A stretch of DNA of 64,000 nucleotides from a virus, in the IMG/VR virus record IMGVR_UViG_3300003937_000346, positions 1 through 64,000 of that record. One strand, written 5' to 3'. Positions 1 to 64,000 of the stretch are shown piece by piece. Both the position numbers and the translations under genes were made by a program. Below the pieces are notes generated by a model. The model made no database searches. It had not been told where the DNA came from and saw nothing but the letters and a program-made list of their open reading frames with translations. Within the stretch, counting starts at the first letter, position 1. The number at the start of each line of letters is the position of its first letter.

Positions 1-180
1 CTCATAGAATTCGTATTCATTCCACACTTCGTTTTGTAGATAGTTTACCAATTCTTGTTCTGAATCACCTTCATATGGTGGTACACACTTTCTTAATGCG
101 TCTACGTTAATCTCAATAGGTGTACTTGCAGATGAGATTGTCCAAGTCTCTACTTTACGGACGTAAATTTTTTCACTCAT
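1..180 (-). CDS. Hypothetical protein, C-terminus cut by window edge
   Basis: An open frame reads from an ATG at 180 leftwards to the first base of the window without a stop, giving the first 60 residues (begins MSEKIYVRKVETWTIS). It is rich in Glu and Tyr, with no recognisable motif, signal peptide or membrane segment. It sits 10 nt after the gene ending at 191 in the same direction, so it is probably the distal part of the small-gene operon that starts near 1.8 kb. Function unknown; the real length cannot be seen here. Confidence 0.6.
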   Translation of the reverse strand, partial: MSEKIYVRKVETWTISSASTPIEINVDALRKCVPPYEGDSEQELVNYLQNEVWNEYEFYE

Positions 181-190
181 TTGTTTTTAT

Positions 191-343
191 TTAATCTAAT
201 TTTTTAATATTATACAAATCTTTCGATTGTTTTAGGGTTAGGTCTTTAACTTTAGAGATCCATAACCACGCTTTCTCTTCGGTGTTAGTTTCACATGCGG
301 AAACATGAGTACCGCTCTTTGTTGTGAATTTAAATTTTGCCAT
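191..343 (-). CDS. Small hypothetical protein (50 aa)
   Basis: A 50-residue frame from ATG (begins MAKFKFTTKSGTHVSA) to TAA. It is basic and Lys-rich, with a central AWLWISKVKD stretch. It fits tightly between its neighbours (11 nt to the next gene on either side) and runs in the same direction, which is the main support for it being real. No family recognised. Confidence 0.6.
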   Translation of the reverse strand: MAKFKFTTKSGTHVSACETNTEEKAWLWISKVKDLTLKQSKDLYNIKKLD

Positions 344-354
344 AGTTCATTAAT

Positions 355-468
355 TTATTTTGGTCTTTTTATTATACATTCTATACAAACTACTGTTAAA
401 CCTAAACCCAATGGTAATATCTTACCACATTTCTTACATTTTGGTTCGTAAGGTACCTTTTCACTCAT
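355..468 (-). CDS. Tiny zinc-ribbon-like protein (37 aa)
   Basis: A 37-residue product with two CxxC knuckles (CKKC at 11-14 and CIEC at 28-31), the usual spacing for a small structural zinc site. Its ATG overlaps the stop of the upstream gene (ATGA at 465-468), so the two are probably translationally coupled. Zinc binding is inferred from the cysteines only; no partner can be named. Confidence 0.65.
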   Translation of the reverse strand: MSEKVPYEPKCKKCGKILPLGLGLTVVCIECIIKRPK

Positions 469-788
469 TGTTCCCACCCTTCAGGATCTAAACTTCTTAT
501 GTAGTTCCATCTTTCAATCTCATCCCTAATAGAGTCTTTCTTTGTATATAGATAAAGTTGGTCCTCGATGACTTCGTAGTATAATATCTCTTCTATACTA
601 TCTAACCTATCTAAGTTTATTAGTTGCTCTATATAAATTGTGTCGGTTTTAAAGATCTGACGTTCTTTTACAACTATCTCAGGTTCTCCCTGATTAAATT
701 GTATTCCCGAATACACTATAATGAAAAACAATAACATTATTGTTAATAATAAACCTACGGAATCCAAATTTCTATACCATTTTCTCAT
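465..788 (-). CDS. Membrane-anchored hypothetical protein (107 aa)
   Basis: A short basic N-terminus (MRKWYRN) is followed by one hydrophobic helix at about residues 10-28, then an acidic, charged tail of about 75 residues (many Glu, Asp and Ile) likely to be helical. This topology suggests a single-pass inner-membrane protein with a soluble domain. It overlaps the next gene by 4 nt. A spanin- or lysis-related role is possible but there is no specific motif for it. Confidence 0.7.
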   Translation of the reverse strand: MRKWYRNLDSVGLLLTIMLLFFIIVYSGIQFNQGEPEIVVKERQIFKTDTIYIEQLINLDRLDSIEEILYYEVIEDQLYLYTKKDSIRDEIERWNYIRSLDPEGWEQ

Positions 789-840
789 CTCTCTTTGGTG
801 TTGTTATTAAAATATAAATAAAATTTTATAATAAATCAAA

Positions 841-1005
841 TTATGTGGTGAATAATAGATAAACCCAATAAACAAATGACCAAAACATGATCGTCCCTCC
901 AACTACGATCAAACAACCCAATGTAGGTCTTCTCTCTATTTTATTATATTGATCTATTTGTTTTTCATCAAGGATTTGTCTCCCCTCATTTAACCAGTGA
1001 TTCAT
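841..1005 (-). CDS. Small membrane protein (54 aa)
   Basis: A 54-residue product (begins MNHWLNEGRQ). The first half is charged and contains ERRP; the second half is a single hydrophobic segment at about residues 31-52 (Cys, Leu, Ile, Val, Trp, Tyr). It resembles the many small inner-membrane proteins of large phages. Function not recognisable. Confidence 0.6.
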   Translation of the reverse strand: MNHWLNEGRQILDEKQIDQYNKIERRPTLGCLIVVGGTIMFWSFVYWVYLLFTT

Positions 1006-1063
1006 AATTTATACAATTTAAGATTCTTACCTTAACTTAAGTAAAATAATTGATGATGTAAAG

Positions 1064-1249
1064 TCATGTGTTTGGGGACCTATACAACATATCCAGATCA
1101 TGTTTAGAAACTGCGGGATAGTACATATATCCATCAAATTGGTAATAAAATTGTGAGGGATCATCCCATTCACTTAATGTCGTTAAAGAGTGTTTTTTAT
1201 CTTTAACGAACTCCCAACTCTTCAATTTTGTTGTTTTCTTCTTTCCCAT
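1064..1249 (-). CDS. Small hypothetical protein (61 aa)
   Basis: The frame is open further upstream to an ATG at 1336, but that would overlap the preceding gene by 134 nt. The ATG at 1249 (MGKKKTTKLKSWEF) reduces the overlap to 47 nt and gives a basic N-terminus, so it is preferred. The product is aromatic-rich (QFYYQFDGYMYYP). No family recognised; the start is the uncertain part. Confidence 0.55.
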   Translation of the reverse strand: MGKKKTTKLKSWEFVKDKKHSLTTLSEWDDPSQFYYQFDGYMYYPAVSKHDLDMLYRSPNT

Positions 1250-1484
1250 GACCCAAAAATTCAGATTTATAAAACTTTCTACCTGTGGTATATCCATATC
1301 GACCACTTGCACCATAGTCGTACATTTTACCCGCAAACTTTTCTTCTTCCACAGATAAGGTTTTAATTATTTCTAAGACCGCATGAAGAGGAAACTTTGC
1401 GTTCTCATCTTCTGTTTTGTCTATCCATCGTTGTACTTCTTTGGAAACAACCTCTAATGGTGTATCAATTTTCTTTACTTTCAT
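1203..1484 (-). CDS. Hypothetical protein (93 aa)
   Basis: The open frame extends to 1595, but the upstream part lies inside the CDGSH gene in another frame. The ATG at 1484 (MKVKKIDTPLEVV) leaves a 20-nt overlap and is preferred. The product has a charged helical first half and a Gly/Tyr/Lys-rich part (YGASGRYGYTTGRKFYK). Same operon as its neighbours; function unknown. Confidence 0.55.
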   Translation of the reverse strand: MKVKKIDTPLEVVSKEVQRWIDKTEDENAKFPLHAVLEIIKTLSVEEEKFAGKMYDYGASGRYGYTTGRKFYKSEFLGHGKEENNKIEELGVR

Positions 1485-1656
1485 CTTCTTTTGGTTTGTG
1501 TGAACCATCACATAATATTGTTTTACTTTTTCCGCACCCACATATTGAGAATTTAGTTGGGTGGTGTCGTATCTTTTTACCGTCTGAACCCACAAGTTCT
1601 ACCTGACCTTCTAATAATTTAATCTGACCCTTCTCGTTCCTGAATAATTTCACCAT
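1465..1656 (-). CDS. CDGSH-type iron-sulfur protein (63 aa)
   Basis: The C-terminal half carries CGCGKSKTILCDGSH, the signature of the CDGSH (mitoNEET) family, in which three cysteines and one histidine hold a [2Fe-2S] cluster. The ligands here are C39, C41, C49 and H53. The spacer between the Ser and the third Cys is one residue shorter than the usual pattern, so cluster binding should be tested. The N-terminal half is a short beta-rich segment typical of single-motif bacterial members. It is the second gene of an operon with a clear promoter at 1825-1855 and overlaps both flanking genes. An electron-transfer or redox-sensing role is inferred. Confidence 0.8.
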   Translation of the reverse strand: MVKLFRNEKGQIKLLEGQVELVGSDGKKIRHHPTKFSICGCGKSKTILCDGSHKPKEDESKEN

Positions 1657-1810
1657 AATGTTTTTCTTCTTCTTTAAATTGTAAATTATACAGTTTTTCT
1701 TCCAACCTATAAATTTCGTTTCTATAGTAGACCTTTCTGTCTTTATTGTCTGTAGACTCTAATCGTTCTCTGAAATATCTTATACCGTTTTTTACTGCAA
1801 AAATTTTCAT
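1619..1810 (-). CDS. Hypothetical helical protein (63 aa), first gene of operon
   Basis: A charged, helical 63-residue protein (begins MKIFAVKNGIRYFRERL; later EEKLYNLQFKEEEKH). It is the promoter-proximal gene: the -7 box of the promoter at 1825-1855 ends 15 nt before its ATG, which fixes the start. It overlaps the CDGSH gene by 38 nt. No recognisable domain; amphipathic helices could form a short coiled coil. Confidence 0.65.
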   Translation of the reverse strand: MKIFAVKNGIRYFRERLESTDNKDRKVYYRNEIYRLEEKLYNLQFKEEEKHYGEIIQEREGSD

Positions 1811-1824
1811 ACTTTTAATTTCAC

Positions 1825-1855
1825 CAAATATAGTATATTTTTTAGGATATACAAA
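1825..1855 (-). promoter_or_regulatory. Bacteroidota-type promoter for the 1810-to-180 operon
   Basis: On the minus strand: TTTG at 1855-1852, 19 nt, then TATATTTG at 1832-1825. This matches the Bacteroidota consensus (TTTG about 19-21 nt before TAnnTTTG). The ATG lies 15 nt downstream of the box, leaving a very short leader. Confidence 0.75.
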
Positions 1856-1884
1856 ATTATAATTGAAATTCTTTAATATTATTG

Positions 1885-1921
1885 CATAAAAAAACCCTTA
1901 ACCGTTACCGGAAAAGGGTTT
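1885..1921 (-). terminator. Intrinsic terminator of the candidate RNA gene
   Basis: On the minus strand, AAACCCTT pairs with AAGGGTTT (8 bp). Inside is a 2x2 internal loop, then CCG/CGG closing a GTAA tetraloop. The hairpin is followed directly by seven T (1891-1885). No gene ends just upstream of it, which is why it points to a non-coding transcript. Confidence 0.85.
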
Positions 1922-2392
1922 ATTATAAAAAAGAGGATGTATACCTCGGTATGCTATCCAAGGAAGATCATTCTGTCGTGTTTTATACTCATACAACTAT
2001 ACCAATTTTTACATTGATTCATTTTCGGAGTGTTAATCCTACGATGCGGGTACAACCCCTTATAGTTTACCTTACCCCCGAACAGAAGGGTTATTCAGTC
2101 ACAAGATGAGTTTGATCTTTCGACCGTCTCACAATGAGTTTGAAAGTAAGCTGTTTAGCTTGTGTAATGTCTACCACTTCTTCTTTGTCAAGATATCTTT
2201 ACATCAGTCTTGCGAACCTCAGCAAAAATAGTAGAACGTGTCTACTGTCAGTGTGGATTAATCCCCTTTCACAAAGATTTATTCTCCCATACACTCAGGA
2301 TATTGATGATCAATCTTAATCCTGCCTCTTTTCAATATTTTAAAGAACGTTAGGGGTCAATCGGTATCGTTTTGTTCAACCTATCCCTTTTG
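1885..2392 (-). ncRNA. Candidate structured non-coding RNA of about 500 nt
   Basis: The stretch between the genes at 1810 and 2459 holds no convincing reading frame, unlike the gene-packed surroundings. It starts with a near-ideal promoter (2399-2429) and ends in a strong terminator (1885-1921), both on the minus strand. It contains several local hairpins. A long one at 2296-2324 has 6-bp and 5-bp stems separated by a UAAG bulge. Others are GUAGA/UCUAC at 2231-2245, AAGCU/AGCUU at 2148-2161, GGUC-GAAA-GAUC with a GNRA loop at 2114-2125, and GGGU/ACCC at 2048-2058. A near-duplicate motif (UCAAACUCAU followed by UUGUGA) occurs at 2099-2115 and 2129-2143. Its base composition is visibly richer in G and C than the flanking spacers. 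It lacks the signatures of tmRNA, RNase P RNA, 6S or rRNA that I know. The transcript start is estimated from the promoter. Large phage RNAs such as GOLLD and ROOL are the closest kind of known object, but I cannot align to them here. Confidence 0.7.
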
Positions 2393-2398
2393 TTGGTA

Positions 2399-2429
2399 CA
2401 AATATATAAAACATTTTTTATTAAATCAA
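2399..2429 (-). promoter_or_regulatory. Promoter of the candidate ncRNA
   Basis: Minus strand: TTG at 2429-2427, 20 nt, then TATATTTG at 2406-2399. Spacing and both boxes fit the Bacteroidota consensus. Nothing encoded lies downstream until the terminator at 1885-1921, so its product should be the non-coding transcript. Confidence 0.75.
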
Positions 2430-2458
2430 TAAAATAATAAAAATATTTATATTTTTTT

Positions 2459-3250
2459 TTAATCGTCTAATTTAGAGAACCCATTTGGTACCACTCCCTC
2501 ACAAATTAGTGTTGCCACTATCGGTGAAACTACTGACCCAACAAACAAACCAACCCCTGCTGGTGTTGATAACGCGGCTGTGGTATATATAGGATTCGAC
2601 TTAGCAATCACATTAGTGAGAACTCTTGTCAATAATTCCTTATCACATTTTCCTTTCACACCAGGTATTAAAAATATACCATCCGCCAAAAGTTTACCAA
2701 CCTCTTTGGAGACCACCATTATCGCAACTTTCTGACCAACTGACGCGATCGCACCCAACATGGTTGCACTAATAGTAGTTGATGTCACAGTACCTGGATC
2801 TGCAGGTGCCGGTTTAGGTGTGAAGTACGCAACACAACCTGTTGTTAATGCCATATTTAATCCGATGTAACATGCATTCTCATCTAACCAATCGACTGTC
2901 GCCTCCGCAGCGTCCTCGATTGCCTCTAACCCATCTTTTGAAAACTCAATTACTTGTGAACTTCCTTCCTTCCAAGTATCAGATGCAACATCCAATCCTT
3001 GTTTCGCAGCCTCTTCAGTGTTTTTAGCAACTACGTTAGTTGTTTTCACCACTGCCTTTTTAGAGTCAGTATAAATATTTGTAGTTGTTTTGGCAACTGT
3101 GTTAGCTACCTTAGTAGTTTCTTTCGCAACGGTGTTCGCCGCATTAGTAGTTTCTTTCGCAACGGTGTTGGTTGTATCCTTAACCTTATCTGCGGCCTTA
3201 TCGGCAGACTTTTTAATAGTTTTTCCCGCCTTTTTAAACCAATTTCCCAT
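2459..3250 (-). CDS. LEA-like repeat protein with hydrophobic C-terminal half (263 aa)
   Basis: I start at the ATG at 3250 (MGNWFKKAGKTIKKSADK), because the longer version to 3304 adds an unconvincing hydrophobic leader that covers the promoter region. Residues 1-100 consist of short amphipathic repeats such as ANTVAKETTNA and KVANTVAKTT, resembling 11-residue LEA or apolipoprotein-like helices. Residues from about 125 on hold three long hydrophobic stretches rich in Ala, Gly, Val and Ile (around 127-145, 165-200 and 225-255) that could span or perturb a membrane. A membrane-associated or virion-injected protein is plausible; no family recognised. Confidence 0.7.
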   Translation of the reverse strand: MGNWFKKAGKTIKKSADKAADKVKDTTNTVAKETTNAANTVAKETTKVANTVAKTTTNIYTDSKKAVVKTTNVVAKNTEEAAKQGLDVASDTWKEGSSQVIEFSKDGLEAIEDAAEATVDWLDENACYIGLNMALTTGCVAYFTPKPAPADPGTVTSTTISATMLGAIASVGQKVAIMVVSKEVGKLLADGIFLIPGVKGKCDKELLTRVLTNVIAKSNPIYTTAALSTPAGVGLFVGSVVSPIVATLICEGVVPNGFSKLDD

Positions 3251-3258
3251 ATTATATT

Positions 3259-3297
3259 TAAATGTATTTAATCCTAATATTATGTACTCAAGAGTAC
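3259..3297 (-). promoter_or_regulatory. Weak promoter with inverted repeat upstream of the LEA-like gene
   Basis: Minus strand: TTG at 3291-3289, 22 nt, then TACATTTA at 3266-3259, followed by the ATG at 3250. The TTG sits inside an inverted repeat GTACTC-AA-GAGTAC (3284-3297), which could be an operator. The boxes are off consensus, so this is tentative. Confidence 0.35.
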
Positions 3298-3338
3298 TAA
3301 CCATGTCCCTCTATTAGTAAAGGAGACATTTGACATTT

Positions 3339-3482
3339 CTATATGTTTCTCCACCTACGTCTATTAGACCATAGAACTTTCTTAGTTCTACCCAATATAC
3401 TATAAGAACCTACTTTCTGATTGAAAGAGTTTCTTTCTCCTTGTAGTTGAGGAGTTCCATTAGTTTGTTGTTCGTGACTCAT
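3339..3482 (-). CDS. Small basic protein (47 aa)
   Basis: ATG (MSHEQQTNGTPQLQGERN) to TAG. The C-terminal half is strongly basic (GRTKKVLWSNRRRWRNI), suggesting nucleic-acid or membrane-surface binding. It runs in the same direction as the next gene, 8 nt away. No homologue recognised. Confidence 0.5.
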   Translation of the reverse strand: MSHEQQTNGTPQLQGERNSFNQKVGSYSILGRTKKVLWSNRRRWRNI

Positions 3483-3490
3483 TTTTTTAC

Positions 3491-3646
3491 TTAGTTATCG
3501 TCGAAGGTTGATCTTAATACAATCTTCTCACATTCTGGTTTTATTTTTCCCCCTGACCTCAATCGGTGATACTTTCTAATTGCCTGACCTAACTGATAAT
3601 CATTCGGAAACTTTTCTATTAATTTTTGTAGGAATTGTGATCTCAT
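3491..3646 (-). CDS. Small hypothetical protein (51 aa)
   Basis: A 51-residue frame (begins MRSQFLQKLIEKFPND) with a helical N-terminus and the basic segment IRKYHRLRSGGKIKP. It begins 1 nt after the stop of the two-helix membrane gene at 3648-3839, typical phage packing. Function unknown. Confidence 0.6.
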   Translation of the reverse strand: MRSQFLQKLIEKFPNDYQLGQAIRKYHRLRSGGKIKPECEKIVLRSTFDDN

Positions 3647-3647
3647 T

Positions 3648-3839
3648 TTATTTGTTTTTCATACCATAATAAGTACCTATAATTCCAATTAAACCTGCGA
3701 TGGTTATGTGGATTAAATCAATTATTTTTTCGTTTATTGGTCTATTCTCGCTATAGGCGATCATATAGTCCCCAACAATTAAAATAACTAATACGATTAG
3801 GATACCAGTAACTAATTTATCTATTATCTTATCTTTCAA
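3648..3839 (-). CDS. Small two-helix membrane protein, holin-like (63 aa)
   Basis: Two hydrophobic helices (about residues 9-28 and 42-59) are joined by a short polar loop with NRPINEK and end in a charged tail (MKNK). Small size, two helices and charged ends match class II holins, but many other phage membrane proteins look alike and no endolysin is next to it. The holin call is therefore an inference. Confidence 0.6.
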   Translation of the reverse strand: MKDKIIDKLVTGILIVLVILIVGDYMIAYSENRPINEKIIDLIHITIAGLIGIIGTYYGMKNK

Positions 3840-3843
3840 TTAA

Positions 3844-4113
3844 CTATTTTATTAAATTCATTAGTTCTCCACATCTTTCGTATTCCTCATAGTCTTCATA
3901 TATGTATATAAGATCCTCGATATCCTCTTTAGAAGGTGTCTCAGTAGGTTCAAAGAAAAAGAAGTGAGGTTTTTCAGAATTGCAAATGATTTCAACATAA
4001 GTCCTTCTACCCGTAAATATATCGTACGAGTTGTCTAAACTTTGTCTAAATTCATCATCAAAATTATAAAATTCGGAAGGTGTATCGAAGTTGTCGAACA
4101 ATTTATTTCTCAA
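3844..4113 (-). CDS. Acidic hypothetical protein (89 aa)
   Basis: An 89-residue protein with an aromatic, acidic N-terminus (NFDTPSEFYNFDDEF) and a Glu/Tyr-rich C-terminus (DLIYIYEDYEEYERCGEL). No motif recognised. A candidate promoter (4149-4181) lies upstream, so it may head the group that continues to 3339. Confidence 0.7.
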   Translation of the reverse strand: MRNKLFDNFDTPSEFYNFDDEFRQSLDNSYDIFTGRRTYVEIICNSEKPHFFFFEPTETPSKEDIEDLIYIYEDYEEYERCGELMNLIK

Positions 4114-4148
4114 TTTTTAGATATTATTATTGTATTAATATAAGTATA

Positions 4149-4181
4149 CAAAAATATAACTAAAAACAACGGAAAAGTCAA
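4149..4181 (-). promoter_or_regulatory. Candidate Bacteroidota-type promoter
   Basis: Minus strand: TTG at 4181-4179, 22 nt, then TATTTTTG at 4156-4149, 36 nt before the ATG of the 89-residue gene. The -7 box fits TAnnTTTG; the spacing is at the long end. Confidence 0.5.
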
Positions 4182-4215
4182 GTTTTAGGGGTCTAAGATT
4201 AAATAGTTTAGGTAA

Positions 4216-4428
4216 TTACCAAGGTCTTAACCTGGTTCTTTTTTCAGGTTTACCATAATACGGTTTTTTTGGTCCGTACTTGTTTTGTTTTGTATTCTTT
4301 TTGAGGGGTACATGTATGCCGGTTGGGACACTACGATCTTTGTATACTCTTGGACAATGATAACATGCACAAGAAGTAAAACTCAATACCAATAAGAATA
4401 ACAGGGATATTTTAATTATTTTTCTCAT
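4216..4428 (-). CDS. Small lipoprotein (70 aa)
   Basis: The start at 4428 (MRKIIKISLLFLLVLS) gives a lipoprotein signal: basic start, hydrophobic core and lipobox FTSC with the Cys at about 19. The mature part is basic and Pro/Lys-rich (KKNTKQNKYGPKKPYYG). A longer in-frame extension would add residues before the signal peptide and is rejected. It overlaps the previous gene by 17 nt. Likely anchored in the cell envelope; possibly an outer-membrane spanin component, which is speculative. Confidence 0.7.
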   Translation of the reverse strand: MRKIIKISLLFLLVLSFTSCACYHCPRVYKDRSVPTGIHVPLKKNTKQNKYGPKKPYYGKPEKRTRLRPW

Positions 4429-4582
4429 CACAACTCTTCTTATGAAAGAACCAACCACCACACTTACATTTTATGTAGTGTACTGTTGTTGCAATGATCG
4501 GGGCCGATGCCATTGCGGTCCATACATTTGGGTGAAAGTGTTCACCACAAAATCCAAATATATGTCTAAAAAATTCTATCAT
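4412..4582 (-). CDS. Small membrane protein with Cys cluster (56 aa)
   Basis: ATG (MIEFFRHIFGFCGEHF) to TAA. A moderately hydrophobic segment around residues 20-36 is followed by KCKCGGWFFHKKSC, a possible metal site. It overlaps the start of the lipoprotein gene and runs in the same direction. Unknown function. Confidence 0.55.
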   Translation of the reverse strand: MIEFFRHIFGFCGEHFHPNVWTAMASAPIIATTVHYIKCKCGGWFFHKKSCDEKNN

Positions 4583-4602
4583 AATACTATAAATAGTTTA
4601 AT

Positions 4603-4803
4603 TTACTTATTTATGACTTCAACATCCGCCCAAGCAACCAAATGAACCACCTCACCATTGTCTCGTGTACAATAACTATACATTCCATCTATGGATCTGA
4701 AATTAAGTTCTTCCTGTTCCTCGATATGTGGTGCTGCGGGTGGAACCTTAACATCACTGATCACTTTAATTCTACTATTTCTTGGTACGTCGTAAAGTTT
4801 CAT
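4603..4803 (-). CDS. Hypothetical protein (66 aa)
   Basis: Begins MKLYDVPRNSRIKVI and continues with short beta-strand-like segments (VHLVAWADVEVI at the end), looking like a small soluble beta-rich protein. It overlaps the gene above by 29 nt. No family recognised. Confidence 0.65.
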   Translation of the reverse strand: MKLYDVPRNSRIKVISDVKVPPAAPHIEEQEELNFRSIDGMYSYCTRDNGEVVHLVAWADVEVINK

Positions 4804-5014
4804 ATTTTTTTCTTTTTAATTTACGTTCTTCTATTTTGATATCGTCAGTTGGGAATCTACTAAAGTTCCCCATCCCATCCATATCCATAACATCGGGGAT
4901 ATTAGGATAATTTTCTTCTCTTTGTTTTTTGGATCCATAGTATATATTCCAAATCAGAAAATATACATACGCTGAGAATATCACAAACCCAATTACAAAC
5001 ATTGCTACACTCAT
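4775..5014 (-). CDS. Single-pass membrane protein with acidic/basic tail (79 aa)
   Basis: The start at 5014 is chosen because its ATG overlaps the stop of the upstream gene (TGA at 5013-5011). Residues 3-26 are a hydrophobic helix (VAMFVIGFVIFSAYVYFLIW). After it come a tail with DVMDMDGMGNF and a very basic end (KLKRKKYETLRRTKK). The topology suggests a membrane anchor with a cytoplasmic domain. Function unknown. Confidence 0.65.
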   Translation of the reverse strand: MSVAMFVIGFVIFSAYVYFLIWNIYYGSKKQREENYPNIPDVMDMDGMGNFSRFPTDDIKIEERKLKRKKYETLRRTKK

Positions 5015-5190
5015 GAGTTTCTTCTTTGTCTGATTACTAATGCAAATAATAAAATTGTTCCCGGCCAATGTGCCGAATACTGTGCCTCCTCGGTTCTACC
5101 AAGTAAACCCAACCCTACTGAGTAGAGTAAACATATGAATGCAAATACCACGGGATACCACACCATCATAAAATCTTTGACTTTTTTCAT
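5011..5190 (-). CDS. Small membrane protein (59 aa)
   Basis: Two hydrophobic segments (about residues 10-31 and 42-53), short connecting loop, basic ends (MKKVKD at the start, RQRRNS at the end). Coupled to the next gene by an ATGA overlap at 5011-5014. Holin-like in size and shape, but not diagnostic. Confidence 0.6.
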   Translation of the reverse strand: MKKVKDFMMVWYPVVFAFICLLYSVGLGLLGRTEEAQYSAHWPGTILLFALVIRQRRNS

Positions 5191-5207
5191 AATTTTATAT
5201 TAATTTA

Positions 5208-5300
5208 TTAATTGTTTACAATGTATCTGATAACTCTTGAGAGTATATAAAGAAATAAAAATATCGTGAATAGGATACTATAAGAAGACCTTTTTTTCAT
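5208..5300 (-). CDS. Very small membrane peptide (30 aa)
   Basis: A 30-residue frame (MKKRSSYSILFTIFLFLYIL then a basic end) that is almost entirely one hydrophobic helix with positive ends. It fills the gap between two genes of the same direction. Real expression cannot be judged from sequence alone. Confidence 0.45.
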   Translation of the reverse strand: MKKRSSYSILFTIFLFLYILSRVIRYIVNN

Positions 5301-5303
5301 TTT

Positions 5304-5468
5304 TTATTTATTAGATGAGGTTAATCTATCCCAAAGAGATACTTTTTCCTTGTATTTTTTGATATCATTTATCAACCAGTTTATCCTTTCTGACGCCATT
5401 CTTGGACAATCATCATCACACAGACCCTTTATCTGTGTTAAGTTTTTAATTATTTCTTGGTAGCTCAT
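5304..5468 (-). CDS. Small soluble protein (54 aa), first gene of operon
   Basis: The start at 5468 (MSYQEIIKNLTQIKGLC) is set by the promoter at 5484-5515, whose -7 box ends 15 nt before the ATG. The product has a CDDDC motif and a helical C-terminal part (INWLINDIKKYKEKV). No family recognised. It heads the small-gene run continuing down to about 4.2 kb. Confidence 0.65.
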   Translation of the reverse strand: MSYQEIIKNLTQIKGLCDDDCPRMASERINWLINDIKKYKEKVSLWDRLTSSNK

Positions 5469-5483
5469 AAAAAAATATTTATA

Positions 5484-5515
5484 CAAATATAATAATATTT
5501 TTTTAATAAACGCAA
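5484..5515 (-). promoter_or_regulatory. Bacteroidota-type promoter for the 5468 operon
   Basis: Minus strand: TTG at 5515-5513, 21 nt, TATATTTG at 5491-5484. Both boxes match. It lies in the divergent gap before the outer-membrane protein gene at 5567. Confidence 0.7.
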
Positions 5516-5566
5516 GATATTTATTATTAAAGTAAAAATAATGACTAAAAAACACTTTATTTAGAG

Positions 5567-6796
5567 ATGAAAAACATAATGGTTTTATTAATGTGCATTT
5601 TATGGGCGGTACCTTCGCTTGCACAAGAAAGTAAAAAAGAGAAAAAAGACTCTTTTATTAAGGAATTTTACAATGATTTTTTAAAGTATGGGACAATCTA
5701 TGGTGCGGGTGATATTCGTAACTCGTATGAACCAGCAAGAAAAGAATATTTTGTAAGAACAAACGATAATGGTAGTATATATAGTATTCCACAAGTGGTG
5801 GATGGTACGGATTATAACCCATTTGATTATAGAATCGGTTTCGGTATTAGAAAATTAGCGAGATTTGATTACGAAAGAAAACCCGGTAACTTTTGGACAG
5901 GTAATGCTGATAGAGAAAGACAAATAGCGTTGTCCGCACCTACATCAGCAGTTAAGGGATTTGAATATCTATTCCATTGGGAAAAAGAACGTAACAGAGG
6001 TGACGTATGGACCAATAGTAGATATTTTATAAGACATACAGGTAAACACCACATATTAAAATTAGAAAGTAGAAAACAGGGGGCGTTTGATTTCGAATAC
6101 CAATCAGCGGAAGCGAGATTAAGACTACCTATAGGTAAAAAGTTCTCTTTATCTGGAGGTGCAATCTTCAGAACTCATGACAGGGCTTACGGATATAACC
6201 CTTTTGAAATTTGGGTTAATGAGGAAGATGCAGATGGTAACCCATTAAACCCTTGGTACACTCTTGGTTACAATAATGGATACACCGATCAATTTTATAC
6301 TGAAACTTATATAGATCCAGTTACTGGTGAAGAAGTTGAAAGAAGTGATTGGTTTTGGTTAAATGAGAATGGTGATAGAGTTGCCGATTCAGATTTGGAG
6401 TTTAGAGATGGTGTTTTCAGGGACTTAATTAACGATTTTAATAATGGTGCGTGGGATGAAATAGGACAATTTGGTTTGGTTTCACCTGTTGTTGGTTTTG
6501 ATTTCTATCATTATACACCAAAATTTTGGGCACACGTCTACGGTAATTACCTCTTACCATTTCACACTTATGTAATGGGTGATGATGATTTTAATTATGG
6601 TAATAGAGATAATTGGGGTAAAGGTGGTCTAGTTCAAGACGCACAATTCAAACAATGGGATGACTTCCAATTCGGAGCCAACATAGGTTGGAAAGTTGGT
6701 AGAAAGTTAGGTTTGTTTGTTGAAGGAGAATATACAAGGATGTGGGATTCGGAATTTTTCTATAGCACATTCGGATTAAACTACACATTTAGATAA
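5567..6796 (+). CDS. Outer-membrane beta-barrel protein (409 aa)
   Basis: An N-terminal signal peptide (MKNIMVLLMCILWAVPSLAQ, cleavage after Ala19) is followed by a protein of alternating aromatic/polar strands, many Tyr, Phe, Trp, Asp and Gly, and no long hydrophobic helix. It ends in STFGLNYTFR, close to the aromatic C-terminal signal of outer-membrane barrels recognised by BamA. Residues 78-410 read as repeated antiparallel strands with acidic loops (for example YVMGDDDFNYGNRDN). In a phage genome this is unusual; it may change the surface of the infected cell or replace a receptor. Two exported or membrane genes follow at once. I see no family-specific motif, so the exact type is open. 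Confidence 0.75.
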   Translation: MKNIMVLLMCILWAVPSLAQESKKEKKDSFIKEFYNDFLKYGTIYGAGDIRNSYEPARKEYFVRTNDNGSIYSIPQVVDGTDYNPFDYRIGFGIRKLARFDYERKPGNFWTGNADRERQIALSAPTSAVKGFEYLFHWEKERNRGDVWTNSRYFIRHTGKHHILKLESRKQGAFDFEYQSAEARLRLPIGKKFSLSGGAIFRTHDRAYGYNPFEIWVNEEDADGNPLNPWYTLGYNNGYTDQFYTETYIDPVTGEEVERSDWFWLNENGDRVADSDLEFRDGVFRDLINDFNNGAWDEIGQFGLVSPVVGFDFYHYTPKFWAHVYGNYLLPFHTYVMGDDDFNYGNRDNWGKGGLVQDAQFKQWDDFQFGANIGWKVGRKLGLFVEGEYTRMWDSEFFYSTFGLNYTFR

Positions 6797-6803
6797 TATA
6801 ACA

Positions 6804-7088
6804 ATGAGTAAACAATTAAGTGAAGAGACGAAAATTACATTAGATTTAAAAACAATAGGTATTATTTTATTTTTTGTTGCGACCGTTGTGGGTATGTGGT
6901 TTACCTTACAGTCCGACATTAATGAAGCTAAGGAATTACCTAAACCAAACATAACTAGAACAGAGTATGATCTTAAGGATGAACTGATTAGACAAACTAT
7001 TATGGATACTCAAGAAGATGTAGAGTCCATATTAAAAGAGTTGGAGAAGATTGATGGGAGATTATATGAGTTACAAAAACAAAACTAA
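6804..7088 (+). CDS. Membrane-anchored coiled-coil protein (94 aa)
   Basis: A short polar N-terminus is followed by one membrane helix (about residues 17-35, IGIILFFVATVVGMWF), then a Pro-containing linker and a heptad-like helix (SILKELEKIDGRLYELQK). This is the layout of an inner-membrane spanin or of a scaffold reaching into the periplasm. It starts 7 nt after the barrel gene and ends 1 nt before the next gene, so the three probably share one message. Confidence 0.65.
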   Translation: MSKQLSEETKITLDLKTIGIILFFVATVVGMWFTLQSDINEAKELPKPNITRTEYDLKDELIRQTIMDTQEDVESILKELEKIDGRLYELQKQN

Positions 7089-7089
7089 A

Positions 7090-7491
7090 ATGAAAGGTAT
7101 AATCATATTATTATCTCTATTGATATCTACACAGTTATATTCACAACAATGGGTTAGTGATTTAAACTTTGAATCTGAGGTAAGTCAACGTCACCCATTT
7201 GGGGATGATGATGTAACAATAACTGTAGTGGAATTTTGGGCAGACTTTAACAAAACAAATTCATTTAAAGAATGGAAATCCTTAAAGGGAGTGACTTACT
7301 TTAGATGTAATATAGAGTCAGCACCTAAAGCGAAGAAGAAATATAGGATCAGAATGGCACCCACATTACTTATTTTTGTTGATGGTATTATGGAGAAGTC
7401 AATTAAATCTGGTTTAGATTTAATGTTACCTAAAGATCTAAAGGAAATTCAAGAGGACATAGACGAATTACGACAAGGTAATAAATTCTAA
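7090..7491 (+). CDS. Exported thioredoxin-fold protein lacking CxxC (133 aa)
   Basis: The start at 7090 gives a clean signal peptide (MKGIIILLSLLISTQLYS). The mature part has the thioredoxin pattern: VVEFWADF where thioredoxins have VVDFWAxWCGPC, and MAPTLLIFVDG matching the cis-Pro strand followed by the edge strand. The redox cysteines are absent (FNKTNS occupies the active-site position), so it should not be a disulfide reductase. A periplasmic binding or chaperone role in this envelope operon is an inference. An upstream in-frame Met (7051) would place 13 polar residues before the signal and overlap the previous gene. Confidence 0.7.
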   Translation: MKGIIILLSLLISTQLYSQQWVSDLNFESEVSQRHPFGDDDVTITVVEFWADFNKTNSFKEWKSLKGVTYFRCNIESAPKAKKKYRIRMAPTLLIFVDGIMEKSIKSGLDLMLPKDLKEIQEDIDELRQGNKF

Positions 7492-7515
7492 TTGGCACAT
7501 TACTTAGTATAAATA

Positions 7516-7547
7516 AAAAAACCCCCACATTTCTGTGGGGGTTTTCT
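7516..7547. terminator. Bidirectional intrinsic terminator
   Basis: The inverted repeat ACCCCCACA-TTTC-TGTGGGGGT (7521-7542) has runs of A on the left and T on the right. It therefore works for the plus-strand envelope operon and for the minus-strand histone-like gene that converges here. Confidence 0.9.
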
Positions 7548-7573
7548 ATTATCGTGTATCTCGATATACGATA

Positions 7574-7741
7574 TTAAGATTCGGAAACTGACGCTTTTCT
7601 ATAATCAGTAACTAACTTTTTAACTTCACCAATGTGTTTACGAGCTCTTGTCGCTCCCGCCTTGGTTGTTGAATTGTGATTCTCCGTGAACGCAATAAAG
7701 TGTTCTTGAATCTGTTCGAAAATTTCTGCTTTCTTACTCAT
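7574..7741 (-). CDS. Histone H1-like (Hc1-type) DNA-binding protein (55 aa)
   Basis: A 55-residue protein with an N-terminal helix (AEIFEQIQEHFIAFTENHN) and a basic half containing KAGATRARKHIGEVKKL. This matches the small Bacteroidota histone H1-like proteins, which share the KAAGTRxRKxxxExKKLxxxxR pattern. In bacteria these are nucleoid-associated. In a phage it could compact phage DNA or interfere with the host nucleoid. It has its own promoter (7772-7802) and terminator (7516-7547), so it is probably monocistronic and strongly expressed. Confidence 0.75.
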   Translation of the reverse strand: MSKKAEIFEQIQEHFIAFTENHNSTTKAGATRARKHIGEVKKLVTDYRKASVSES

Positions 7742-7771
7742 GTTTTTAAATATTTAATTTTTATGATATTA

Positions 7772-7802
7772 CAAATATACCGCAAATAATTTTAATAATC
7801 AA
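7772..7802 (-). promoter_or_regulatory. Bacteroidota-type promoter of the histone-like gene
   Basis: Minus strand: TTG at 7802-7800, 20 nt, TATATTTG at 7779-7772, 30 nt before the ATG. It overlaps the end of metK by two bases. Confidence 0.75.
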
Positions 7803-8771
7803 CTATTTCCACGTAAAATCACATCCCATGTGTCCAAATGACGCGGTATCTTTATATATCGGTCTTCTTAATTCTAAGAAATCAATTATACCTTTAGGTG
7901 ATAAATCATATCCTTTGATAAATTCATGTTTCCCATCAACGATTGCAGTTGCTTGGAGTGGTTGGTCATATCCAATTGCATACGCAAGTTGAACCATAAC
8001 TTCTTTTACCTCTGGTCTTTGTTCTAAAATATCCACTGCAATTCTTCTTCCCATATATGCTGCGGATCTATCAACCTTAGTTGCGTCCTTACCACTAAAC
8101 GCACCACCACCAATAGGTATTCGTGGTCCGTAGTTATCCACTGCTAGTTTTCTTCCCGTTAAACCCGCATCAGCGGTAAACCCACCAATGTTCCAATCAC
8201 CCGCAGGATTACAATGAAGTGACTCTATCCTATACATTGGATAATTTTCTTCAAAAAATAAAACACATAACTCTTCTAATTTGTGTTGAGGTGCGTTTTG
8301 AAATGAACATACAACTCTAAGTGAGTTACCATTCATTGTAACTTGAGTTTTTCCATCATATGGAAAGAATTCGAATACAAGTTTGTTTAATTCACGTGCT
8401 AAGAAATATTCCTGTGGTAATTTTTGATCGTTATCTCTACAAGCATAACCAATCATAATTCCTTGGTCACCTGCACCACCAATATCAACTCCTTGAGCAA
8501 TCTCCGATGATTGTTGATTGATATTAATAATAACATTAATTGTGTTATCGGTAGTTACATCATGAACCACCTTTACAATATTTTCTCTTGTTACTACCGC
8601 ATTTGAAGTAACTTCTCCTGTAATGTAAACTTCTCCCATACCACCACAAGTTTCAATTGCACATCGTGAGTTAGGGTCTTGTTCTAAATGTAGGTCTAAT
8701 AATGTGTCCGAAATTCTGTCACACATCTTATCTGGGTGCATTGGGGATACACATTCTGCGGTTCTAATCAT
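7803..8771 (-). CDS. metK: S-adenosylmethionine synthetase
   Basis: Makes S-adenosylmethionine from methionine and ATP. Diagnostic motifs: HPDKMCDRISD near residue 12 (family HPDK), GGAGDQGIMIGYA around 97-109, and GGGAFSGKDATKVDRSAAY around 220-238 (phosphate-binding loop region). At 322 residues it is clearly shorter than cellular enzymes (about 380), with trimming at the N-terminus and in loops, as expected for a phage version. SAM could feed the DNA methylase (30926-31618), the methyltransferase (40666-41331) and the radical-SAM enzyme (42351-43349) in this window. It follows a small acidic gene by 14 nt. Confidence 0.93.
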   Translation of the reverse strand: MIRTAECVSPMHPDKMCDRISDTLLDLHLEQDPNSRCAIETCGGMGEVYITGEVTSNAVVTRENIVKVVHDVTTDNTINVIININQQSSEIAQGVDIGGAGDQGIMIGYACRDNDQKLPQEYFLARELNKLVFEFFPYDGKTQVTMNGNSLRVVCSFQNAPQHKLEELCVLFFEENYPMYRIESLHCNPAGDWNIGGFTADAGLTGRKLAVDNYGPRIPIGGGAFSGKDATKVDRSAAYMGRRIAVDILEQRPEVKEVMVQLAYAIGYDQPLQATAIVDGKHEFIKGYDLSPKGIIDFLELRRPIYKDTASFGHMGCDFTWK

Positions 8772-8785
8772 ATAATTTAAATTTT

Positions 8786-9034
8786 CTATTGGTTAAAATC
8801 AACTCCCCCTGTATTTGTGGAACACCATATTTTGTCTGGTGTGTCAAAAGGGGTGTTTGGTGAAATGGTAGGTGGAGAATAAGTTGGAGGTATTAATGGA
8901 TTACTATAACCACATTCAACCTCAGTTACGGTTTCTAATTTATTTTTTACGGTACTTAGTTGAGTGACACTTAATTCTGTACCTGAAGCTTCAACGAAAC
9001 CTCTTAACCATATTACAAATTCATTACTATCCAT
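8786..9034 (-). CDS. Phage-type hypothetical protein (82 aa)
   Basis: The N-terminal helix MDSNEFVIWLRGFVEASG followed by LSTVKNKLETV is a pattern I recognise from many large-phage small proteins of unknown role. The C-terminal half is Pro/Thr-rich (PPTYSPPTISPNTPF) and probably unstructured. It lies just upstream of metK in the same direction. Confidence 0.7.
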   Translation of the reverse strand: MDSNEFVIWLRGFVEASGTELSVTQLSTVKNKLETVTEVECGYSNPLIPPTYSPPTISPNTPFDTPDKIWCSTNTGGVDFNQ

Positions 9035-9083
9035 ACTATACTTTTTTTAAAATATAGATAAATAATTTGAATTAATCAACCGT

Positions 9084-9710
9084 TTATGAAATTGTGGGTT
9101 TGTTTTTACGGTAAATTTCGACTGTGGACGATTTACCACGATTATCTAAGTGATCATAAACATCTAACTCTTTACCCCTAAAAAATACTTTAGAGACAAA
9201 ATCCCAATCACCTTCAGGTGTTCCAATGTCACCACTTTGATAACAGAAATCTTTCGCAGTTGGTACTGTGTCTGATTCAAAAGGTTCAAACTCAGCTACA
9301 CCACCTTTATTTTCGTCAAAGGTTACAAATATGTTTTCCACCTTTGATTTATCACCTTCACCAGGTATTGCTAAGTACCCTTCATATGGTACGTCATCGG
9401 CATCATCACCTAATACTTCGTAAAAATCATTCATGTCCTCACCATTGAAAGTCAAGACCTCTTTACCATTCTCATCGTTTACAACAAACCATAACCCACC
9501 ATTATCTGATGCTCTTGATACGTGCCATAAATCAGGATTATAAAGATCCTCAATTATCCCCTCATCTTCAAGGTCGAAACGAACTTCCCATAGTTCATCA
9601 ACACCCTTAGTTTTAATTAAATCTTCAATAGATTTGACCTGTTCATCTGTAATTGAATGTCCTGTTGACTCAACTTCCCATCCATACATTTCTAATTTAT
9701 ACTTTGCCAT
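9084..9710 (-). CDS. Acidic hypothetical protein (208 aa)
   Basis: A soluble, acidic protein without signal peptide or membrane segment. It opens with a beta strand (MAKYKLEMYGWEVESTGHS), a helix with DEQVKSIEDLIKTKGVDEL, and a repeated FxxxDxxEV type of beta segment. Trp-, Asp- and Glu-rich. No family motif recognised. Confidence 0.75.
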   Translation of the reverse strand: MAKYKLEMYGWEVESTGHSITDEQVKSIEDLIKTKGVDELWEVRFDLEDEGIIEDLYNPDLWHVSRASDNGGLWFVVNDENGKEVLTFNGEDMNDFYEVLGDDADDVPYEGYLAIPGEGDKSKVENIFVTFDENKGGVAEFEPFESDTVPTAKDFCYQSGDIGTPEGDWDFVSKVFFRGKELDVYDHLDNRGKSSTVEIYRKNKPTIS

Positions 9711-9731
9711 ATAGTTTATTTTTTAGTGAGT

Positions 9732-10262
9732 TTACAAACTATTAGTTTGTTCAGTAGGTGCACAATACTCTTTCATAAGTGTTTTTGTGTAATCTTTTTC
9801 AGATTGTTTGGAACGTAATTCGTAGTGCCATGGATTGGATTCATAATCCTTTAACCAATCTTTGTAATCATCGAAAAGGGAACAGTCATAGTAATGGGTA
9901 TACTCATGAATTACAACAGAACATAAGGTACTTAGGTCCCAACCATCACTTTTTAATCTCTCTAAGTCAATAATTATTCTTGATCCATTTTTGTCTTTAG
10001 GCATAAAACATGCTTCAATAGGACCATCAACGTAGACCGCACTTTCATTACTTAGGTCTTCAATTACTATTTTAACTGGTGGTAATGAGTAGATATTACT
10101 CATCATTGTCCCAAAATTATCTATGGCATCCATAATGTGAGGATCTTCCATATCTCTAAGTTTCGGATTATATTCGTATCGATTACGTAATAATAATAAT
10201 ATAGTGGAGACACCCACGACTAAGTAGGCAATCAACATATCAGTTTCTAAATACCACTCCAT
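9732..10262 (-). CDS. Membrane-anchored HExxH metallopeptidase-like protein (176 aa)
   Basis: One membrane helix at about residues 9-26 is followed by a soluble domain with VVIHEYTHYYD. The HExxH (H119, E120, H123) is the zinc-binding and catalytic motif of zincin peptidases. A third ligand could be H146 or E148 in WHYELRSKQSE, the region that follows the active-site helix in small phage and plasmid zincins. It may act in the envelope or on the cytoplasmic face. Substrate unknown; another protease-like gene is two genes away. Confidence 0.7.
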   Translation of the reverse strand: MEWYLETDMLIAYLVVGVSTILLLLRNRYEYNPKLRDMEDPHIMDAIDNFGTMMSNIYSLPPVKIVIEDLSNESAVYVDGPIEACFMPKDKNGSRIIIDLERLKSDGWDLSTLCSVVIHEYTHYYDCSLFDDYKDWLKDYESNPWHYELRSKQSEKDYTKTLMKEYCAPTEQTNSL

Positions 10263-10264
10263 AA

Positions 10265-10369
10265 CTATTCCTCCTCCTCTATAAATTCACACCATTCTTT
10301 ACAGTCACCACACCTACCTAAATCCTCATTTCCTAACCATGGGGATGCCCCACAACATTCTGATACCAT
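10265..10369 (-). CDS. Tiny Cys-rich protein (34 aa)
   Basis: ATG (MVSECCGASPWLGNED) to TAG, with five cysteines including CGDC and a C-terminal run of Glu. It probably binds a metal. It is packed between its neighbours with 2-3 nt gaps in the same direction. Confidence 0.55.
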   Translation of the reverse strand: MVSECCGASPWLGNEDLGRCGDCKEWCEFIEEEE

Positions 10370-10372
10370 AAC

Positions 10373-10927
10373 TTATTGATTTACATATAAACGTTCGTGA
10401 TTATACTTAGCGACGGGATTATGATCCGTTAACTTACCATATCTTTCCGTGGCGATGAAATGAATTGTTTTTGGATCGTGATCAATACACTCACCCATAA
10501 TATCGACGAAGGAGAAGTTAGACTCATCTACCTCGGGTTGTCTGGTTTTGGGTAATCCACAATACATCGCTTCACCCACCTCACTAATAAACATACCCGT
10601 ATAAAAACCTTTAAGGTTGTGTCTTTCCACGAATTGATCGGCATTACACCATATAAAAATAGAGTTATCTTTCTCCTTTAAAAGTTCAACCATTTCACTA
10701 TCAATAATATATCCATTATTGGATTGTGAAGGGAATTGACCTACACTGAATAATCCTCCAGGTGACCCATGACCCATCATCATAACACGATCGTGATCTC
10801 TTATCATTGATTTCACTTCATTTCTACTTACATTACCCGTAACCAGTGTCAGGTTTTCTATGTTCTTATAAACATTCTCTAAAAACCACGTACTTCTGTC
10901 GTTAGGGTGAATTACTAATGTTTTCAT
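10373..10927 (-). CDS. Possible clan-CD (caspase/CHAT-like) cysteine peptidase (184 aa)
   Basis: A single-domain alpha/beta protein: strand LVIHPNDR, then MMMGHGSPGGLFS with the His-Gly pair at H53-G54, then strand NSIFIWCNADQF with C94. A His-Gly after one hydrophobic strand and a Cys after the next is the catalytic arrangement of clan-CD enzymes (caspases, gingipains, CHAT, separase). There is no signal peptide and no recognisable adaptor domain. It has its own promoter at 10949-10980. The peptidase call is an inference from two motifs and should be checked by structure. Confidence 0.55.
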   Translation of the reverse strand: MKTLVIHPNDRSTWFLENVYKNIENLTLVTGNVSRNEVKSMIRDHDRVMMMGHGSPGGLFSVGQFPSQSNNGYIIDSEMVELLKEKDNSIFIWCNADQFVERHNLKGFYTGMFISEVGEAMYCGLPKTRQPEVDESNFSFVDIMGECIDHDPKTIHFIATERYGKLTDHNPVAKYNHERLYVNQ

Positions 10928-10948
10928 CTTTTACTTTTTTTATTTAAA

Positions 10949-10980
10949 CAAATATACTAATGTTTTTTAGAATATACAAA
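10949..10980 (-). promoter_or_regulatory. Bacteroidota-type promoter of the clan-CD-like gene
   Basis: Minus strand: TTTG at 10980-10977, 20 nt, TATATTTG at 10956-10949, 21 nt before the ATG. A full match to the consensus; it abuts the end of the lipoprotein gene. Confidence 0.8.
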
Positions 10981-12240
10981 TTATTCGAATAAATTGTGAT
11001 TATTTACTATTGTTTCATCCCATTTATAGATGATATCCCACCAATTTGTTATTGTGTGATCCCCGTATGGTATGTCATTATTAGTAGATGGTATGGACTG
11101 CATCCAATATATTAACCAACCACCGTGGGGGTCATTACCAACCTCATAACTACCTCCGTAAGAACCGAACCTATCGTGGTCATTAATAGTAGGTGTGGGT
11201 ATTTCCATCGTTCTTGGGTATGCCCAATCACTTTTACTAATTGTTTTAGTAGATCCACCCCCATTAGGTATCCAATCCAATATATCACTCTCAACAGGAA
11301 CATCACTATCGTAATGGTAATCACCATCCGCATTGGGTGGATAGTGTACCAAACCAACCCTACCACCTCTATAATAAGGTTGTGGTTCTCCTTCAGGATA
11401 ACCCCCAAACTTCTGATAAAACAAATAAGATAAATCGTAATTGTTCCTATAAGTTTCCCATATACTTAATTGGGCTTCGATTTGGTGACCCCTATTATGT
11501 AGATTGTTTGAATACCAACCCGTTTGTCCGTAAACTACGTATGTTTTATTATATATGGGTAAATCATCATCATTACGGTAACTATTTGATACATCACTAG
11601 TTAACGATCCGTTATGTGTGAATATTTTATGTGGACTACTCATGTTACTTTCAGGTATACTATAACCATCAGGGAAGTGATTAAACCATATTTCTTTTAC
11701 CCCCAAATCCTCAACTTTAGTTTTGATGTCCAACTTATCAAATAACTTAAAATAATCAATTTGACCTTGTTCATTGAAATCCATTTCATATATATTAATA
11801 TATTCAATTACATCAAAACCTAAGTATGGTGTTGAGGTATTATCTTCTTGTCCATGGTACCTTGAACCTTCCTCCATAGACCATTTTTGTCTAATATCAC
11901 TACCCTTGAAATAGTTCAAAACTGACTCAACACTCAAACCATAAATCACATTATTACCCCAATCTCTTACCGCCTCTAATTCGGCGAACTCATTTGTGAT
12001 GGTAGTACCATCATTAGATGGTATGTAATTTATTATGATAGTAGGTATGATTAACTCCGAACCACTTATTGGGGTTGTTAGATACTCAGGTACTGTTAAG
12101 TATTCACCACCTTCAAATACTGTGGGTTGTATGGTGTCCTCAATTACTATCTCATCCTCCAATAATAATTCTTCTTTTTGACATGAAAGGATAATAAAAA
12201 GAACTGATAAAATTAATAATCTAATATTATATGTTTTCAT
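10981..12240 (-). CDS. Large surface-exported lipoprotein (419 aa)
   Basis: A lipoprotein signal (MKTYNIRLLILSVLFIILSC, Cys20) is followed by QKEELLLEDE. C-QK-(D/E)-(D/E) is the lipoprotein export signal known from Capnocytophaga and other Bacteroidota, which sends lipoproteins to the outside of the outer membrane. The rest is a soluble domain rich in Tyr, Trp, Asn and Gly, with segments such as GYSIPESNMSSPHKIFTHNG and NRGHQIEAQLSIW and a Gly/His-rich end. I recognise no catalytic family. It has its own promoter (12266-12296). Display of a phage protein on the infected cell suggests superinfection exclusion or a surface-modifying role, but this is inference. Confidence 0.8.
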   Translation of the reverse strand: MKTYNIRLLILSVLFIILSCQKEELLLEDEIVIEDTIQPTVFEGGEYLTVPEYLTTPISGSELIIPTIIINYIPSNDGTTITNEFAELEAVRDWGNNVIYGLSVESVLNYFKGSDIRQKWSMEEGSRYHGQEDNTSTPYLGFDVIEYINIYEMDFNEQGQIDYFKLFDKLDIKTKVEDLGVKEIWFNHFPDGYSIPESNMSSPHKIFTHNGSLTSDVSNSYRNDDDLPIYNKTYVVYGQTGWYSNNLHNRGHQIEAQLSIWETYRNNYDLSYLFYQKFGGYPEGEPQPYYRGGRVGLVHYPPNADGDYHYDSDVPVESDILDWIPNGGGSTKTISKSDWAYPRTMEIPTPTINDHDRFGSYGGSYEVGNDPHGGWLIYWMQSIPSTNNDIPYGDHTITNWWDIIYKWDETIVNNHNLFE

Positions 12241-12265
12241 AATAACTTTTTTAAGGTTTAGGGTA

Positions 12266-12296
12266 CAAATATAATAATACTAGTTGATATATCAAA
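12266..12296 (-). promoter_or_regulatory. Bacteroidota-type promoter of the surface lipoprotein
   Basis: Minus strand: TTTG at 12296-12293, 19 nt, TATATTTG at 12273-12266, 25 nt before the ATG. It overlaps the divergent promoter at 12284-12314, so the two may compete. Confidence 0.75.
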
Positions 12297-12314
12297 ATAA
12301 ATATTTTATATTTT
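12284..12314 (+). promoter_or_regulatory. Divergent promoter for the 12345 gene
   Basis: Plus strand: TTG at 12284-12286, 20 nt, TATATTTT at 12307-12314, 30 nt before the ATG. The last base of the -7 box is off consensus. A TATTTAT element follows at 12321-12327. Confidence 0.5.
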
Positions 12315-12344
12315 TTATGATATTTATAGTAATATCGTAATATT

Positions 12345-13802
12345 ATGAAAATACATCTTTCTGAAAGTCAGGTTAAAAAATTAATTAGTGACTATAAAAC
12401 AATTAATGAACAATCCGTTGGGTTTAATCCTGAAACAAAAACAGAAACGGTTAATTTTAATTCTGTTTGGAGAGCGGGTTATTGGAAACTGACAAGTAAC
12501 CAGATCCTAAACTTAAATAACCAAATGAAGGTTATTCAAAATTTCTTAGTTAAAAACCCTCAAACTAAATTAAGTATTCAGGTTGAAGCGGGTGAATCTA
12601 AGGTAACAAACGCAGATAATGAAGATGGGGGTAAGCCGGTAAAACCAGGTCACCTTTCTTCGAGGAGAGGTGAGTCATTGGTTAATTATTTAAATACTTT
12701 CTTTAAAAAATTAGAAAATGGGGGAATGTCATTTACATACCCTGAAATTCCAAAACCTAAAACAATAGTAGGTGCTACACCGTATGTAAGAGGTAAAGAT
12801 AATCCTAAGGATCCAAAATATAAGAAAGAACAATTTGTTAGGTTAAAAGTAACCGCAACAAGTCAGAGTGAGTGTCTAATTGGGTTAGAAGTTATGATAG
12901 GTTACATAGGTACAACAGGTCACCAATGTGATGAGGCGTTATTTGAATTGAAAATGAATGGAGTATCCTTAGGTATTGCAAATCTAAATAATGGTAAGTA
13001 CGATACTTCAGGTTTTACAAAAAATATAGTTTTAACTGATTCTATGCTTGGGGTTAAGAAATTGATGAAAACACATAATGACAAGATGTACACTAAGATG
13101 ATAAATGCGGAACGTAGAAAATATGTTAACTTTAGAAAATCCAACCCTGAAACCTCTTATAAAGAGTATGTATTTGATGGTAAACGAATAGGGGATTTAA
13201 CAACTAGAGGTGATGTACCCTCCTATAAAGCATACGTGGAATCATTTTATAAAAAGAACAATCCACTTAAGGTAACTTACAACGATGAAACTGTTTTTAC
13301 TAAAGAAATGTTAAATAAAATGATCGAAGACCGTAAGGGGACGACCCCTTTCTCAAAGTATGATATGAATATATTAAAAAGGTCTGTTGGTAAACCGTTC
13401 AAATTTGATAAGGATCAAAAAAATAAGACCGTTAAAGCGTTACACCAAAAATTAACAACTCTACCTGGTAGAACTTCCGATAAGAAATTTGGAGGTAAAA
13501 GAACTCAAACATTTACCATAGACACCGCCAAAGCTAAGGAGATATTCGATCAGGGTAAAATAAAAGATAATAAAATAATTTTAAGTATGGTACCTTTAGT
13601 ATCACGATCAGGACCATACTCACATTATTACAATAATGGGTCCCACAGTGATGTTCCCTTCGTTAAGATAACTAAAGACGGTGAGAGTAAACCTAAGTAT
13701 AGGGGATACCCATCAGTATCAGTTACTAGAGGTAGTTTGAAAGAGGTAACTCTATTGGAAACGGATCTATGTGGTAATCCAATTACTGCGAAGAGGCAGT
13801 AG
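12345..13802 (+). CDS. Probable virion/internal protein with OmpA-like segment (485 aa)
   Basis: The N-terminus MKIHLSESQVKKLISDYKTI ends in I20-N21-E22 followed by Q23. It resembles the cleavable N-terminal peptides of T4-type internal head proteins (cut after [LI]-x-E). Residues about 65-125 contain a segment with GHLSSRRGESLVNYLNTFF, like the LSxxRAxxVxxYL helix of OmpA-family peptidoglycan-binding domains. The C-terminal third is basic, with no signal peptide. An injected or virion-associated protein fits best, but the function is not proven. It converges on a lipoprotein gene, overlapping its tail by 20 nt. Confidence 0.7.
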   Translation: MKIHLSESQVKKLISDYKTINEQSVGFNPETKTETVNFNSVWRAGYWKLTSNQILNLNNQMKVIQNFLVKNPQTKLSIQVEAGESKVTNADNEDGGKPVKPGHLSSRRGESLVNYLNTFFKKLENGGMSFTYPEIPKPKTIVGATPYVRGKDNPKDPKYKKEQFVRLKVTATSQSECLIGLEVMIGYIGTTGHQCDEALFELKMNGVSLGIANLNNGKYDTSGFTKNIVLTDSMLGVKKLMKTHNDKMYTKMINAERRKYVNFRKSNPETSYKEYVFDGKRIGDLTTRGDVPSYKAYVESFYKKNNPLKVTYNDETVFTKEMLNKMIEDRKGTTPFSKYDMNILKRSVGKPFKFDKDQKNKTVKALHQKLTTLPGRTSDKKFGGKRTQTFTIDTAKAKEIFDQGKIKDNKIILSMVPLVSRSGPYSHYYNNGSHSDVPFVKITKDGESKPKYRGYPSVSVTRGSLKEVTLLETDLCGNPITAKRQ

Positions 13803-14061
13803 AATCCAATTCTTCAATCATTTCCTCAGTGATCTTTTTATGTACAACCTCCATGATTGAATCGAGTTGAGTTTCAGTATAGTATTTATCCTTAAACCGG
13901 AAGTATTGTACACCATCATTTCTATCCATAAGTTCAAACCGTTCTTTGTTCGGGTCTTCCACAGACACAACCTCAGTACTTTGACATTTAGGTACTTCTT
14001 TAGTTTCAACACAAGAGGTAAAACATACCCCTAACACCATCATTACAATTAACTTTTTCAT
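13783..14061 (-). CDS. Small lipoprotein (92 aa)
   Basis: The start at 14061 gives MKKLIVMMVLGVCFTSC with the lipobox Cys at 17. A longer frame to 14118 would add 19 residues in front and pass the promoter, so it is rejected. The mature part is charged and helical (TETQLDSIMEVVHKKITEEM). Promoter at 14086-14115. Envelope-located; role unknown. Confidence 0.75.
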   Translation of the reverse strand: MKKLIVMMVLGVCFTSCVETKEVPKCQSTEVVSVEDPNKERFELMDRNDGVQYFRFKDKYYTETQLDSIMEVVHKKITEEMIEELDSTASSQ

Positions 14062-14085
14062 AATATTTAATTTTTTATTCTTATA

Positions 14086-14115
14086 CAAAGATAACAATAT
14101 TTTTGAATATACAAA
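14086..14115 (-). promoter_or_regulatory. Bacteroidota-type promoter of the small lipoprotein
   Basis: Minus strand: TTTG at 14115-14112 (a second TTTG lies 4 nt further upstream), 18 nt, TATCTTTG at 14093-14086, 24 nt before the ATG. Confidence 0.7.
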
Positions 14116-14149
14116 CAAAATACTAAAAATTTTTAATATATACTAGTGA

Positions 14150-14245
14150 TTATTTTTTCTTATCACTCTTAATACTCTTAATCAAGAATATAATGATTAG
14201 GAAAAAACTTCCACCCAAAAACAAATTGAAGAGGTACTCAAACAT
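14150..14245 (-). CDS. Very small membrane peptide (31 aa)
   Basis: MFEYLFNLFLGGSFFLIIIF followed by a basic tail (IKSIKSDKKK). One hydrophobic helix. It begins 4 nt after the methylglyoxal synthase stop, so it is likely co-transcribed. Expression cannot be confirmed from sequence. Confidence 0.5.
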   Translation of the reverse strand: MFEYLFNLFLGGSFFLIIIFLIKSIKSDKKK

Positions 14246-14249
14246 ATAA

Positions 14250-14633
14250 TTATTTTACGTTGTTCATCTTAAACCACTTAATAAGGATACTCGCAGTTTT
14301 GTAGTTTGTTGCGAGTGGGACATTGTGAACATCACATAACCTCATCAACATACTGATATCAACATCATGTGGATGTTTATCTAAAGGGTCTCTCATAAAT
14401 ATGACACCCGTTATTTCACCATTAACGACTTTAGTGGCAATCTCAGCGTCTCCACCAAGTGGTCCTGAATTTACTGTCTCTAAATTCTTAATACCGGCAT
14501 GTTTACAGTGTTTACCTGTTGTTCCCGTAGTTACTATATCTACATCTTCCCTATTAAAAAATGGTAATCTTTTTGACACAAATGCGACCATGTCCGCCTT
14601 TTTGTTATCGTGTGCTATAAGTGCAAATTTCAT
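14250..14633 (-). CDS. mgsA: Methylglyoxal synthase
   Basis: Converts dihydroxyacetone phosphate to methylglyoxal and phosphate. The protein has near-usual length (127 residues; E. coli about 150) and the family motifs: LIAHDNKKADM at the start (H8), TGTTG at 36-40, SGPLGGDAEIA around 56-66 (catalytic D62), and DPLDKHPHDVD with H89 and D92, followed by VPLATN. The usual Gln-Gln after GGD is Ala-Glu here. It lies in a run of small genes. Methylglyoxal is toxic, and the enzyme bypasses the lower part of glycolysis when phosphate is scarce; phosphate release during infection is one possible benefit. Confidence 0.92.
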   Translation of the reverse strand: MKFALIAHDNKKADMVAFVSKRLPFFNREDVDIVTTGTTGKHCKHAGIKNLETVNSGPLGGDAEIATKVVNGEITGVIFMRDPLDKHPHDVDISMLMRLCDVHNVPLATNYKTASILIKWFKMNNVK

Positions 14634-14837
14634 TTAATACAAACCCCCATTTGAGTGGATCCTTGATAGATCTGAAGATGTGAGACTTTCCCACCATTGC
14701 TCCTTCATCTCTTTTAGTATTATACCTTCATTGGTGTCCCTACATGATTTTGATTTACATACATAAACAAGACCTGTTTGTTGATCATAGTACGAGTCAA
14801 CCGAACTTAAATAAATCATGGTTAATACCTGTTTCAT
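14634..14837 (-). CDS. Small hypothetical protein (67 aa)
   Basis: I take the ATG at 14837 (MKQVLTMIYLSSVDSYYDQQ). The frame to 14876 adds a segment that overlaps the previous gene. The protein has CKSKSC and a Trp-containing helical end (EMKEQWWESLTSSDL). It abuts mgsA (stop at 14634, next start at 14633). Function unknown. Confidence 0.55.
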   Translation of the reverse strand: MKQVLTMIYLSSVDSYYDQQTGLVYVCKSKSCRDTNEGIILKEMKEQWWESLTSSDLSRIHSNGGLY

Positions 14838-14856
14838 AATAAATATACATAATTTT

Positions 14857-15318
14857 TTATCTAATATCAAATTCACGTATACCTTCAGACCTTCTCGACT
14901 TCAGGGCGAACGTTTTAAACATCTCTCGCTTACCTTTTCCATCTTCGATACCATTGAGTACTATAATTGGTTTTGTTTCGTCTGAGGTGATTAAAATGAT
15001 TTTAGACAACCCGACTAACCTATATAGAAATGGTTCATACAATTGAACGTCTTTTATTCTAAAGTATTGTATCTCTTCTGTATTCACGTTTAATATACCC
15101 CTTCTCTCAATAACGGAATCTGAGGTATATGTCCATGACCAAAAGTATAGGTCAACTACATGGTATAACCATATTACCAAAGGGATTAAACCAAATTCTG
15201 GTGAGAAATATGTTACACCTATGGCCAATACAAACCAATGTATTTTTATCCATTGTGATGGTTTATCGACTGACGATCCATTTAAATTTGTTTGAAAACT
15301 ATTTGTGTTATTAATCAT
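14857..15318 (-). CDS. Bacterial PH-domain membrane protein (bPH2, YdbS-like; 153 aa)
   Basis: Two adjacent hydrophobic segments (about residues 24-42 and 44-58) are followed by a beta-rich domain with VIERRGILNVNTEEIQYFRI and DVQLYEPFLYRLVGLSKIIL. This is the typical arrangement of the bPH2 (DUF304) family: a membrane hairpin and a pleckstrin-like fold. The family's biochemical role is poorly known. It overlaps the HAD gene by 4 nt. Confidence 0.8.
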   Translation of the reverse strand: MINNTNSFQTNLNGSSVDKPSQWIKIHWFVLAIGVTYFSPEFGLIPLVIWLYHVVDLYFWSWTYTSDSVIERRGILNVNTEEIQYFRIKDVQLYEPFLYRLVGLSKIILITSDETKPIIVLNGIEDGKGKREMFKTFALKSRRSEGIREFDIR

Positions 15319-15800
15319 AATCCTAATTTTTCTAATTCAATTACGGTAGTATCAAAATCTTTATGTAAAATACCTATACCACCATTAGATATCCACTGTT
15401 CTATATTAGAATCCCTATCATCAATTAATATACAGTCTTCACCCGCATACTTCTTTTTATTGTTTGAGTACTCCAATAGAAGTGGTACTCCCGGTAACTC
15501 TCTATTAACCCAAGAGTTTTTACCTTTTCTAGATCCGTATCCGTTACGAGATGGGGAGGACAATAGTACGGGATAGTATTCTTCAATATAGGACCATAAT
15601 TTTTTACCGTCCTTCATCCATTCTAAATTGTCCCAAAACTCTTGACCTTTTTCATTTATGGGGTTCCAAAATTCAGGTGTGGTGTGCCACTGACCTGATA
15701 TATCTAAACCTGTGAGTTCTAAGTAACCCTTCTCGAAATCGACAAGAACACCATCCATATCACAGAATATTTTGTATCTAAGATTATTAAATAATGTCAT
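15315..15800 (-). CDS. HAD-superfamily 5'(3')-deoxyribonucleotidase-like (161 aa)
   Basis: Motif I is FCDMDGVLVDFEKGY (nucleophile D14, acid/base D16), motif II is VLLSSPS, and motif IV is ILIDDRDSNIEQW. This order and the size fit phage 5' nucleotidases of the NT5C type, which remove the phosphate from deoxynucleoside monophosphates. A role in adjusting nucleotide pools next to ThyA later in the window is plausible. The motif III lysine is likely within GSRKGKNSW. Confidence 0.82.
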   Translation of the reverse strand: MTLFNNLRYKIFCDMDGVLVDFEKGYLELTGLDISGQWHTTPEFWNPINEKGQEFWDNLEWMKDGKKLWSYIEEYYPVLLSSPSRNGYGSRKGKNSWVNRELPGVPLLLEYSNNKKKYAGEDCILIDDRDSNIEQWISNGGIGILHKDFDTTVIELEKLGL

Positions 15801-15801
15801 T

Positions 15802-15912
15802 TTAAAAATGTGTTAAGTATATTCCCGTAGTAAAAACCGTAAGTAGTGTAACTCCCACACCTATTACGAACCCTTGTAGTTTTGGATTTAAATCTTCGAA
15901 TTTTGGTATCAT
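15802..15912 (-). CDS. Small membrane peptide (36 aa)
   Basis: MIPKFEDLNPKLQGFVIGVG followed by a hydrophobic segment; one membrane helix. Its ATG overlaps the stop of the preceding gene (ATGA at 15909-15912), which supports it being translated. Confidence 0.55.
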   Translation of the reverse strand: MIPKFEDLNPKLQGFVIGVGVTLLTVFTTGIYLTHF

Positions 15913-16196
15913 GATTTTTTTATTTTATTAATTAAACTTGTAATTTCATCTTCACTTATATATCCGACTACATCATCATCATGAAACTCGTCATAGAATT
16001 CCCTTGTGAACTCACCATCTCTAAAAATGGCAATCTCATAAGAATCGTATTCAAGTGGATGTGATAGGTTAGCTCTCGGTGAACAGTAGAAAAACTGACC
16101 ACATACAATGGAGATATCTATATTATCTTTAATGTTAGTTTTGGATTTGAATCCACCTACTTGGTGGGGTTCGAATTGAATTTCTTTAATTGTCAT
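15909..16196 (-). CDS. Hypothetical phage protein (95 aa)
   Basis: A soluble acidic protein (begins MTIKEIQFEPHQVGGFKSKT) with an aromatic middle (CGQFFYCSPRANLSHPLE) and an acidic DEFHDDDVVGYISEDEI end. It heads an operon: promoter at 16224-16253. I have seen similar short proteins in phages but know no function. Confidence 0.7.
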   Translation of the reverse strand: MTIKEIQFEPHQVGGFKSKTNIKDNIDISIVCGQFFYCSPRANLSHPLEYDSYEIAIFRDGEFTREFYDEFHDDDVVGYISEDEITSLINKIKKS

Positions 16197-16223
16197 GATA
16201 TATAATTTTTACCTTTATACTGA

Positions 16224-16253
16224 CAAAGATAATAATTATTTTATTATATACAA
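16224..16253 (-). promoter_or_regulatory. Bacteroidota-type promoter of the 16196 operon
   Basis: Minus strand: TTG at 16253-16251, 19 nt, TATCTTTG at 16231-16224, 27 nt before the ATG. Probably drives the genes down to methylglyoxal synthase. Confidence 0.75.
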
Positions 16254-16286
16254 CTAAATTCTAAGAATATTTTTAGAATATACTAA

Positions 16287-18110
16287 TTATTCTTCCATAA
16301 GGGGTTCCATGGAAATGTATTCTTTCACTTTCTCAATTGAGATAGTACCTGTGTATCGTTCTCTTTTTTGTTCACCTTTCTCTTCGATTATAACCTCTAC
16401 AGGTACACCATTCTTTTCACAATCGAATTTATCTTGTATTGTTACCTGTACATGTTCGTTATTAAAACGGTATATTGTATTATAACCACCATATTTTTTA
16501 AAATACTTATTTAGTATTTCTTGTAACTCGTTTCTTGATTTTTCACATTCGGGATGTGATTCAAATTCTTCTTCTAATTTAGATGAGTAACCCTCGATAT
16601 GGGTTTCCATATCTTTAAGTGATACTTGTTCTAATGGAATTTCCCACATTGGGTTCTCGTACTCATAGTTAAGATCTTTACTATCAACATATGCATCAAA
16701 TAAACTCTCACAATCGGTTATTTGTGTAATATTTTCTTTGGATATAAACAGAGCTAACCTCATTACCGGTATGTATATGTCATGACTATTACGATCTTCA
16801 TCAATGTCTATATATTTCGTTATCTCATTCTCTTTAACTTCATTTGCAGACCTAACACCCTCTTCATTTAATTGAGAGTATTCATCCGCAAGATCATTAA
16901 TAAGTTCATCAAAATACGTAAAACTTATTTTCTTAATAAATTCATCACGACTGTTTGCATAAGGGATATAATTTTTATCGTAGAATGCTTCGAGTATTGG
17001 TGTTAATATTTCTTTTTGCTGATCTTCGTCAGTATCTGTTATGTCACTCCTAAGGTATTCCCCGTGATCTGAATAATGACCTGAAGCGGACTTATACCCA
17101 TCTAACGCATATTTTGTCGTTTCAACGTCATCACCTATCTCACTAAGTGTAAATATTATTCTATTATTGTCTCGTTGGTCCGACGACACATCTAATACAT
17201 TACCGTCGTTAATAAATGACCCCTCATTTAGTTTTTCAATAAGTTCGTCACCATTGTTATTAATTAGTATTTCTACCAACTTATTGTCGGTGTCCCCAAT
17301 CTCTTTTTCAGTTAATGTGGCCACATCCACATAACCTAAGAAATCCATTCTGTCTAATTCAGTACTGTCGACTGGTGTGTCATCAAACAATGATGGGAAG
17401 AAGTATTTTGTAACTTCCCTATGTTTGTTAAAGAAATCTGAAGTGGAAATTCCTCTATCCGCGGGATTCATAAATTGTTTAGTTTCAAAATGGAACTGAA
17501 ATTTCTGTGTTGGTTCGTCCCTTTTCACAATAACATATAGACTTCCTTTGTTATTATGTTGTGAGAAGTGGTTACTACGACCTTTATATTGGTCATTCGT
17601 CGAATATGGTCCCCATGCAGTACACCATTGTGTTCCGTGACCTAAGTAAGCGGCACCTTTCTCAGTTGTTGGGGTGTATATGATCCATTTCTCACCACTC
17701 ATTAATAGTTTATGATCAGAATCAGTTAAAGTATTAACCACATCAAAGTAATTACGGTCCCCATCCTTAACATAGTATTTCTCCACGAGGGTATATAGGT
17801 CACCTAATTCTTTTACTTTGTTCACATCGACAGGTACTTGATGTTTGTAGACTAACGTAAGATACTCTTTTGCCTTTGGATAATCCTCTGGTTTTAGTTT
17901 ATTCGATTTAAACATTTTAATAAGTAACTTAGCGTACTTACCAATCTTTAGTATTTCGTAGTCTTCTGGTATTTGTTTAAGTTTTGTTTTGGGGTCTAAA
18001 CTTATTATGTTAAGAAACACATTCCATTCTATATCTGAATAGTATTTTTTGTATATTTCTTTTGGTCTCGCCTCAAGAATAAGTTCGTAAATTGTTTCTA
18101 TTAACTTCAT
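16287..18110 (-). CDS. Large phage protein with capsid-targeting-like N-terminus and WCTA motif (607 aa)
   Basis: Begins MKLIETIYELILEARPKEIY: an amphipathic helix ending I11-L12-E13 before A14. T4 internal head proteins start with a similar peptide ending in IAE-A that is cut by the prohead protease. Around residues 140-220 it has WIIYTPTTEKGAAYLGHGTQ, WCTAWGPYS, then YVIVKRDEP and FQFHFETKQFMNPADRG. I recognise this conserved WCTA-type block from other large marine phages, and it recalls the CMGNQ..IFSLR block of PcfJ-like proteins. The rest is acidic and helical. Likely packaged or virion-associated; biochemical role unknown. It overlaps its upstream neighbour by 4 nt. Confidence 0.75.
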   Translation of the reverse strand: MKLIETIYELILEARPKEIYKKYYSDIEWNVFLNIISLDPKTKLKQIPEDYEILKIGKYAKLLIKMFKSNKLKPEDYPKAKEYLTLVYKHQVPVDVNKVKELGDLYTLVEKYYVKDGDRNYFDVVNTLTDSDHKLLMSGEKWIIYTPTTEKGAAYLGHGTQWCTAWGPYSTNDQYKGRSNHFSQHNNKGSLYVIVKRDEPTQKFQFHFETKQFMNPADRGISTSDFFNKHREVTKYFFPSLFDDTPVDSTELDRMDFLGYVDVATLTEKEIGDTDNKLVEILINNNGDELIEKLNEGSFINDGNVLDVSSDQRDNNRIIFTLSEIGDDVETTKYALDGYKSASGHYSDHGEYLRSDITDTDEDQQKEILTPILEAFYDKNYIPYANSRDEFIKKISFTYFDELINDLADEYSQLNEEGVRSANEVKENEITKYIDIDEDRNSHDIYIPVMRLALFISKENITQITDCESLFDAYVDSKDLNYEYENPMWEIPLEQVSLKDMETHIEGYSSKLEEEFESHPECEKSRNELQEILNKYFKKYGGYNTIYRFNNEHVQVTIQDKFDCEKNGVPVEVIIEEKGEQKRERYTGTISIEKVKEYISMEPLMEE

Positions 18111-18946
18111 CCCTCTAATTTATAATCATACTCAACCTCTCCCAATCTATCGTTAATCATATCATTAACGTTCTCGTTACTAGCATCACCTTGATATCTA
18201 TCATCAGGACTAAACTTAGGTGAGTCGTAAGTGTTTTTATAAAACATTTCCTCGAAATAACATTTAGGGTCGTAACCACAATCTTCGTCCATTTTATCTA
18301 TTACGTCTACATCATCAATATCTTGACCTAACATATCCATCATTGTTGAGAATTTTATTTTAAGTGTAACCCCTTCATGGTCAAAACTTTTTATATCCCC
18401 ATATTCCATCAAACATTCTCTTAATTGGTCTTTTAGGTAATTAACATAATCGTCAGCCTGTGCACTACTCAAACATTCTCTTAGAATACCTTTAATGTGG
18501 TCTTCAGTGTCGTACTGTTCAATTAAGTCCTGTAAAGACTCTCCCTCATGGTCCTCTATTTCCTTACCTTCTCTCTTAATTAGTTTATTGATAATATCTT
18601 TAATTTTCTCTTCATTTTCGGGACTTAAATAATAATCTAAAACTGACTCCCAATCCCCATCGTAATGGTAGTTTTCATAAATATCCCAAATATCACCATC
18701 TAATATGGTCTCAAAAAGTCCAATGTCGACTTTTCTATTATCTTTAGTTGTGTAACTACGTATGTTGTAGTCACCACCAACATAGTCACCAATATCTTCA
18801 GGACTTATATGTATCTCAAAATCAAACACACCATTATTTGCACCCAAAACAAACCTAACTCTGTTTTGGAAAAAATCAGGATTACGTTTTAGTATTGCTT
18901 GAACTTTTCTAGTGCTCAATTCCTCATAAAGAGAAGATAACTTCAT
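18107..18946 (-). CDS. Acidic protein with capsid-targeting-like N-terminus (279 aa)
   Basis: Starts MKLSSLYEELSTRKVQAILK, with L6-Y7-E8 as a possible [LI]-x-E cleavage site. The remainder is very acidic (many Asp and Glu) with helices and conserved-looking Tyr/Asp stretches such as IWDIYENYHYDGDWESVLDY. It is coupled to the 607-residue gene by a 4-nt ATGA overlap, so the two may act together. Function unknown. Confidence 0.7.
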   Translation of the reverse strand: MKLSSLYEELSTRKVQAILKRNPDFFQNRVRFVLGANNGVFDFEIHISPEDIGDYVGGDYNIRSYTTKDNRKVDIGLFETILDGDIWDIYENYHYDGDWESVLDYYLSPENEEKIKDIINKLIKREGKEIEDHEGESLQDLIEQYDTEDHIKGILRECLSSAQADDYVNYLKDQLRECLMEYGDIKSFDHEGVTLKIKFSTMMDMLGQDIDDVDVIDKMDEDCGYDPKCYFEEMFYKNTYDSPKFSPDDRYQGDASNENVNDMINDRLGEVEYDYKLEG

Positions 18947-18974
18947 ATTGATAAATAGTTTGATTTTAAATAAG

Positions 18975-18995
18975 AAACCCCACTGTGTGGGGTTT
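18975..18995 (-). terminator. Hairpin terminator after the 19268 gene
   Basis: AAACCCCAC-TGT-GTGGGGTTT forms a perfect stem just after the stop at 18999. The minus-strand tail is TTTCTTATTT, a weaker T-run. It separates the 18999-20264 genes from the 18946 gene. Confidence 0.7.
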
Positions 18996-18998
18996 ATA

Positions 18999-19268
18999 TT
19001 ACTTATTTATTTTGAATACTGTTGGTGATTCCGATCCGTCGTCTTTAAAGACAAAATAATTACCTTTATCGTCTTTACCTAATTTAAGTGGAACACCATC
19101 TTCGTCACTTTCCACACTTTCTGGTTCGTCCCCCATTTCCTCAGGTCCTTGTTGTCCCATTTGCATTATCTCAGGATCAGTGGAACCTTTCCACTCTTCT
19201 TGTTCGTTAATTACATCCTGAACTAACTTCTCAAGATCCTCTTGTTTTAATTTAATGACTTTTGACAT
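18999..19268 (-). CDS. Small acidic protein with capsid-targeting-like N-terminus (89 aa)
   Basis: Begins MSKVIKLKQEDLEKLVQDVI, with I20-N21-E22 before Q23: the same residue numbers and the same INE-Q junction as in the 485-residue protein at 12345. After it the chain is Gln/Glu/Met-rich and acidic (QMGQQGPEEMGDEPES), ending in a short beta segment (GNYFVFKDDGSESPTVFKI). Size and composition recall T4 internal proteins. Inference only. Confidence 0.7.
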   Translation of the reverse strand: MSKVIKLKQEDLEKLVQDVINEQEEWKGSTDPEIMQMGQQGPEEMGDEPESVESDEDGVPLKLGKDDKGNYFVFKDDGSESPTVFKINK

Positions 19269-19280
19269 AATAATTGTTTA

Positions 19281-19823
19281 CTAATAAATATCTAAATCTT
19301 TGAAAAAGGGTAGTAATAAATCCTTGTCAGATATTTTAGGTTTTTTACCCACATTCCAATCTATATTTAACTCGGGGTCATTATATATCACACCACCCTC
19401 ACTATCTTTAGAATAGACATTGTCAACTTTATAATTAAAAACCGCTCTTGATTGTGTGGAGAACCCATGTGCACAACCTTTAGGTACAAAAACAGATTGT
19501 AAATCACCCCCTTTTAACTCTACCTTTACCACCCTCCCATACGTTGGGGAGTCTTTTCTAATGTCTAATATAACATCAGTTACACCACCATAAATACACC
19601 TAACCAACTTAGATTGTTCGAATGGGGGTTTTTGAAAATGTAATCCTCTAATAACATTTTTTTCCGAAAATGACTCGTTCTCTTGGATGAACTTAAACGT
19701 GATTCCCGTCTTTTGGTTAAATTCACCGACATTAAAGGGTACTTGGAAGTGTCCCCTATTATCTACATATTTATCAGACTCTATTATGTAACAGTCTTTT
19801 ATGTCAGTACTTTTAATTTTCAT
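19281..19823 (-). CDS. rfbC: dTDP-4-dehydrorhamnose 3,5-epimerase
   Basis: Cupin-fold epimerase of the dTDP-L-rhamnose pathway. Motifs: DNRGHFQVPF at 21-30, NVIRGLHFQ with catalytic H62, CAHGFST around 117-123, the Tyr in VFNYKVDN (Y131), and NDPELNIDW. Length (180) is normal. No RmlA, RmlB or RmlD is in the window, so it either completes the host pathway or modifies a different sugar for the glycan islands. It overlaps its upstream neighbour by 11 nt. Confidence 0.92.
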   Translation of the reverse strand: MKIKSTDIKDCYIIESDKYVDNRGHFQVPFNVGEFNQKTGITFKFIQENESFSEKNVIRGLHFQKPPFEQSKLVRCIYGGVTDVILDIRKDSPTYGRVVKVELKGGDLQSVFVPKGCAHGFSTQSRAVFNYKVDNVYSKDSEGGVIYNDPELNIDWNVGKKPKISDKDLLLPFFKDLDIY

Positions 19824-20013
19824 CTAATCTAGTTAGTATTTTATTTTTAAGTTCTGAATAATAAATTTCTATTAGTTGGTCGTCAGATCCCAATTTTTCA
19901 AAGTAATTCTTAAATAGGGTCACATAATTTGATGCCCCCTTTAGTTGTTCTTCATTTTCACAACTATCAATAACTTTAATTGCCTTCTTGTATGTTTGAC
20001 TTATGAATACCAT
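19813..20013 (-). CDS. Small helical protein (66 aa)
   Basis: All-helical, charged protein (begins MVFISQTYKKAIKVIDSCEN; KNYFEKLGSDDQLIEIYYSE). This type is frequent in large phages, and its position before RmlC is the only context. Its ATG shares one base with the stop of the gene above. Confidence 0.65.
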   Translation of the reverse strand: MVFISQTYKKAIKVIDSCENEEQLKGASNYVTLFKNYFEKLGSDDQLIEIYYSELKNKILTRLDEN

Positions 20014-20264
20014 TATTCCTCTATGGTGTGTATGTAGAGTGGTGTATTTTCACCCACATATGCGTTAAGTACATTAAAATCTAGGTACTCTATTGCATCT
20101 TCATGAGATAAACCTTCTTCCAAAAGTACGTCTATCATTTTAGAGATGTCATAGATTAATTTACCACTTAGTGGTTCTAAACCAACAATTGCATCATCGA
20201 ACCCATCTGCCTGAAGAACTTCAAGTTCGGGGAATTGGTCATGTATTTTTTCAATATTACTCAT
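20013..20264 (-). CDS. Conserved phage hypothetical protein (83 aa)
   Basis: Contains DGFDDAIVGLEP near residue 20, a helix with MIDVLLEEGLSHEDAIEYLD, and FNVLNAYVGENTPLYI. I recognise this pattern from a widespread small phage protein of unknown role. Its promoter at 20269-20300 leaves almost no leader. Confidence 0.75.
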   Translation of the reverse strand: MSNIEKIHDQFPELEVLQADGFDDAIVGLEPLSGKLIYDISKMIDVLLEEGLSHEDAIEYLDFNVLNAYVGENTPLYIHTIEE

Positions 20265-20268
20265 ATAA

Positions 20269-20300
20269 ATAATATACGAATAATATTTTAATAAATCAAA
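20269..20300 (-). promoter_or_regulatory. Promoter of the 20264 operon
   Basis: Minus strand: TTTG at 20300-20297, 20 nt, TATATTAT at 20276-20269. The -7 box deviates in its last bases; the -33 box and the spacing are ideal. It should drive the genes to RmlC and the terminator at 18975. Confidence 0.55.
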
Positions 20301-20302
20301 TA

Positions 20303-20446
20303 CTAAAGGTGTTTGTCCTTTATTAGTTGAACAAAACTATTAGTTAGGTTCTCAATACTTGTTTTATCTTCCGTAGAGGATTTATCAATAATTGGCCTAA
20401 TTTGATTTTTATCGTTATAAAGGGTATTTTTATTTACTTCTGACAT
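20303..20446 (-). CDS. Small hydrophilic protein (47 aa)
   Basis: ATG (MSEVNKNTLYNDKNQIRPII) to TAG. Polar, Asn/Lys/Asp-rich, no Cys, ends in FVQLIKDKHL. It follows the 682-residue gene by 18 nt in the same direction. Unknown. Confidence 0.5.
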   Translation of the reverse strand: MSEVNKNTLYNDKNQIRPIIDKSSTEDKTSIENLTNSFVQLIKDKHL

Positions 20447-20464
20447 AATAACTTAGTTTTTAAT

Positions 20465-22513
20465 TTATTCTTTACCTATATCACCACAAGGACCCGATGA
20501 ATATGAACCTCCATAACACATTGGTTGTGAACCACAACAATCTATGAACGCACCATCCTCCATACATTCACCCATGGCATAAACACATGGACTATTGCAA
20601 CTACAATTGGTCCATTCAAATTCTTTATGATAACACATACACCCAATCTGTTCTTTATTGTGATGAATAACACTTTGTGTAGGGGTTTCAGAACTATCTG
20701 TTCTGAAATAGTAATCTACCTCTTCGACATCTATACTATATGCAACTTCATGGACGTACCTATAACCCATAGAAACTATCGTTTCGGGAATAAGGTTCCC
20801 CCCACTCAATTCTCTTGTTATTACTTTACACCCAACCAATAAATTATCCGCAATCATGAATCGATACAACTCATCGTTTGGTCCTGATGATAGGATTTGA
20901 CTTCTACCTAAAAAGTTATATGTTTTACCCCCACTTAAGGTTATAATGTGTTCAAAAAATCCCGACTCTTCGGAAATAATACTATCAGTACTAACTGAAG
21001 TATCGGTGAGTCCACTTACGTAGGTAATAATTTTAAAATTGGTAATTTTAATATTTGAATCCTGAGTAATAACTTTTAATACAAAAGAACTAAAAGTGTT
21101 TGAACCTTGAGATGGGATCTCAATAGAATATTTACCACCCTCACCACTAACTGTAATTAAATCAGTATTATATCTAGGTAACGTATCATCATCACCATTT
21201 CCGTTATGATTATATGGGTTATTCTCAAATATGAATTTAACATCAATTGACCCTTCACAGGATGCATTAAATGTTAATTTACCACCCTCTTGAAAGGTAA
21301 CATTTGACAATTCAGTATTGGTATTTGCAAAACCACCCCATTCGTTAGATGTAGTTGGGTTATTATATGTTGGATCATAACCTTCTTCTTTGGTATAAGA
21401 CATACCCCCAAATGGGCCATCAAATACGGGTGAATATATTATATTGCTACTATTTAAATCATCTATATTCGAAGAAAAATTAACATGGGATTCGTCATCA
21501 GGTCCTAATCCCGATAATATCACACTTGAGAGGTTATCACCTACTTTAAGATCTTTTAGTTTAACTAACGAACCATCACTTTTTTTAACATTATCGTTTT
21601 CAGATCCAGTATAAAGTTTCGAAGCTGCCGTTGACCCTGTTTTTTGTAAGTACTTAGGTCTCTCCCATGGAGATAGTTCATTTGTTGTACCATCGTAATC
21701 CACAGCATCTGTTATTGGTAACCTATTAGAATGACAGAATACGTCGAACGGATTTAAAACTGACAGGTCACTTCCGTATAGTATTGTAATATGTCTGTAC
21801 GTTTTTAATTTACCGTCAATTAAATCGTTAGTGTTACAAATATATTCCTGAAGTAATTCATTACTATTTAATCCGTTTTTAAGTGTGTTTAATTCCTCAA
21901 CACTATTAATTCTATATACTTTAGGGTAATTTTTATAGTTGGTCGTAGGATACCTTTCCTTAATAATAAAGTTAGGGTGGTTACCATTGTCTGTTATCGT
22001 CGTACCTATGGTATCTACACTAATCTCATTCCCATCATTAAAAAATACATTAGGTAATGAGTTGGGATTACTGTCAGATATCAATTTTAGAAACCCAAAA
22101 TTATCTTTACAGTATGATTCATCAACTAAAGCATTGTCGTCATATGCAATTCTTAAGATTAGTTTATCATCCGCATCCTCGATCAATGGTAAAGATCCAT
22201 CTTGATTTTGACTGATAAAACTAACATTGTGAGTTTCACCATATACATTAGATAACATATGACTAATCTTTTGATGGGAAGAATTACCGTCATGTTGTTT
22301 GTCTAACCCATCTTGTAATAAGGTAGGACCTAAAGCGTCTATAATGACAATACTTGTTATGTTATTATCTAAAAGAAACTGATCAAATACAGACTTGTTG
22401 AAGTAGTCTTCGGATCTTGCAAATGAAGGTAAAACAGAAGTGTTACTTTCTAAGTGTTTAAAATTACCGTTATTATCTTTAAGGTAATCATTACCTACCA
22501 AAACTGCTCTCAT
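20465..22513 (-). CDS. Large phage protein: ATP-grasp-like region, Hint-like halves and Cys-rich tail (682 aa)
   Basis: No signal peptide. Residues about 180-260 (NFIIKERYPT, LLQEYI, LKTYRHITILYGSDL) resemble the ATP-binding half of an ATP-grasp fold. Around 305-330, VKKSDGSLVKLKDLKVGDNL matches the first block of a Hint/intein-type domain. Near 590-620, SIDVEEVDYYF then VIHHN matches its last block with the terminal His-Asn. The two blocks are separated by about 250 residues of beta-rich insertion. The usual N-terminal nucleophile Cys/Ser is not clear, so self-cleavage may be lost. The last 60 residues have 14 cysteines (CMCYHKEF, CSCNSPC, DCCGSQPMC). Probably a virion or adhesin-processing protein; the assignment is tentative. 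Confidence 0.6.
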   Translation of the reverse strand: MRAVLVGNDYLKDNNGNFKHLESNTSVLPSFARSEDYFNKSVFDQFLLDNNITSIVIIDALGPTLLQDGLDKQHDGNSSHQKISHMLSNVYGETHNVSFISQNQDGSLPLIEDADDKLILRIAYDDNALVDESYCKDNFGFLKLISDSNPNSLPNVFFNDGNEISVDTIGTTITDNGNHPNFIIKERYPTTNYKNYPKVYRINSVEELNTLKNGLNSNELLQEYICNTNDLIDGKLKTYRHITILYGSDLSVLNPFDVFCHSNRLPITDAVDYDGTTNELSPWERPKYLQKTGSTAASKLYTGSENDNVKKSDGSLVKLKDLKVGDNLSSVILSGLGPDDESHVNFSSNIDDLNSSNIIYSPVFDGPFGGMSYTKEEGYDPTYNNPTTSNEWGGFANTNTELSNVTFQEGGKLTFNASCEGSIDVKFIFENNPYNHNGNGDDDTLPRYNTDLITVSGEGGKYSIEIPSQGSNTFSSFVLKVITQDSNIKITNFKIITYVSGLTDTSVSTDSIISEESGFFEHIITLSGGKTYNFLGRSQILSSGPNDELYRFMIADNLLVGCKVITRELSGGNLIPETIVSMGYRYVHEVAYSIDVEEVDYYFRTDSSETPTQSVIHHNKEQIGCMCYHKEFEWTNCSCNSPCVYAMGECMEDGAFIDCCGSQPMCYGGSYSSGPCGDIGKE

Positions 22514-22785
22514 ATTAATGTGTTTTTAACTTTTGTTTTAAAGTGTCCTCGGTCTATTTCACTCCATTTACCTTTTGGACACTCATCCCCTTTATTAGTA
22601 AATATCTTACCATGTATAAAACAACCACAAACACCACAACTACAAAAATTATCCTCAACACTACCCTTAAGAAATTCACATCCTTTACAAATTTCTAATC
22701 TTTTTAGTGCCAGATCTTTTTGTTCTATGGTTGGGCTAATTTTTACTTTATATGCCTCAAGTATCTTTTTAAAATCAATCCTCAT
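22510..22785 (-). CDS. Conserved phage Cys-cluster protein (91 aa)
   Basis: N-terminus MRIDFKKILEAYKVKISPTI, then ICKGCEFL, CSCGVCGCFIHGK and DECPKGKW. The pattern CxxC...CxCxxCGCF...CPxGKW is a small metal-binding protein type common in phages of Bacteroidota. I see seven cysteines in two groups, fitting one or two zinc or Fe-S sites. It overlaps the 682-residue gene by 4 nt. Confidence 0.75.
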   Translation of the reverse strand: MRIDFKKILEAYKVKISPTIEQKDLALKRLEICKGCEFLKGSVEDNFCSCGVCGCFIHGKIFTNKGDECPKGKWSEIDRGHFKTKVKNTLI

Positions 22786-22809
22786 AACAATAAATATCTG
22801 TTTAAAATT

Positions 22810-22929
22810 TTAATAGATAATTTTAGGTGTGGGTTTAGGTTTCCCACACGCACCGCACGTCTCTCTGTAACCGGCATTTAATGCACCACAACCACAGTTC
22901 CAAGTGGAATCAACATAACTATTAATCAT
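22810..22929 (-). CDS. Tiny zinc-ribbon protein (39 aa)
   Basis: ATG (MINSYVDSTWNCGCGALNAG) to TAA, with C12, C14, then CGAC at 26-29: a compact four-Cys site. Its ATG overlaps the stop of the previous gene (ATGA at 22926-22929). The C-terminal tail is KPKPTPKIIY. Confidence 0.65.
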   Translation of the reverse strand: MINSYVDSTWNCGCGALNAGYRETCGACGKPKPTPKIIY

Positions 22930-23135
22930 CTTACAATATTAAATGATTTAATGGTGTCACATTTAGTACAAACAACGGTGTCTATTCTACCTCTAACACA
23001 TGAATCTTGTTCCCACAATTCTACATGATATTTATCCGTTTTACAAGTACAATTTTCTTCTACGGTACATCCCACAGAATCCCATTTTTTAAGTTTTGGA
23101 TCGGATAACCATTCTTGTCTTAATAAACTTACCAT
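22926..23135 (-). CDS. Small zinc-binding protein (69 aa)
   Basis: The start at 23135 (MVSLLRQEWLSDPKLKKWDS) follows from the promoter at 23152-23182; the longer frame to 23201 would contain that promoter. Cysteines occur as CTVEENCTC, DSC and VVCTKC, enough for a zinc site. Coupled to the 39-residue gene. Confidence 0.65.
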   Translation of the reverse strand: MVSLLRQEWLSDPKLKKWDSVGCTVEENCTCKTDKYHVELWEQDSCVRGRIDTVVCTKCDTIKSFNIVR

Positions 23136-23151
23136 ACTTAATGTTTTGTTA

Positions 23152-23182
23152 TTAATATAAGAATATTTTTTTAATATATCAA
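23152..23182 (-). promoter_or_regulatory. Promoter of the 23135 operon
   Basis: Minus strand: TTG at 23182-23180, 20 nt, TATATTAA at 23159-23152, 16 nt before the ATG. It lies right after the terminator at 23187-23219, marking a transcription boundary. Confidence 0.55.
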
Positions 23183-23186
23183 GAAT

Positions 23187-23219
23187 AAAAAAAAGGGACA
23201 CAATTTAAATTGTATCCCC
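23187..23219 (-). terminator. Intrinsic terminator after the 525-residue gene
   Basis: On the minus strand GGGGATACAATT pairs with AATTGTGTCCC (one G-U pair, short loop) and is followed by eight T (23194-23187). It ends the transcript of the gene at 23250-24827. Confidence 0.85.
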
Positions 23220-23249
23220 TAATAGATTTGAATAGAACCGAAACCAATA

Positions 23250-24827
23250 TTACTTCTTGTTTATTGTTTTCTTTATGATGTCTTTTATTTCTTCTTCATT
23301 TAACCTCATATCTGCAGTATCCACATCCTGTCTTGTCATTTGAGCCCTTTTAGCTGCCAATTGGAATTGTTTCTTACCACTCATTTCTTTCTTGAAGTTA
23401 TCTAAAATTTCTTTTAGTCCTTGGACAATGTTAACATCTGTTAATGGGTGATTATCTCCTGTGTCCCCACCAACAATTTTACCGTCTTGTTCTTTATCTA
23501 CTTTACCATCAAAATCCTTTTCTTCACTTAAATCAACATCAACAAAAAGATTTATTGATACATCCTCATCCTTGAATATTTTTCTTGCTACTCTATCAGT
23601 AGGTAATTTCTTTGCGTATTCAACGGTATAGACTAATTCCCATCTATATCCAGATGTCATCTCACCTTCACCCTGAGCAATACCTTTTATTTCTAAATCA
23701 GATGATACCATTACTGAAAAATCTTCTTCATTTGGGAAATCACCTCTATCTAATTTGAATACAGGTGTTTTACCGTATCCAGCACCTTGTTGAGTAAAAC
23801 GTGTTTTGGACCAATTAGAATATCCTGAATTGTATTGTCTTCTTAAACTATTGGATTTTTTTGGATTGTACTCATCACTTTCAAAATACTCAGGTGTTCT
23901 ACCCCTCATAACCGTTTTCCTTGTGGTATTTTGGAACTCTTCCTGTGTTTTATATAAATTTATGTTATGTGACTGAAATGTAATCTCTTTATCGTTTACT
24001 TCACTGTATTTATTTCTGTGTTTTGGGTTAAGGATAACTATTTCAGGTAAACTTATTCTTTTTAATGTAGTTACGAAATCTTCATCATCCACTAACTCAT
24101 CTTTTAAGATAGAATTAAATGTTCTATTTATCTTCTCCCTAGTATATGTAGTTTTAGTCCCTGTTGCATCAGGTACTTGATCCGCATTATCAAAAGTGAC
24201 CTCTTCCCCATCATCGCCAGGGATAGGTTTTACACCCCCTATATCTCTACCTCTTGGTTTATATGATGGACAGTTCTCCTCTTTTAACTTAACCTTACCA
24301 AATTTCTCTTTTAGTTTAGGTACTAAATCAGGGTGTTTTTCTGTCAGTTCGTCCCATTCACAAGTAAAAATAATTGGGGTGACCTCTCCGTTTTCATATC
24401 TATACCAACCAACATGTTCAATCGGTTTACCGTCATTGTCTGTTTCGAACATTGCTGTCCAAGGTGCAATTACTTCCTTTTGATCCACACTAGAGACGGT
24501 TTGTTCACTTCTGTTGTCGTCAACAATAACATCACCAGGTTGTATTTGTGTTACCTTAACAGTGTTCTTATTTTCTCCATCAACTTTTATAACTGATTGT
24601 GATGTACTAAATGTCATCTCCTCACCATTATCTAAAGTTAAAACAATTTTTTTAGATTTTTTTGTGGGTTTACCTGGTTCAATTTCTTTCTTTGGGAGTT
24701 GGTCTGGCCTTAACGGCATTTCGTCTAACTCCTTAGATTCGTCAAAACCTTTATACCCAGGTCGTCTTATAGTGGTTAGATTCTCACCAATAAGAGTCAA
24801 AATATCTTTTTTACTTAATTCTTCCAT
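23250..24827 (-). CDS. Large phage protein with capsid-targeting-like N-terminus (525 aa)
   Basis: Begins MEELSKKDILTLIGENLTTI with I13-G14-E15 as possible [LI]-x-E site. Residues about 60-115 form a beta-rich region (VLTLDNGEEMTFSTSQSVI, TQIQPGDVIVDD) vaguely like one half of a Hint fold. The middle is polar (GRDIGGVKPIPGDDGEE). Later segments (PVFKLDRGDFPNEEDFSVMV, INLFVDVDLSEEKDF) look like a folded beta domain. It ends with a charged helix, LNEEEIKDIIKKTINKK. Monocistronic, bounded by the terminator at 23187-23219. Virion-associated protein is the best guess. Confidence 0.65.
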   Translation of the reverse strand: MEELSKKDILTLIGENLTTIRRPGYKGFDESKELDEMPLRPDQLPKKEIEPGKPTKKSKKIVLTLDNGEEMTFSTSQSVIKVDGENKNTVKVTQIQPGDVIVDDNRSEQTVSSVDQKEVIAPWTAMFETDNDGKPIEHVGWYRYENGEVTPIIFTCEWDELTEKHPDLVPKLKEKFGKVKLKEENCPSYKPRGRDIGGVKPIPGDDGEEVTFDNADQVPDATGTKTTYTREKINRTFNSILKDELVDDEDFVTTLKRISLPEIVILNPKHRNKYSEVNDKEITFQSHNINLYKTQEEFQNTTRKTVMRGRTPEYFESDEYNPKKSNSLRRQYNSGYSNWSKTRFTQQGAGYGKTPVFKLDRGDFPNEEDFSVMVSSDLEIKGIAQGEGEMTSGYRWELVYTVEYAKKLPTDRVARKIFKDEDVSINLFVDVDLSEEKDFDGKVDKEQDGKIVGGDTGDNHPLTDVNIVQGLKEILDNFKKEMSGKKQFQLAAKRAQMTRQDVDTADMRLNEEEIKDIIKKTINKK

Positions 24828-24870
24828 TAGATCGTTTTATATATAAATACTTTATTTATTAGTTTAAACC

Positions 24871-25200
24871 TTACAAACTAAAACTTTCCCCACATCCACA
24901 GGTTCTTGATGCGTTTGGGTTGATCCATTCAAACCCTTTACCGTTTAAACCACCTTGGAAATCTAACACTGTTCCCGCTAAATAAAGTAGTGAAGGTTTA
25001 TTAACAACCACCTTTATTGCGTCCACTTCAAAGACACTATCACCCTCATTTATTTTATCATCAAAGTCCATTTCGTATTGTAATCCACTACAACCTCCAC
25101 CACTTACACCAACCCTGAGATTGTGAGTGTCGGGGGTTATACCTTCATCCATCATTAGACCCACTATTTTTTCTATTGCTATTTCTGTTACGTCTACCAT
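24871..25200 (-). CDS. A-type iron-sulfur carrier protein (HesB/IscA/ErpA family)
   Basis: All three conserved cysteines are present: C37 in GGGCSGLQY and C101/C103 in RTCGCGESFSL at the C-terminus, the family's defining arrangement. Length (109) is standard. Such proteins accept and hand over Fe-S clusters or iron to target proteins. Possible clients in this window are the radical-SAM enzyme and the U32-like protein. It has its own promoter (25206-25237). Confidence 0.92.
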   Translation of the reverse strand: MVDVTEIAIEKIVGLMMDEGITPDTHNLRVGVSGGGCSGLQYEMDFDDKINEGDSVFEVDAIKVVVNKPSLLYLAGTVLDFQGGLNGKGFEWINPNASRTCGCGESFSL

Positions 25201-25205
25201 ATTAT

Positions 25206-25237
25206 AAAATATACGAAAAATAAAAATTTATAACAAA
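25206..25237 (-). promoter_or_regulatory. Promoter of the A-type carrier gene
   Basis: Minus strand: TTTG at 25237-25234, 20 nt, TATATTTT at 25213-25206. The ATG is only 5 nt beyond, so the message would be nearly leaderless. The -33 box lies inside the end of the PcfJ-like gene. Confidence 0.55.
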
Positions 25238-26658
25238 TCATATTTCTCTTTAGTCCACTTAACTTGATCATAAATTTTCATACGTTTGTTGAGTGTGTTT
25301 ATTGCACTTTTAAAATCAGAAGGAGTGGGGGAATTTGCCTTACCGTAACACATGGTTTTTTTACCTTTACGATACTGTACATCTACCCATCTTTTACCCT
25401 TCCTTAAAGATATAAATATCGACGCGACACCGTGAACAAACTGATTACCCATACAATTTTTCATTATATGACCCTCCACTTTAAACTCTTCTTCTTTAGA
25501 TAGTAATTTTGGTTGGTAGGTTACATCTCCGATCTTTATTGGTTGTTCAACATGTTTCACAAATTCATCGGGAAAAAGGTATCTAACTCTGTACCCCTTC
25601 TGTAAATATTTTCTTAAGGATTCCCATTCTTCAAATAACGTATCTAATTCAGAATCCTTTGTTGCGGTAAATTTCAATTCAATACCTCTCTTTTCAATCT
25701 TGTTTCTTAATTCAAACAAACGAAATAAAGACATAATCAAAGTACCATCAGATGTAAGATCAGTATTTAATCTTAACCCCTCCTCTTCCCATCTTTGTAT
25801 CAACTTAACCATGTTCCTTTTCTCTGTTTCATTTTTAAGTGGGTGTACTTTCCTGTTGGGGGGTGCCTTATAACAATGTAAATGCCAATCTATCCTATTC
25901 ATATAATCAATGTAGTTGTCACCAAATAATTTACTAAAATAATTAAGTGTTTTGATTATAATGGGCATCCCTTCACTATCATTATTTATGGAACTAATAA
26001 ATTGTCTGTTTTTAATACCGTATTGTTCTAATACCGCAGGTACAAACTTACGATCATTGGTTTTTAAATACTTTTGTTTAGGATAATCCTCTTGTATATC
26101 TATGTAAATCAAATCGTGACCTTTGATGTTCTTTTTGTCTAAGTGAAAATCAACTATAAGGTCGTATAAAGGATCTATCTCAACTTTATTGTACCCCTTT
26201 TTTGAAAGGTACTCATCTTTTATTCTAGGTTGGATTATTTTCCTTATTAGTTCCCACGCCTCTTCAGTCTTCTTTTTGTACCGACTACCCCAACTTGACC
26301 CTTTTTTAGAACCCCCGAAAAAACCAACACTTGTTATATCCTCCAACTGTGAAAACTTATTCTTGGAGGTCCTTCCATTGGAGGATTTCTTATCCCCTAA
26401 AAAACCTTTATTTGTTGTTTGTGAGAACACATGGAAGTCAGAGGTTTTTAAATCAATCGTTAGTTTATGTTCTGTCTCAACTCGTCTTCTTAACTCGAAC
26501 TCGGTTTCATTGTTTTCGTTGAACCTCATATAGGTAAAAAGGTAAAAGAGTTCTACCATCAATACATCATCGTAATGATATATATCAATAGAACATTTCT
26601 CCTGACATTTACCTTTATCTGTTTTCTTGTTTTGTTTGTAATTGAAAACCTTTTCCAC
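25228..26658 (-). CDS. PcfJ-like protein (476 aa)
   Basis: The C-terminal region contains EEEFKVEGHIMKNCMGNQ, then FISLRKGKRWVDVQYRKGKK and CYGKANSPT. This is the hallmark of the PcfJ family found in conjugative plasmids and many phages (a KNC[MV]xxY..IxSLR pattern, then a strand and a Gly/Asn turn). The N-terminal 300 residues are charged and helical with no named domain. Molecular role of the family is unknown. It is transcribed leftwards from 26658; no clear promoter is seen. Confidence 0.8.
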   Translation of the reverse strand: MEKVFNYKQNKKTDKGKCQEKCSIDIYHYDDVLMVELFYLFTYMRFNENNETEFELRRRVETEHKLTIDLKTSDFHVFSQTTNKGFLGDKKSSNGRTSKNKFSQLEDITSVGFFGGSKKGSSWGSRYKKKTEEAWELIRKIIQPRIKDEYLSKKGYNKVEIDPLYDLIVDFHLDKKNIKGHDLIYIDIQEDYPKQKYLKTNDRKFVPAVLEQYGIKNRQFISSINNDSEGMPIIIKTLNYFSKLFGDNYIDYMNRIDWHLHCYKAPPNRKVHPLKNETEKRNMVKLIQRWEEEGLRLNTDLTSDGTLIMSLFRLFELRNKIEKRGIELKFTATKDSELDTLFEEWESLRKYLQKGYRVRYLFPDEFVKHVEQPIKIGDVTYQPKLLSKEEEFKVEGHIMKNCMGNQFVHGVASIFISLRKGKRWVDVQYRKGKKTMCYGKANSPTPSDFKSAINTLNKRMKIYDQVKWTKEKYDLL

Positions 26659-26686
26659 ACCAATAATTTAGGTGAAAAAAAAATAA

Positions 26687-26718
26687 TTGTGTAGTGTTAT
26701 TTTAGTAATTTATATAGG
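26687..26718 (+). promoter_or_regulatory. Weak promoter for the 26744 gene
   Basis: Plus strand: TTG at 26687-26689, 21 nt, TATATAGG at 26711-26718. The spacing fits but the -7 box matches only partly. Two TATTTAT elements (26719-26725, 26731-26737) follow before the ATG. Confidence 0.35.
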
Positions 26719-26743
26719 TATTTATAATAATATTTATAAAATT

Positions 26744-26947
26744 ATGGCATCAAATAAAATTAAACCTTCTTCTAAAGAATACATGAGAGATTCTAAAGGT
26801 AAAATAATGAACAGTAAGTGGTACTACAAGCACCATACTACTTCCAATACTTCTACTGAAGAATTAAAAAAACTGTACGAATCTCCCTCATATAACAAAA
26901 AAAAGAATATAATTAAGAAAGAACTTATAAAAAGAGGAGTTCTGTAG
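26744..26947 (+). CDS. Small basic protein (67 aa)
   Basis: The start at 26744 (MASNKIKPSSKEYMRDSKGK) is preferred over an upstream ATG at 26687, which would add a hydrophobic run read through the promoter-like AT tract. The product is strongly basic (YNKKKNIIKKELIKRGVL at the end). It is the only plus-strand gene between 13.8 and 30.6 kb. Possibly DNA- or RNA-binding. Confidence 0.6.
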   Translation: MASNKIKPSSKEYMRDSKGKIMNSKWYYKHHTTSNTSTEELKKLYESPSYNKKKNIIKKELIKRGVL

Positions 26948-26951
26948 GGTT

Positions 26952-27188
26952 TTAAAACGAAAAATAGTTAACTATTATTTCACCCATATTGTGTGATGGT
27001 ACCACGTAACTAAAACCGTGTGTTTCACATATACGGATAACCCCATCTCTCATGGGTTTACTATTACCTGTGATTATTGTTAGACTGAATGTCCCACTAT
27101 TAGATCTAATTAATAACTCATCTTCGACAAGAATGAACGCTTCCGTCCTGTTTAGTCCATGTAAATCAATAACGTTACTTCTCACCAA
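26952..27188 (-). CDS. Small MutS-related (Smr) domain protein (78 aa)
   Basis: IDLHGLNRTEAFILVEDELL (start of the Smr domain, DLHG motif), then SLTIITGNSKPMRDGVIRIC (the ITGxG-type motif is ITGNS here) and a final strand GEIIVNYF. Smr domains are nicking or RNA endonucleases; this is the bare domain. Loss of the usual Gly in the second motif may reduce activity. It overlaps the chorismate mutase gene by 14 nt. Confidence 0.8.
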   Translation of the reverse strand: MVRSNVIDLHGLNRTEAFILVEDELLIRSNSGTFSLTIITGNSKPMRDGVIRICETHGFSYVVPSHNMGEIIVNYFSF

Positions 27189-27474
27189 TTATTCTTTTTT
27201 GGTCTTTTATTGAGTACTCAAATATTAGGTTGTATATGTCTTTAAGTAATTGTGGTGGTAAACCATCATCATTACATTTAGTTTCAAGTCTTCCGTAAAT
27301 TTCTTCTTTACGCTTCTCACACATATCCGTAATGTGGTATTCTCTTTTTAACTTACCTATGAGGTTAGTATCGTTAAATCTTTTTTTAATACAACCATAC
27401 AACGCATCATCCAAAACATCAATCTTTCTTCTTAATATGTCTAAACGAAAATTATAATTATTCTTTTGTTCCAT
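27175..27474 (-). CDS. AroQ-type chorismate mutase-like protein (99 aa)
   Basis: The start at 27474 (MEQKNNYNFRLDILRRKIDV) is chosen; the longer frame to 27522 lies inside the thioesterase gene. RLDILRRKIDVLDDALYGCI matches helix 1 of E. coli chorismate mutase almost residue for residue (LRRKIDVLD), followed by KKRF and IGKLKREY, with the Arg and Lys matching active-site R28 and K39. FEYSIKDQK retains the Ser and Gln of helix 3. The Asp-Arg-Glu in helix 2 is changed (DMCEKRKEE), so activity is uncertain. Converts chorismate to prephenate in the Phe/Tyr pathway if active. Confidence 0.75.
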   Translation of the reverse strand: MEQKNNYNFRLDILRRKIDVLDDALYGCIKKRFNDTNLIGKLKREYHITDMCEKRKEEIYGRLETKCNDDGLPPQLLKDIYNLIFEYSIKDQKRIIGEK

Positions 27475-27850
27475 ATTTGTTTTTGATTTTGTCAGATAAT
27501 GGAACGGAGTCCCCATTTTCATCTATCCTTACAAATCTTATGTTAGTTTGTAATATAACCGTTTGATTACCTGAGTACACATTATGGGCTCTCGCCTCTA
27601 AATAAAACGTAATTGACGTGTTACCAACATGAACTACATTTCCATAAATCTTAATTAGTTGTCCTTCCTTAGCTGGTTTTTTGAATATACATTTATCAAT
27701 CATGACAGTAACCATTCTTGGTGTGTCACATATCTCCATTGCATATGCAGCACCAGCAGCGTCTAACCATGCTAGTAGTTTACCACCAAACAAGTTAGCG
27801 TGAAAACCTAAATCTGATTTCTTTATTGGGTGTGTTGTTATTAATTGCAT
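27458..27850 (-). CDS. Hotdog-fold acyl-CoA thioesterase (130 aa)
   Basis: NLFGGKLLAWLDAAGAAYAM near residue 20 is the signature of YciA/ACOT-type acyl-CoA hydrolases (usual form N..G.ilG..ll..mD..ga). The later strand VHVGNTSITFYLEARAHNV is the second part of the hotdog domain. Length is standard. It would hydrolyse acyl-CoA to a free fatty acid and CoA. It directly follows thyA (stop of thyA next to its start) and overlaps the chorismate mutase gene by 17 nt. Confidence 0.88.
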   Translation of the reverse strand: MQLITTHPIKKSDLGFHANLFGGKLLAWLDAAGAAYAMEICDTPRMVTVMIDKCIFKKPAKEGQLIKIYGNVVHVGNTSITFYLEARAHNVYSGNQTVILQTNIRFVRIDENGDSVPLSDKIKNKYGTKE

Positions 27851-28873
27851 TTAATTACTTAGTGGTGCTTTTATTGGTGGGTGTGAATGATAATGTAATA
27901 ACTCATAGTCAAAATCACCGTTCATAATATCGGAACTAAGTAATTTCAATTTTGGTAGGTGGGGTTTAGGTTCTCTACTTAATTGTTCTTCCGCCTGTTC
28001 CACATGATTCAAATATAAGTGGGTGTCACCTAAATTACCTATAAGGTCTTCGGGTACCATATTTACTTCTTTAGCAATTAGATGTAGTAACATCCCATAA
28101 GATGCTATGTTGAATGGTAAACCTAAAAACGTATCAACAGATCTCTGATTCCAAGATAAGGATATGGATCTATTTGGTACCCCCATCGCATCCATATGTT
28201 CACTAAAATAATCTGAAGATTTGTTTATAGAACCTCTATTGTGGTAGTCAATTCTTTCATCTAAATTTAATTCTCTGGTATACACTTGGAAACCATAATG
28301 ACAGGGAGGTAAAACCATTTGACTTAACTCTCCAACATTCCATGCCGACACCATCAATCTTCTACTATCAGGATTAACTTTAAGTTCATTAATTAAATTT
28401 GAGATTTGATCTACATAATATGGGTTAACATTACTATCATATCCAAACCAATGTCTCCATTGTTTTCCGTAGATAGGACCTAACTCACCCCATTGATCTC
28501 TAAATTCTTGATCTTCATTGAAATCCTCCATGAACTCCTCTATAGTGAGGGGTTCAATAGTATCGTCATCTTTAAAATTATAGTTGTAAATGTTTAAGTA
28601 ATTTTTATATGCATCACCATTCCAAATTTTACAACCATTGTCCACTAAGTATTTGATATTAGTATCTCCTTTTAAAAACCATTTTAATTCAGTCATTACG
28701 GATTTGACCGCCATTTTTTTAGTTGTTAGTAGAGGGAAACCATCGTTCATGTTATGTCTTATCTGTCTACCAAACACAGATAATGTACCTGTCCCTGTAC
28801 GATCATTCTTCTTTACTCCGAAATTTAATATATCATCCAATAATCCTTGGTACTGTGCATCTAACTTATTCAT
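27851..28873 (-). CDS. thyA: Thymidylate synthase
   Basis: Makes dTMP from dUMP with methylene-tetrahydrofolate. RTGTGTLSVFGRQIRHNM near the N-terminus (phosphate-binding Arg), LPPCHYGFQ with catalytic C191, RSVDTFLGLPFNIASYG (dUMP and folate binding), and the end LHYHSHPPIKAPL. At 340 residues it is longer than the E. coli enzyme (264). Extra segments are visible around residues 85-128 and near 203-225. Typical for phages that need extra dTTP. It heads an overlapping run with the thioesterase, chorismate mutase and Smr genes. Confidence 0.96.
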   Translation of the reverse strand: MNKLDAQYQGLLDDILNFGVKKNDRTGTGTLSVFGRQIRHNMNDGFPLLTTKKMAVKSVMTELKWFLKGDTNIKYLVDNGCKIWNGDAYKNYLNIYNYNFKDDDTIEPLTIEEFMEDFNEDQEFRDQWGELGPIYGKQWRHWFGYDSNVNPYYVDQISNLINELKVNPDSRRLMVSAWNVGELSQMVLPPCHYGFQVYTRELNLDERIDYHNRGSINKSSDYFSEHMDAMGVPNRSISLSWNQRSVDTFLGLPFNIASYGMLLHLIAKEVNMVPEDLIGNLGDTHLYLNHVEQAEEQLSREPKPHLPKLKLLSSDIMNGDFDYELLHYHSHPPIKAPLSN

Positions 28874-28879
28874 AATTAA

Positions 28880-29410
28880 TTATTTTATAAAATTGTACGT
28901 TTTCCAACCTAATCGATAATACAATAACGACGCTCTTCTGTTCCAATCGTCGGTAACACCGTACATAGATTTAAAACCTCTTCTACTCTCCTCCTCGAAA
29001 AACATATAACACATTATATAACCAGCGTTATTAGGTCTGTCTTTCTTATCTAAATTGACAAAACACCCACCTAAGTAAGTTTCATCATCTTCTAATTCTT
29101 GATCAACATCAATCCAATTATATGTAAAATTAGGGTTACCCCAATTCCACCCAATACACTTATCTTTATAATAAAATAAATAAGTATACGATTTTGATTC
29201 AAACCTTTTAATGACTGTTTCTACCGTAGGAGCATCATCCCAATCAGGTATTTGTTTTATAATTAAGTTAGATACTTTAGTGATGTCATCAATAAACGTT
29301 TTGTAATTATTTACATCAACATATTGAAGAGAATAATATGACGGAGTCTTACGTGACGTTAGGTCCCCATCGACCATTCTGTATTGTACTATTTTATCTA
29401 CATCTACCAT
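28880..29410 (-). CDS. GNAT-like acetyltransferase (176 aa)
   Basis: The C-terminal segment DDWNRRASLLYYRLGWKTYN is the usual end of a GNAT domain (N..A..lYeklGF). Earlier strands YTYLFYYKDKCIGWNWGNP and TYLGGCFVNLDKKDRPNNAG correspond to the central sheet and the CoA-loop region. A classical QxxGxG/A loop is not obvious, so acetyl-CoA binding is less sure. Target unknown. It lies just upstream of thyA. Confidence 0.65.
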   Translation of the reverse strand: MVDVDKIVQYRMVDGDLTSRKTPSYYSLQYVDVNNYKTFIDDITKVSNLIIKQIPDWDDAPTVETVIKRFESKSYTYLFYYKDKCIGWNWGNPNFTYNWIDVDQELEDDETYLGGCFVNLDKKDRPNNAGYIMCYMFFEEESRRGFKSMYGVTDDWNRRASLLYYRLGWKTYNFIK

Positions 29411-29427
29411 TAAAGGTTATCGTTCAA

Positions 29428-29658
29428 CTATTTCTGATTTTTAGATTTAAATCTATTTGATTCTGATGTTTTACTATGTTTAGTTTTTCTACCTTTTACA
29501 CGTTCTCTCCACATCTTAAATGATGACTCTTTCATATGAGTTCTCATTATCTTACGAACCTCATTCTCTTTAATACCGAATTGGAATTCTATAGCTTCAA
29601 AGGGGGTCCTATCTTCCCATGCCATTTCTATAATCCTATCTAAGTCTTCTATCTTCAC
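29428..29658 (-). CDS. TIGR03643/DUF2805 family protein (76 aa)
   Basis: LDRIIEMAWEDRTPFEAIEF, then QFGIKENEVRKIMR and SFKMWRERVKGRKTKH: this reproduces the TIGR03643 (DUF2805) family pattern nearly in full. The family is a short conserved protein of unknown function, with a helix-turn-helix look, often found in marine bacteria and Bacteroidota. Probably DNA-binding. It overlaps the next gene by 4 nt. Confidence 0.85.
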   Translation of the reverse strand: MKIEDLDRIIEMAWEDRTPFEAIEFQFGIKENEVRKIMRTHMKESSFKMWRERVKGRKTKHSKTSESNRFKSKNQK

Positions 29659-30230
29659 TTTAAATCTTTCCTAATATCATTTTTTACCACTCGTAAATAT
29701 TTTGCTCGTTTCTTCGCATCTACAAATGGTACTGACCAAAATTGTTTTGTTTTTCTCCACCTACTCAATTTCCATCCAAACACAAACGTGTAAACCCCCA
29801 TTACTAATCTTAACTTAACTGAATTAAGATATAAAGTAACAACAGGTAACATCGGTGCACCATGTGTTATATAGGTCCTAACTTTCTTATCACTAAGAAA
29901 TGGTTTTGGGTAAGCATACTTACCAAACAATGGTATGAACTTATATGCAAAACCTGGTGTGAGTACCTCATCGAAGAATGTCTCAGTTTTAGGGGTAAGT
30001 CTAAACCACCAAACAGGTGAAACAAAATAGATGTGAGTTGACCACTTAACTAATTTTTTATATCCCTTGATTAACTCGGTTCTATCACGATGTAATTTAT
30101 CATCATATAAATCAATAATCTCAAACTCTTCTTTATATCTGGTTAACTCTCTTACGATAGTTTTGAAAATACCATTGTAACAAAATGATTTTTTATCGGG
30201 ATGTCCTATTACTATTAAATGTTTTTTCAT
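29655..30230 (-). CDS. NAD(P)H quinone reductase / flavodoxin-fold protein (191 aa)
   Basis: The start at 30230 is set by the ATGA overlap with the upstream gene's stop (30227-30229). VIGHPDKKSFCYNGIFK is the FMN-phosphate loop of the NQO1/MdaB (flavodoxin-2) family; SPVWWFRLTPKTETFFDEVL and FAYKF are the flavin-contacting and dimer segments; THGAP follows. It would reduce quinones or other electron acceptors with NAD(P)H. The partner gene upstream encodes a four-helix membrane protein. Confidence 0.85.
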   Translation of the reverse strand: MKKHLIVIGHPDKKSFCYNGIFKTIVRELTRYKEEFEIIDLYDDKLHRDRTELIKGYKKLVKWSTHIYFVSPVWWFRLTPKTETFFDEVLTPGFAYKFIPLFGKYAYPKPFLSDKKVRTYITHGAPMLPVVTLYLNSVKLRLVMGVYTFVFGWKLSRWRKTKQFWSVPFVDAKKRAKYLRVVKNDIRKDLK

Positions 30231-30577
30231 TTCCACAACACTTGAATTGAAATTAGAACGAAACATAGTCCTAAACTAATGATCGTTTTTAAATCTATAC
30301 CTTCTTTAAAATAGATGTTTACAAATATTGCATATTGTAACATACCAATACTGAAACCAATAAATCTAGCGGGCCATAGTAATCCGTCCATCGCGTCCAC
30401 AGTGTACTTAGTACCCCATATAAAGAAAAAAGATATAATTATACCTGTTGCAGCAACAACCACCTCATTCTCTTTGAAACTCTTCCAAATGAACTGACCG
30501 TTTAATTGGTAGAACACCATAATATGTCCTATTAAAAAATATACTATTCCGAGAATTAAGTCGTTGTACTTTGTCAT
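30227..30577 (-). CDS. Four-helix membrane protein (116 aa)
   Basis: Four hydrophobic segments (about residues 6-24, 42-56, 70-87 and 96-113), short polar loops, no signal peptide. Its stop overlaps the start of the quinone reductase gene, so the two may form a membrane-linked redox pair (DoxX-like architecture is possible, but no motif proves it). Promoter at 30582-30612. Confidence 0.7.
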   Translation of the reverse strand: MTKYNDLILGIVYFLIGHIMVFYQLNGQFIWKSFKENEVVVAATGIIISFFFIWGTKYTVDAMDGLLWPARFIGFSIGMLQYAIFVNIYFKEGIDLKTIISLGLCFVLISIQVLWK

Positions 30578-30581
30578 GTTT

Positions 30582-30612
30582 AAAATATACGTAATTTAAA
30601 TTTAAATATCAA
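30582..30612 (-). promoter_or_regulatory. Promoter of the 30577 operon
   Basis: Minus strand: TTG at 30612-30610, 20 nt, TATATTTT at 30589-30582, 4 nt from the ATG. Good spacing, near-leaderless message. It also faces the divergent DUF192 gene. Confidence 0.5.
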
Positions 30613-30624
30613 CTAATTATAGAT

Positions 30625-30960
30625 ATGGCAGTAATAATTGATGGTCAAGTATTTTACGCAGAATACATGACAACCCCCGACCAAATAAAACAGGGTATGA
30701 TGGGTCGTAAAGAACTAAAGGGTTGTATGGTTTTTGATATGGGTAAGGGGTACCACAGTTTCTGGATGCACAAATGTCTAATTCCTTTGGACATTATATT
30801 TGTCAATAAAAATGTAATAACGAATATACACTTAGATTGCCAACCATGTGATTTAGAATGTGATAAGAGATATACAGGTATAGGGGATCATGTAGTAGAA
30901 TTCCCTTCAGGTACTTGTAATAATCTTAAAGTTGGTGATCGTGTGAATCTAAATTACTAA
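30625..30960 (+). CDS. DUF192 family protein (111 aa)
   Basis: Pattern: AEYMTTPDQIKQGMMGRKEL (family: A.t...r..GLM.R..L), GCMVFDMGKGYHSFWMHKCL, IPLDIIFVNKN and a GDRVNL end. This is the DUF192 beta-sandwich fold, conserved in bacteria and common in marine phages; function unknown. It has two CxxC-like spots (CQPCDLEC) unusual for the family. It converges with the methylase gene and overlaps its end by 35 nt. Confidence 0.85.
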   Translation: MAVIIDGQVFYAEYMTTPDQIKQGMMGRKELKGCMVFDMGKGYHSFWMHKCLIPLDIIFVNKNVITNIHLDCQPCDLECDKRYTGIGDHVVEFPSGTCNNLKVGDRVNLNY

Positions 30961-31618
30961 ACTCGTAAGGTACTCTAGGTTTACGTTTTTCAAAAACCCA
31001 AAAATAAGAGTGATATTTTCTGGCGTGGTGCTGTTTCTTCCACTTAGTTCCGTTAAATGCATTTACTCTAACGTTGGATGTCAATACGAACATATCTCTT
31101 GGGTAAAACCCTAAAGAATATGCCATATTCATTACCATGACGTGACTGAAATGTTGTTTACCACCAGAAACCGTATCTTGACATTTCATAACCACAAAAC
31201 CACCTTTCTTAGTGAGTCTATACAACTCTTTAAGTGTATTGTAATAATTTTCTTTTAGGTCATTATATGTTCCATAACCTTCGAATCTTTTTGCTATAAT
31301 AGAACTATTTGGTCCATTCTTTTTATAACCCTTACCACTACCAACAATAATAAATGGGGGATCGTACATAATCGCACTCATTGATTCATTTTCAAATGGA
31401 AGATTCTCAGAATCCGACTGAATGACATGTTCATAATGTGGAATTAAATCCGTCTTATGTGTGGGGTCTGGTAACCCCTTCCAAAAATTACCTTTAGAGT
31501 AAGTACAATCTAAATCAAACTTCTCAATACCGTAGAGATGCATTATGTTGGTTATGGTTTCAAAGTTAGAGTTGTAAACACTCTTTACCATTTTAAAATC
31601 TTTTTGTACTTCTTCCAT
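30926..31618 (-). CDS. DNA methyltransferase-like protein (230 aa)
   Basis: The catalytic motif DPPF appears in SAIMYDPPFIIVGSG (motif IV of amino-methylating DNA methyltransferases). The SAM-binding region KKGGFVVMKCQDTVSG and the strand LDCTYSKGNFWKG fit the rest of the fold. Length (230) suggests a small orphan methylase with no visible target-recognition domain. Modifying phage DNA against host restriction is the likely job. Start could also be the Met at residue 10. Confidence 0.75.
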   Translation of the reverse strand: MEEVQKDFKMVKSVYNSNFETITNIMHLYGIEKFDLDCTYSKGNFWKGLPDPTHKTDLIPHYEHVIQSDSENLPFENESMSAIMYDPPFIIVGSGKGYKKNGPNSSIIAKRFEGYGTYNDLKENYYNTLKELYRLTKKGGFVVMKCQDTVSGGKQHFSHVMVMNMAYSLGFYPRDMFVLTSNVRVNAFNGTKWKKQHHARKYHSYFWVFEKRKPRVPYEFSNLDSHDHQL

Positions 31619-31806
31619 TCTATTCTGAGTTTGATTATAATAAAATATACATAAAATAAATTAGAAAAGAAACCCCCCCTAAAGAAAATAAGTGGGATTT
31701 TTTATTTGAGTTAACTATTGATAAATCATTTTAAAATATTTATACTATACAAGAAGTAGTGATACTTTTTAATAAACCAAATAATTATTATAAAACACTT
31801 TATATT

Positions 31807-31929
31807 ATGGGATGTGGATGTAAAAAAAAGAAAACACAACAGACAACCAGTCAGACAACTAAAATTATTCAACAGGAACCGAACAGTCCTGTAATAGTAA
31901 AGGTAGAAGAGGCAAAGAAAAATTCGTAG
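31807..31929 (+). CDS. Tiny Cys/Lys-rich protein (40 aa)
   Basis: ATG MGCGCKKKKTQQTTSQTTKI followed by an acidic/basic tail (VKVEEAKKNS). The MGCGCKKK start recurs in small phage proteins I have seen, and the two cysteines could bind metal. It has its own hairpin terminator just downstream (31960-31994), supporting a separate transcript. Confidence 0.6.
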   Translation: MGCGCKKKKTQQTTSQTTKIIQQEPNSPVIVKVEEAKKNS

Positions 31930-31930
31930 T

Positions 31931-31942
31931 CCACGTACGTGG
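31931..31942. repeat. Perfect 12-bp palindrome
   Basis: CCACGTACGTGG, directly after the stop of the 40-residue gene and before the terminator hairpin. It could be an operator or part of an RNA fold. The ribbon-helix-helix-like gene that might bind such a site starts 86 nt downstream. Confidence 0.5.
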
Positions 31943-31959
31943 ATTTATGAATCTAATTA

Positions 31960-31994
31960 ATACCACAGTATTATTCTGCAGTGGTATTTTTTTG
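31960..31994 (+). terminator. Intrinsic terminator before the glycan operon
   Basis: ATACCAC at 31960-31966 pairs with GTGGTAT at 31981-31987, followed by a T7 run. It isolates the 40-residue gene from the operon starting at 32028. Confidence 0.8.
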
Positions 31995-32027
31995 ATATAA
32001 ACTATATATATAGAAATATATACAAGT

Positions 32028-32231
32028 ATGAGTAAAGCAAAGACAAAGTTAACTACTGTTAACGTTATAGAAAACACTTACAAACAATTCAGAATCAAGA
32101 CGATAGAGACTGATGGACTTAACTTTCAAAAATTGGTAAATCGTTCTTTAGATTTATATAACACCAATGAAGAATTTAGAGGTCTAATTGATAGTCATAA
32201 TGTTTTAGCCGTTAGTGGTTCAAGATTTTAA
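32028..32231 (+). CDS. Ribbon-helix-helix-like small protein (67 aa)
   Basis: KTKLTTVNVIENTYKQFRIK then LNFQKLVNRSLDLYNTNEEF: a strand followed by two helices, the shape of MetJ/Arc-type repressors, including a basic N-terminus. It is the first gene of the glycan operon (3 nt before the next start) and is a candidate autoregulator. No DNA site is proven; a palindrome lies at 31931-31942. Confidence 0.6.
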   Translation: MSKAKTKLTTVNVIENTYKQFRIKTIETDGLNFQKLVNRSLDLYNTNEEFRGLIDSHNVLAVSGSRF

Positions 32232-32234
32232 TTT

Positions 32235-33611
32235 ATGAGTAAGAAAAAGATTTTACTTTTATCTGACGACATGAGAATGACTTCAGGTGTGGCGACCATG
32301 TCAAAAGAGATGGTTATCGGTACAGTCGATAAATTTGATTGGGTTCAATTAGGTGCGGCAATAAAACACCCTGAATTCGGTAAGATTGTAGATCTTAATA
32401 ATGATGTTAGAAATAAAACTGGTGTCAAAGATGCAAATGTAAAAATATACCCATCTAATGGTTATGGTAATATCGAAAGGTTAAGAGAATTAATCTCTAT
32501 AGAGAAACCTGACGCAATATTACATTTTACTGACCCACATTACTGGCAATGGTTGTACGATAACGAACATGAAATAAGACAACAAGTACCAATTTTCTTT
32601 TATCATATATGGGACGATTTACCAGATCCTTATTACAATAGAGATTACTATGAATCTTGTGATTGGTTGGGGTGTATCTCCAAACAAACCTATGGAATTG
32701 TTAATAGAGTTGGTATGTCTAAAAGGGAAAGTACTCACAACCCATTGAAAAAGTGGCAGGTAAGTTACGTACCTCACGGTATAAATCCAGACACATTCAA
32801 ACCCGTAGAGGTTGATGATGAGATGAAAAAATTTATTCATGGTGACAAAGACTATGATTTCATATTATTCTTTAATAACAGAAACATCAAACGTAAACAA
32901 CCATCTGATGTAATTTATTCATACAAAACATTTTGTGATACTCTTTCAGAAGAGGATGCGAGTAAGTGTTTACTCCTGATGCATACAAGGTCAATAGATA
33001 AAAACGGTACTGACTTGGTTGCTGTCGTCAATGAATTATGTCCTAAGTATGATGTTAAATTCACCAACGATAAATTCGATCAGGATAAATTAAATAGAAT
33101 ATACAACACAGTAGATTGTACAATAAACATTGCTAACAATGAAGGTTTTGGTCTAACCACCGCAGAGTCTGTAATGTCGGGTACCCCAATAATAGTAAAC
33201 GTCACTGGTGGATTACAAGATCAATGTGGTTTTAAATTAGATGGTAAACCACTAACTGCAGGTGATTACATTGATATAGGTACACTTCATGATCCTAAAA
33301 AATGGGAAGATAAAGTTACTCACGGTGAGTGGGTTAGTCCTGTGTGGCCCGCATCTACAACTCTTAACGGGTCAATTAATACACCTTACATATTTGATGA
33401 TAGGATAAATCATTATGATGTTGTTTCATCAATACAGAAGATGTACGATTTAGGTAGAGAGGAAAGAAAAAGAAGAGGTCTTGTAGGTAGAAAATACATG
33501 ATAAAGAACTTTTCAACTAAAACTATGTGTGAATCATTAATTAAAGGTATGGAGAACGCCTTAACTAAATTCACACCTAAGAAAAATTTTGAATTATTTA
33601 AAATAACATAA
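32235..33611 (+). CDS. Glycosyltransferase, GT4-like (458 aa)
   Basis: GT-B fold. The N-terminal domain begins KKKILLLSDDMRMTSGVATM; the C-terminal domain has the acceptor/donor motif NEGFGLTTAESVMSGTPIIV, the EX7E-type motif of family 4. It has VPHGINPDTFKP in the linker, typical of GT4 and related enzymes. Second gene of the plus-strand glycan operon. Donor and acceptor sugars cannot be told from sequence. Confidence 0.88.
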   Translation: MSKKKILLLSDDMRMTSGVATMSKEMVIGTVDKFDWVQLGAAIKHPEFGKIVDLNNDVRNKTGVKDANVKIYPSNGYGNIERLRELISIEKPDAILHFTDPHYWQWLYDNEHEIRQQVPIFFYHIWDDLPDPYYNRDYYESCDWLGCISKQTYGIVNRVGMSKRESTHNPLKKWQVSYVPHGINPDTFKPVEVDDEMKKFIHGDKDYDFILFFNNRNIKRKQPSDVIYSYKTFCDTLSEEDASKCLLLMHTRSIDKNGTDLVAVVNELCPKYDVKFTNDKFDQDKLNRIYNTVDCTINIANNEGFGLTTAESVMSGTPIIVNVTGGLQDQCGFKLDGKPLTAGDYIDIGTLHDPKKWEDKVTHGEWVSPVWPASTTLNGSINTPYIFDDRINHYDVVSSIQKMYDLGREERKRRGLVGRKYMIKNFSTKTMCESLIKGMENALTKFTPKKNFELFKIT

Positions 33612-33613
33612 CT

Positions 33614-33850
33614 ATGAACACTAAATTAATCGATATGCTAAGAACTAACGCCTTGGCAGAAAAATCAAAAGCGTTATTAACTTTAGATCTTTTAGGTAAC
33701 AAAGGATCAGGTATTGGGGATCACTCAACAGGTGACTTCTATAAAAACGCAGAGGAGGCGTTATCAATGTTGGTTGATGCTGATGATAAATTATCAACCT
33801 TAACGAAATATTTTCCTCAAGAGTTTATAAATAAACAAACCGAAGATTAA
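33614..33850 (+). CDS. Small hypothetical protein (78 aa)
   Basis: A helical protein (MNTKLIDMLRTNALAEKSKA; later FYKNAEEALSMLVDADDKLS). It sits between two glycosyltransferase genes with gaps of 2 and 6 nt, so it belongs to the operon. It might be a small accessory factor. No family recognised. Confidence 0.65.
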   Translation: MNTKLIDMLRTNALAEKSKALLTLDLLGNKGSGIGDHSTGDFYKNAEEALSMLVDADDKLSTLTKYFPQEFINKQTED

Positions 33851-33856
33851 ATCAAC

Positions 33857-35119
33857 ATGATTAAACAGAAACTATTATTTAGAGGACCAGTCAAAACTTT
33901 AAGTGGTTACGGTTCACATTCAAGAGATTTATTGAAGTCCTTATATGATATGGATAAATTCGATATCTACATTGATAGTTGTAATTGGGGAAAGACCCCT
34001 ATGACCGCATTAGAACCTGAAGTTAATCTATTTCATTCTTGGATCGAAGAGAACATAATAGATAGTTTAGATTTTCATCCTGACATATATGTTCAAGTCA
34101 CCGTACCTAATGAATTTCAAAGAAAAGGTAAGTACAATATTGGTATAACCGCAGGGATAGAGACCACCGCAGCACCTAAGGAGTGGATAGATGGGATAAA
34201 TAGGATGGATAAAGTTATAACCACATCGACGTTTTCGAGAGATGTGTTATTACAAACAGTTTATAATGAAACAGATAAGGTCACAGGTAAATTAATATCT
34301 CAACATAAAGTAAACGTAGATTTAGACGTTCTTCATGAAGGTGTGGACACTTCAATATACTATGAAAAAGAATCCAACTTAAAATTAGAATTAGAAAACG
34401 ATTTTAATTATTTGTTTGTTGGTCATTGGTTGAAGGGTGATCTCGGTCAAGATAGAAAAGATGTGGGTATGTTAATTAAATGTTTTTGTGAATCATTCAA
34501 TGATGTGGAAGACGCACCAGGATTGATTTTAAAGACGTCTAGTGCTAACTTCTCTATTAAACAAAGGGAAGTTATGAGAAAAAAAATACAAAGAATTACA
34601 TCAACCTACAGTAACCCACCTAACGTATATCTATTATTTGGTCAACTAACTGATGATGAGATGAATGATTTGTATAATCACCCCAAAGTAAAATCTATGG
34701 TAACACTAACAAAGGGTGAGGGTTTTGGTAGACCCCTATTAGAATTTTCCATGACGGGTAAACCAATTATTGCATCTAACTGGTCAGGACATAAGGATTT
34801 CTTACCGATGGATAAGGCAATAATGTTAGGAGGTAAATTAACTAAAGTACATGAGAGTGCTGCCGATGATTTTATACTTAAAGAGTCAAAATGGTTTACG
34901 TGTAATTACAATGAGGTTGTTGAGGTCTTTAAAATAGTAGAAGAGAAGTACGATGAATTTTTAGATAAATCTAAAATACTCAGAGATGAAAATAATGAAA
35001 ACTTCTCATTAGAGTCCACAACAATTAGATTTGAAGAAATTTTAAAAACAGTAATAATAAACGAGGTTAAACCAAAGAAAACTAAATTGGTTTTACCTGA
35101 ATTAAAAAAAATAGATTAA
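33857..35119 (+). CDS. Glycosyltransferase, GT4-like (420 aa)
   Basis: GT-B enzyme. LLFRGPVKTLSGYGSHSRDL at the N-terminus (Gly-rich donor loop), LHEGVDTSIYY in the linker, and KGEGFGRPLLEFSMTGKPII as the EX7E region in the C-terminal domain. The end is basic (PKKTKLVLPELKK). Separate from the previous glycosyltransferase by sequence, so not a simple duplication. Confidence 0.88.
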   Translation: MIKQKLLFRGPVKTLSGYGSHSRDLLKSLYDMDKFDIYIDSCNWGKTPMTALEPEVNLFHSWIEENIIDSLDFHPDIYVQVTVPNEFQRKGKYNIGITAGIETTAAPKEWIDGINRMDKVITTSTFSRDVLLQTVYNETDKVTGKLISQHKVNVDLDVLHEGVDTSIYYEKESNLKLELENDFNYLFVGHWLKGDLGQDRKDVGMLIKCFCESFNDVEDAPGLILKTSSANFSIKQREVMRKKIQRITSTYSNPPNVYLLFGQLTDDEMNDLYNHPKVKSMVTLTKGEGFGRPLLEFSMTGKPIIASNWSGHKDFLPMDKAIMLGGKLTKVHESAADDFILKESKWFTCNYNEVVEVFKIVEEKYDEFLDKSKILRDENNENFSLESTTIRFEEILKTVIINEVKPKKTKLVLPELKKID

Positions 35120-35123
35120 TAGT

Positions 35124-35972
35124 ATGAAAATTTTAGTAACAGGAGGGAACGGGTTTATTGGTTCCAATTTAATCAGTAGATTAATGGATGAGGGTCACGA
35201 AGTGTCCTCAATTGATGACCTATCTACGGGATTAAAAGAATACGAAATAGATGGGTGTGATTACCATTACAATGACATCGAACAAATCAATTCGATAGGT
35301 GGTAATTTTGATATATGTTATCATTTAGCTGCGTTGTCAAGAATACAACCCTCGTTTGATGACCCTACTGAAACATTTAGAGTTAATGCTGGTGGTTGTC
35401 AGTATGTTGCTGATTGGGCTAAGGAAAACAATATTAAAGTGGTTTATGCGGGTTCCTCCTCAAGATGGTGCAACCCTCAAACATCTCCGTACGCAACTTA
35501 TAAGAGAACAGGTGAAGATATATTCAAAATGTACAGAACCGCTTATGGTTGTGACTTCGAGATCTGTAGATTTTATAACGTGTATGGTCCTAACGAATTG
35601 GTGGATGGTACATGGGCTGCAGTGATAGGTATATGGAGACACCAAGTATCAAAAGGGGAACCTATTACGATAGTTGGTGATGGGGAACAAAGAAGAGATT
35701 TCACTCATGTTATTGACATCGTTGACGCACTTTATAAAGTGGGTACAGGAAATGAAAAACATGAAGATGCATGGGAATTAGGAACAGGTATGAATTACTC
35801 AATAAATCAAGTTTACAATATGTTTACTGAAAGGTTTGGTGATCACCCAAAAATTAATATACCTGATCAACCAGGTAATTATAGATCCACTAAAAGAGAG
35901 AATGACGATACTTTAAATAAATTAGGTTGGTCACCTAAAGATAGATTGGAAGACTATATAAAAACCTTATAG
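35124..35972 (+). CDS. NAD-dependent nucleotide-sugar epimerase/dehydratase (282 aa)
   Basis: Extended SDR family. TGGNGFIG at 6-13 binds NAD, D31-D32 follow the second strand, and the catalytic YxxxK is Y123-A-T-Y-K127 in SPYATYKRTGE. FYNVYGPNE and DFTHVIDIVDA are the substrate-site motifs of UDP-glucose 4-epimerase-like enzymes. It is somewhat short for the family (usually about 310-340). It would make the sugar donor used by its operon partners. The 35973 gene starts on the very next base. Confidence 0.9.
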   Translation: MKILVTGGNGFIGSNLISRLMDEGHEVSSIDDLSTGLKEYEIDGCDYHYNDIEQINSIGGNFDICYHLAALSRIQPSFDDPTETFRVNAGGCQYVADWAKENNIKVVYAGSSSRWCNPQTSPYATYKRTGEDIFKMYRTAYGCDFEICRFYNVYGPNELVDGTWAAVIGIWRHQVSKGEPITIVGDGEQRRDFTHVIDIVDALYKVGTGNEKHEDAWELGTGMNYSINQVYNMFTERFGDHPKINIPDQPGNYRSTKRENDDTLNKLGWSPKDRLEDYIKTL

Positions 35973-36602
35973 ATGAAAATTAGTTATGCTATAACTGTCT
36001 GTAATGAATTCGAGGAAATAAAACGATTGGTTGAATTTCTACTTAGAATTAAAAGACCTAAAGATGAGATAGTCATTTTGTACGATCATAAAAATGGTTC
36101 TGAGGAGATTGCTGAATGGTTAATTAAACATAATAAGTTACCTAACTTCCAAATGTGGAGAGGTTTCTTTGAAGGTCATTTTGGTGAGTGGAAGAATGAA
36201 CTTTCAGATTACTGTAACGGTGATTATATTTTTCAAATCGATGCAGATGAAATGCCTCATACAAATTTAATTAATTACCTACCAACGATACTTGAGGCCA
36301 ACCCTAAAAACGAAGTATTCTTAATTTCAAGAGTAAACACTGTTGAGGGTTTGACGGAAGAGCACATTAAGAAGTGGGGATGGAATGTAAACTCAAAAGG
36401 ATGGGTTAATTTTCCTGACACACAAACAAGAATATGGAAAAGAGAGGGTAGGATAAGATGGTATGGTAAGGTACATGAAAGGTTAGTAAACTATAACACG
36501 TACACCAACTTACCTGAGGACGAAACATTTTCACTAATACATCATAAAGATATTAAGAAACAAGAAAAACAAAATAACTATTATGATGAACTACAAAGGT
36601 GA
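35973..36602 (+). CDS. Glycosyltransferase, family 2-like (209 aa)
   Basis: GT-A fold: ISYAITVCNEFEEIKRLVEF at the N-terminus, DEIVILYDHKNGS, then the DxD-type motif in YIFQIDADEMPHTNL. RIWKREGRIRWYGKVHERLV and an SLIHHKD end resemble the C-terminal part of GT2 enzymes with conserved His. Overlaps the next gene by 20 nt. Confidence 0.85.
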   Translation: MKISYAITVCNEFEEIKRLVEFLLRIKRPKDEIVILYDHKNGSEEIAEWLIKHNKLPNFQMWRGFFEGHFGEWKNELSDYCNGDYIFQIDADEMPHTNLINYLPTILEANPKNEVFLISRVNTVEGLTEEHIKKWGWNVNSKGWVNFPDTQTRIWKREGRIRWYGKVHERLVNYNTYTNLPEDETFSLIHHKDIKKQEKQNNYYDELQR

Positions 36603-37185
36603 TTTAATAGTAAGTAGATATAGAGAAGACATATCTTGGTTATCAGAGTTTTCTGATTATAGAATTTTCTTATATAATAAAGGGGAACCTATCGAAGGTT
36701 CAATTAATTTACCTAACGTTGGTCGAGAAGGTAACACCTATCTAACCCACATAATAAAAAATTATGATAATTTAGGTGAGTGGGTATTCTTTACTCAAGG
36801 ACACCCATTTGATCACGTTAGAAATTACAAAGAGGTTTTAAAAGAGTTTCCAAATATTACCAAATCAGTGGTTTTTGAAAAACCTAATGAGTTACTATTT
36901 TTTAGTGATGGACCCTTTAAAAGAGTTTTACATTCGAGACCAAACGGGACTCCCCATCACGGAGGTATGGACATAAATGGTGTTTGGGTAGAACTATTTG
37001 AAAATCCACCTCTTGAACTATATCCATTTACCGCCGGTGCAATATTTGCGGTTAGTAGAGACACTATCAGAATGAGAAGTGTGGAGTTTTATAAAAGGGC
37101 TAATGAATTATGTGTCAATAAAGTATTAGGTCCGTGGATCTTCGAACGACTATTCATTTCAATATTCGATAACACCAATAAGTAA
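36583..37185 (+). CDS. DUF3431 family protein, glycosyltransferase-like (200 aa)
   Basis: LIVSRYREDISWL at the start, LPNVGREGNTYLTHIIKNYD, then WVFFTQGHPFDH: these three blocks are the DUF3431 signature. The family is annotated as glycosyltransferase-like from its fold and location in glycan clusters; activity is not established. It is placed between two GT2 genes here, in agreement with that role. Confidence 0.85.
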   Translation: MMNYKGDLIVSRYREDISWLSEFSDYRIFLYNKGEPIEGSINLPNVGREGNTYLTHIIKNYDNLGEWVFFTQGHPFDHVRNYKEVLKEFPNITKSVVFEKPNELLFFSDGPFKRVLHSRPNGTPHHGGMDINGVWVELFENPPLELYPFTAGAIFAVSRDTIRMRSVEFYKRANELCVNKVLGPWIFERLFISIFDNTNK

Positions 37186-38285
37186 TGGATATCTCTTTAG
37201 TACTTGCCGTTTTTAATAACTTAGATTATACTAAGAATACACATAAAAGGATTAGGGATATATACCCTGATGCCCCTATGGTTATTAGTAGTGGTGGGTC
37301 TACGGATGGTACATTAGATTGGTTACAGTCTTTGGATGATGATAACCTTTCCTACATACATGATGACGATCAATTAACTTTCTCAGACAATTATAATTCG
37401 GCGATCAAGTTAGTTGATACTGATAAATTGGTTTTGATTCATAATGATATGGTGATCGGTAAGAATTTTTTAGAGAATTTATCAGAACTAATTGATGAAA
37501 AGTCTCTCATCACATATACCACTATTGAACCCCCTATTTTTAAGGGACATAAGAGACCTGGTAAAGTTATATTAGAATTGGGTAGAGGGTTTAATGATTT
37601 TAATTACCACTTGTTTGATCAATACGTTGACAAAGTTAAGGAAAGAAAGGAATTAGTTAATGGGGCCACATTTTTTATGTCGGGTTATAAGAAAACATTT
37701 ATTGATGTTGGTTTATTCGATGGTTTTACTTTTGACCCTTTTTTCTGTGAAGATGATGATTTCATTATTAGAGCCAAATTAAAGGGTTACCTACTTAAAA
37801 CAACTGAATGTGCCGTAGTATATCATTTTGTTTCTAAAACCAGTAGAGTATTAAGGTCCGAAGAAAGTAAATTAAGTGAACACAGAAACATACGTAACTT
37901 TATACGTAAATGGGGGATTACCATACCCACTTTTAATGAACTGTATTATTGGGAGGACGAAATTTTTAATTACCCCACTTTTAATATGGGTATTAAATTG
38001 AGGAGTGATAGACACCTATATAAGTTGGAACCTTATTTTGATAAATTGTATTTAGGGGGTACCACACCCACTGAATATATTGCAAACGAACAACCTAATA
38101 CCAACTACGATTTAAGATCTAAATTTCTATTAACTGATATGGTGGATGTTACGATAATCGAGACCGAACCAATGAACGAAGAAGATCTTCATGTAATAAA
38201 CAAAATCCGATTATCAATTCCACACTACGATGTAGGGGAATATCAAATCGGAAATTTGAAAATTGTGATTAAAAGAAAAGTTTAA
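37185..38285 (+). CDS. Glycosyltransferase, family 2-like (366 aa)
   Basis: N-terminal GT-A domain: ISLVLAVFNNLDYTKNTHKR, then VISSGGSTDGTLDWL (GT2 loop) and KLVLIHNDMVIGKNF (DxD-like HNDM). VDVGLFDGFTFDPFFCEDDD holds the ED acceptor motif. The last 130 residues (TFNELYYWEDEIF onward) form an extra domain not part of the standard GT2 module. Last gene of the operon; it stops 1 nt before the convergent gene at 38287. Confidence 0.85.
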   Translation: MDISLVLAVFNNLDYTKNTHKRIRDIYPDAPMVISSGGSTDGTLDWLQSLDDDNLSYIHDDDQLTFSDNYNSAIKLVDTDKLVLIHNDMVIGKNFLENLSELIDEKSLITYTTIEPPIFKGHKRPGKVILELGRGFNDFNYHLFDQYVDKVKERKELVNGATFFMSGYKKTFIDVGLFDGFTFDPFFCEDDDFIIRAKLKGYLLKTTECAVVYHFVSKTSRVLRSEESKLSEHRNIRNFIRKWGITIPTFNELYYWEDEIFNYPTFNMGIKLRSDRHLYKLEPYFDKLYLGGTTPTEYIANEQPNTNYDLRSKFLLTDMVDVTIIETEPMNEEDLHVINKIRLSIPHYDVGEYQIGNLKIVIKRKV

Positions 38286-38286
38286 T

Positions 38287-38730
38287 TTATCCTACCAAAT
38301 TAAATAGGATGTTATATTGGTCTTTGGTTTTACCCGCATCTTTAAGATCTTCTTTAGTGATTACAGGATGATCCAACTCTATCTCCTTAGATAGTAACTT
38401 ATTATATTCATTCAAGAATTCTACATACTTAGGATTTTTAACCGTTTCTGTTTTCTTTCCCTTTTTTTGTTCTACTGTAGGAGTAATTTGTATACCACCC
38501 TCTTCAGTTTTTTCACCAAATTTTTCAATTAGTTCGTTTCTTAATTCATCAACCTTAGTTCTTTCTTCTTTTAATTTATCAGACAATTCTCTGAGTTCGT
38601 ATTTTAAAAGAATTGATAATGGTTGTGATGCAAAACCTTCATAGATAACTTCACCATTTTGAGGATTGGTATATCCGTTTATTTCTGCATCTAATTGTAA
38701 GATTTGATCGATTGTTAACTTTGTTGACAT
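38287..38730 (-). CDS. Coiled-coil hypothetical protein (147 aa)
   Basis: A long charged helix is visible at about residues 40-70 (LLKYELRELSDKLKEERTK VDELRNELIEKF pattern, heptad-like), then a Gly/Gln-rich turn and a second helix (KYVEFLNEYNKLLSKEIEL). Soluble, no signal. Promoter at 38746-38776. Possibly a virion accessory or chaperone. Unknown family. Confidence 0.7.
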   Translation of the reverse strand: MSTKLTIDQILQLDAEINGYTNPQNGEVIYEGFASQPLSILLKYELRELSDKLKEERTKVDELRNELIEKFGEKTEEGGIQITPTVEQKKGKKTETVKNPKYVEFLNEYNKLLSKEIELDHPVITKEDLKDAGKTKDQYNILFNLVG

Positions 38731-38745
38731 AATGTTATTTTTTTA

Positions 38746-38776
38746 GAAATATAGTTTATTTTAATTTAAAAGTCAA
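38746..38776 (-). promoter_or_regulatory. Promoter of the 38730 gene
   Basis: Minus strand: TTG at 38776-38774, 20 nt, TATATTTC at 38753-38746, 15 nt before the ATG. The last base of the -7 box is off consensus. It overlaps the end of the permease gene. Confidence 0.5.
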
Positions 38777-39769
38777 GTCTAAAACACTGTAGACTATCAT
38801 AATTATTGTCCATACCGAAATGGATGAGATATATTTTTTTATGGGAGTACCAAAATATTGTTGTCCTATGTAAACACACTTATGTGTTGGAGATAATAAA
38901 TAACCTGAGTAACACATTGTAAATAAGAAAAGAAAATATTCAATACCCACTATTGAGCTGACTATTGAAACTATTCCCGCGTATTTACCTGATGACCCCA
39001 ATAAGAACGAACTCAAGAAACATAAACCTCCAACCAAAAAAATATTATAAGTTGTGGTAACCCCCTCTAAATATGTTTTTATTTGTTCATTGTATTGAGA
39101 TATGAAATTAGAAAATACAATCACAACCCCTACACTAATTACCAATTTCCAATTGACGTGTTTAAGTAATTTACCCCACGAGTTAGAGTAACTGACTAAG
39201 TACAGAGTAAAACCACAAAATAAAGGTAAATAACGATCCGTAAGACCCGATAATACCAATGTTAGTATGAACGGTAAGAATATAAGATAAACGTTCTTAT
39301 AATTGATCTTATGGATTTTTGGTATTTCTATATTACCGTCTTCAAATTTATATATAAAACCACATATAACTAATAAAGATATAATTAAAAGTGGATACAA
39401 TATATTGATTAGTTCTCCATAAGTTACACCTAATATCGCCATAGGTATGATTACCGTTTTCTCTAAAGGTGACCATATGTAATAGTGGTGTGTTGATAGG
39501 TAATCTATGATACCATAATTCTCCCTACCCCTCTTATCTTTTGGGGCAATTGTATCGAGTATTCCCGCAGAAACCGCAACCCTACCAGGTATCGGTAAAA
39601 CCCCACCAAATAGTGAAATTAGAAATAAAACTATTTTCTTTGATTTCACTGTCTTTAGTAAAAGACTAAATACGTCAGTAAGGTATCCCTTTTCTTTTAG
39701 GATTCCCGTTATGACCATAATGAATCCTAAGTAAAGTAGGAAGTCTTGGTTTTTAATTAGAATCTCCAT
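38756..39769 (-). CDS. DUF401/permease-like inner-membrane protein (337 aa)
   Basis: About nine to ten hydrophobic helices spread over the whole length. After the second helix comes LFGGVLPIPGRVAVSAGILD, similar to the GGxLPxPGxAxxSA loop of DUF401 proteins in the ion-transporter superfamily. In the second half LLGSSGKYAGIVSIVSSIVG is the matching repeat region. It would move an anion or organic acid across the inner membrane. Its start overlaps the outer-membrane barrel gene by 13 nt. A transporter is rare in phage genomes. Confidence 0.75.
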   Translation of the reverse strand: MEILIKNQDFLLYLGFIMVITGILKEKGYLTDVFSLLLKTVKSKKIVLFLISLFGGVLPIPGRVAVSAGILDTIAPKDKRGRENYGIIDYLSTHHYYIWSPLEKTVIIPMAILGVTYGELINILYPLLIISLLVICGFIYKFEDGNIEIPKIHKINYKNVYLIFLPFILTLVLSGLTDRYLPLFCGFTLYLVSYSNSWGKLLKHVNWKLVISVGVVIVFSNFISQYNEQIKTYLEGVTTTYNIFLVGGLCFLSSFLLGSSGKYAGIVSIVSSIVGIEYFLFLFTMCYSGYLLSPTHKCVYIGQQYFGTPIKKYISSISVWTIIMIVYSVLDLTFKLK

Positions 39770-40614
39770 CCAAAAATAATGGTATTTCTAAACTTCTTCG
39801 CATCTTCATTAAGACCTGGCAGTAATTCAAAGTTTACATATGCATTACCGTTAAATCTATATTGTAGTGCGGGTCCAACATACCATTCATTTGAACCATC
39901 TACATCGTTATGTCTAAACATGTTAGACAGACCTATCGTTAAATCATCATTTATTACCTGACCATAAGATGCGGTATAAGCGTACTCTCTTTTTTGGTCT
40001 TCTCGTGTTGGTGCAGTATACGCCTCATAAATTAAGTTTACGCCCCATATTCCTCTTTTACCAATACGATCACCTAAAAGTAGTTTTGGTTCTATACCTT
40101 GGTATTTACCATCCAATAATTTGTGTTCAAAGTACAAAGTTGGATTACCCCATATCTTACCCCATTCGGCAAGTGCGTATCTTATCTCCCACGAAAACCC
40201 TCTGAAACCGTATGAAGATTCATACCCATCAGATTTATAAACTGTGTGAATATATAGATCCAACTCTAATCTATTAGCTAGACCAAATGCAATCTCATCT
40301 CTCATTCTAACTTCTGTTGGGTCACCACCTCTTGGTGTTCTCATATCGAACCATTTTTCATACATCACAGTACCCTTAGGGACCATAATATAAGTTCTGG
40401 TTGATGGAAATTTTCTTACTAATGTCCAAGCGGGTTGGTTATTCTCACCCACTAATTCGAATTGACTATACTTTTTGGCTGTAACTACAACCTCGTTTAA
40501 TTTTTTAACTTGTGTACTGTCTTGTTGACCATTACTAAGTGCTCGTCCCGAGTATTGTGCCGATAATTGATGTGTTCCTAACACTAACAATATTGATAAT
40601 ATTAATTTTTGCAT
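39757..40614 (-). CDS. Outer-membrane barrel with TonB-box-like motif (285 aa)
   Basis: Signal peptide MQKLILSILLVLGTHQLSA, then after a polar linker LNEVVVTA at residues 39-46. This is the TonB-box-like sequence found near the N-terminus of Bacteroidota TonB-dependent receptors. From about residue 60 the chain alternates as antiparallel strands (SYGFRGFSWEIRYALAEW; GLSNMFRHNDVDGSNEWYVG) and ends NTIIFGWRF with a terminal Phe, the barrel insertion signal. No plug domain is present, and about 285 residues is far short of a 22-strand receptor. It is coupled to the permease gene by overlap. Confidence 0.75.
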   Translation of the reverse strand: MQKLILSILLVLGTHQLSAQYSGRALSNGQQDSTQVKKLNEVVVTAKKYSQFELVGENNQPAWTLVRKFPSTRTYIMVPKGTVMYEKWFDMRTPRGGDPTEVRMRDEIAFGLANRLELDLYIHTVYKSDGYESSYGFRGFSWEIRYALAEWGKIWGNPTLYFEHKLLDGKYQGIEPKLLLGDRIGKRGIWGVNLIYEAYTAPTREDQKREYAYTASYGQVINDDLTIGLSNMFRHNDVDGSNEWYVGPALQYRFNGNAYVNFELLPGLNEDAKKFRNTIIFGWRF

Positions 40615-40634
40615 GTATATGTTTTTATTTAGAT

Positions 40635-40665
40635 AAAATATAAATAAAATTTAGACAATAGTCAA
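40635..40665 (-). promoter_or_regulatory. Promoter of the barrel-permease pair
   Basis: Minus strand: TTG at 40665-40663, 20 nt, TATATTTT at 40642-40635, 20 nt before the ATG. It borders the stop of the methyltransferase gene. Confidence 0.55.
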
Positions 40666-41331
40666 CTACCTTTCAAATAAAAAAATACCCAATCCATTCC
40701 AAAAATCTGACATATCCTCACCACTTGTATAAATTTCTCTTTGATGGGTCACAAATAGTTTTTCCTCGTGTATCACTCGATCTAACGCACCACTGTTCCA
40801 ATTCCAATCATCCATTATGAGTATTGTTTTGTCTGAGAATTGGGGGATTAATTTTTTAAGTGTAACATACTGATCATGGAATTTAGTATCCCCGTCATAA
40901 AATATAATATCTAACTTAGGTAGTTGGGTGTAATCAAATGTGGTATAGTCTGTTTTATAAACGTCAATCTGTTCAGTTTTTCCAAACCTCTTAACATTAT
41001 TTAAAAAATCTTCTTGTGGTGGGGTGTCAATACCTTGTTTTAAATATGTTGCTAATTTCTGACTCACACCCATCGGCATAAGGTTGGGTGATGCAAAATT
41101 ATCAATACCTATACTGTGAAGATTATCATTATTGTAGATTGATGAACAAAAAGTTGCTCCTCTGAAGACACCTATCTCCAAATAAGTCCCACCTATTGAA
41201 CATAGGTTATTTAAGAAACATCTAACTTTGTTACTAGTGATACCGTGAATGTTGAGTACGTCTTGGTTAAGTTTAGAAACCTCTCTATTCCCCCACTCAA
41301 TGGATTCATCAATGTGTTTAATTAGATCCAT
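40666..41331 (-). CDS. SAM-dependent methyltransferase (Methyltransf_24-like, 221 aa)
   Basis: SIGGTYLEIGVFRGATFCSS is the SAM-binding loop (ExGxxxG), KLDIIFYDGDTKFHDQY carries the D-G-D metal or substrate motif, and KTILIMDDWNWNSGALDRVI the DDxW turn. These are features of class I methyltransferases of the family often found with glycan or natural-product genes. It is the last gene of the radical-SAM cassette, overlapping the U32-like gene by 14 nt. Confidence 0.85.
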   Translation of the reverse strand: MDLIKHIDESIEWGNREVSKLNQDVLNIHGITSNKVRCFLNNLCSIGGTYLEIGVFRGATFCSSIYNNDNLHSIGIDNFASPNLMPMGVSQKLATYLKQGIDTPPQEDFLNNVKRFGKTEQIDVYKTDYTTFDYTQLPKLDIIFYDGDTKFHDQYVTLKKLIPQFSDKTILIMDDWNWNSGALDRVIHEEKLFVTHQREIYTSGEDMSDFWNGLGIFLFER

Positions 41332-42358
41332 TTAATTTCTTTTTTTTGTGTTCAGAGACAATATCACAATAATTACAATCCCAACATTGAAATTTACATT
41401 TCTTGATCTTATTTCTCCAACCCCTTAACTCTTCATGAGGGACACCATCTAAATATATTTCTGAGGATTTTGATAAGATGTCCTTACCTTGTGAATAAGA
41501 TTCCACTATTTCCATAGTTTCATTTAATCTATCAAAACTATCCCTACCATGCATTTTATAGACATCGATATGATTTAGGTATTCATCAAATTCTTTTTTA
41601 AATGGTGGTATGGTTGCAGTTTTAAAGAAGAACGCACCGATTTCGTTTTCCCATTTATGTTCACATGTGACTTTTGATATCTCATGGTGAAAATACGGTA
41701 ATTCGTTAGGTTTTCTTAAGTTATTATATGAGTAGTGTTCATCCATAACGGGACATCTACCTAAACAACCTTCATTTGTTAATAACGCAATCTCAACGTA
41801 TCTACCATGTTTTTGTTGAAACATGAGTTGTGCTCTTCTAATGTTCTTTAGTTCCTCCATATCCCTCATCAATATTCTATCAACATTAATGTAGTCAAAC
41901 CCTTGTTCGGCGGAGTACCAAAAATCTTGTGCGGTATTAACCTTCCTGAGTATGGTATTTTTAATATGCATCTCAGGAAAATGGTCCTTTAAACCCATAG
42001 CCACCCAATGACCGTGAGGTATCGTCATGGACCTTAAACCTTTATCATAAAGTGGTTTTAAGTTTTCAATAAATAATTTATAATTTTCATATTTGGGAGA
42101 CACGTTAAAATTATTGAATGTAGCACTAATTTTTATACCTAAAGTCTCCTGTATCATCAACGCATTATCAAAAACTGAATATCTATCGTCTTCATTTATA
42201 ACAGACCCCATAGCATCCTGAGTAAAAGGGGGTATTCTACAGGTAAAGTATATATCATATATCCAATCCTTATTCTTTTGTAGAAATGGATAGAATACAT
42301 GTGTGAACGCCTGTTCACTTAACATAGGATTTAATGGTATTGAGAATATTTTACTCAT
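41318..42358 (-). CDS. U32 peptidase-like / TIM-barrel protein (346 aa)
   Basis: An alpha/beta barrel-like pattern; LLTNEGCLGRCPVMDEHY in the middle resembles the NxxCxxxC site of U32-family proteins. The C-terminus has CKFQCWDCNYCD, together enough cysteines for an iron-sulfur cluster. U32 relatives act in tRNA and ubiquinone hydroxylation and as radical-SAM partners. It overlaps the radical-SAM gene by 8 nt, so the two are probably translated together. Exact activity unknown. Confidence 0.65.
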   Translation of the reverse strand: MSKIFSIPLNPMLSEQAFTHVFYPFLQKNKDWIYDIYFTCRIPPFTQDAMGSVINEDDRYSVFDNALMIQETLGIKISATFNNFNVSPKYENYKLFIENLKPLYDKGLRSMTIPHGHWVAMGLKDHFPEMHIKNTILRKVNTAQDFWYSAEQGFDYINVDRILMRDMEELKNIRRAQLMFQQKHGRYVEIALLTNEGCLGRCPVMDEHYSYNNLRKPNELPYFHHEISKVTCEHKWENEIGAFFFKTATIPPFKKEFDEYLNHIDVYKMHGRDSFDRLNETMEIVESYSQGKDILSKSSEIYLDGVPHEELRGWRNKIKKCKFQCWDCNYCDIVSEHKKKKLNGSN

Positions 42359-43349
42359 TTTCTAAACAACCTCCACAAATACCATTACATTCTGTTTTAT
42401 AAAAAACACAATCTAAACAATCTTGTGGTATACTATAATCTTTATGGTTTTCTCGATATAAATCATCGAACTTATCCCTCAATGATAATATATTGTTTTC
42501 TCCCGATATTTTCAATACATTATCTATCTTAACTTTATCTTGTAATGGGTAACAGTGTATTGAGGATCCATCAGGGAATATATCTAAAGGCATGAAACCA
42601 CAAATTTTATCGTAACCTGGTATTTTGAAAGTCGCGAACCCTAAAGAGTTCTCCATAATTGATTGTTTGTTTCCCCCCTCCCACAAACACGGTGGTACTT
42701 GACAATCAGAGGTCACTTGAATATTATTGTAAAGTCCAAACTTTAATATCTTAGTAACTTCTTTACCCATTTCTTTATTGTTAATTAGGTAAGTACCTGT
42801 TAAATCTAAACCTAACCTTATTGCATTTAATTTACCATCCAAAGCATGATATAACCACTTAATGTATTCAAACATTTTTCTTTCCTTCCAATCGGACGAA
42901 AGTGTTATTGCAATAAATAATCTTGAATTGTCCTCAAATCCCCATGTGTTTGCATAGGTTGAGTAAAGTGATAAGTAGTTTTTCTTAAATAGATTTAACC
43001 TATTTTTTTCATCCAACTCAGCACCATTAGGTAATATCCACCTAATATGTTTTATGTTGTTTGTTATATAATCTAAGGTTCTTTTACCAAATAGTAAATT
43101 ACTGACAAGATTAACCTTATAACCTCTTGAGATTATATAATCCATCAGACCCATAAAATTTGAATGTTGTGTGGGTTCCCCTCCAAGTATTGTAACCTCC
43201 TCTCTAGATCCTTCAATATCAAAATGATCAAGTAGTTCACCTACTTTTTCTATTGACATCTCACCAAGAGTATGTTTTAGTCTCGCATCTTCTTTTGTGA
43301 AACAGAAAGAACAACCTTTAGCACATGTACCATTTATTGCTAAATTCAT
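42351..43349 (-). CDS. Radical SAM enzyme with SPASM-like C-terminus (332 aa)
   Basis: The CxxxCxxC cluster motif is C9-A-K-G-C13-S-F-C16; VTILGGEPTQH is the GGEP motif that binds the methionine group. The end has CLDCVFYKTECNGICGGCLE, a Cys-rich tail like SPASM/Twitch domains that bind auxiliary Fe-S clusters. Such enzymes often modify peptides or sugars. It is followed by the U32-like and methyltransferase genes. The carrier protein at 24871 could supply clusters; MetK could supply SAM. Confidence 0.88.
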   Translation of the reverse strand: MNLAINGTCAKGCSFCFTKEDARLKHTLGEMSIEKVGELLDHFDIEGSREEVTILGGEPTQHSNFMGLMDYIISRGYKVNLVSNLLFGKRTLDYITNNIKHIRWILPNGAELDEKNRLNLFKKNYLSLYSTYANTWGFEDNSRLFIAITLSSDWKERKMFEYIKWLYHALDGKLNAIRLGLDLTGTYLINNKEMGKEVTKILKFGLYNNIQVTSDCQVPPCLWEGGNKQSIMENSLGFATFKIPGYDKICGFMPLDIFPDGSSIHCYPLQDKVKIDNVLKISGENNILSLRDKFDDLYRENHKDYSIPQDCLDCVFYKTECNGICGGCLENE

Positions 43350-43359
43350 TTAGTTTTTT

Positions 43360-44100
43360 TTAGAAATCCATCTTCAGTGTCAATGGGGTGCTCTCAATTC
43401 CTTCCTCTTCTCTTTGTTGTTTACTTAAGGAGATACCAAACTTCTCGTGTTTGAGTCTGTGACAATCCGCCAAAGTGACACAATCTTTTACTCTTTGTTC
43501 TAATAATTGTTGTTCAAGTAATAAAGTTGCTAATTTTGTATTATAAGATGTTACGTTAGATATTATTTTATCAACCAAAACTTGTTTATCAATACCTCTA
43601 CCAGATGAAAGTATGTCAATAACGGGTGTTGAATACGAATTATCTAATTGATATGCAAACGCCTCTCTTTTTTGTTCTTCCCAAGTATCCTTTTCTAAGT
43701 TAGATGCATCAACCATTAAATCTTTATGTCTCGTATAAAATCTATCTGAAATAACTTTTAATAAAACCACTTTATTAAAAACAACACCTAAATCCCTATC
43801 TTCCTGAGTAAGTGTATACTTAACTTTTTCTTCATCAGTTTCTGAAGATTCGGCTAAGACCGGAACCTCATCCATCAGCGATGAATTAGTTCTAATACTA
43901 ATATAATCTTTGTATATGTCAGCGAAAATGAAACCCTTACCTTCTTCTTCAGTAATTACCGATGCATTTAGTTTATCTAACTCCAACCTCATATCGTCAT
44001 AGATGTCATCAATACGCCCATAATAGTAATTCATGTAGGACCCAACAACTCGTATGTATCCAGGTATGTTTCCGGTTATTTTAAAAATAATATGTCTCAT
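43360..44100 (-). CDS. Hypothetical phage protein (246 aa)
   Basis: Soluble. It opens with a beta-rich segment (MRHIIFKITGNIPGYIRVVG; YYYGRIDDIYDDMRLELDKL), followed by a long helical part (REAFAYQLDNSYSTPVIDIL; LATLLLEQQLLEQRVKDCVT). Its ATG shares a base with the stop of the 44100 gene (TAATG). It lies between the fibre locus and the radical-SAM cassette; a virion or assembly role is possible. Confidence 0.7.
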   Translation of the reverse strand: MRHIIFKITGNIPGYIRVVGSYMNYYYGRIDDIYDDMRLELDKLNASVITEEEGKGFIFADIYKDYISIRTNSSLMDEVPVLAESSETDEEKVKYTLTQEDRDLGVVFNKVVLLKVISDRFYTRHKDLMVDASNLEKDTWEEQKREAFAYQLDNSYSTPVIDILSSGRGIDKQVLVDKIISNVTSYNTKLATLLLEQQLLEQRVKDCVTLADCHRLKHEKFGISLSKQQREEEGIESTPLTLKMDF

Positions 44101-44864
44101 TATAAAAGTTTTTCAGTATCAGGTTTATCTGCCTCCCCCAACTTTAATTGTTTTCTCAATGACTCTTCTATTGAGAAACTATTTGTAGTTGCGTTTGCCA
44201 TTAATTGATTAATGTTCTTATCTATAAATACTGTGTAAGAAGAAGCGAGAGATAAAACTTGTTTTTGTTGTTCTGCGGACATCATTAAAATAGAATCCAA
44301 GTTACCTGTACCGATCCTACCATATGAAATCATATCTAACATTGCTTGTTTTGCCATCCTAACAGTCCAATACTCATGTTCAAATTTATCTTCTAATTCT
44401 TTATTACCGATTACATCAATTAAATCACTACCATCAGGTAGTTTAGCATCGTCAGTATCTAAGAAATCTTTTATTAAATCAATAAAACCTTGTCTCTCTA
44501 TGTAAGCATCTTTAAGATTTCTTTTAAATTTTCTAAGATCTATTTTCATATCTGAAATTGTGAGATCTACCAACTGTTTTCTTTTAGGGTCTGTTAAAAA
44601 TTCTTTACTCTCCTCTTGGATTTGTATTTCCAAATCCTGTTTTTTAACGGTATATTCTAAATGTTCTACGGCGTCTTCTCTACCTCTAAGTTCAAGTAAC
44701 CATTGTTTTAGTTTCGCATAAGGTGTTATTTGTGCACCCCCAACAAAATTTTCTGCCTTGTACCTTGGTAGTGCGAATGAAACTTGTTCCGCAACTTCAA
44801 TTAACTTAGTATCTAAACCATCTTTTAGGTTGTTGGTTTTTTCATATTTATACTCTTCTTTCAT
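44100..44864 (-). CDS. Helical hypothetical protein (254 aa)
   Basis: Almost entirely charged helix, with coiled-coil stretches around residues 60-130 (EHLEYTVKKQDLEIQIQEES; LRKFKRNLKDAYIERQGFID) and a helical end. It is the first gene after the fibre array, with a 58-nt gap holding a possible promoter (TTG, 21 nt, TAAAATTT). Could be a fibre-assembly chaperone or a structural protein. Family unknown. Confidence 0.65.
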   Translation of the reverse strand: MKEEYKYEKTNNLKDGLDTKLIEVAEQVSFALPRYKAENFVGGAQITPYAKLKQWLLELRGREDAVEHLEYTVKKQDLEIQIQEESKEFLTDPKRKQLVDLTISDMKIDLRKFKRNLKDAYIERQGFIDLIKDFLDTDDAKLPDGSDLIDVIGNKELEDKFEHEYWTVRMAKQAMLDMISYGRIGTGNLDSILMMSAEQQKQVLSLASSYTVFIDKNINQLMANATTNSFSIEESLRKQLKLGEADKPDTEKLL

Positions 44865-44922
44865 ATAATAAAAATTTTACTATAATATAAGTATAAAAAA
44901 CAATTAAATAAAGTGTTTATTA

Positions 44923-46038
44923 CTATTCTCTCCAACCACAATGACCTGATGAAGTACCAGCGTTTACTGCCGGTGGAAGACCCGCGGGATTTAAAACTCC
45001 CGTATCTGTTTGATAGTACATTTTCCAACTATCGTTATTCTGTAAAGAACTACCGTAACAACCTAACATGTATTGCCAATCTTGGCCCATAGCGAAATTC
45101 TCTTCCCCACAATTCGATCTTAATTTTGCAACATTACCAATATTCGTATCTGTAGATGTATCCCATCTTCTCAAATTGTAACCACCTTGGTAAGATCCCT
45201 CATTACCGGCATAACCCTTACCAACTTTAGATGGAATACCTTTTTGTTGTCCGTGTGCTGACCATGAACTTGATGAACTTGATATAGTCTCCGTAGAGAA
45301 TTCCATTTTTATACTACTTGTACTCCATCCATATCCATGGGTTTCATTACAAAAAGAACTCGCTCCACCACTACTACTTATCGAGGTTACCCCATAGTTT
45401 GTTATTGTCGTTTCATTAGTTAAATTAAATTTATCTACCTCTGTTCTGTTACCCGCAAAAATCCAAGCAAACTCATGTTCTTTCCACATGGTTCCACAAT
45501 CGGACCTACTATATTGTAAGTCATGGTTAGATTGGTGGGCGTAGTTAGTGTCGGTAAACATGTTGACCGCAGAAGTTGTGTTACTATGTAGAGACGTTGG
45601 TCCTTTATGTGCACTATCCGTATTTACAGACCACATAAAAAATATTCTAAGATTACACGCTCCTGATGTGTAGTTTGCGGGATAGTCCAATAACTCACCA
45701 ATGTGGGTTGTTTGATCAGTTGCGTTGGTTGCCTTATGTACGTTCTTCCAAGGTGATGAGGATTTATATCCACCGGCGATGTAAGAATAATTAATTATTT
45801 GTCTGTACTTAAAATTAGTTCCTTCGTTTTGTTGTGCTGAAATTCTTTCCCAACCCTCATCCACATTAGACACACCCGTATAAACCATTAAATAACTTGT
45901 GTGTTCTGATGATTCTTCCAAGAATAAAGAACCAGATAATGGGTTCGATGGTCTCTGTGACTTAACACCTTTCGGTGGTCTTGCAGTAACTCTGTCCACT
46001 TTAAGTGAACCACTAACGGACATATTTTCGTATATCAT
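44923..46038 (-). CDS. Tail-fibre/adhesin paralogue 1 (371 aa)
   Basis: First residues MIYENMSVSGSLKVDRVTAR, then RPSNPLSGSLFLEESSEHT and VYTGVSNVDEGWERI: the same N-terminal frame as its two neighbours. The middle (residues about 130-270) differs in sequence from the paralogues. The C-terminus (NLRRWDTSTDTNIGNV, NCGEENFAMGQDWQYMLG, NAGTSSGHCGWRE) is nearly identical in all three. A conserved frame with a variable middle fits receptor-binding proteins. No signal peptide, as expected for a virion protein. Confidence 0.75.
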   Translation of the reverse strand: MIYENMSVSGSLKVDRVTARPPKGVKSQRPSNPLSGSLFLEESSEHTSYLMVYTGVSNVDEGWERISAQQNEGTNFKYRQIINYSYIAGGYKSSSPWKNVHKATNATDQTTHIGELLDYPANYTSGACNLRIFFMWSVNTDSAHKGPTSLHSNTTSAVNMFTDTNYAHQSNHDLQYSRSDCGTMWKEHEFAWIFAGNRTEVDKFNLTNETTITNYGVTSISSSGGASSFCNETHGYGWSTSSIKMEFSTETISSSSSSWSAHGQQKGIPSKVGKGYAGNEGSYQGGYNLRRWDTSTDTNIGNVAKLRSNCGEENFAMGQDWQYMLGCYGSSLQNNDSWKMYYQTDTGVLNPAGLPPAVNAGTSSGHCGWRE

Positions 46039-46050
46039 ATTCTTAAAATT

Positions 46051-47169
46051 TTATTCTCTCCAACCACAATGACCTGATGAAGTACCAGCGTTTACTGCGG
46101 GATTTAACCCACTTACACTTGTTGTACCCGTATCAGTTGCGTATGTAAATTTCCATGAATTATTGTTTTGGAGACCATTATAATTACCTAACATGTATTG
46201 CCAATCTTGACCCATAGTAAAATTCTCTTCACCACAGTTACCATCGGGTTTGACAACATTACCTATATTGGTGTCTGTTTGATTACTCCATCTCCTTAAG
46301 TTATAACCACCACTATATGAACCTTCATTACCGGCATAACCTTTACCAACTTTAGATGAGATACCTTTTTGTTGTGAATGGTTTGACCAATGAGGGGATG
46401 TTGCAAAAGTTTCCGTTGAAAAGTTTAATTTGACACCTCCACTTGAAGTCCAACCATAACCATATAGTTCATCCGAAAATGCCGAACCACCATCACTACC
46501 GTTTATTGTTGATAGTGTATATGCCGTATGTAAGGATTCTGTGGTTAAATTAAATAACTCAACAGTGGCACTACCCCCACTAAAAAGATATGCCATTTCT
46601 GTTTCCTTATGCATCGTACCTAAATCACTTCTTGCTATATTAGTATCCATCTCAGCGGTGTGTGTATAATTAGTATCGGTTACCATATTAATCGCAGATG
46701 TATATGTACCATGTACATTACTCGCACTCTTCCATGCACCATCATTATTAACAGACCATACGTAGAAAATAGTTCTACTACACGCACCTGAAGTATATGA
46801 TGCAGGATAATCTAACAATTCACCCAAGTGTGATGTTTGATCTGTAGAGTTTACCGTCTTATGTACATTCTTCCAAGGTGATGAGGATTTATACCCTCCC
46901 GCCAAATAAGAGTAGTTAATAATTTGATTGAACCTAAAACTGGTTTTACCAAAATTACTTTGATTCGCAATTCTCTCCCAACCAGAATCATTTCCATTAC
47001 CCGTGTAAACCATTAGAAAACTATTGTCGAAACTACCCGATGTCGTCATTTCTAAGAACATAGATCCTTTTTCAGGTGAGGAAGGTCTATCCGCCTTTGC
47101 ACCTGAGGGTGGTCTTGTTATTCCCTGACCTCTTAACGACCCACTAATTTCTAAATTTTCAAATATCAT
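46051..47169 (-). CDS. Tail-fibre/adhesin paralogue 2 (372 aa)
   Basis: Same layout as paralogue 1: MIFENLEISGSLRGQGITRP, then GSMFLEMTTSGSFDNSFLMV and the NAGTSSGHCGWRE end. The spacer to paralogue 1 is only 12 nt. The differences cluster in the middle third and in the strand after FRFNQIINYSYLAGGYKSSS, which itself is shared. Tandem duplication is the obvious origin. Confidence 0.75.
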   Translation of the reverse strand: MIFENLEISGSLRGQGITRPPSGAKADRPSSPEKGSMFLEMTTSGSFDNSFLMVYTGNGNDSGWERIANQSNFGKTSFRFNQIINYSYLAGGYKSSSPWKNVHKTVNSTDQTSHLGELLDYPASYTSGACSRTIFYVWSVNNDGAWKSASNVHGTYTSAINMVTDTNYTHTAEMDTNIARSDLGTMHKETEMAYLFSGGSATVELFNLTTESLHTAYTLSTINGSDGGSAFSDELYGYGWTSSGGVKLNFSTETFATSPHWSNHSQQKGISSKVGKGYAGNEGSYSGGYNLRRWSNQTDTNIGNVVKPDGNCGEENFTMGQDWQYMLGNYNGLQNNNSWKFTYATDTGTTSVSGLNPAVNAGTSSGHCGWRE

Positions 47170-47181
47170 ATCTATAAATAG

Positions 47182-48321
47182 TTAATTTCTCCAACCACAA
47201 TGTCCTGATGATGCACCTGCGTTAACACCTGGTGCTAACCCTGCAGGATTTACCGTACCCGTATCTGTCGTATATGAGAATTTCCAACTTGTATTTGTTT
47301 GACCTGTACCATCGTATGTTGCTAACATGTATTGATGGTCTTGTCCTAATGTGAAGTTTTCTTCACCACAATTTTGGTGGGGTTTAGGTACATTACCTAT
47401 ATTGGTTTCAGTAAAGACATCCCATCTTCTCAAATTATAACCCCCATTATATGTACCTTCATTTCCACAATACCCTTTACCAACCTTAGAACTAATCCCT
47501 TTCTGTTGTCCACTAGACGCCCATGAGGATGCCCTTGTCTCGAACACATCAGTAGCAAAGTGACATTTGTTTCCACTTTCAGAACCGTAACCGTAACCAT
47601 AATTTTCATCAGAGAATCCTGATGAACCTAAAGTACTTGTAATAGATGAAGTTGTTGTTACATATGGTGAACCACCAGGATAATAAGTGGTATACATTGT
47701 CTCATTTGTTAAATTGAATTTCTCAACTGTTGCTACAGATCCACCAAAAACATACGCAAACTCCGTTTCTTTAAATAGGGTACCACAATCATCTCTCGCA
47801 TTTAATAAATCCCATTTAGATTGGTGGGTGTATGTTGTTTCATTCACCATATCAATACCTGATGTATGTGTTGAGTGTATGTTAGTTGCGCCTTTATGAG
47901 CACCATCCGTATTTGTTGACCAAAGAAATAATTTAGTTTTACTACACGCCCCTGAGGTATAGTTTGCAGGGTAATCTAATAACTCACCTAAGTGAGATGT
48001 TTGGTCGGTTGCGTTAATTGTTTTATGTACATTCTTCCAAGGTGAACCTGACTTATATCCACCTGCCAAATATGAATAGTTTATTATTTGTCTGTATTTG
48101 AATCCTGTTCTGTCAGTATCTTGCGAACCCACTGGTTCCCAACCATCATCATAATTAGATGAACCAGTGTATGTAACAACGAAACTACCACTTGTAGATT
48201 CTTCTAAGTACATAGAACCTATCTCAGGTGAAGTAGGTCTTTCCCCTCTACTACCTCTTGGTATGATAAATTGTCCACTCACGTCAAGTGAACCACTAAC
48301 TATTACGTTTTCTCTAATCAT
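47182..48321 (-). CDS. Tail-fibre/adhesin paralogue 3 (379 aa)
   Basis: Same layout: MIRENVIVSGSLDVSGQFII, GSMYLEESTSGSFVVTYTGS and the end NAGASSGHCGWRN. It is a little longer, with an extra loop near residues 215-235 (YYPGGSPYVTTTSSITSTLG). It starts 11 nt after the giant fibre gene, so fibre and adhesins are probably one transcription unit. Confidence 0.75.
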   Translation of the reverse strand: MIRENVIVSGSLDVSGQFIIPRGSRGERPTSPEIGSMYLEESTSGSFVVTYTGSSNYDDGWEPVGSQDTDRTGFKYRQIINYSYLAGGYKSGSPWKNVHKTINATDQTSHLGELLDYPANYTSGACSKTKLFLWSTNTDGAHKGATNIHSTHTSGIDMVNETTYTHQSKWDLLNARDDCGTLFKETEFAYVFGGSVATVEKFNLTNETMYTTYYPGGSPYVTTTSSITSTLGSSGFSDENYGYGYGSESGNKCHFATDVFETRASSWASSGQQKGISSKVGKGYCGNEGTYNGGYNLRRWDVFTETNIGNVPKPHQNCGEENFTLGQDHQYMLATYDGTGQTNTSWKFSYTTDTGTVNPAGLAPGVNAGASSGHCGWRN

Positions 48322-48332
48322 TTAACTCTTTT

Positions 48333-51300
48333 TTATCCTGTTACGACTACTCTTCCTGATCTATTTGTTTCAAATTTAACCACAACCACCCCATTTAAAG
48401 AATTTATTGCCGAAGGGAAAAATAAATCACCATTACTATCATATACCTGTACAATCACGTTGTCGGTTCCTAAACCATGGGTAAAAGTAACGGTACCCAC
48501 ATTACTGAATGTAGAAACATTAACCGCCGGTATCTTTTTCCAAGATTGCCAAGTATTATTATTTTTACCTCTAACCGCAATTCGTCCACTTCTATAGTCA
48601 CCCGCAATTTGATGTTGCCATGATGAACTATATATTTGTGAGTAAAGAGCTCCGTCAGTTGCGTTACCTGAGAAGTTTGTCACACCACCTGTGTAGTATG
48701 TGATACCCGCACTATTTAAGGAGTCCGCATCAATCCCTCCAGTTGAATTTGTGTTTCTAAATGCAACACCATCAATCATATCCGCCGATCCTGCCGTTGT
48801 TGCATAATTTACAGATTGTGAACCAATATTACCTGTAGTAATTAAACCTAATTGACTAATGAAGTCGGCCTTACTATAATATCTAATATAACCATCTCCC
48901 GACGCGTAAATTCTACTTATGGTATCTGAAGCACCGTTCGCTCCCGATGTTGTATTAATCCAACCAGCTTGGATATAACCGTTTGCATCTGTACGTACTA
49001 CTTTATTTGCCTCATTGTTACGTCCCGTATGAAGGTCTAAACCATCAAGTAAATCAGAATCTGCCGCCTTGTCTCCTGTTCCTAAATACCTACCGTCTAA
49101 ATCGACTGTCTGATTAGTTGCCCCATTCACACTCGCCGTAAGAACACCATTACCAGTATCGAAACTTAATCCATCAACATAGTAATTATCATTTCCACTA
49201 TCGGTGACTGTTTCTGTAGCCGTAGTTATACCCGTAACGTGTCCGTTACCATCTACTAAAATGTCTTGAACATACGTTCTACCACTATTGTTAGAAGATG
49301 TGGCCGCAGTAATATTATCGTGTGCTGTATAAGTTTCAGTAGTTAAATACCTACCATCAATATCGACAGTAAATCCAGCATTACCTGTTCCTGTGCCTGT
49401 AATTACACCTGTAGTATCATCAAACGTAGCTCCACTTATGTAATCTATATCATTATCATTTCCACTATCGGTAACTGTCTCTGTTGCTGTTGTAACACCC
49501 GTAACGTGTCCGTTACCATCTAATAAGATGTCTTGTATATATGTTCTACCCGAGTTATCTGAAGAATTAGCCGCGGTAATCGTTGGGTGTTGTTGGTATG
49601 AAGTATAGTTACCTGCGTGAACCACAATGTTACCATTGATTCTAACCGCACTGTTACCATTAACCACAAAGTTAACACCATCAGTTGCATCGTTATGTGA
49701 TTTAATCTCAATGACAGAACCTGCCAATCCACCACTATTACTTGTGTGTAATATATGTGCGGTATCTGAGAAATCTGTGGTACCTTCTTTATCATAACCT
49801 GTCCAATAGATACCTCTACCTTGGTTGGATGTGGTTACAGGTCCATCAAACTCAATATTACCACTACCATTAATTACTTTATTATTTCCAACATATAAAG
49901 AACCAAGTGGGTCGAGTGTTACCGCACCATTCGCATTAACATTTAGGATTGGTACACCTGATGAATCTGAAACCGCGAATAGATCACCCGTCAAATCATC
50001 AGTGATTGAGAATAACTGGCCACTTGTACCTTGGATATCAAATATTGTTGATCCTGAAGTAGAAGATGTTAGAGTTAACTTATCAGTAAATTCTGACTGA
50101 CCATTTGATCCTAAAGTTAATATTCTTGTACTTGATTTAACGAATTGTAAATTACCACCACTGTTTGTTGTTAAGTCGTTTGGTGATTCAACAATTCTAA
50201 ACCCATTACCACCTAACCATTCAATACCTTCTGTTGGTCCTGGGTCTGCAATTGTAATATGGTTAACATTACTTATCGAACCATTAACCATATCAATACC
50301 ACTACCGTTCATGTTAATGGCACCACTCATAGTTCCACCAGATTTTAATAGGAAGTCACCTGATGCATATCCTGCCGCTGAGTGGTCTCCCCATCCATAT
50401 GCGGTATTCCAATTATTAATACTGCTTTGTTGGAAGTGTCCGGTGTGCCATAATTGGTATCCAGTACCCCATGACGCCGAGTCGTATGATTGGTCAGAGA
50501 CGTAAACATTTGTACTGTACTTGTCGAACACCAATGCGTGTGACCCTTTTACATCACTACCATTATATGCACTAATCCAAAGTACATCATTCCAAGATCC
50601 CCCGAATCCAAGGTTAGTGTTTGATAGCATCGCTATCTTCAGTTTTCCTGATCCAAACGTTGCTGAATTTGGTTTTTCTGTACCACCACCTGAGTAGTGT
50701 CCACCTAAATAGGAACCAACAGCATTACCACCACTTGTATATGTTTTATTTTCTGAAAGTGATTTTAAACCATACCTACCATCAATATCGACAGTCCATG
50801 TACCTCCATGGTGTGTCCCTGTTATAATACCGTTACTCGTATTGAATGATGCACTTGTCGTATACCAGTTAACATCTGTATCAACCGCAAACCCTGAAAT
50901 ATCTACGGTACTTCCGTTTGATTTGGTTAAGGTTAGTATCTGATTACTACTGTTATATGTACCACTCGTTACAGTAACGTCTACTAGGGCCGATGATAAA
51001 CTTACACTGTAAGTGTTTCCATCATTTCTTGTGAATTCAAGGGTACCTGAACCATTATTAAAAGTGGCACCTGTAGTGTAATAATCAACTTCCGAGTATC
51101 CCGCTATTGAATGGTCACCCCATGCATATGCGGTTTTAAAGTTCTGTATGTTTGTTTTACTTAATTCCTCACCGTCAATATAAAGTTTCTTTTGGTAGAG
51201 TTTCATCCACTCTTGATAGTTTCCAGTCCCATCTAAACCTACAAACTTTATCATTGGGTTAGTACCTGTCATATTAAGATTACCCGATAACGATCCTCCC

Positions 51301-54300
51301 GACAATTGTAGATATCTATTGTCTACATCAACCGTATATGTGTCACCATCATTTCTTGTAAATGTGATTATACCATTACCACTATTAAATGTGGCACCTG
51401 TTGTATACTCGTCATTTTTCACGTACCCTTCAGTGGAATGGTCACCCCATCCATATGCGGTTTTGAAGTTTTGGATATTAGTTTTGGTGAGGTCTTCCCC
51501 ATCTAACCTAAGTAAATCCCCTCTAAGTAATGCTGTTTTTCTATCTGACCATCCGTTTACTGTCCAATTACCTGTTTCTGAATTAACCTCAAGACCTTGT
51601 TCTGCATTGATATAAACATATTCGTTTGTCTGTCCTGTTGCATATGCGTAGGACTCACCTGCGTTTAATATTAGTTGTTGACCATTACCTCTTATATCAC
51701 CGGCAATTGTAAGTGCTCCCGTAAATGTGTCTGTTGTATCTAATAGGTATCTACCATCAAGGTCAACAGTTGCACCCGCATTTCCAACACCCGATAATGT
51801 TACGACACCTGTACCTGTATTAAATGTTGCTGAATTAACATAATCGATATCATTTGTATCGGTATATCCTGTTAGGTATCCTACAGTGCTGTGATCACCC
51901 CATCCATATGCGGTGTCCCAATTACTTATGTTGGTTGATGTGAAATCACCGGCATCCCATATGAGATTACCGTCATTCTTTAAGTTACCGCTTGTGAAGT
52001 TTATATCACCTCTAAGGTTCCCAATTGCAACACCACCATTAACGTGTTTAATGAAGAATTGGTCAGGTGTACCTGTTGCAGATGAATTACCTGAACTTAA
52101 TATTGTACCTGCATCAGGAACGTGTACGTCAAGAGTACCTGTCATGGTGTCTCCACCTAATTTTACAAATCTACCATCAATATCTACAGTGAATCCTGCG
52201 TTACCCACACCAGTACCTGTTATTACACCTGTACCTGTATTGAATGTCGCTGAATTAATATAATCGATTGTGTCTGTATTAGTAACAGTTTCTGTTGCGG
52301 TAGTGATACCAGTTATATGACCATTACTATCAACTAATATATCTTGAATGTATGTCCTTCCACTATTATTAGAGGAGGAAGCCGCACTTATATTCTCATG
52401 TTCGGTATAGGTTTCAGTAAAACCAGTTAGATATCCAACAGTACTGTGATCTCCCCACCCATAAGCGGTATCCCAATTTTGATCTTTTCTTGTACCCGCA
52501 CCTGTACCTGTCGCCGGTTTGGAGTATATACCTTCTTTGTACATTAACTTACCATCGGCAAGTATTGTCATTGTGGGTTGTCCATCAATATCAACAGTAA
52601 CATCGGATGCACCCTTAACTTTATAAGTGATTACACCTGTACCTGTATTGAATGTTGCACCTGTTAGATAGTAGTTTACGTCAGTATCCAACGCAAAACC
52701 CGTAACATCTACCGTGTCGCCATCTGATTTTGTCAATGTTAATGTTTGACTTGAACCATCATATGTACCACCCGTTACAGTAACTTCCGATAATGTTGCA
52801 GATATATCAACAGTATAAGTGTCACCATCATTTCTTGTGAATGTAATGATACCCGTACCACTATTAAAAGTAGAACCTGTCGTATATTCATCGGTATTGA
52901 CCACAGTTTCTGATGATGTGGTTATACCTGTAACATGACCATTACCATCTAATAAAATATCTTGTATATATGTTCTACCACTGTTGTTAGAACTACTTGC
53001 CGCATTTACATTAGGGTGTTGTGTTAGGTAATTTTCATCTGCATGGTCACCCCATCCATATGCGGTATCCCAATTAGTTATTTGAGTCGATGTGATATTG
53101 TAAGCGGCATGAGCCGTAAATATTGGATCGGTTTCTGTGAATGACGTTAAATACCTACCATCAATATCTACAGTATAAGTATCTCCGTCATTTCTTGTGA
53201 ATGTGATAATACCGTTACCTGTATTGAATGTTGCACCTGTTGTAAATTCGTCTGTATTAGTTACAGTCTCACTTGCAGTTGTTAAACCTGTAACATGACC
53301 ATTACTATCAAGTAATATGTCTTGTATGTAAGTTCGACCACTATTATTAGATGAAGATGCTGCAGATATATTCGGGTGTTGTGTTAAATAGGTATTACTA
53401 TCAACACTACCGTCCGCTTTCAAGAATTGAGATGAAGTACCCCCACTTTTAATAAATGAAGATGCAGTAACGTTCCCTGAAAAGACCGAATTCTGAGAAG
53501 TGTCGATATTTAATGCGGTTGTGTTGTTTGTTACTAATGCAACGTTGTCACCCCCCGTTGAACCAAGGTAGAATCCGTCTCCCGTAGCGGCTGACGTAAA
53601 GTCTTTGGTTGTTATCTTGTAATCGTCACCGTCGGCGTTATTTCTAAATAATATAGAATGGTCGTCATCGTCCGTTGTGTCTTTTAAAACTATTTGTGAG
53701 GAACCTCCATGAACTTGTAAATTTGTTGTAATTAAACCACCCGTCATCGTACCTCCACCTAACTCAACGTACCTACCATCAATATCAACAGTAAATCCGG
53801 CATTACCCACACCAGTACCTGTTATTACACCTGTACCCGTATTGAATGTTGCGGAACTCACATAGTCAATATCATTTGTGTCTGTATTGACGACAGTTTC
53901 AGTGGCCGTAGTTAGTCCTGTTACGTGTCCATTACCGTCTAATAGTATATCTTGGATATATGTTCTTCCACTATTGTTAGAAGACGCTGGTGATGCAATT
54001 GGTGGGTGCTGTGTTAAATATGTATTTGAATCTACACTACCATCCGCCTTTAAGAATTGTGATGATGTACCCCCACTTTTAGTGAATGAAGTAGCAATAA
54101 CTTCTCCTGAAAAAGTAGCGGTATCGTTTTGGTTAAGTATTAATAATGATTTCCAATTCGCACTCGCTCCTAATTTAACATCAAAACTAAAAGTATTCGC
54201 ACTTGTTGATGAAGTGTCAATAGTTTTTATTCTTTGGTAGTAAGTTCCGTCAGTACCTTGTATACTAAAATTACCCCCCAATTCGAGAGTGGGTCCTGCA

Positions 54301-56015
54301 GTTATATTACCAACAGTTATGTCGTTTGTTGTAATATTCCCTCTTGTAGTTACACTATCTAAGGTGTCTGTCTCAGAATAACTTGTTAGGAATCTTCCGT
54401 CAATGTCTACGGTAAACGTATCCCCATCATTTCTTTTGAATGTAATTACACCGTCACTAGTATTAAAAGTGGCACCTGTCGTATATTCATCATTATAGTC
54501 TGTTAGGAAATTTTGATCATCAACCCAATCTCTTGTTGCGATGTGATACCACGTTGATCCCGTTATTGAGTCAGTACCCGCAAAATTTCTAAAGTATAAT
54601 CCGTCACCATTAACTATTGTTGATCCCCCTAATTGGAAACCATAATTACCGTCTGTTTGAGATACATGTAATATTGTGTTGTGACCACTGATAGGTCCGT
54701 TAGACGCGTAATTTCTATATATACCAAATTCTGTATAATCATTAGCGTCACCATTTGTACTATATAATTCACTATGTACTTGTGCCCTTGTGTCTAAAAA
54801 TCTACCGTCTATATCAACAGTAAATGTGTCACCATCATTTCTTTTAAATGTAATTACACCGTTACCACTATTAAATGTAGCACCTGTTGTGTATTCATTG
54901 TTGTAGTCTGTAAGATAACTTCCTGTTTCTGCCTCGATACCATCTAATCTACTATCTAAAGTGGTTAAATCGGTATTATCTAATAATCTTTCTTCAGATC
55001 CTTTTTGACCACCCTTCCAATAGTTGTTTTGTCCGTCCCATAATAATGAACCCGATAATAAATCAGGAGAAGTGTTGTCTCTAACCTCTATACCCGCATT
55101 TTGTGCCCCACTACCATTTAAAGATATGATATTATCACCGATCTCAACAGTTGTTGAATCCACTCTTGTTTCTGTTCCCTTAACTAAAAGATCACCTTTG
55201 ATAGTTACGTTAGAACCTGTAAATTCTAAACCACCTTCTATTGTATCTAACCTACCATCTAAACCTGTAATATTACCATCTAAACTACCAGTCTTAGTTT
55301 CTAAAGAACTTAATCTATTATTTTGTGATGTATTGGTCGAATCGTTAGATGATGTGTAGGTATTAAAATCACTTCTAACACTACCACTTTCAGTTTCTAA
55401 ACTAGTTAATCTAATATCTTGGTTTTGGTTGGTTGTGTTGTTAGATGAGGTATAAGTATTTAAATCATTTCTTAATGTAGTAACATCTGTATCACTCGCA
55501 TATGTATCATCAATACTCGCAGTGAATGATTCTATTGAATCTAATCTACCGTCTTGATTGGTATTGGTGGTATCTAAACTACCTGTCTTGGTTTCTAATG
55601 AATCTAACCTTCCGTCATGAGAACCTGAAGTTGTTTCAAGTGACCCTAATCTATTATTCTGAGTAGTATTCGTAGTTTCTAATGAACCACTTTTGGTTTC
55701 TAAACTACCAACTCTGTTGGTTAGGTTAGTTACATCTGTGTCAGTAGCATAAGTATCATCAATACTTGCGGTAAATGACTCTATGGAATCAACCCTACCA
55801 TCTAAAGTATTTATATCGGTTGTTAAACTCCCAGTTTTAGTCTCTAAAGAATCTACCCTACCACTTAAGTTTTGTTTATCTGTTTCGTTTGAAGACGTGT
55901 AGGTATTTAAATCACCCCTTAGATCAGTTATATCGCTATCTAAACTACCTGTTTTGGTTTCTAATGAACCTAATCTATTATTTTGTGATGTATTGGTTGA
56001 ATCGTTGGAAACCAC
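48333..56015 (-). CDS. Giant repetitive tail fibre (2,560 aa as read)
   Basis: Residues 1-250 are coiled-coil modules (RLGSLETKTGSL, TDVTNLTNRVGSLETK). Then comes a linker (GDLLVKGTETRVDSTTVEIG) and about 2,000 residues of beta modules. Three motifs recur: NNSGRTYIQDILLDGNGHVTG (six copies), TAYGWGDHS (six copies) and FNTGTGVITGTGVGNAG with TVDIDGRY (many). Near the C-terminus SQIYSSSWQHQIAGDYRSGR and NTWQSWKKI resemble a pyocin-knob domain, then a final beta domain (VTFTHGLGTDNVIVQVYDSN). The first codon as read is a GTG inside the repeat of the upstream gene; it is probably not a true start but the point where a frameshift split one longer protein. Confidence 0.8.
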   Translation of the reverse strand: MVSNDSTNTSQNNRLGSLETKTGSLDSDITDLRGDLNTYTSSNETDKQNLSGRVDSLETKTGSLTTDINTLDGRVDSIESFTASIDDTYATDTDVTNLTNRVGSLETKSGSLETTNTTQNNRLGSLETTSGSHDGRLDSLETKTGSLDTTNTNQDGRLDSIESFTASIDDTYASDTDVTTLRNDLNTYTSSNNTTNQNQDIRLTSLETESGSVRSDFNTYTSSNDSTNTSQNNRLSSLETKTGSLDGNITGLDGRLDTIEGGLEFTGSNVTIKGDLLVKGTETRVDSTTVEIGDNIISLNGSGAQNAGIEVRDNTSPDLLSGSLLWDGQNNYWKGGQKGSEERLLDNTDLTTLDSRLDGIEAETGSYLTDYNNEYTTGATFNSGNGVITFKRNDGDTFTVDIDGRFLDTRAQVHSELYSTNGDANDYTEFGIYRNYASNGPISGHNTILHVSQTDGNYGFQLGGSTIVNGDGLYFRNFAGTDSITGSTWYHIATRDWVDDQNFLTDYNDEYTTGATFNTSDGVITFKRNDGDTFTVDIDGRFLTSYSETDTLDSVTTRGNITTNDITVGNITAGPTLELGGNFSIQGTDGTYYQRIKTIDTSSTSANTFSFDVKLGASANWKSLLILNQNDTATFSGEVIATSFTKSGGTSSQFLKADGSVDSNTYLTQHPPIASPASSNNSGRTYIQDILLDGNGHVTGLTTATETVVNTDTNDIDYVSSATFNTGTGVITGTGVGNAGFTVDIDGRYVELGGGTMTGGLITTNLQVHGGSSQIVLKDTTDDDDHSILFRNNADGDDYKITTKDFTSAATGDGFYLGSTGGDNVALVTNNTTALNIDTSQNSVFSGNVTASSFIKSGGTSSQFLKADGSVDSNTYLTQHPNISAASSSNNSGRTYIQDILLDSNGHVTGLTTASETVTNTDEFTTGATFNTGNGIITFTRNDGDTYTVDIDGRYLTSFTETDPIFTAHAAYNITSTQITNWDTAYGWGDHADENYLTQHPNVNAASSSNNSGRTYIQDILLDGNGHVTGITTSSETVVNTDEYTTGSTFNSGTGIITFTRNDGDTYTVDISATLSEVTVTGGTYDGSSQTLTLTKSDGDTVDVTGFALDTDVNYYLTGATFNTGTGVITYKVKGASDVTVDIDGQPTMTILADGKLMYKEGIYSKPATGTGAGTRKDQNWDTAYGWGDHSTVGYLTGFTETYTEHENISAASSSNNSGRTYIQDILVDSNGHITGITTATETVTNTDTIDYINSATFNTGTGVITGTGVGNAGFTVDIDGRFVKLGGDTMTGTLDVHVPDAGTILSSGNSSATGTPDQFFIKHVNGGVAIGNLRGDINFTSGNLKNDGNLIWDAGDFTSTNISNWDTAYGWGDHSTVGYLTGYTDTNDIDYVNSATFNTGTGVVTLSGVGNAGATVDLDGRYLLDTTDTFTGALTIAGDIRGNGQQLILNAGESYAYATGQTNEYVYINAEQGLEVNSETGNWTVNGWSDRKTALLRGDLLRLDGEDLTKTNIQNFKTAYGWGDHSTEGYVKNDEYTTGATFNSGNGIITFTRNDGDTYTVDVDNRYLQLSGGSLSGNLNMTGTNPMIKFVGLDGTGNYQEWMKLYQKKLYIDGEELSKTNIQNFKTAYAWGDHSIAGYSEVDYYTTGATFNNGSGTLEFTRNDGNTYSVSLSSALVDVTVTSGTYNSSNQILTLTKSNGSTVDISGFAVDTDVNWYTTSASFNTSNGIITGTHHGGTWTVDIDGRYGLKSLSENKTYTSGGNAVGSYLGGHYSGGGTEKPNSATFGSGKLKIAMLSNTNLGFGGSWNDVLWISAYNGSDVKGSHALVFDKYSTNVYVSDQSYDSASWGTGYQLWHTGHFQQSSINNWNTAYGWGDHSAAGYASGDFLLKSGGTMSGAINMNGSGIDMVNGSISNVNHITIADPGPTEGIEWLGGNGFRIVESPNDLTTNSGGNLQFVKSSTRILTLGSNGQSEFTDKLTLTSSTSGSTIFDIQGTSGQLFSITDDLTGDLFAVSDSSGVPILNVNANGAVTLDPLGSLYVGNNKVINGSGNIEFDGPVTTSNQGRGIYWTGYDKEGTTDFSDTAHILHTSNSGGLAGSVIEIKSHNDATDGVNFVVNGNSAVRINGNIVVHAGNYTSYQQHPTITAANSSDNSGRTYIQDILLDGNGHVTGVTTATETVTDSGNDNDIDYISGATFDDTTGVITGTGTGNAGFTVDIDGRYLTTETYTAHDNITAATSSNNSGRTYVQDILVDGNGHVTGITTATETVTDSGNDNYYVDGLSFDTGNGVLTASVNGATNQTVDLDGRYLGTGDKAADSDLLDGLDLHTGRNNEANKVVRTDANGYIQAGWINTTSGANGASDTISRIYASGDGYIRYYSKADFISQLGLITTGNIGSQSVNYATTAGSADMIDGVAFRNTNSTGGIDADSLNSAGITYYTGGVTNFSGNATDGALYSQIYSSSWQHQIAGDYRSGRIAVRGKNNNTWQSWKKIPAVNVSTFSNVGTVTFTHGLGTDNVIVQVYDSNGDLFFPSAINSLNGVVVVKFETNRSGRVVVTG
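49190..54000. repeat. Coding repeats of the giant fibre
   Basis: Near-identical DNA blocks encoding NNSGRTYIQDILLD recur at about 49250, 49530, 52360, 52980, 53340 and 53970. They alternate with blocks for TAYGWGDHS (about 50390, 51110, 51440, 51900, 52450, 53040). Such in-frame repeats favour recombination and also cause assembly collapse, which matters for reading the gene's length. Confidence 0.7.
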
Positions 56016-58230
56016 TTTTGGTTTCTAAACTACCTAATCTACTATTTTGATTTGTATTCGTAGAATCATTAGATGATGTATAGGTATTTAAATCATTCCT
56101 AAGAGTTGTTACATCAGTATCACTCGCATATGTATCATCAATACTCGCAGTGAATGATTCTAAAGAACCAATTCTATTGGTAACTAAATTATAATTTGTA
56201 GTATTTGTTATATCAACTTGTTCAGAACCACTAATAACAGTTTCCGTATTTAATTTGGATTTAACTCTAGCATCCGTATAGTAAAGGTTAGTTGATCCTT
56301 CTGTAATTGAGTCTGTGTCACCAGCTCCACCGACGAAAACTTTATTACCCATACCATTATGATTGGTACAATAGTATAATAGTGTTTGTGGTGTGTCTTG
56401 ATTTACAATAATTTGAACGTATGCCCCTGATCTACCTTCAGTACCATTTACAGTTACACCATCTGTGTATTGATTGTTATCTGTCGTTGAGAATCTAAAT
56501 GGATGTCCTGCATTTGAAGAGTCTGACACATCAAACCTATAAACTAGTCCTTTCGCTAATGAGACAATTTGTTGTTCTACACCATCTATATAATATACAC
56601 CACCACTTGCAGTTACGGTAACATCAACATATTGTGTTATTGGTGAGGTTGAATTTAAAACAAACTCAGAACCTGAAACAACATTTTCCGTATTTAGTTT
56701 TGATTTAATATCGGTATTTAAAGAACCACTTTTGGTTTCTAAACTACCTAATCTACTATTTTGATTTGTATTAGTTGAGTCGTTGGATGAGGTATAACTA
56801 TTAAAGTCAGACCTTATAGTACCATCCACACTACCCGTAAATGTTTCTAATCCATCTAACCTACCGTCATGTGATCCCGTAATAAACTCTATCTCCCCTA
56901 ACCTTTCAATTATAGAACCTGACGCTAATTCTAAAGAGTTTAATTTAGATGAGTGTGAACCACTCGTTGTTTCTAATGAACTTAATCTCCCATCATGTGA
57001 ACCACTAGTTGTTTCTAATGAACTAAGTCTATTATTACTTGCGGTATAATGTGCCGCAAATGCTTGGTCATTCGCAGTATCAACACTATTGATTAATCCT
57101 ACGATTTCAGCAAACGAATCTTTATCGGCTTCAGAAGAATCTAAAATAGCGTCTACATCTGTTTTTAGTGATGCCACATCAACCCCATCGACAGTACCTG
57201 TTAATCCAATACTACCAGTAATAATCAATCCATTACCAAAAACAATTGAGTTTCCGTCTGAAGATATTATTTTATTACCCGCCGTTATTTGTATAGGTGC
57301 ATCTAATTCTATATTACCCGTTCCTGAAGAACTTAATGTAATATCACCATCAACTGTTTGTAGTGTGATAGTATCAGAACCCGTTTCTAATATTTTTATT
57401 GATTCACCACTATCTGTAGTGACTCTTAATTCAGTACCTGTAGTTGAAAGTACTTGTTGTCCATTTATATATAATGACCCTGATGAAAGATATAAATCTC
57501 TCCACTCCTTGTCGGGTGCACCTAAATCAATTGTATTTGTGATACTAGGTATAATTGAAACATTAGTTATCAAACTGTCTGAGGATATCGACGCGGTTGC
57601 TGTTGTACTTGCAATCCGATCTAAACTTAGACCCGTAACCCCACTTGCGGGAACATTAATTAAACCACTACCATCTCCTCTAAAAGAACCAGTGAACGAA
57701 CCCGATAATTGGGCTAACTCTTCATCACTGTCGTTAGTGGCCATTAACTTTAAACGACCATTATTTACTTTAAGAACTTTCTTGTTCGATCCGTGACCTA
57801 ACTCAATTTCAGATGCAATTAATCTTTTTAAAGTATTACCACTATCGTGAAGTTGTACATCACCATCACTATTCTTAGTTATTTTTGTACCACCCAAATC
57901 GATAGTACTTCCCGCTAAATATATATCATTCCATCTTTTAGTGTCGCTACCCAAATCATGAGTAAGTGTTCCTTGAGGTAACAACGATCCACTAATTGTT
58001 TGATCCCCAATGAATATATTACTTCCAGTAGTAGCTGCGGTATTTTTATAATCATTAAAACTTGATGTGAGTAAGTAGGAGGCGGCGTGTGATGCACTTA
58101 TTGCATTATCAACACTTCCGTCAATCTGTGCAGTACCATAGATAGTTCCTTGTACTGTTAAATCCCCTTGTATTTCTGCAGATGCGGAAACGGATAGGGA
58201 TCCTGTAATGTGTGGATCAAATATATTCAT
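55978..58230 (-). CDS. Fibre N-terminal part with cupredoxin-like domain (750 aa as read)
   Basis: Starts MNIFDPHITGSLSVSASAEI, typical of marine-phage fibre N-termini, then beta modules and coiled-coil repeats (RLSSLETTSGSHDGRLSSLE). Around residues 535-600 there is a domain with GHPFRFSTTDNNQYTDG, then TLLYYCTNHNGMGNKVFVG. The His, Cys, His and Met are spaced as the copper ligands of cupredoxins. DTDSITEGSTNLYYTDARVK follows. The last 11 residues (GFQRFNQYITK) break the repeat pattern, and the expected continuation (SNDSTNTSQNNRLGSLETK) is found in another frame from 56015. It is thus probably one gene with the 48333-56015 frame. Confidence 0.8.
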   Translation of the reverse strand: MNIFDPHITGSLSVSASAEIQGDLTVQGTIYGTAQIDGSVDNAISASHAASYLLTSSFNDYKNTAATTGSNIFIGDQTISGSLLPQGTLTHDLGSDTKRWNDIYLAGSTIDLGGTKITKNSDGDVQLHDSGNTLKRLIASEIELGHGSNKKVLKVNNGRLKLMATNDSDEELAQLSGSFTGSFRGDGSGLINVPASGVTGLSLDRIASTTATASISSDSLITNVSIIPSITNTIDLGAPDKEWRDLYLSSGSLYINGQQVLSTTGTELRVTTDSGESIKILETGSDTITLQTVDGDITLSSSGTGNIELDAPIQITAGNKIISSDGNSIVFGNGLIITGSIGLTGTVDGVDVASLKTDVDAILDSSEADKDSFAEIVGLINSVDTANDQAFAAHYTASNNRLSSLETTSGSHDGRLSSLETTSGSHSSKLNSLELASGSIIERLGEIEFITGSHDGRLDGLETFTGSVDGTIRSDFNSYTSSNDSTNTNQNSRLGSLETKSGSLNTDIKSKLNTENVVSGSEFVLNSTSPITQYVDVTVTASGGVYYIDGVEQQIVSLAKGLVYRFDVSDSSNAGHPFRFSTTDNNQYTDGVTVNGTEGRSGAYVQIIVNQDTPQTLLYYCTNHNGMGNKVFVGGAGDTDSITEGSTNLYYTDARVKSKLNTETVISGSEQVDITNTTNYNLVTNRIGSLESFTASIDDTYASDTDVTTLRNDLNTYTSSNDSTNTNQNSRLGSLETKSGFQRFNQYITK

Positions 58231-58321
58231 CTATAAAAACGTTTTTCTTATTAGATAAATACTTTATAATTCAATAGTAATTTGGTTTTGATGAGATTTA
58301 TAAGGACTAAATATATTTTTT

Positions 58322-59590
58322 CTAAATTAATGATGTGGTTCCATGAAATTTAAACCCGGTAAGTCTTGTGTAGAGTCTTTCTCCGTTGGAAGTAGTTGGT
58401 AATCCTCTTGAAGGGTAATGTTTTCTAAAATAGTCATGTATTCTCCTTATCTCGTCATCTCCGATCTCCTTTCTTAGTTTGTCAATTATGATAACTTGTA
58501 TAATATCATACCATTTCATATATGTGGTATGAAAAAAACCATTAAACTCATGATCAAAATAATTTTTAATGTCATCAATATCATTAATAATTAATTCATA
58601 GGAGTCATCAGGTTTTTTTTTGGTTTTAGATAGAGGGGATATTATCACGCGGTCGCAACAATCAAATTTAAAATGATCATTATTGTTTACTTTTAGTTTA
58701 AATGGAAACTTTACACTATTAATATCAGGTACGTTATTGTGAGCGTCTACGATTGATAAGGGTATATCATCAAATACGAAATTGTTCCCTTTCTTACTTG
58801 ATTTTTTATATTTTTTATCATGCAATCTTAAATTTGTGTGTAACATTAGTTGTTCTATATAACAAGAACCGTAAACCTCATCGTCTATCCTTTTTTTATT
58901 TGAATAATAATGATTTAGGGTTTCCCTACATACTTTACCAAAGGTTTCATGGTTTCTTACGTACGTAATGTTCATGTTTGGTATAGATTCAAAGTGAACT
59001 TCATCAAAGACCTTATCACTCATATTTTCCATCAAATCGAAGAACAATTTACTGTAAGTTCTATCGACATGGGGGTAATCCATATCTTTTGACGTTTTTT
59101 CTAAAATTATTTTAGGTATCTTATTGTTACTGTCTTTCACTAAGGATCTAAAAGGGTATTTATTTTGATCCATCTCCTTTTCATCCAAATTACAAAACCA
59201 ATAAATAAAAAGGTTCTTGAGTGTCTCACCCTTACCATCAATAAACATATCCCTGTGACTAAAAATATAGTCACTATCATATCTATCCAATAATATTTTA
59301 TTAAAGAGTAATGTGTCGGTATCAATATGAAGAAAAGGTTCTTTTATTGATTCATATACCTTTATTTTTGGAATACTCCACGTGTCCGTATCTCCTTTGA
59401 CGAGTATGTCATGATTTATCTCATCGTAAGGTATGCCAATATCTTTTATTTGTTTACATGAAATTTCATCACCGTAGAAACTTATACTTCCATAATGTTT
59501 TTTGGCTAAAATGGCACTTAAATATTGAGTGTATAATAACTCTTTCCATATTAAGTTTTGTTTGTCTATGTATGTGTGAATTACTTTCAT
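58322..59590 (-). CDS. Glycosyltransferase-like protein (DUF6734 type, 422 aa)
   Basis: The start MKVIHTYIDKQNLIWKELLY and the motif PFLHIDTDTLLFNKILLDRY (a DxD motif, D-T-D, in a GT-A/GT8-like setting) fit the Bacteroidota DUF6734 family. FSHRDMF and DDEVYGSCYIEQLML follow in family-like positions. The C-terminal 120 residues form an extra charged helical region. It starts the second glycan island's downstream end and lies 91 nt before the fibre start. Function: sugar transfer, acceptor unknown. Confidence 0.7.
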   Translation of the reverse strand: MKVIHTYIDKQNLIWKELLYTQYLSAILAKKHYGSISFYGDEISCKQIKDIGIPYDEINHDILVKGDTDTWSIPKIKVYESIKEPFLHIDTDTLLFNKILLDRYDSDYIFSHRDMFIDGKGETLKNLFIYWFCNLDEKEMDQNKYPFRSLVKDSNNKIPKIILEKTSKDMDYPHVDRTYSKLFFDLMENMSDKVFDEVHFESIPNMNITYVRNHETFGKVCRETLNHYYSNKKRIDDEVYGSCYIEQLMLHTNLRLHDKKYKKSSKKGNNFVFDDIPLSIVDAHNNVPDINSVKFPFKLKVNNNDHFKFDCCDRVIISPLSKTKKKPDDSYELIINDIDDIKNYFDHEFNGFFHTTYMKWYDIIQVIIIDKLRKEIGDDEIRRIHDYFRKHYPSRGLPTTSNGERLYTRLTGFKFHGTTSLI

Positions 59591-59591
59591 A

Positions 59592-59711
59592 CTAATGCTT
59601 ATAGGTAAATGGGTCTTGTTTTTTTAACCTCTCTATTTTTTCCTTATATCTTAACTCTCTTTTTTTCTTTTCTTTTCGGTCCTTAAACCATCTAATTATT
59701 TTTCTAAACAT
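59592..59711 (-). CDS. Tiny basic helical protein (39 aa)
   Basis: ATG MFRKIIRWFKDRKEKKKREL, ending DPFTYKH: an amphipathic, very basic helix. Its ATG shares a base with the stop of the carbamoyltransferase gene (TAATG at 59713-59709). It could bind membrane or nucleic acid. It looks like a coupled accessory of the glycan operon. Confidence 0.55.
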   Translation of the reverse strand: MFRKIIRWFKDRKEKKKRELRYKEKIERLKKQDPFTYKH

Positions 59712-61210
59712 TATTTAAAAATTACGATATTATTTAAGACTAATACATCAATGTCTGTTGAGTCAAAAGTATCTAATGCGTCTTTAGGGGTTAAGACCAT
59801 TGTCTTATCTTTAATGTTGAATGATGTGTTTAACAGTACAGGGTGTGACGTTAAAAACTCGAATTCCCTTAAAAGATTATGTATGTCATTATCATGATAA
59901 ACTGTTTGTACTCGTGCGGTACCGTCAACATGGGTTGTGGAGACAAGAACATCCCTATATCGGTCACGAACCTCAACAACTTGATTCATATATCTCAAAT
60001 CGTCATTCATTATAAAATATTCATGTTGTCTTTCTTTAGTTACCATAGGTGCAAAAGGTCTAAATCCTTCCCTCCTTTTTACCATTTTATTTATTCTATC
60101 CTTCATTTTAGGGTTTGTAGGGTCGGCTAAAATTGATCTATTCCCCAATGCTCTTGCACCAAATTCTATTTCATTCCTAAACCAACCGACGACTTTACCC
60201 TTTCTTATTTGTTTGGCAACTATTCTATATAAATTTTTATTACTAAGATACATGGTCTTCCTATCACCCAACTGTTTCTTGGATTTTGAATTTACGGTGT
60301 ACGATGGACCCAAAAACGGGGTATTGGGTATCTCAACATTTGTCCCGTTGTTAATATAATAATTAATTACAGAACCTATAGAGGACCCTGCATCAGATGG
60401 TGCTGGTGGTACCCATACCTTCCTAAATCCAGTGTTTCGATATATCTTACCATTCGCCAACCCATTATACGCACATCCACCACCCAAACATAAATTACTA
60501 GTCCGATACTTTTTACCAACATAATCCAAAAGATCAAACAACACCTTTTCATAAACATGTTGAACCGCATATGCTAAATCCTTATGTATTTTTTTTATTT
60601 TTTCGTCAGGAGTCCTTGGTAACAAACCCAATAATTCAGATAACTCATAGTTGTACATAATTTTATCTGACTTATGCCAATTAAAATATTTTAAATTACA
60701 TTTTATTTCTCCGTTTTCGAATTTTATTAATTTACTGACCTTCCCAACCAACTTAGTTTTATTCCCATAAGATGTTAATCCCATAACTTTGTATTCACCC
60801 TCGTTTGGTCTAAACCCTAAGAATGGAGAACTAAATGATGAATAATATAAGTGTGAATGATGATGTTTTGAGAAAAAAATATTATCAGAAATATTAGGTA
60901 GTAGTTTTTTTAACTCTCGTCTATTTCTATAAGATTCCCATACTCTTCTAATTGATAATAAGGGTTTGGTTAGTAATTGTTTTTTTGAGTATTCTTTAAC
61001 TCTTTGACTTTTCAACTCAACATCTTCATAAAAACAAACCACCTCTACATTTTCCTTTGTTAAAGAATACTTTTTTGTAACATAGTTTAGTACTTTCTTA
61101 GGAAAACTATAGTCATGTTTTACTCCCGTGAATTTCTCTTCTTCACACGCGAATATTAATTTCCCGTCTTTAAATAAACATAAAGACGAGTCGTGAATTT
61201 TAACATCCAA
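59711..61210 (-). CDS. Carbamoyltransferase, NodU/TobZ family, with missing core segment (499 aa)
   Basis: Transfers a carbamoyl group to a sugar. IHDSSLCLFKDGKLIFACEE and KHDYSFP start the YrdC/ASKHA-like N-domain; HHHSH at 116-120 is the metal/ATP site; LGFRPNEGEYKVMGLTSYG at 131-149, LGGGCAYNGLANG, FGARALGNRSILADP and FRPFAPMV are family blocks. After SSPF130 the chain jumps straight to LGFRPNEGEY. In typical members these are separated by about 50 residues that include DGVGEW and HSLGLLYSAFTYY. The frame stays open, so it is a real or assembled in-frame deletion. It overlaps the SGNH gene by 55 nt, unusually long. Confidence 0.8.
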   Translation of the reverse strand: MDVKIHDSSLCLFKDGKLIFACEEEKFTGVKHDYSFPKKVLNYVTKKYSLTKENVEVVCFYEDVELKSQRVKEYSKKQLLTKPLLSIRRVWESYRNRRELKKLLPNISDNIFFSKHHHSHLYYSSFSSPFLGFRPNEGEYKVMGLTSYGNKTKLVGKVSKLIKFENGEIKCNLKYFNWHKSDKIMYNYELSELLGLLPRTPDEKIKKIHKDLAYAVQHVYEKVLFDLLDYVGKKYRTSNLCLGGGCAYNGLANGKIYRNTGFRKVWVPPAPSDAGSSIGSVINYYINNGTNVEIPNTPFLGPSYTVNSKSKKQLGDRKTMYLSNKNLYRIVAKQIRKGKVVGWFRNEIEFGARALGNRSILADPTNPKMKDRINKMVKRREGFRPFAPMVTKERQHEYFIMNDDLRYMNQVVEVRDRYRDVLVSTTHVDGTARVQTVYHDNDIHNLLREFEFLTSHPVLLNTSFNIKDKTMVLTPKDALDTFDSTDIDVLVLNNIVIFK

Positions 61211-61833
61211 CCCTCATGTCCTTTCCATGACCAATGGTAATCACCATTACCCATTTCATGATCAATTGATTCATAACGAAACTGAACATCTTTAAGATCC
61301 CATAGTAAAAATCTAACACCAAATTGTTCTAATTTTTTTAATATTTTTAACGCTTGTTCATACTGATATTTTTTTAATATTTCACCGTGTTGTACTCTAT
61401 ACTCAACCAAAACCGTTTTCAATGAATTAAATAATTCCACATTATATCTACTATCATCCTCATCAAGTACTAAGGGGGTGTCCTCACTTGTATGGTTAAT
61501 AAAATCCTGAGGTAAAAAATTCATATATTTACCACTTTTCTTATCGATCAGTTGAAACCTTTCCGACCATGATAAACCGACCACAACAATGTCATTAGGT
61601 TGTATGTTTAGTAACTCGTCGATTAATGAATTAATTATCCAATCATTAGATGCCCCACCTATCGATCTATTAATTTCATTCATATTAAAATGGTCCGCAA
61701 CACCTTTTCTCCATAACACACCATGTGGTTTTAGTTTATAATACTCCCCATTAGGTGGTCGATCTTCAACACACCCATCACCATAAGTGAAACTGTCACC
61801 AAAGAACCAAATCTTATTTTTCATATTATCCAA
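61156..61833 (-). CDS. SGNH/GDSL hydrolase (225 aa)
   Basis: WFFGDSFTYGDG at 9-20 is block I (nucleophile S14), GGASNDW is block III (Asn), and NGDYHWSWKGHEGW holds the Asp and His of block V. All catalytic positions are present. No signal peptide, so it probably acts in the cytoplasm, for example as an O-acetyl esterase in glycan assembly. It overlaps the UDP-sugar dehydrogenase gene by 8 nt and the carbamoyltransferase gene by 55 nt. Confidence 0.85.
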   Translation of the reverse strand: MDNMKNKIWFFGDSFTYGDGCVEDRPPNGEYYKLKPHGVLWRKGVADHFNMNEINRSIGGASNDWIINSLIDELLNIQPNDIVVVGLSWSERFQLIDKKSGKYMNFLPQDFINHTSEDTPLVLDEDDSRYNVELFNSLKTVLVEYRVQHGEILKKYQYEQALKILKKLEQFGVRFLLWDLKDVQFRYESIDHEMGNGDYHWSWKGHEGWMLKFTTRLYVYLKTGN

Positions 61834-63004
61834 TTCGAGTATTTCCGTAATGAATAACCTTAATATCTTTTTCTGTCTTATATGATCTCCACGGATCCAC
61901 CACTACCGACCCATCAGGGAAATCATAATCATGGTGTTTACCCATATGTCCCAATAAGTAAATTCCTTTAATTGGGGTCTCTAAATCATACTGTACTTTG
62001 TATTTACCACCATACGAAGATTCACAGTAATGACCAACAAGAATAGATGAAGAACCATCTAAATACTCTACGTCAGGTTTATATGATTGACCTAATATAA
62101 TAATCGGTAGGTTACGTTTATTTGATTCAACAACTAACTTAGTTGCAATGTTTTTTGCTTGTACTTCTCTTGCTAACATAATCGCATCAAATAAGTCATA
62201 CCCTAAATTCAATTCTTGGGCCATGTATCTTAATGCGATATTATCACGAGGATGACATCCTCCACCATCTCCCATTCCTGCTTTCATATATGCGGGTCCT
62301 AAAATTCTATATGTGGATCTTTCAAGTGCTCCTGTAATAACATCAGTATTAATGTTACCCGATTTTTCAGCAACGTCTTGAATCATGTTAACCAGTGCGA
62401 CTTTGGTCGATATAAACGTATTGTAAAATATTTTAATTCCTTCGGCTTCATCCCACGTACCAAGTTCATACCTCGTACCTTCAGTAATAAATGTTTTATA
62501 AAAGTCTAATAGTAATTTCGCGTCTCCCGTTTCGGAACCATCTTCTGTTCCGATGATAATCATTTCAGGATTTACCATATCCCATTTTACAGTACCCATT
62601 GCAATTAGATATGGATTATATATAAACCTACCATTTGGTATTAAGTCAATAAATTCTCGTCTAATAGTACCAGGTAGGACTGTTGAGATTAAGACAATGA
62701 GTTGATCTTTAGAGACATATTTATTTACCTCCGTTAGAACTTCTTTCACTATGTCGTAATTAAAATCCTTATTTTCTAAATGTGATGTTGGGTATCTTCC
62801 ATCATAGTCTGGATGGTGTGGTGTTGGAACAGCAATGAAAATTAGTTCTCTACCACCTTCACAAACATCCTTAATTGTTGGGACCATTCTAAAGTTATCT
62901 GGTTGTACTTCAGTTATGTCATAACCAACGACGTTATGTTTCTCCGCCATTACTTCGGCCGCGTCTTTTCCGAGTTTACCAACTCCAATAAATCCTACGT
63001 TCAT
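61826..63004 (-). CDS. UDP-glucose/GDP-mannose dehydrogenase family protein (392 aa)
   Basis: NVGFIGVGKLG at the start is the NAD-binding GxGxxG; FIAVPTPHHPDYDGR and LISTVLPGTIRR are family motifs; EGIKIFYNTFIS holds K191. GMGDGGGCHPRDNIALRY has the nucleophile C250 (the usual GxGGxCxPKD, with Arg for Lys). IILGQSYKPDVEYLDGSSSI is the C-terminal domain motif. It oxidises a UDP-hexose to its uronic acid in two steps. First gene of the island's intact part, 68 nt from the GT10-like gene. Confidence 0.9.
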   Translation of the reverse strand: MNVGFIGVGKLGKDAAEVMAEKHNVVGYDITEVQPDNFRMVPTIKDVCEGGRELIFIAVPTPHHPDYDGRYPTSHLENKDFNYDIVKEVLTEVNKYVSKDQLIVLISTVLPGTIRREFIDLIPNGRFIYNPYLIAMGTVKWDMVNPEMIIIGTEDGSETGDAKLLLDFYKTFITEGTRYELGTWDEAEGIKIFYNTFISTKVALVNMIQDVAEKSGNINTDVITGALERSTYRILGPAYMKAGMGDGGGCHPRDNIALRYMAQELNLGYDLFDAIMLAREVQAKNIATKLVVESNKRNLPIIILGQSYKPDVEYLDGSSSILVGHYCESSYGGKYKVQYDLETPIKGIYLLGHMGKHHDYDFPDGSVVVDPWRSYKTEKDIKVIHYGNTRIG

Positions 63005-63071
63005 ATTTTACATGTATTTAATACATATAATGTATAATAAAATGACGTATTAGTAAAGTGTTTTAATGTCT

Positions 63072-64000
63072 TTAAATTATCGTTTTATGGGTTTTTGTAT
63101 ATTGTTTTTTTGTGTGTGAAGGGTCTATTTCTTTAAATAGATCTTGTAGTGTTTGACCCTTCATTAAGACATTGAAGTTATGTAATAGATTAGGTAACAT
63201 CTCCTGAGTTATCTTAAAACACTTTTCCATATCCCAAGACGCAATTTCTTTCATTACATCAAAAATTTTATTCATCCTTTTATAGTAGTCAAGTTCTTCA
63301 TCATAACTCTCATCCCACCATTTAGAAAATGTCTTGTATCCTTGACTTCGTAAAACCTCTAACGACCTGGGGTTACCCACCAATATAAATGGTTGAGCAA
63401 CAAATATGGGTTTGTATATTTTCTCTGAGAAAAATACCGTCGTTTCATGAGTTAATGATTCAGACACGATATTTACAAATGAATCCGTATGTGCTTTCAT
63501 ATTTAAATTCATTGCCTTATTATTTTCCAAGTCAGGTTCATCGTACCAATAGTGTTCTCTCGCATCGTGATTCCTGTAGTAATTTTTAATGGTGTTTTTC
63601 CATTTATCATTATACTCCTTAGGTACACTTTGATCAACCCAATTCAAATACTCATCTGGATTATTTGTACGAAGTCCACCCAAGGATGAAATGAATTTAC
63701 CCTCAAAAATATCGTGACTTTTTAATAATCCGTAAATTAAAACCCTATGTAGTTTGGGCACCCTATTGAAATTTAAGAAATGGTATTTTTTTCTTTTTGT
63801 AAGTGATGATTTGATAAAATCAGATAGTTTCTCCCTTCCACCTATCTCACATTTAGGGTCAGTTATTTGACCTGGCTCATGAAACCATAGATTACAACCA
63901 AAATATGTGTAATCTAATATAGTATATGAATCTTTTGTTATGTGACCATTCGTCTCTAAAAACTCTTTACGTTTTTTTGCAATTAAATTAGTTGTAATCA
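63072..64000 (-). CDS. GT10/exostosin-like glycosyltransferase, N-terminus beyond window
   Basis: The frame has no stop from 63072 to the last base, so the gene is partial; at least 308 residues are seen. An internal GTG at 63761 is only a possible codon, as the upstream residues (HFLNFNRVPKLHRVLIYGLL) continue the domain. FVNIVSESLTHETTVFFSEK, then IYKPIFVAQPFILVGNPRSL, match the nucleotide-sugar site of fucosyltransferase/GT10-like and related phage enzymes. The ending is basic (TKKQYTKTHKTII). Role in the second glycan island. Confidence 0.7.
   Translation of the reverse strand, partial: ITTNLIAKKRKEFLETNGHITKDSYTILDYTYFGCNLWFHEPGQITDPKCEIGGREKLSDFIKSSLTKRKKYHFLNFNRVPKLHRVLIYGLLKSHDIFEGKFISSLGGLRTNNPDEYLNWVDQSVPKEYNDKWKNTIKNYYRNHDAREHYWYDEPDLENNKAMNLNMKAHTDSFVNIVSESLTHETTVFFSEKIYKPIFVAQPFILVGNPRSLEVLRSQGYKTFSKWWDESYDEELDYYKRMNKIFDVMKEIASWDMEKCFKITQEMLPNLLHNFNVLMKGQTLQDLFKEIDPSHTKKQYTKTHKTII

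Follow-up and report, generated by a model that had tools for sequence, protein, structure and literature searches.

The 64,000-nt stretch analyzed here (the window), positions 1 to 64,000 of a viral record of 142.7 kb, carries on its minus strand, at about 2430-1885, an RNA unit that belongs to the known family manA in an unusual double version, and is neither a new class nor an ornate large RNA. The new feature is its architecture: two manA-type cores lie approximately 190 nt apart within one closing helix, a site like the boxA of Bacteroidia ribosomal RNA (rRNA) leaders is located between the promoter and this helix, and several phages show no downstream gene that the RNA could regulate, or carry it among tRNA genes. 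We interpret the unit as a Bacteroidetes phage gene for a free-standing, non-coding RNA, a tandem-manA RNA that would act in trans and be made by means of the host rRNA antitermination machinery; we assign this interpretation a probability of roughly 0.6.

Results

A conserved, putative transcription unit without a gene

Two minus-strand open reading frames (ORFs), one of 281 aa ending at 2459 and one of 63 aa starting at 1810, flank a gap at 1811-2458. The ORF list and a comparison with the homologous locus L024 revealed no conserved gene in this gap. The only ORFs of at least 60 aa inside it lie on the plus strand (75 and 61 aa), and both are interrupted in L024 by stop codons and frameshifts, so that no reading frame is conserved between the two loci. 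GC content is approximately 0.38 in the interval versus 0.26-0.31 in neighbouring spacers. A first-pass annotation had described the stretch as gene-free and deviating in base composition, and both descriptions hold. The same RNA unit is present in the L024 and L025 genomes, where the adjoining neighbour protein is 92% identical. No DNA similarity to isolated phages was found for the RNA and its relatives, which consequently have no cultured host. A 32-base match at 44,456 of the same genome, which lies inside an ORF, reflects AT-rich likeness to the promoter region and was disregarded. Elsewhere in the window, positions 7803-8771 carry an S-adenosylmethionine synthetase-like gene with approximately 40% identity to streptococcal prophage proteins.

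The unit begins with ATTG-N20-TATATTTG at 2430-2399, which we take to be a Bacteroidetes-type promoter; transcription would start near 2392. From the upstream stop codon through the promoter, 62 of 62 bp are identical in L024, compared to 83.5% identity for the RNA body. In this AT-rich window the promoter pattern occurs 4 times versus 2.9 expected, and is hence not rare. At the other end, the intrinsic terminator AAACCCUUUUCCGGUAACGGUUAAGGGUUUUUUU (1921-1888) folds at -15.5 kcal/mol and shows a compensatory change from C-G to U-A in L024; a generic terminator scan missed it because of its internal loop. A promoter at 2399-2429 and a strong terminator at 1885-1921 had both been proposed at first pass, and are confirmed by these data.

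Covariation and a closing helix

Distinct sequences fall into two lineages, lineage A with two (window, L024) and lineage B with three (L078, L089, L102). The window and L024 are identical at 126 of 128 positions from the stop codon to the start of the body and at 340 of 407 positions (83.5%) within the body. Consensus folding of the window and L024 bodies reached -96.2 kcal/mol versus -56.2 +/- 5.3 kcal/mol for column shuffles preserving the conservation pattern (n = 200), corresponding to z = -7.5 with none of the 200 shuffles as good. Two-sided changes affect 12 pairs (2.4 on average and at most 7 in the shuffles), with no pair broken. Comparative folding of lineage B gave z = -6.3, while single-sequence folding was only mildly unusual (z = -1.7). 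The comparative result for lineage A is decisive for a structured RNA, and the earlier proposal of a non-coding structured phage RNA, conserved and presumably transcribed between its own promoter and terminator, is thereby upheld.

The most telling structural element is an outer helix joining the two ends of the body, in which the 5' strand GAAAAGAGG (2333-2325) pairs with the 3' strand CCUCUUUUU (1936-1928). In L024 the corresponding strands are GGAAAGUGA and UUACUUUCC, with two-sided changes in 3 of 9 pairs, one-sided changes in 2 and no broken pair, and an equivalent helix, GUGAAAGGUG/CAUCUUUCAC, is present in L078, L089 and L102. Within the body, a two-part stem at 2324-2296 and a GNRA-capped stem at 2125-2114, both already described at first pass, are present and conserved in L024, and occupy the position of the first manA hairpin, one in each domain. 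A duplicated motif reported at the same time is real (2143-2129 and 2116-2099); in L024 the second copy has diverged, and we assign the duplication no meaning of its own.

The 3' half is a diverged manA RNA

The first-pass annotation had found no match to parts of tmRNA, RNase P or 6S RNA, and had suggested a member of the GOLLD or ROOL families or a new class. A scan with cmscan at the Rfam gathering thresholds indeed reported nothing for the interval. At an E-value threshold, however, the region 2118-1934 (minus strand; domain 2) matched the manA family RF01745 over the full model (1-192) with 47.3 bits and E = 7.2e-11; the default scan misses it because this score lies below the gathering score of 55.2. 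L024 matched RF01745 at 49.6 bits. Neither GOLLD nor ROOL was matched up to E = 5, and the suggestion of either family or of a new class thus gives way to manA.

Domain 2 contains the core ACUGAAUAA-stem-UAAGGU at 2099-2069, with the manA internal loop CUGAAUAA/UAAGGU on its stem, preceded by the GNRA-capped hairpin at 2132-2106. A terminal hairpin is kept and covaries (CUUGG/CCGAG to UAAGG/CCUUA), its loop sequence differing from the manA form with GGUA...AAUCC. As the gathering cut-off reflects curation and not structure, we class domain 2 as a diverged member of manA. Many more phage contigs carrying the manA core were gathered, and most loci that keep the stem match RF01745, usually below the gathering score: 33 of 41 further phage records matched, 2 of these 33 above the cut-off. 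The Rfam cut-off thus conceals most of the phage manA RNAs collected in this analysis.

Several other candidates were rejected. A tRNA-like domain and tag frame, as expected for tmRNA, were sought with ARAGORN and Rfam, and neither program found one. In cmscan, the likeness to the L10 leader is limited to the terminator and AT-rich sequence, and a match to rli60 had E = 3.5. Most matches to the core pattern in bacterial genomes, for which the stem only was checked, look like chance.

A second manA-type core in the 5' half

The 5' half (domain 1, 2324-2155, minus strand) is a diverged, manA-like element. Its first hairpin (2324-2296) is followed at 2287-2255 by the core GGAGAAUAA-stem-UUAAUCC, which contains the core internal loop GAAUAA/UAA. 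Its match to RF01745 is weak (13.5 bits, E = 0.22), and the 5' half of L024 had no Rfam match. A MAFFT alignment of all manA types was too poor in its middle region for a model of our own, and domain 1 was therefore tested by a core motif consisting of two flanking pairs, xGAAUAA, a stem of at least 4 pairs, UAAx' and closing pairs. Since the motif was framed after domain 1 had been seen, background counts were taken from other loci. The window (128 kb on both strands) contains exactly two matches, at 2287 and 2099 of the minus strand, i.e. one per half, and exactly two were likewise found in each of L024, L078, L089 and L102. The spacing between the two cores is 187-193 nt in all five distinct sequences. 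Background counts were one match in 528 kb of loci from related phages, and 13 matches in 1.18 Mb of bacterial loci, part of which had been chosen by a similar pattern. The chance of a core motif in the domain 1 stretch is approximately 0.0004, or at most approximately 0.004 with the richer, pattern-selected background. Among the matches listed in a search with the pattern GGAGAATAA..TTAATCC, one was a locus already known.

A unit of the same layout is found in lineage B (contigs L102/L104, L089/L094 and L078). In L102, Rfam recognizes both adjacent halves as RF01745, the 5' half with 47.3 bits (E = 4e-11) and the 3' half with 25.9 bits (E = 9e-5). For L089 the model matches the 3' half alone (34.5 bits), and the 5' half is close to that of L102 in alignment. 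We regard tandem manA as firm in lineage B; for the window, where the 5' half has the core motif and a weak model match, it is probable. Alternatively, manA might occur only once in the window, extended on its 5' side by unrelated sequence specific to the lineage, as the low score of domain 1, the missing Rfam match in L024 and a manA-typical terminal hairpin that is not conserved in domain 1 would allow. Yet the core motif recurs at the same spacing in both lineages, against the odds given above, and the L102 counterpart of domain 1 is undoubtedly manA, so that we judge a single manA in the window to be quite unlikely.

A boxA-like site in the leader

Between the promoter and the closing helix, the transcribed leader contains a site, AACGTTCTTTAAAATATTG (2351-2333, minus strand), that resembles the boxA antitermination sites in rRNA leaders of Bacteroidia. 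Among distinct Bacteroidia 16S leaders, 38 of 50 carry GTTC[AT]TT[AG]A at -240 to -60, which in many of them takes the form GTTCTTTGAAAATATTGAAG. With a matrix built from these leaders, the window site ranks 2nd of 127,978 positions, with one better-scoring site elsewhere in the window; the corresponding site ranks 1st in L024, L078 and L102, and is not the best of its locus in L089. The two phage lineages share AACGTTCTTT and differ in the remaining leader sequence. Stand-alone single manA RNAs also carry such sites: the leader of L006/L010 has GATCTTTAACAATTTA, compared to GCTCTTTAACAATTTA in the E. coli rrsA leader, and L008/L016 have GATCTTTGAGAACT, close to GATCTTTGAAAACT of Paenibacillus rRNA leaders. 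In L396, a record with no Rfam manA match, GATCTTTGAAAATTTTG stands immediately before a manA-like core. Host-type, boxA-like sites precede the tandem RNA and some single manA RNAs; the shortness of the boxA motif counts against our interpretation of the unit.

Together, boxA and leader show the highest conservation of all transcribed parts of the unit (97% versus 83.5% in the body). This would be expected if the unit were a leader or operator devoid of RNA function, in which boxA and structure merely protect the transcript or act as a NusB decoy. Given that the 12 compensatory changes maintain the structure of the body, and that this body belongs to a known RNA family, we regard such a role as highly improbable.

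Neighbouring genes do not point to a regulated target

manA was proposed as a riboswitch, mostly as a 5'-UTR element, and was described as single (PMC2864571); the Rfam family is filed as cis-regulatory. In line with this, many of the manA copies collected adjoin an ORF, directly 5' of it. The window could accordingly hold a tandem riboswitch, in which a pair of manA aptamers works through the terminator (1921-1888) to control the 63-aa gene and its operon, similarly to tandem glycine riboswitches. The terminator directly follows the aptamers, the 63-aa gene lies on the same strand 78 nt beyond it, and AAAAGGG in the leader could pair with the terminator arm CCCUUUU. However, this pairing has no counterpart in lineage B, and terminators differ between the lineages with no matching leader complement. 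The 63-aa gene has a separate, putative promoter-like box past the terminator (TATATTTGGTG, 1832-1822, minus strand), and a boxA complex would favour ligand-independent read-through. A consistent position before a regulated gene was not seen among the relatives: the next gene downstream is convergent in L089 and in the single-manA loci L008/L016, a tRNA follows in L078, and in L102 and the window the genes that come next are unrelated. We therefore consider a tandem riboswitch unlikely.

In lineage B, the RNA is preceded by a gene whose homologue in the window lies at 33.6 kb, approximately 31 kb from the RNA; the RNA is thus not tied to a neighbour. In L431 and L422 a cyanophage-type manA is flanked by a tRNA gene on either side, and in L014 it comes directly after one; in L431, ARAGORN also called a tmRNA-like element overlapping tRNA genes. 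The proximity of manA to tRNAs has been noted before in some cases (PMC10832533). The phage setting had been likened at first pass to that of GOLLD and ROOL; with the tRNA-array relatives (L431, L422, L014 and L078) this parallel is real, while identity with those families is not. Taken together, the neighbours argue for action in trans.

Other manA groups

Some further observations were made on the collected loci. In a distinct manA group (L381, L397, L398, L399, L404, L405, L417 and L418), the sequence downstream of manA contains a ribosome-binding site, a micro-ORF (8-10 codons) that ends in tryptophan (MFIVLDPW, MLVIVLDPW, MIIIIDLDYW, MIVIVIDDW) and then a terminator-like hairpin. Read by eye, manA of L381 and L397 lies within an outer helix of 10-12 bp. 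In L397, L404 and their relatives, the last manA hairpin, GUGGGUAGCAAGUUCAAAUCCCAC, resembles the T arm of a tRNA carrying an insertion, and GGCCAAAUGGCUGAGG, ahead of it, the D arm of a serine tRNA; chance or tRNA mimicry may account for this. In a 180-kb phage (L414, 2500-2690), a short acceptor-plus-T-arm-like sequence, TTTTTACCCAG...GTAGGTTCAAACC...CTGGGTAAATA, lies 5' of a manA-like element and might represent a minimal tRNA-like RNA. The manA of L129 (NZ_RMVE01000006.1, labelled Nonlabens xiamenensis) is near-identical to that of cyanophage-type contigs and is accompanied by the start of a transaldolase-like gene; this is probably a cyanophage contig that contaminates a bacterial genome record.

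Discussion

The RNA shares with RF01745 a domain that matches the whole model, the ACUGAAUAA/UAAGGU internal loop and an origin from phages in aquatic samples. It differs in its tandem domains under one closing helix, in its own promoter, boxA-like leader and terminator, in a score below the gathering cut-off and in not being placed before a metabolic gene. Tandem glycine riboswitches likewise combine two related structured domains, whereas here the domains are of another kind, an outer helix encloses them and no consistent gene follows. GOLLD and ROOL are also stand-alone structured phage RNAs, and some manA relatives similarly reside in tRNA arrays, but their sequences are different and no Rfam match links them to this RNA.

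The closest functional analogy, which does not imply membership, is the rRNA operon leader. The order of promoter, boxA, closing-helix strand, structured RNA, partner strand and terminator is that of an rRNA unit, in which a 5' strand following boxA likewise joins the 3' end by base pairing and so encloses a structured RNA that is not translated. Unlike an rRNA operon, the phage unit contains no ribosomal RNA, its helix measures about 9-10 bp, and it would yield a single short transcript. That the whole unit is built like a miniature rRNA transcription unit suggests a free-standing RNA and not a gene switch. In rRNA operons, boxA is necessary and sufficient to assemble the antitermination complex, which has been proposed to tether the leader and thereby help the leader-trailer helix to close (PMC10250234).

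By analogy, host RNA polymerase would start at the Bacteroidetes-type promoter and transcribe the host-like boxA, which would recruit NusB-S10 and the antitermination complex. This complex may protect the untranslated transcript and hold its 5' end while the remainder is made. The strand just past boxA would then pair with the 3' end, closing an RNA of approximately 400 nt with two manA-type domains, and transcription would stop at the intrinsic terminator. The finished RNA would most likely be stable and act in trans, with its two manA domains binding a host partner or ligand; as relatives sit in tRNA arrays, a link to translation is possible.

More tentatively, and as a possibility that we would not yet call probable, phage manA RNAs as a group may be stable, trans-acting RNAs and not riboswitches, boxA-antiterminated, closed by a helix and often located in tRNA arrays, with the tandem form of Bacteroidetes phages acting on the host translation or transcription machinery.

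manA has lacked a proven function since its first description, and the unit in the window is compact, expressible and testable. The stand-alone double form with its host-type rRNA boxA, together with relatives that lack a downstream gene or lie in tRNA arrays, argues that at least some members of the family are wrongly labelled as cis-regulatory. These data also suggest that phages may borrow the rRNA antitermination and folding machinery of their hosts for structured RNAs of their own.
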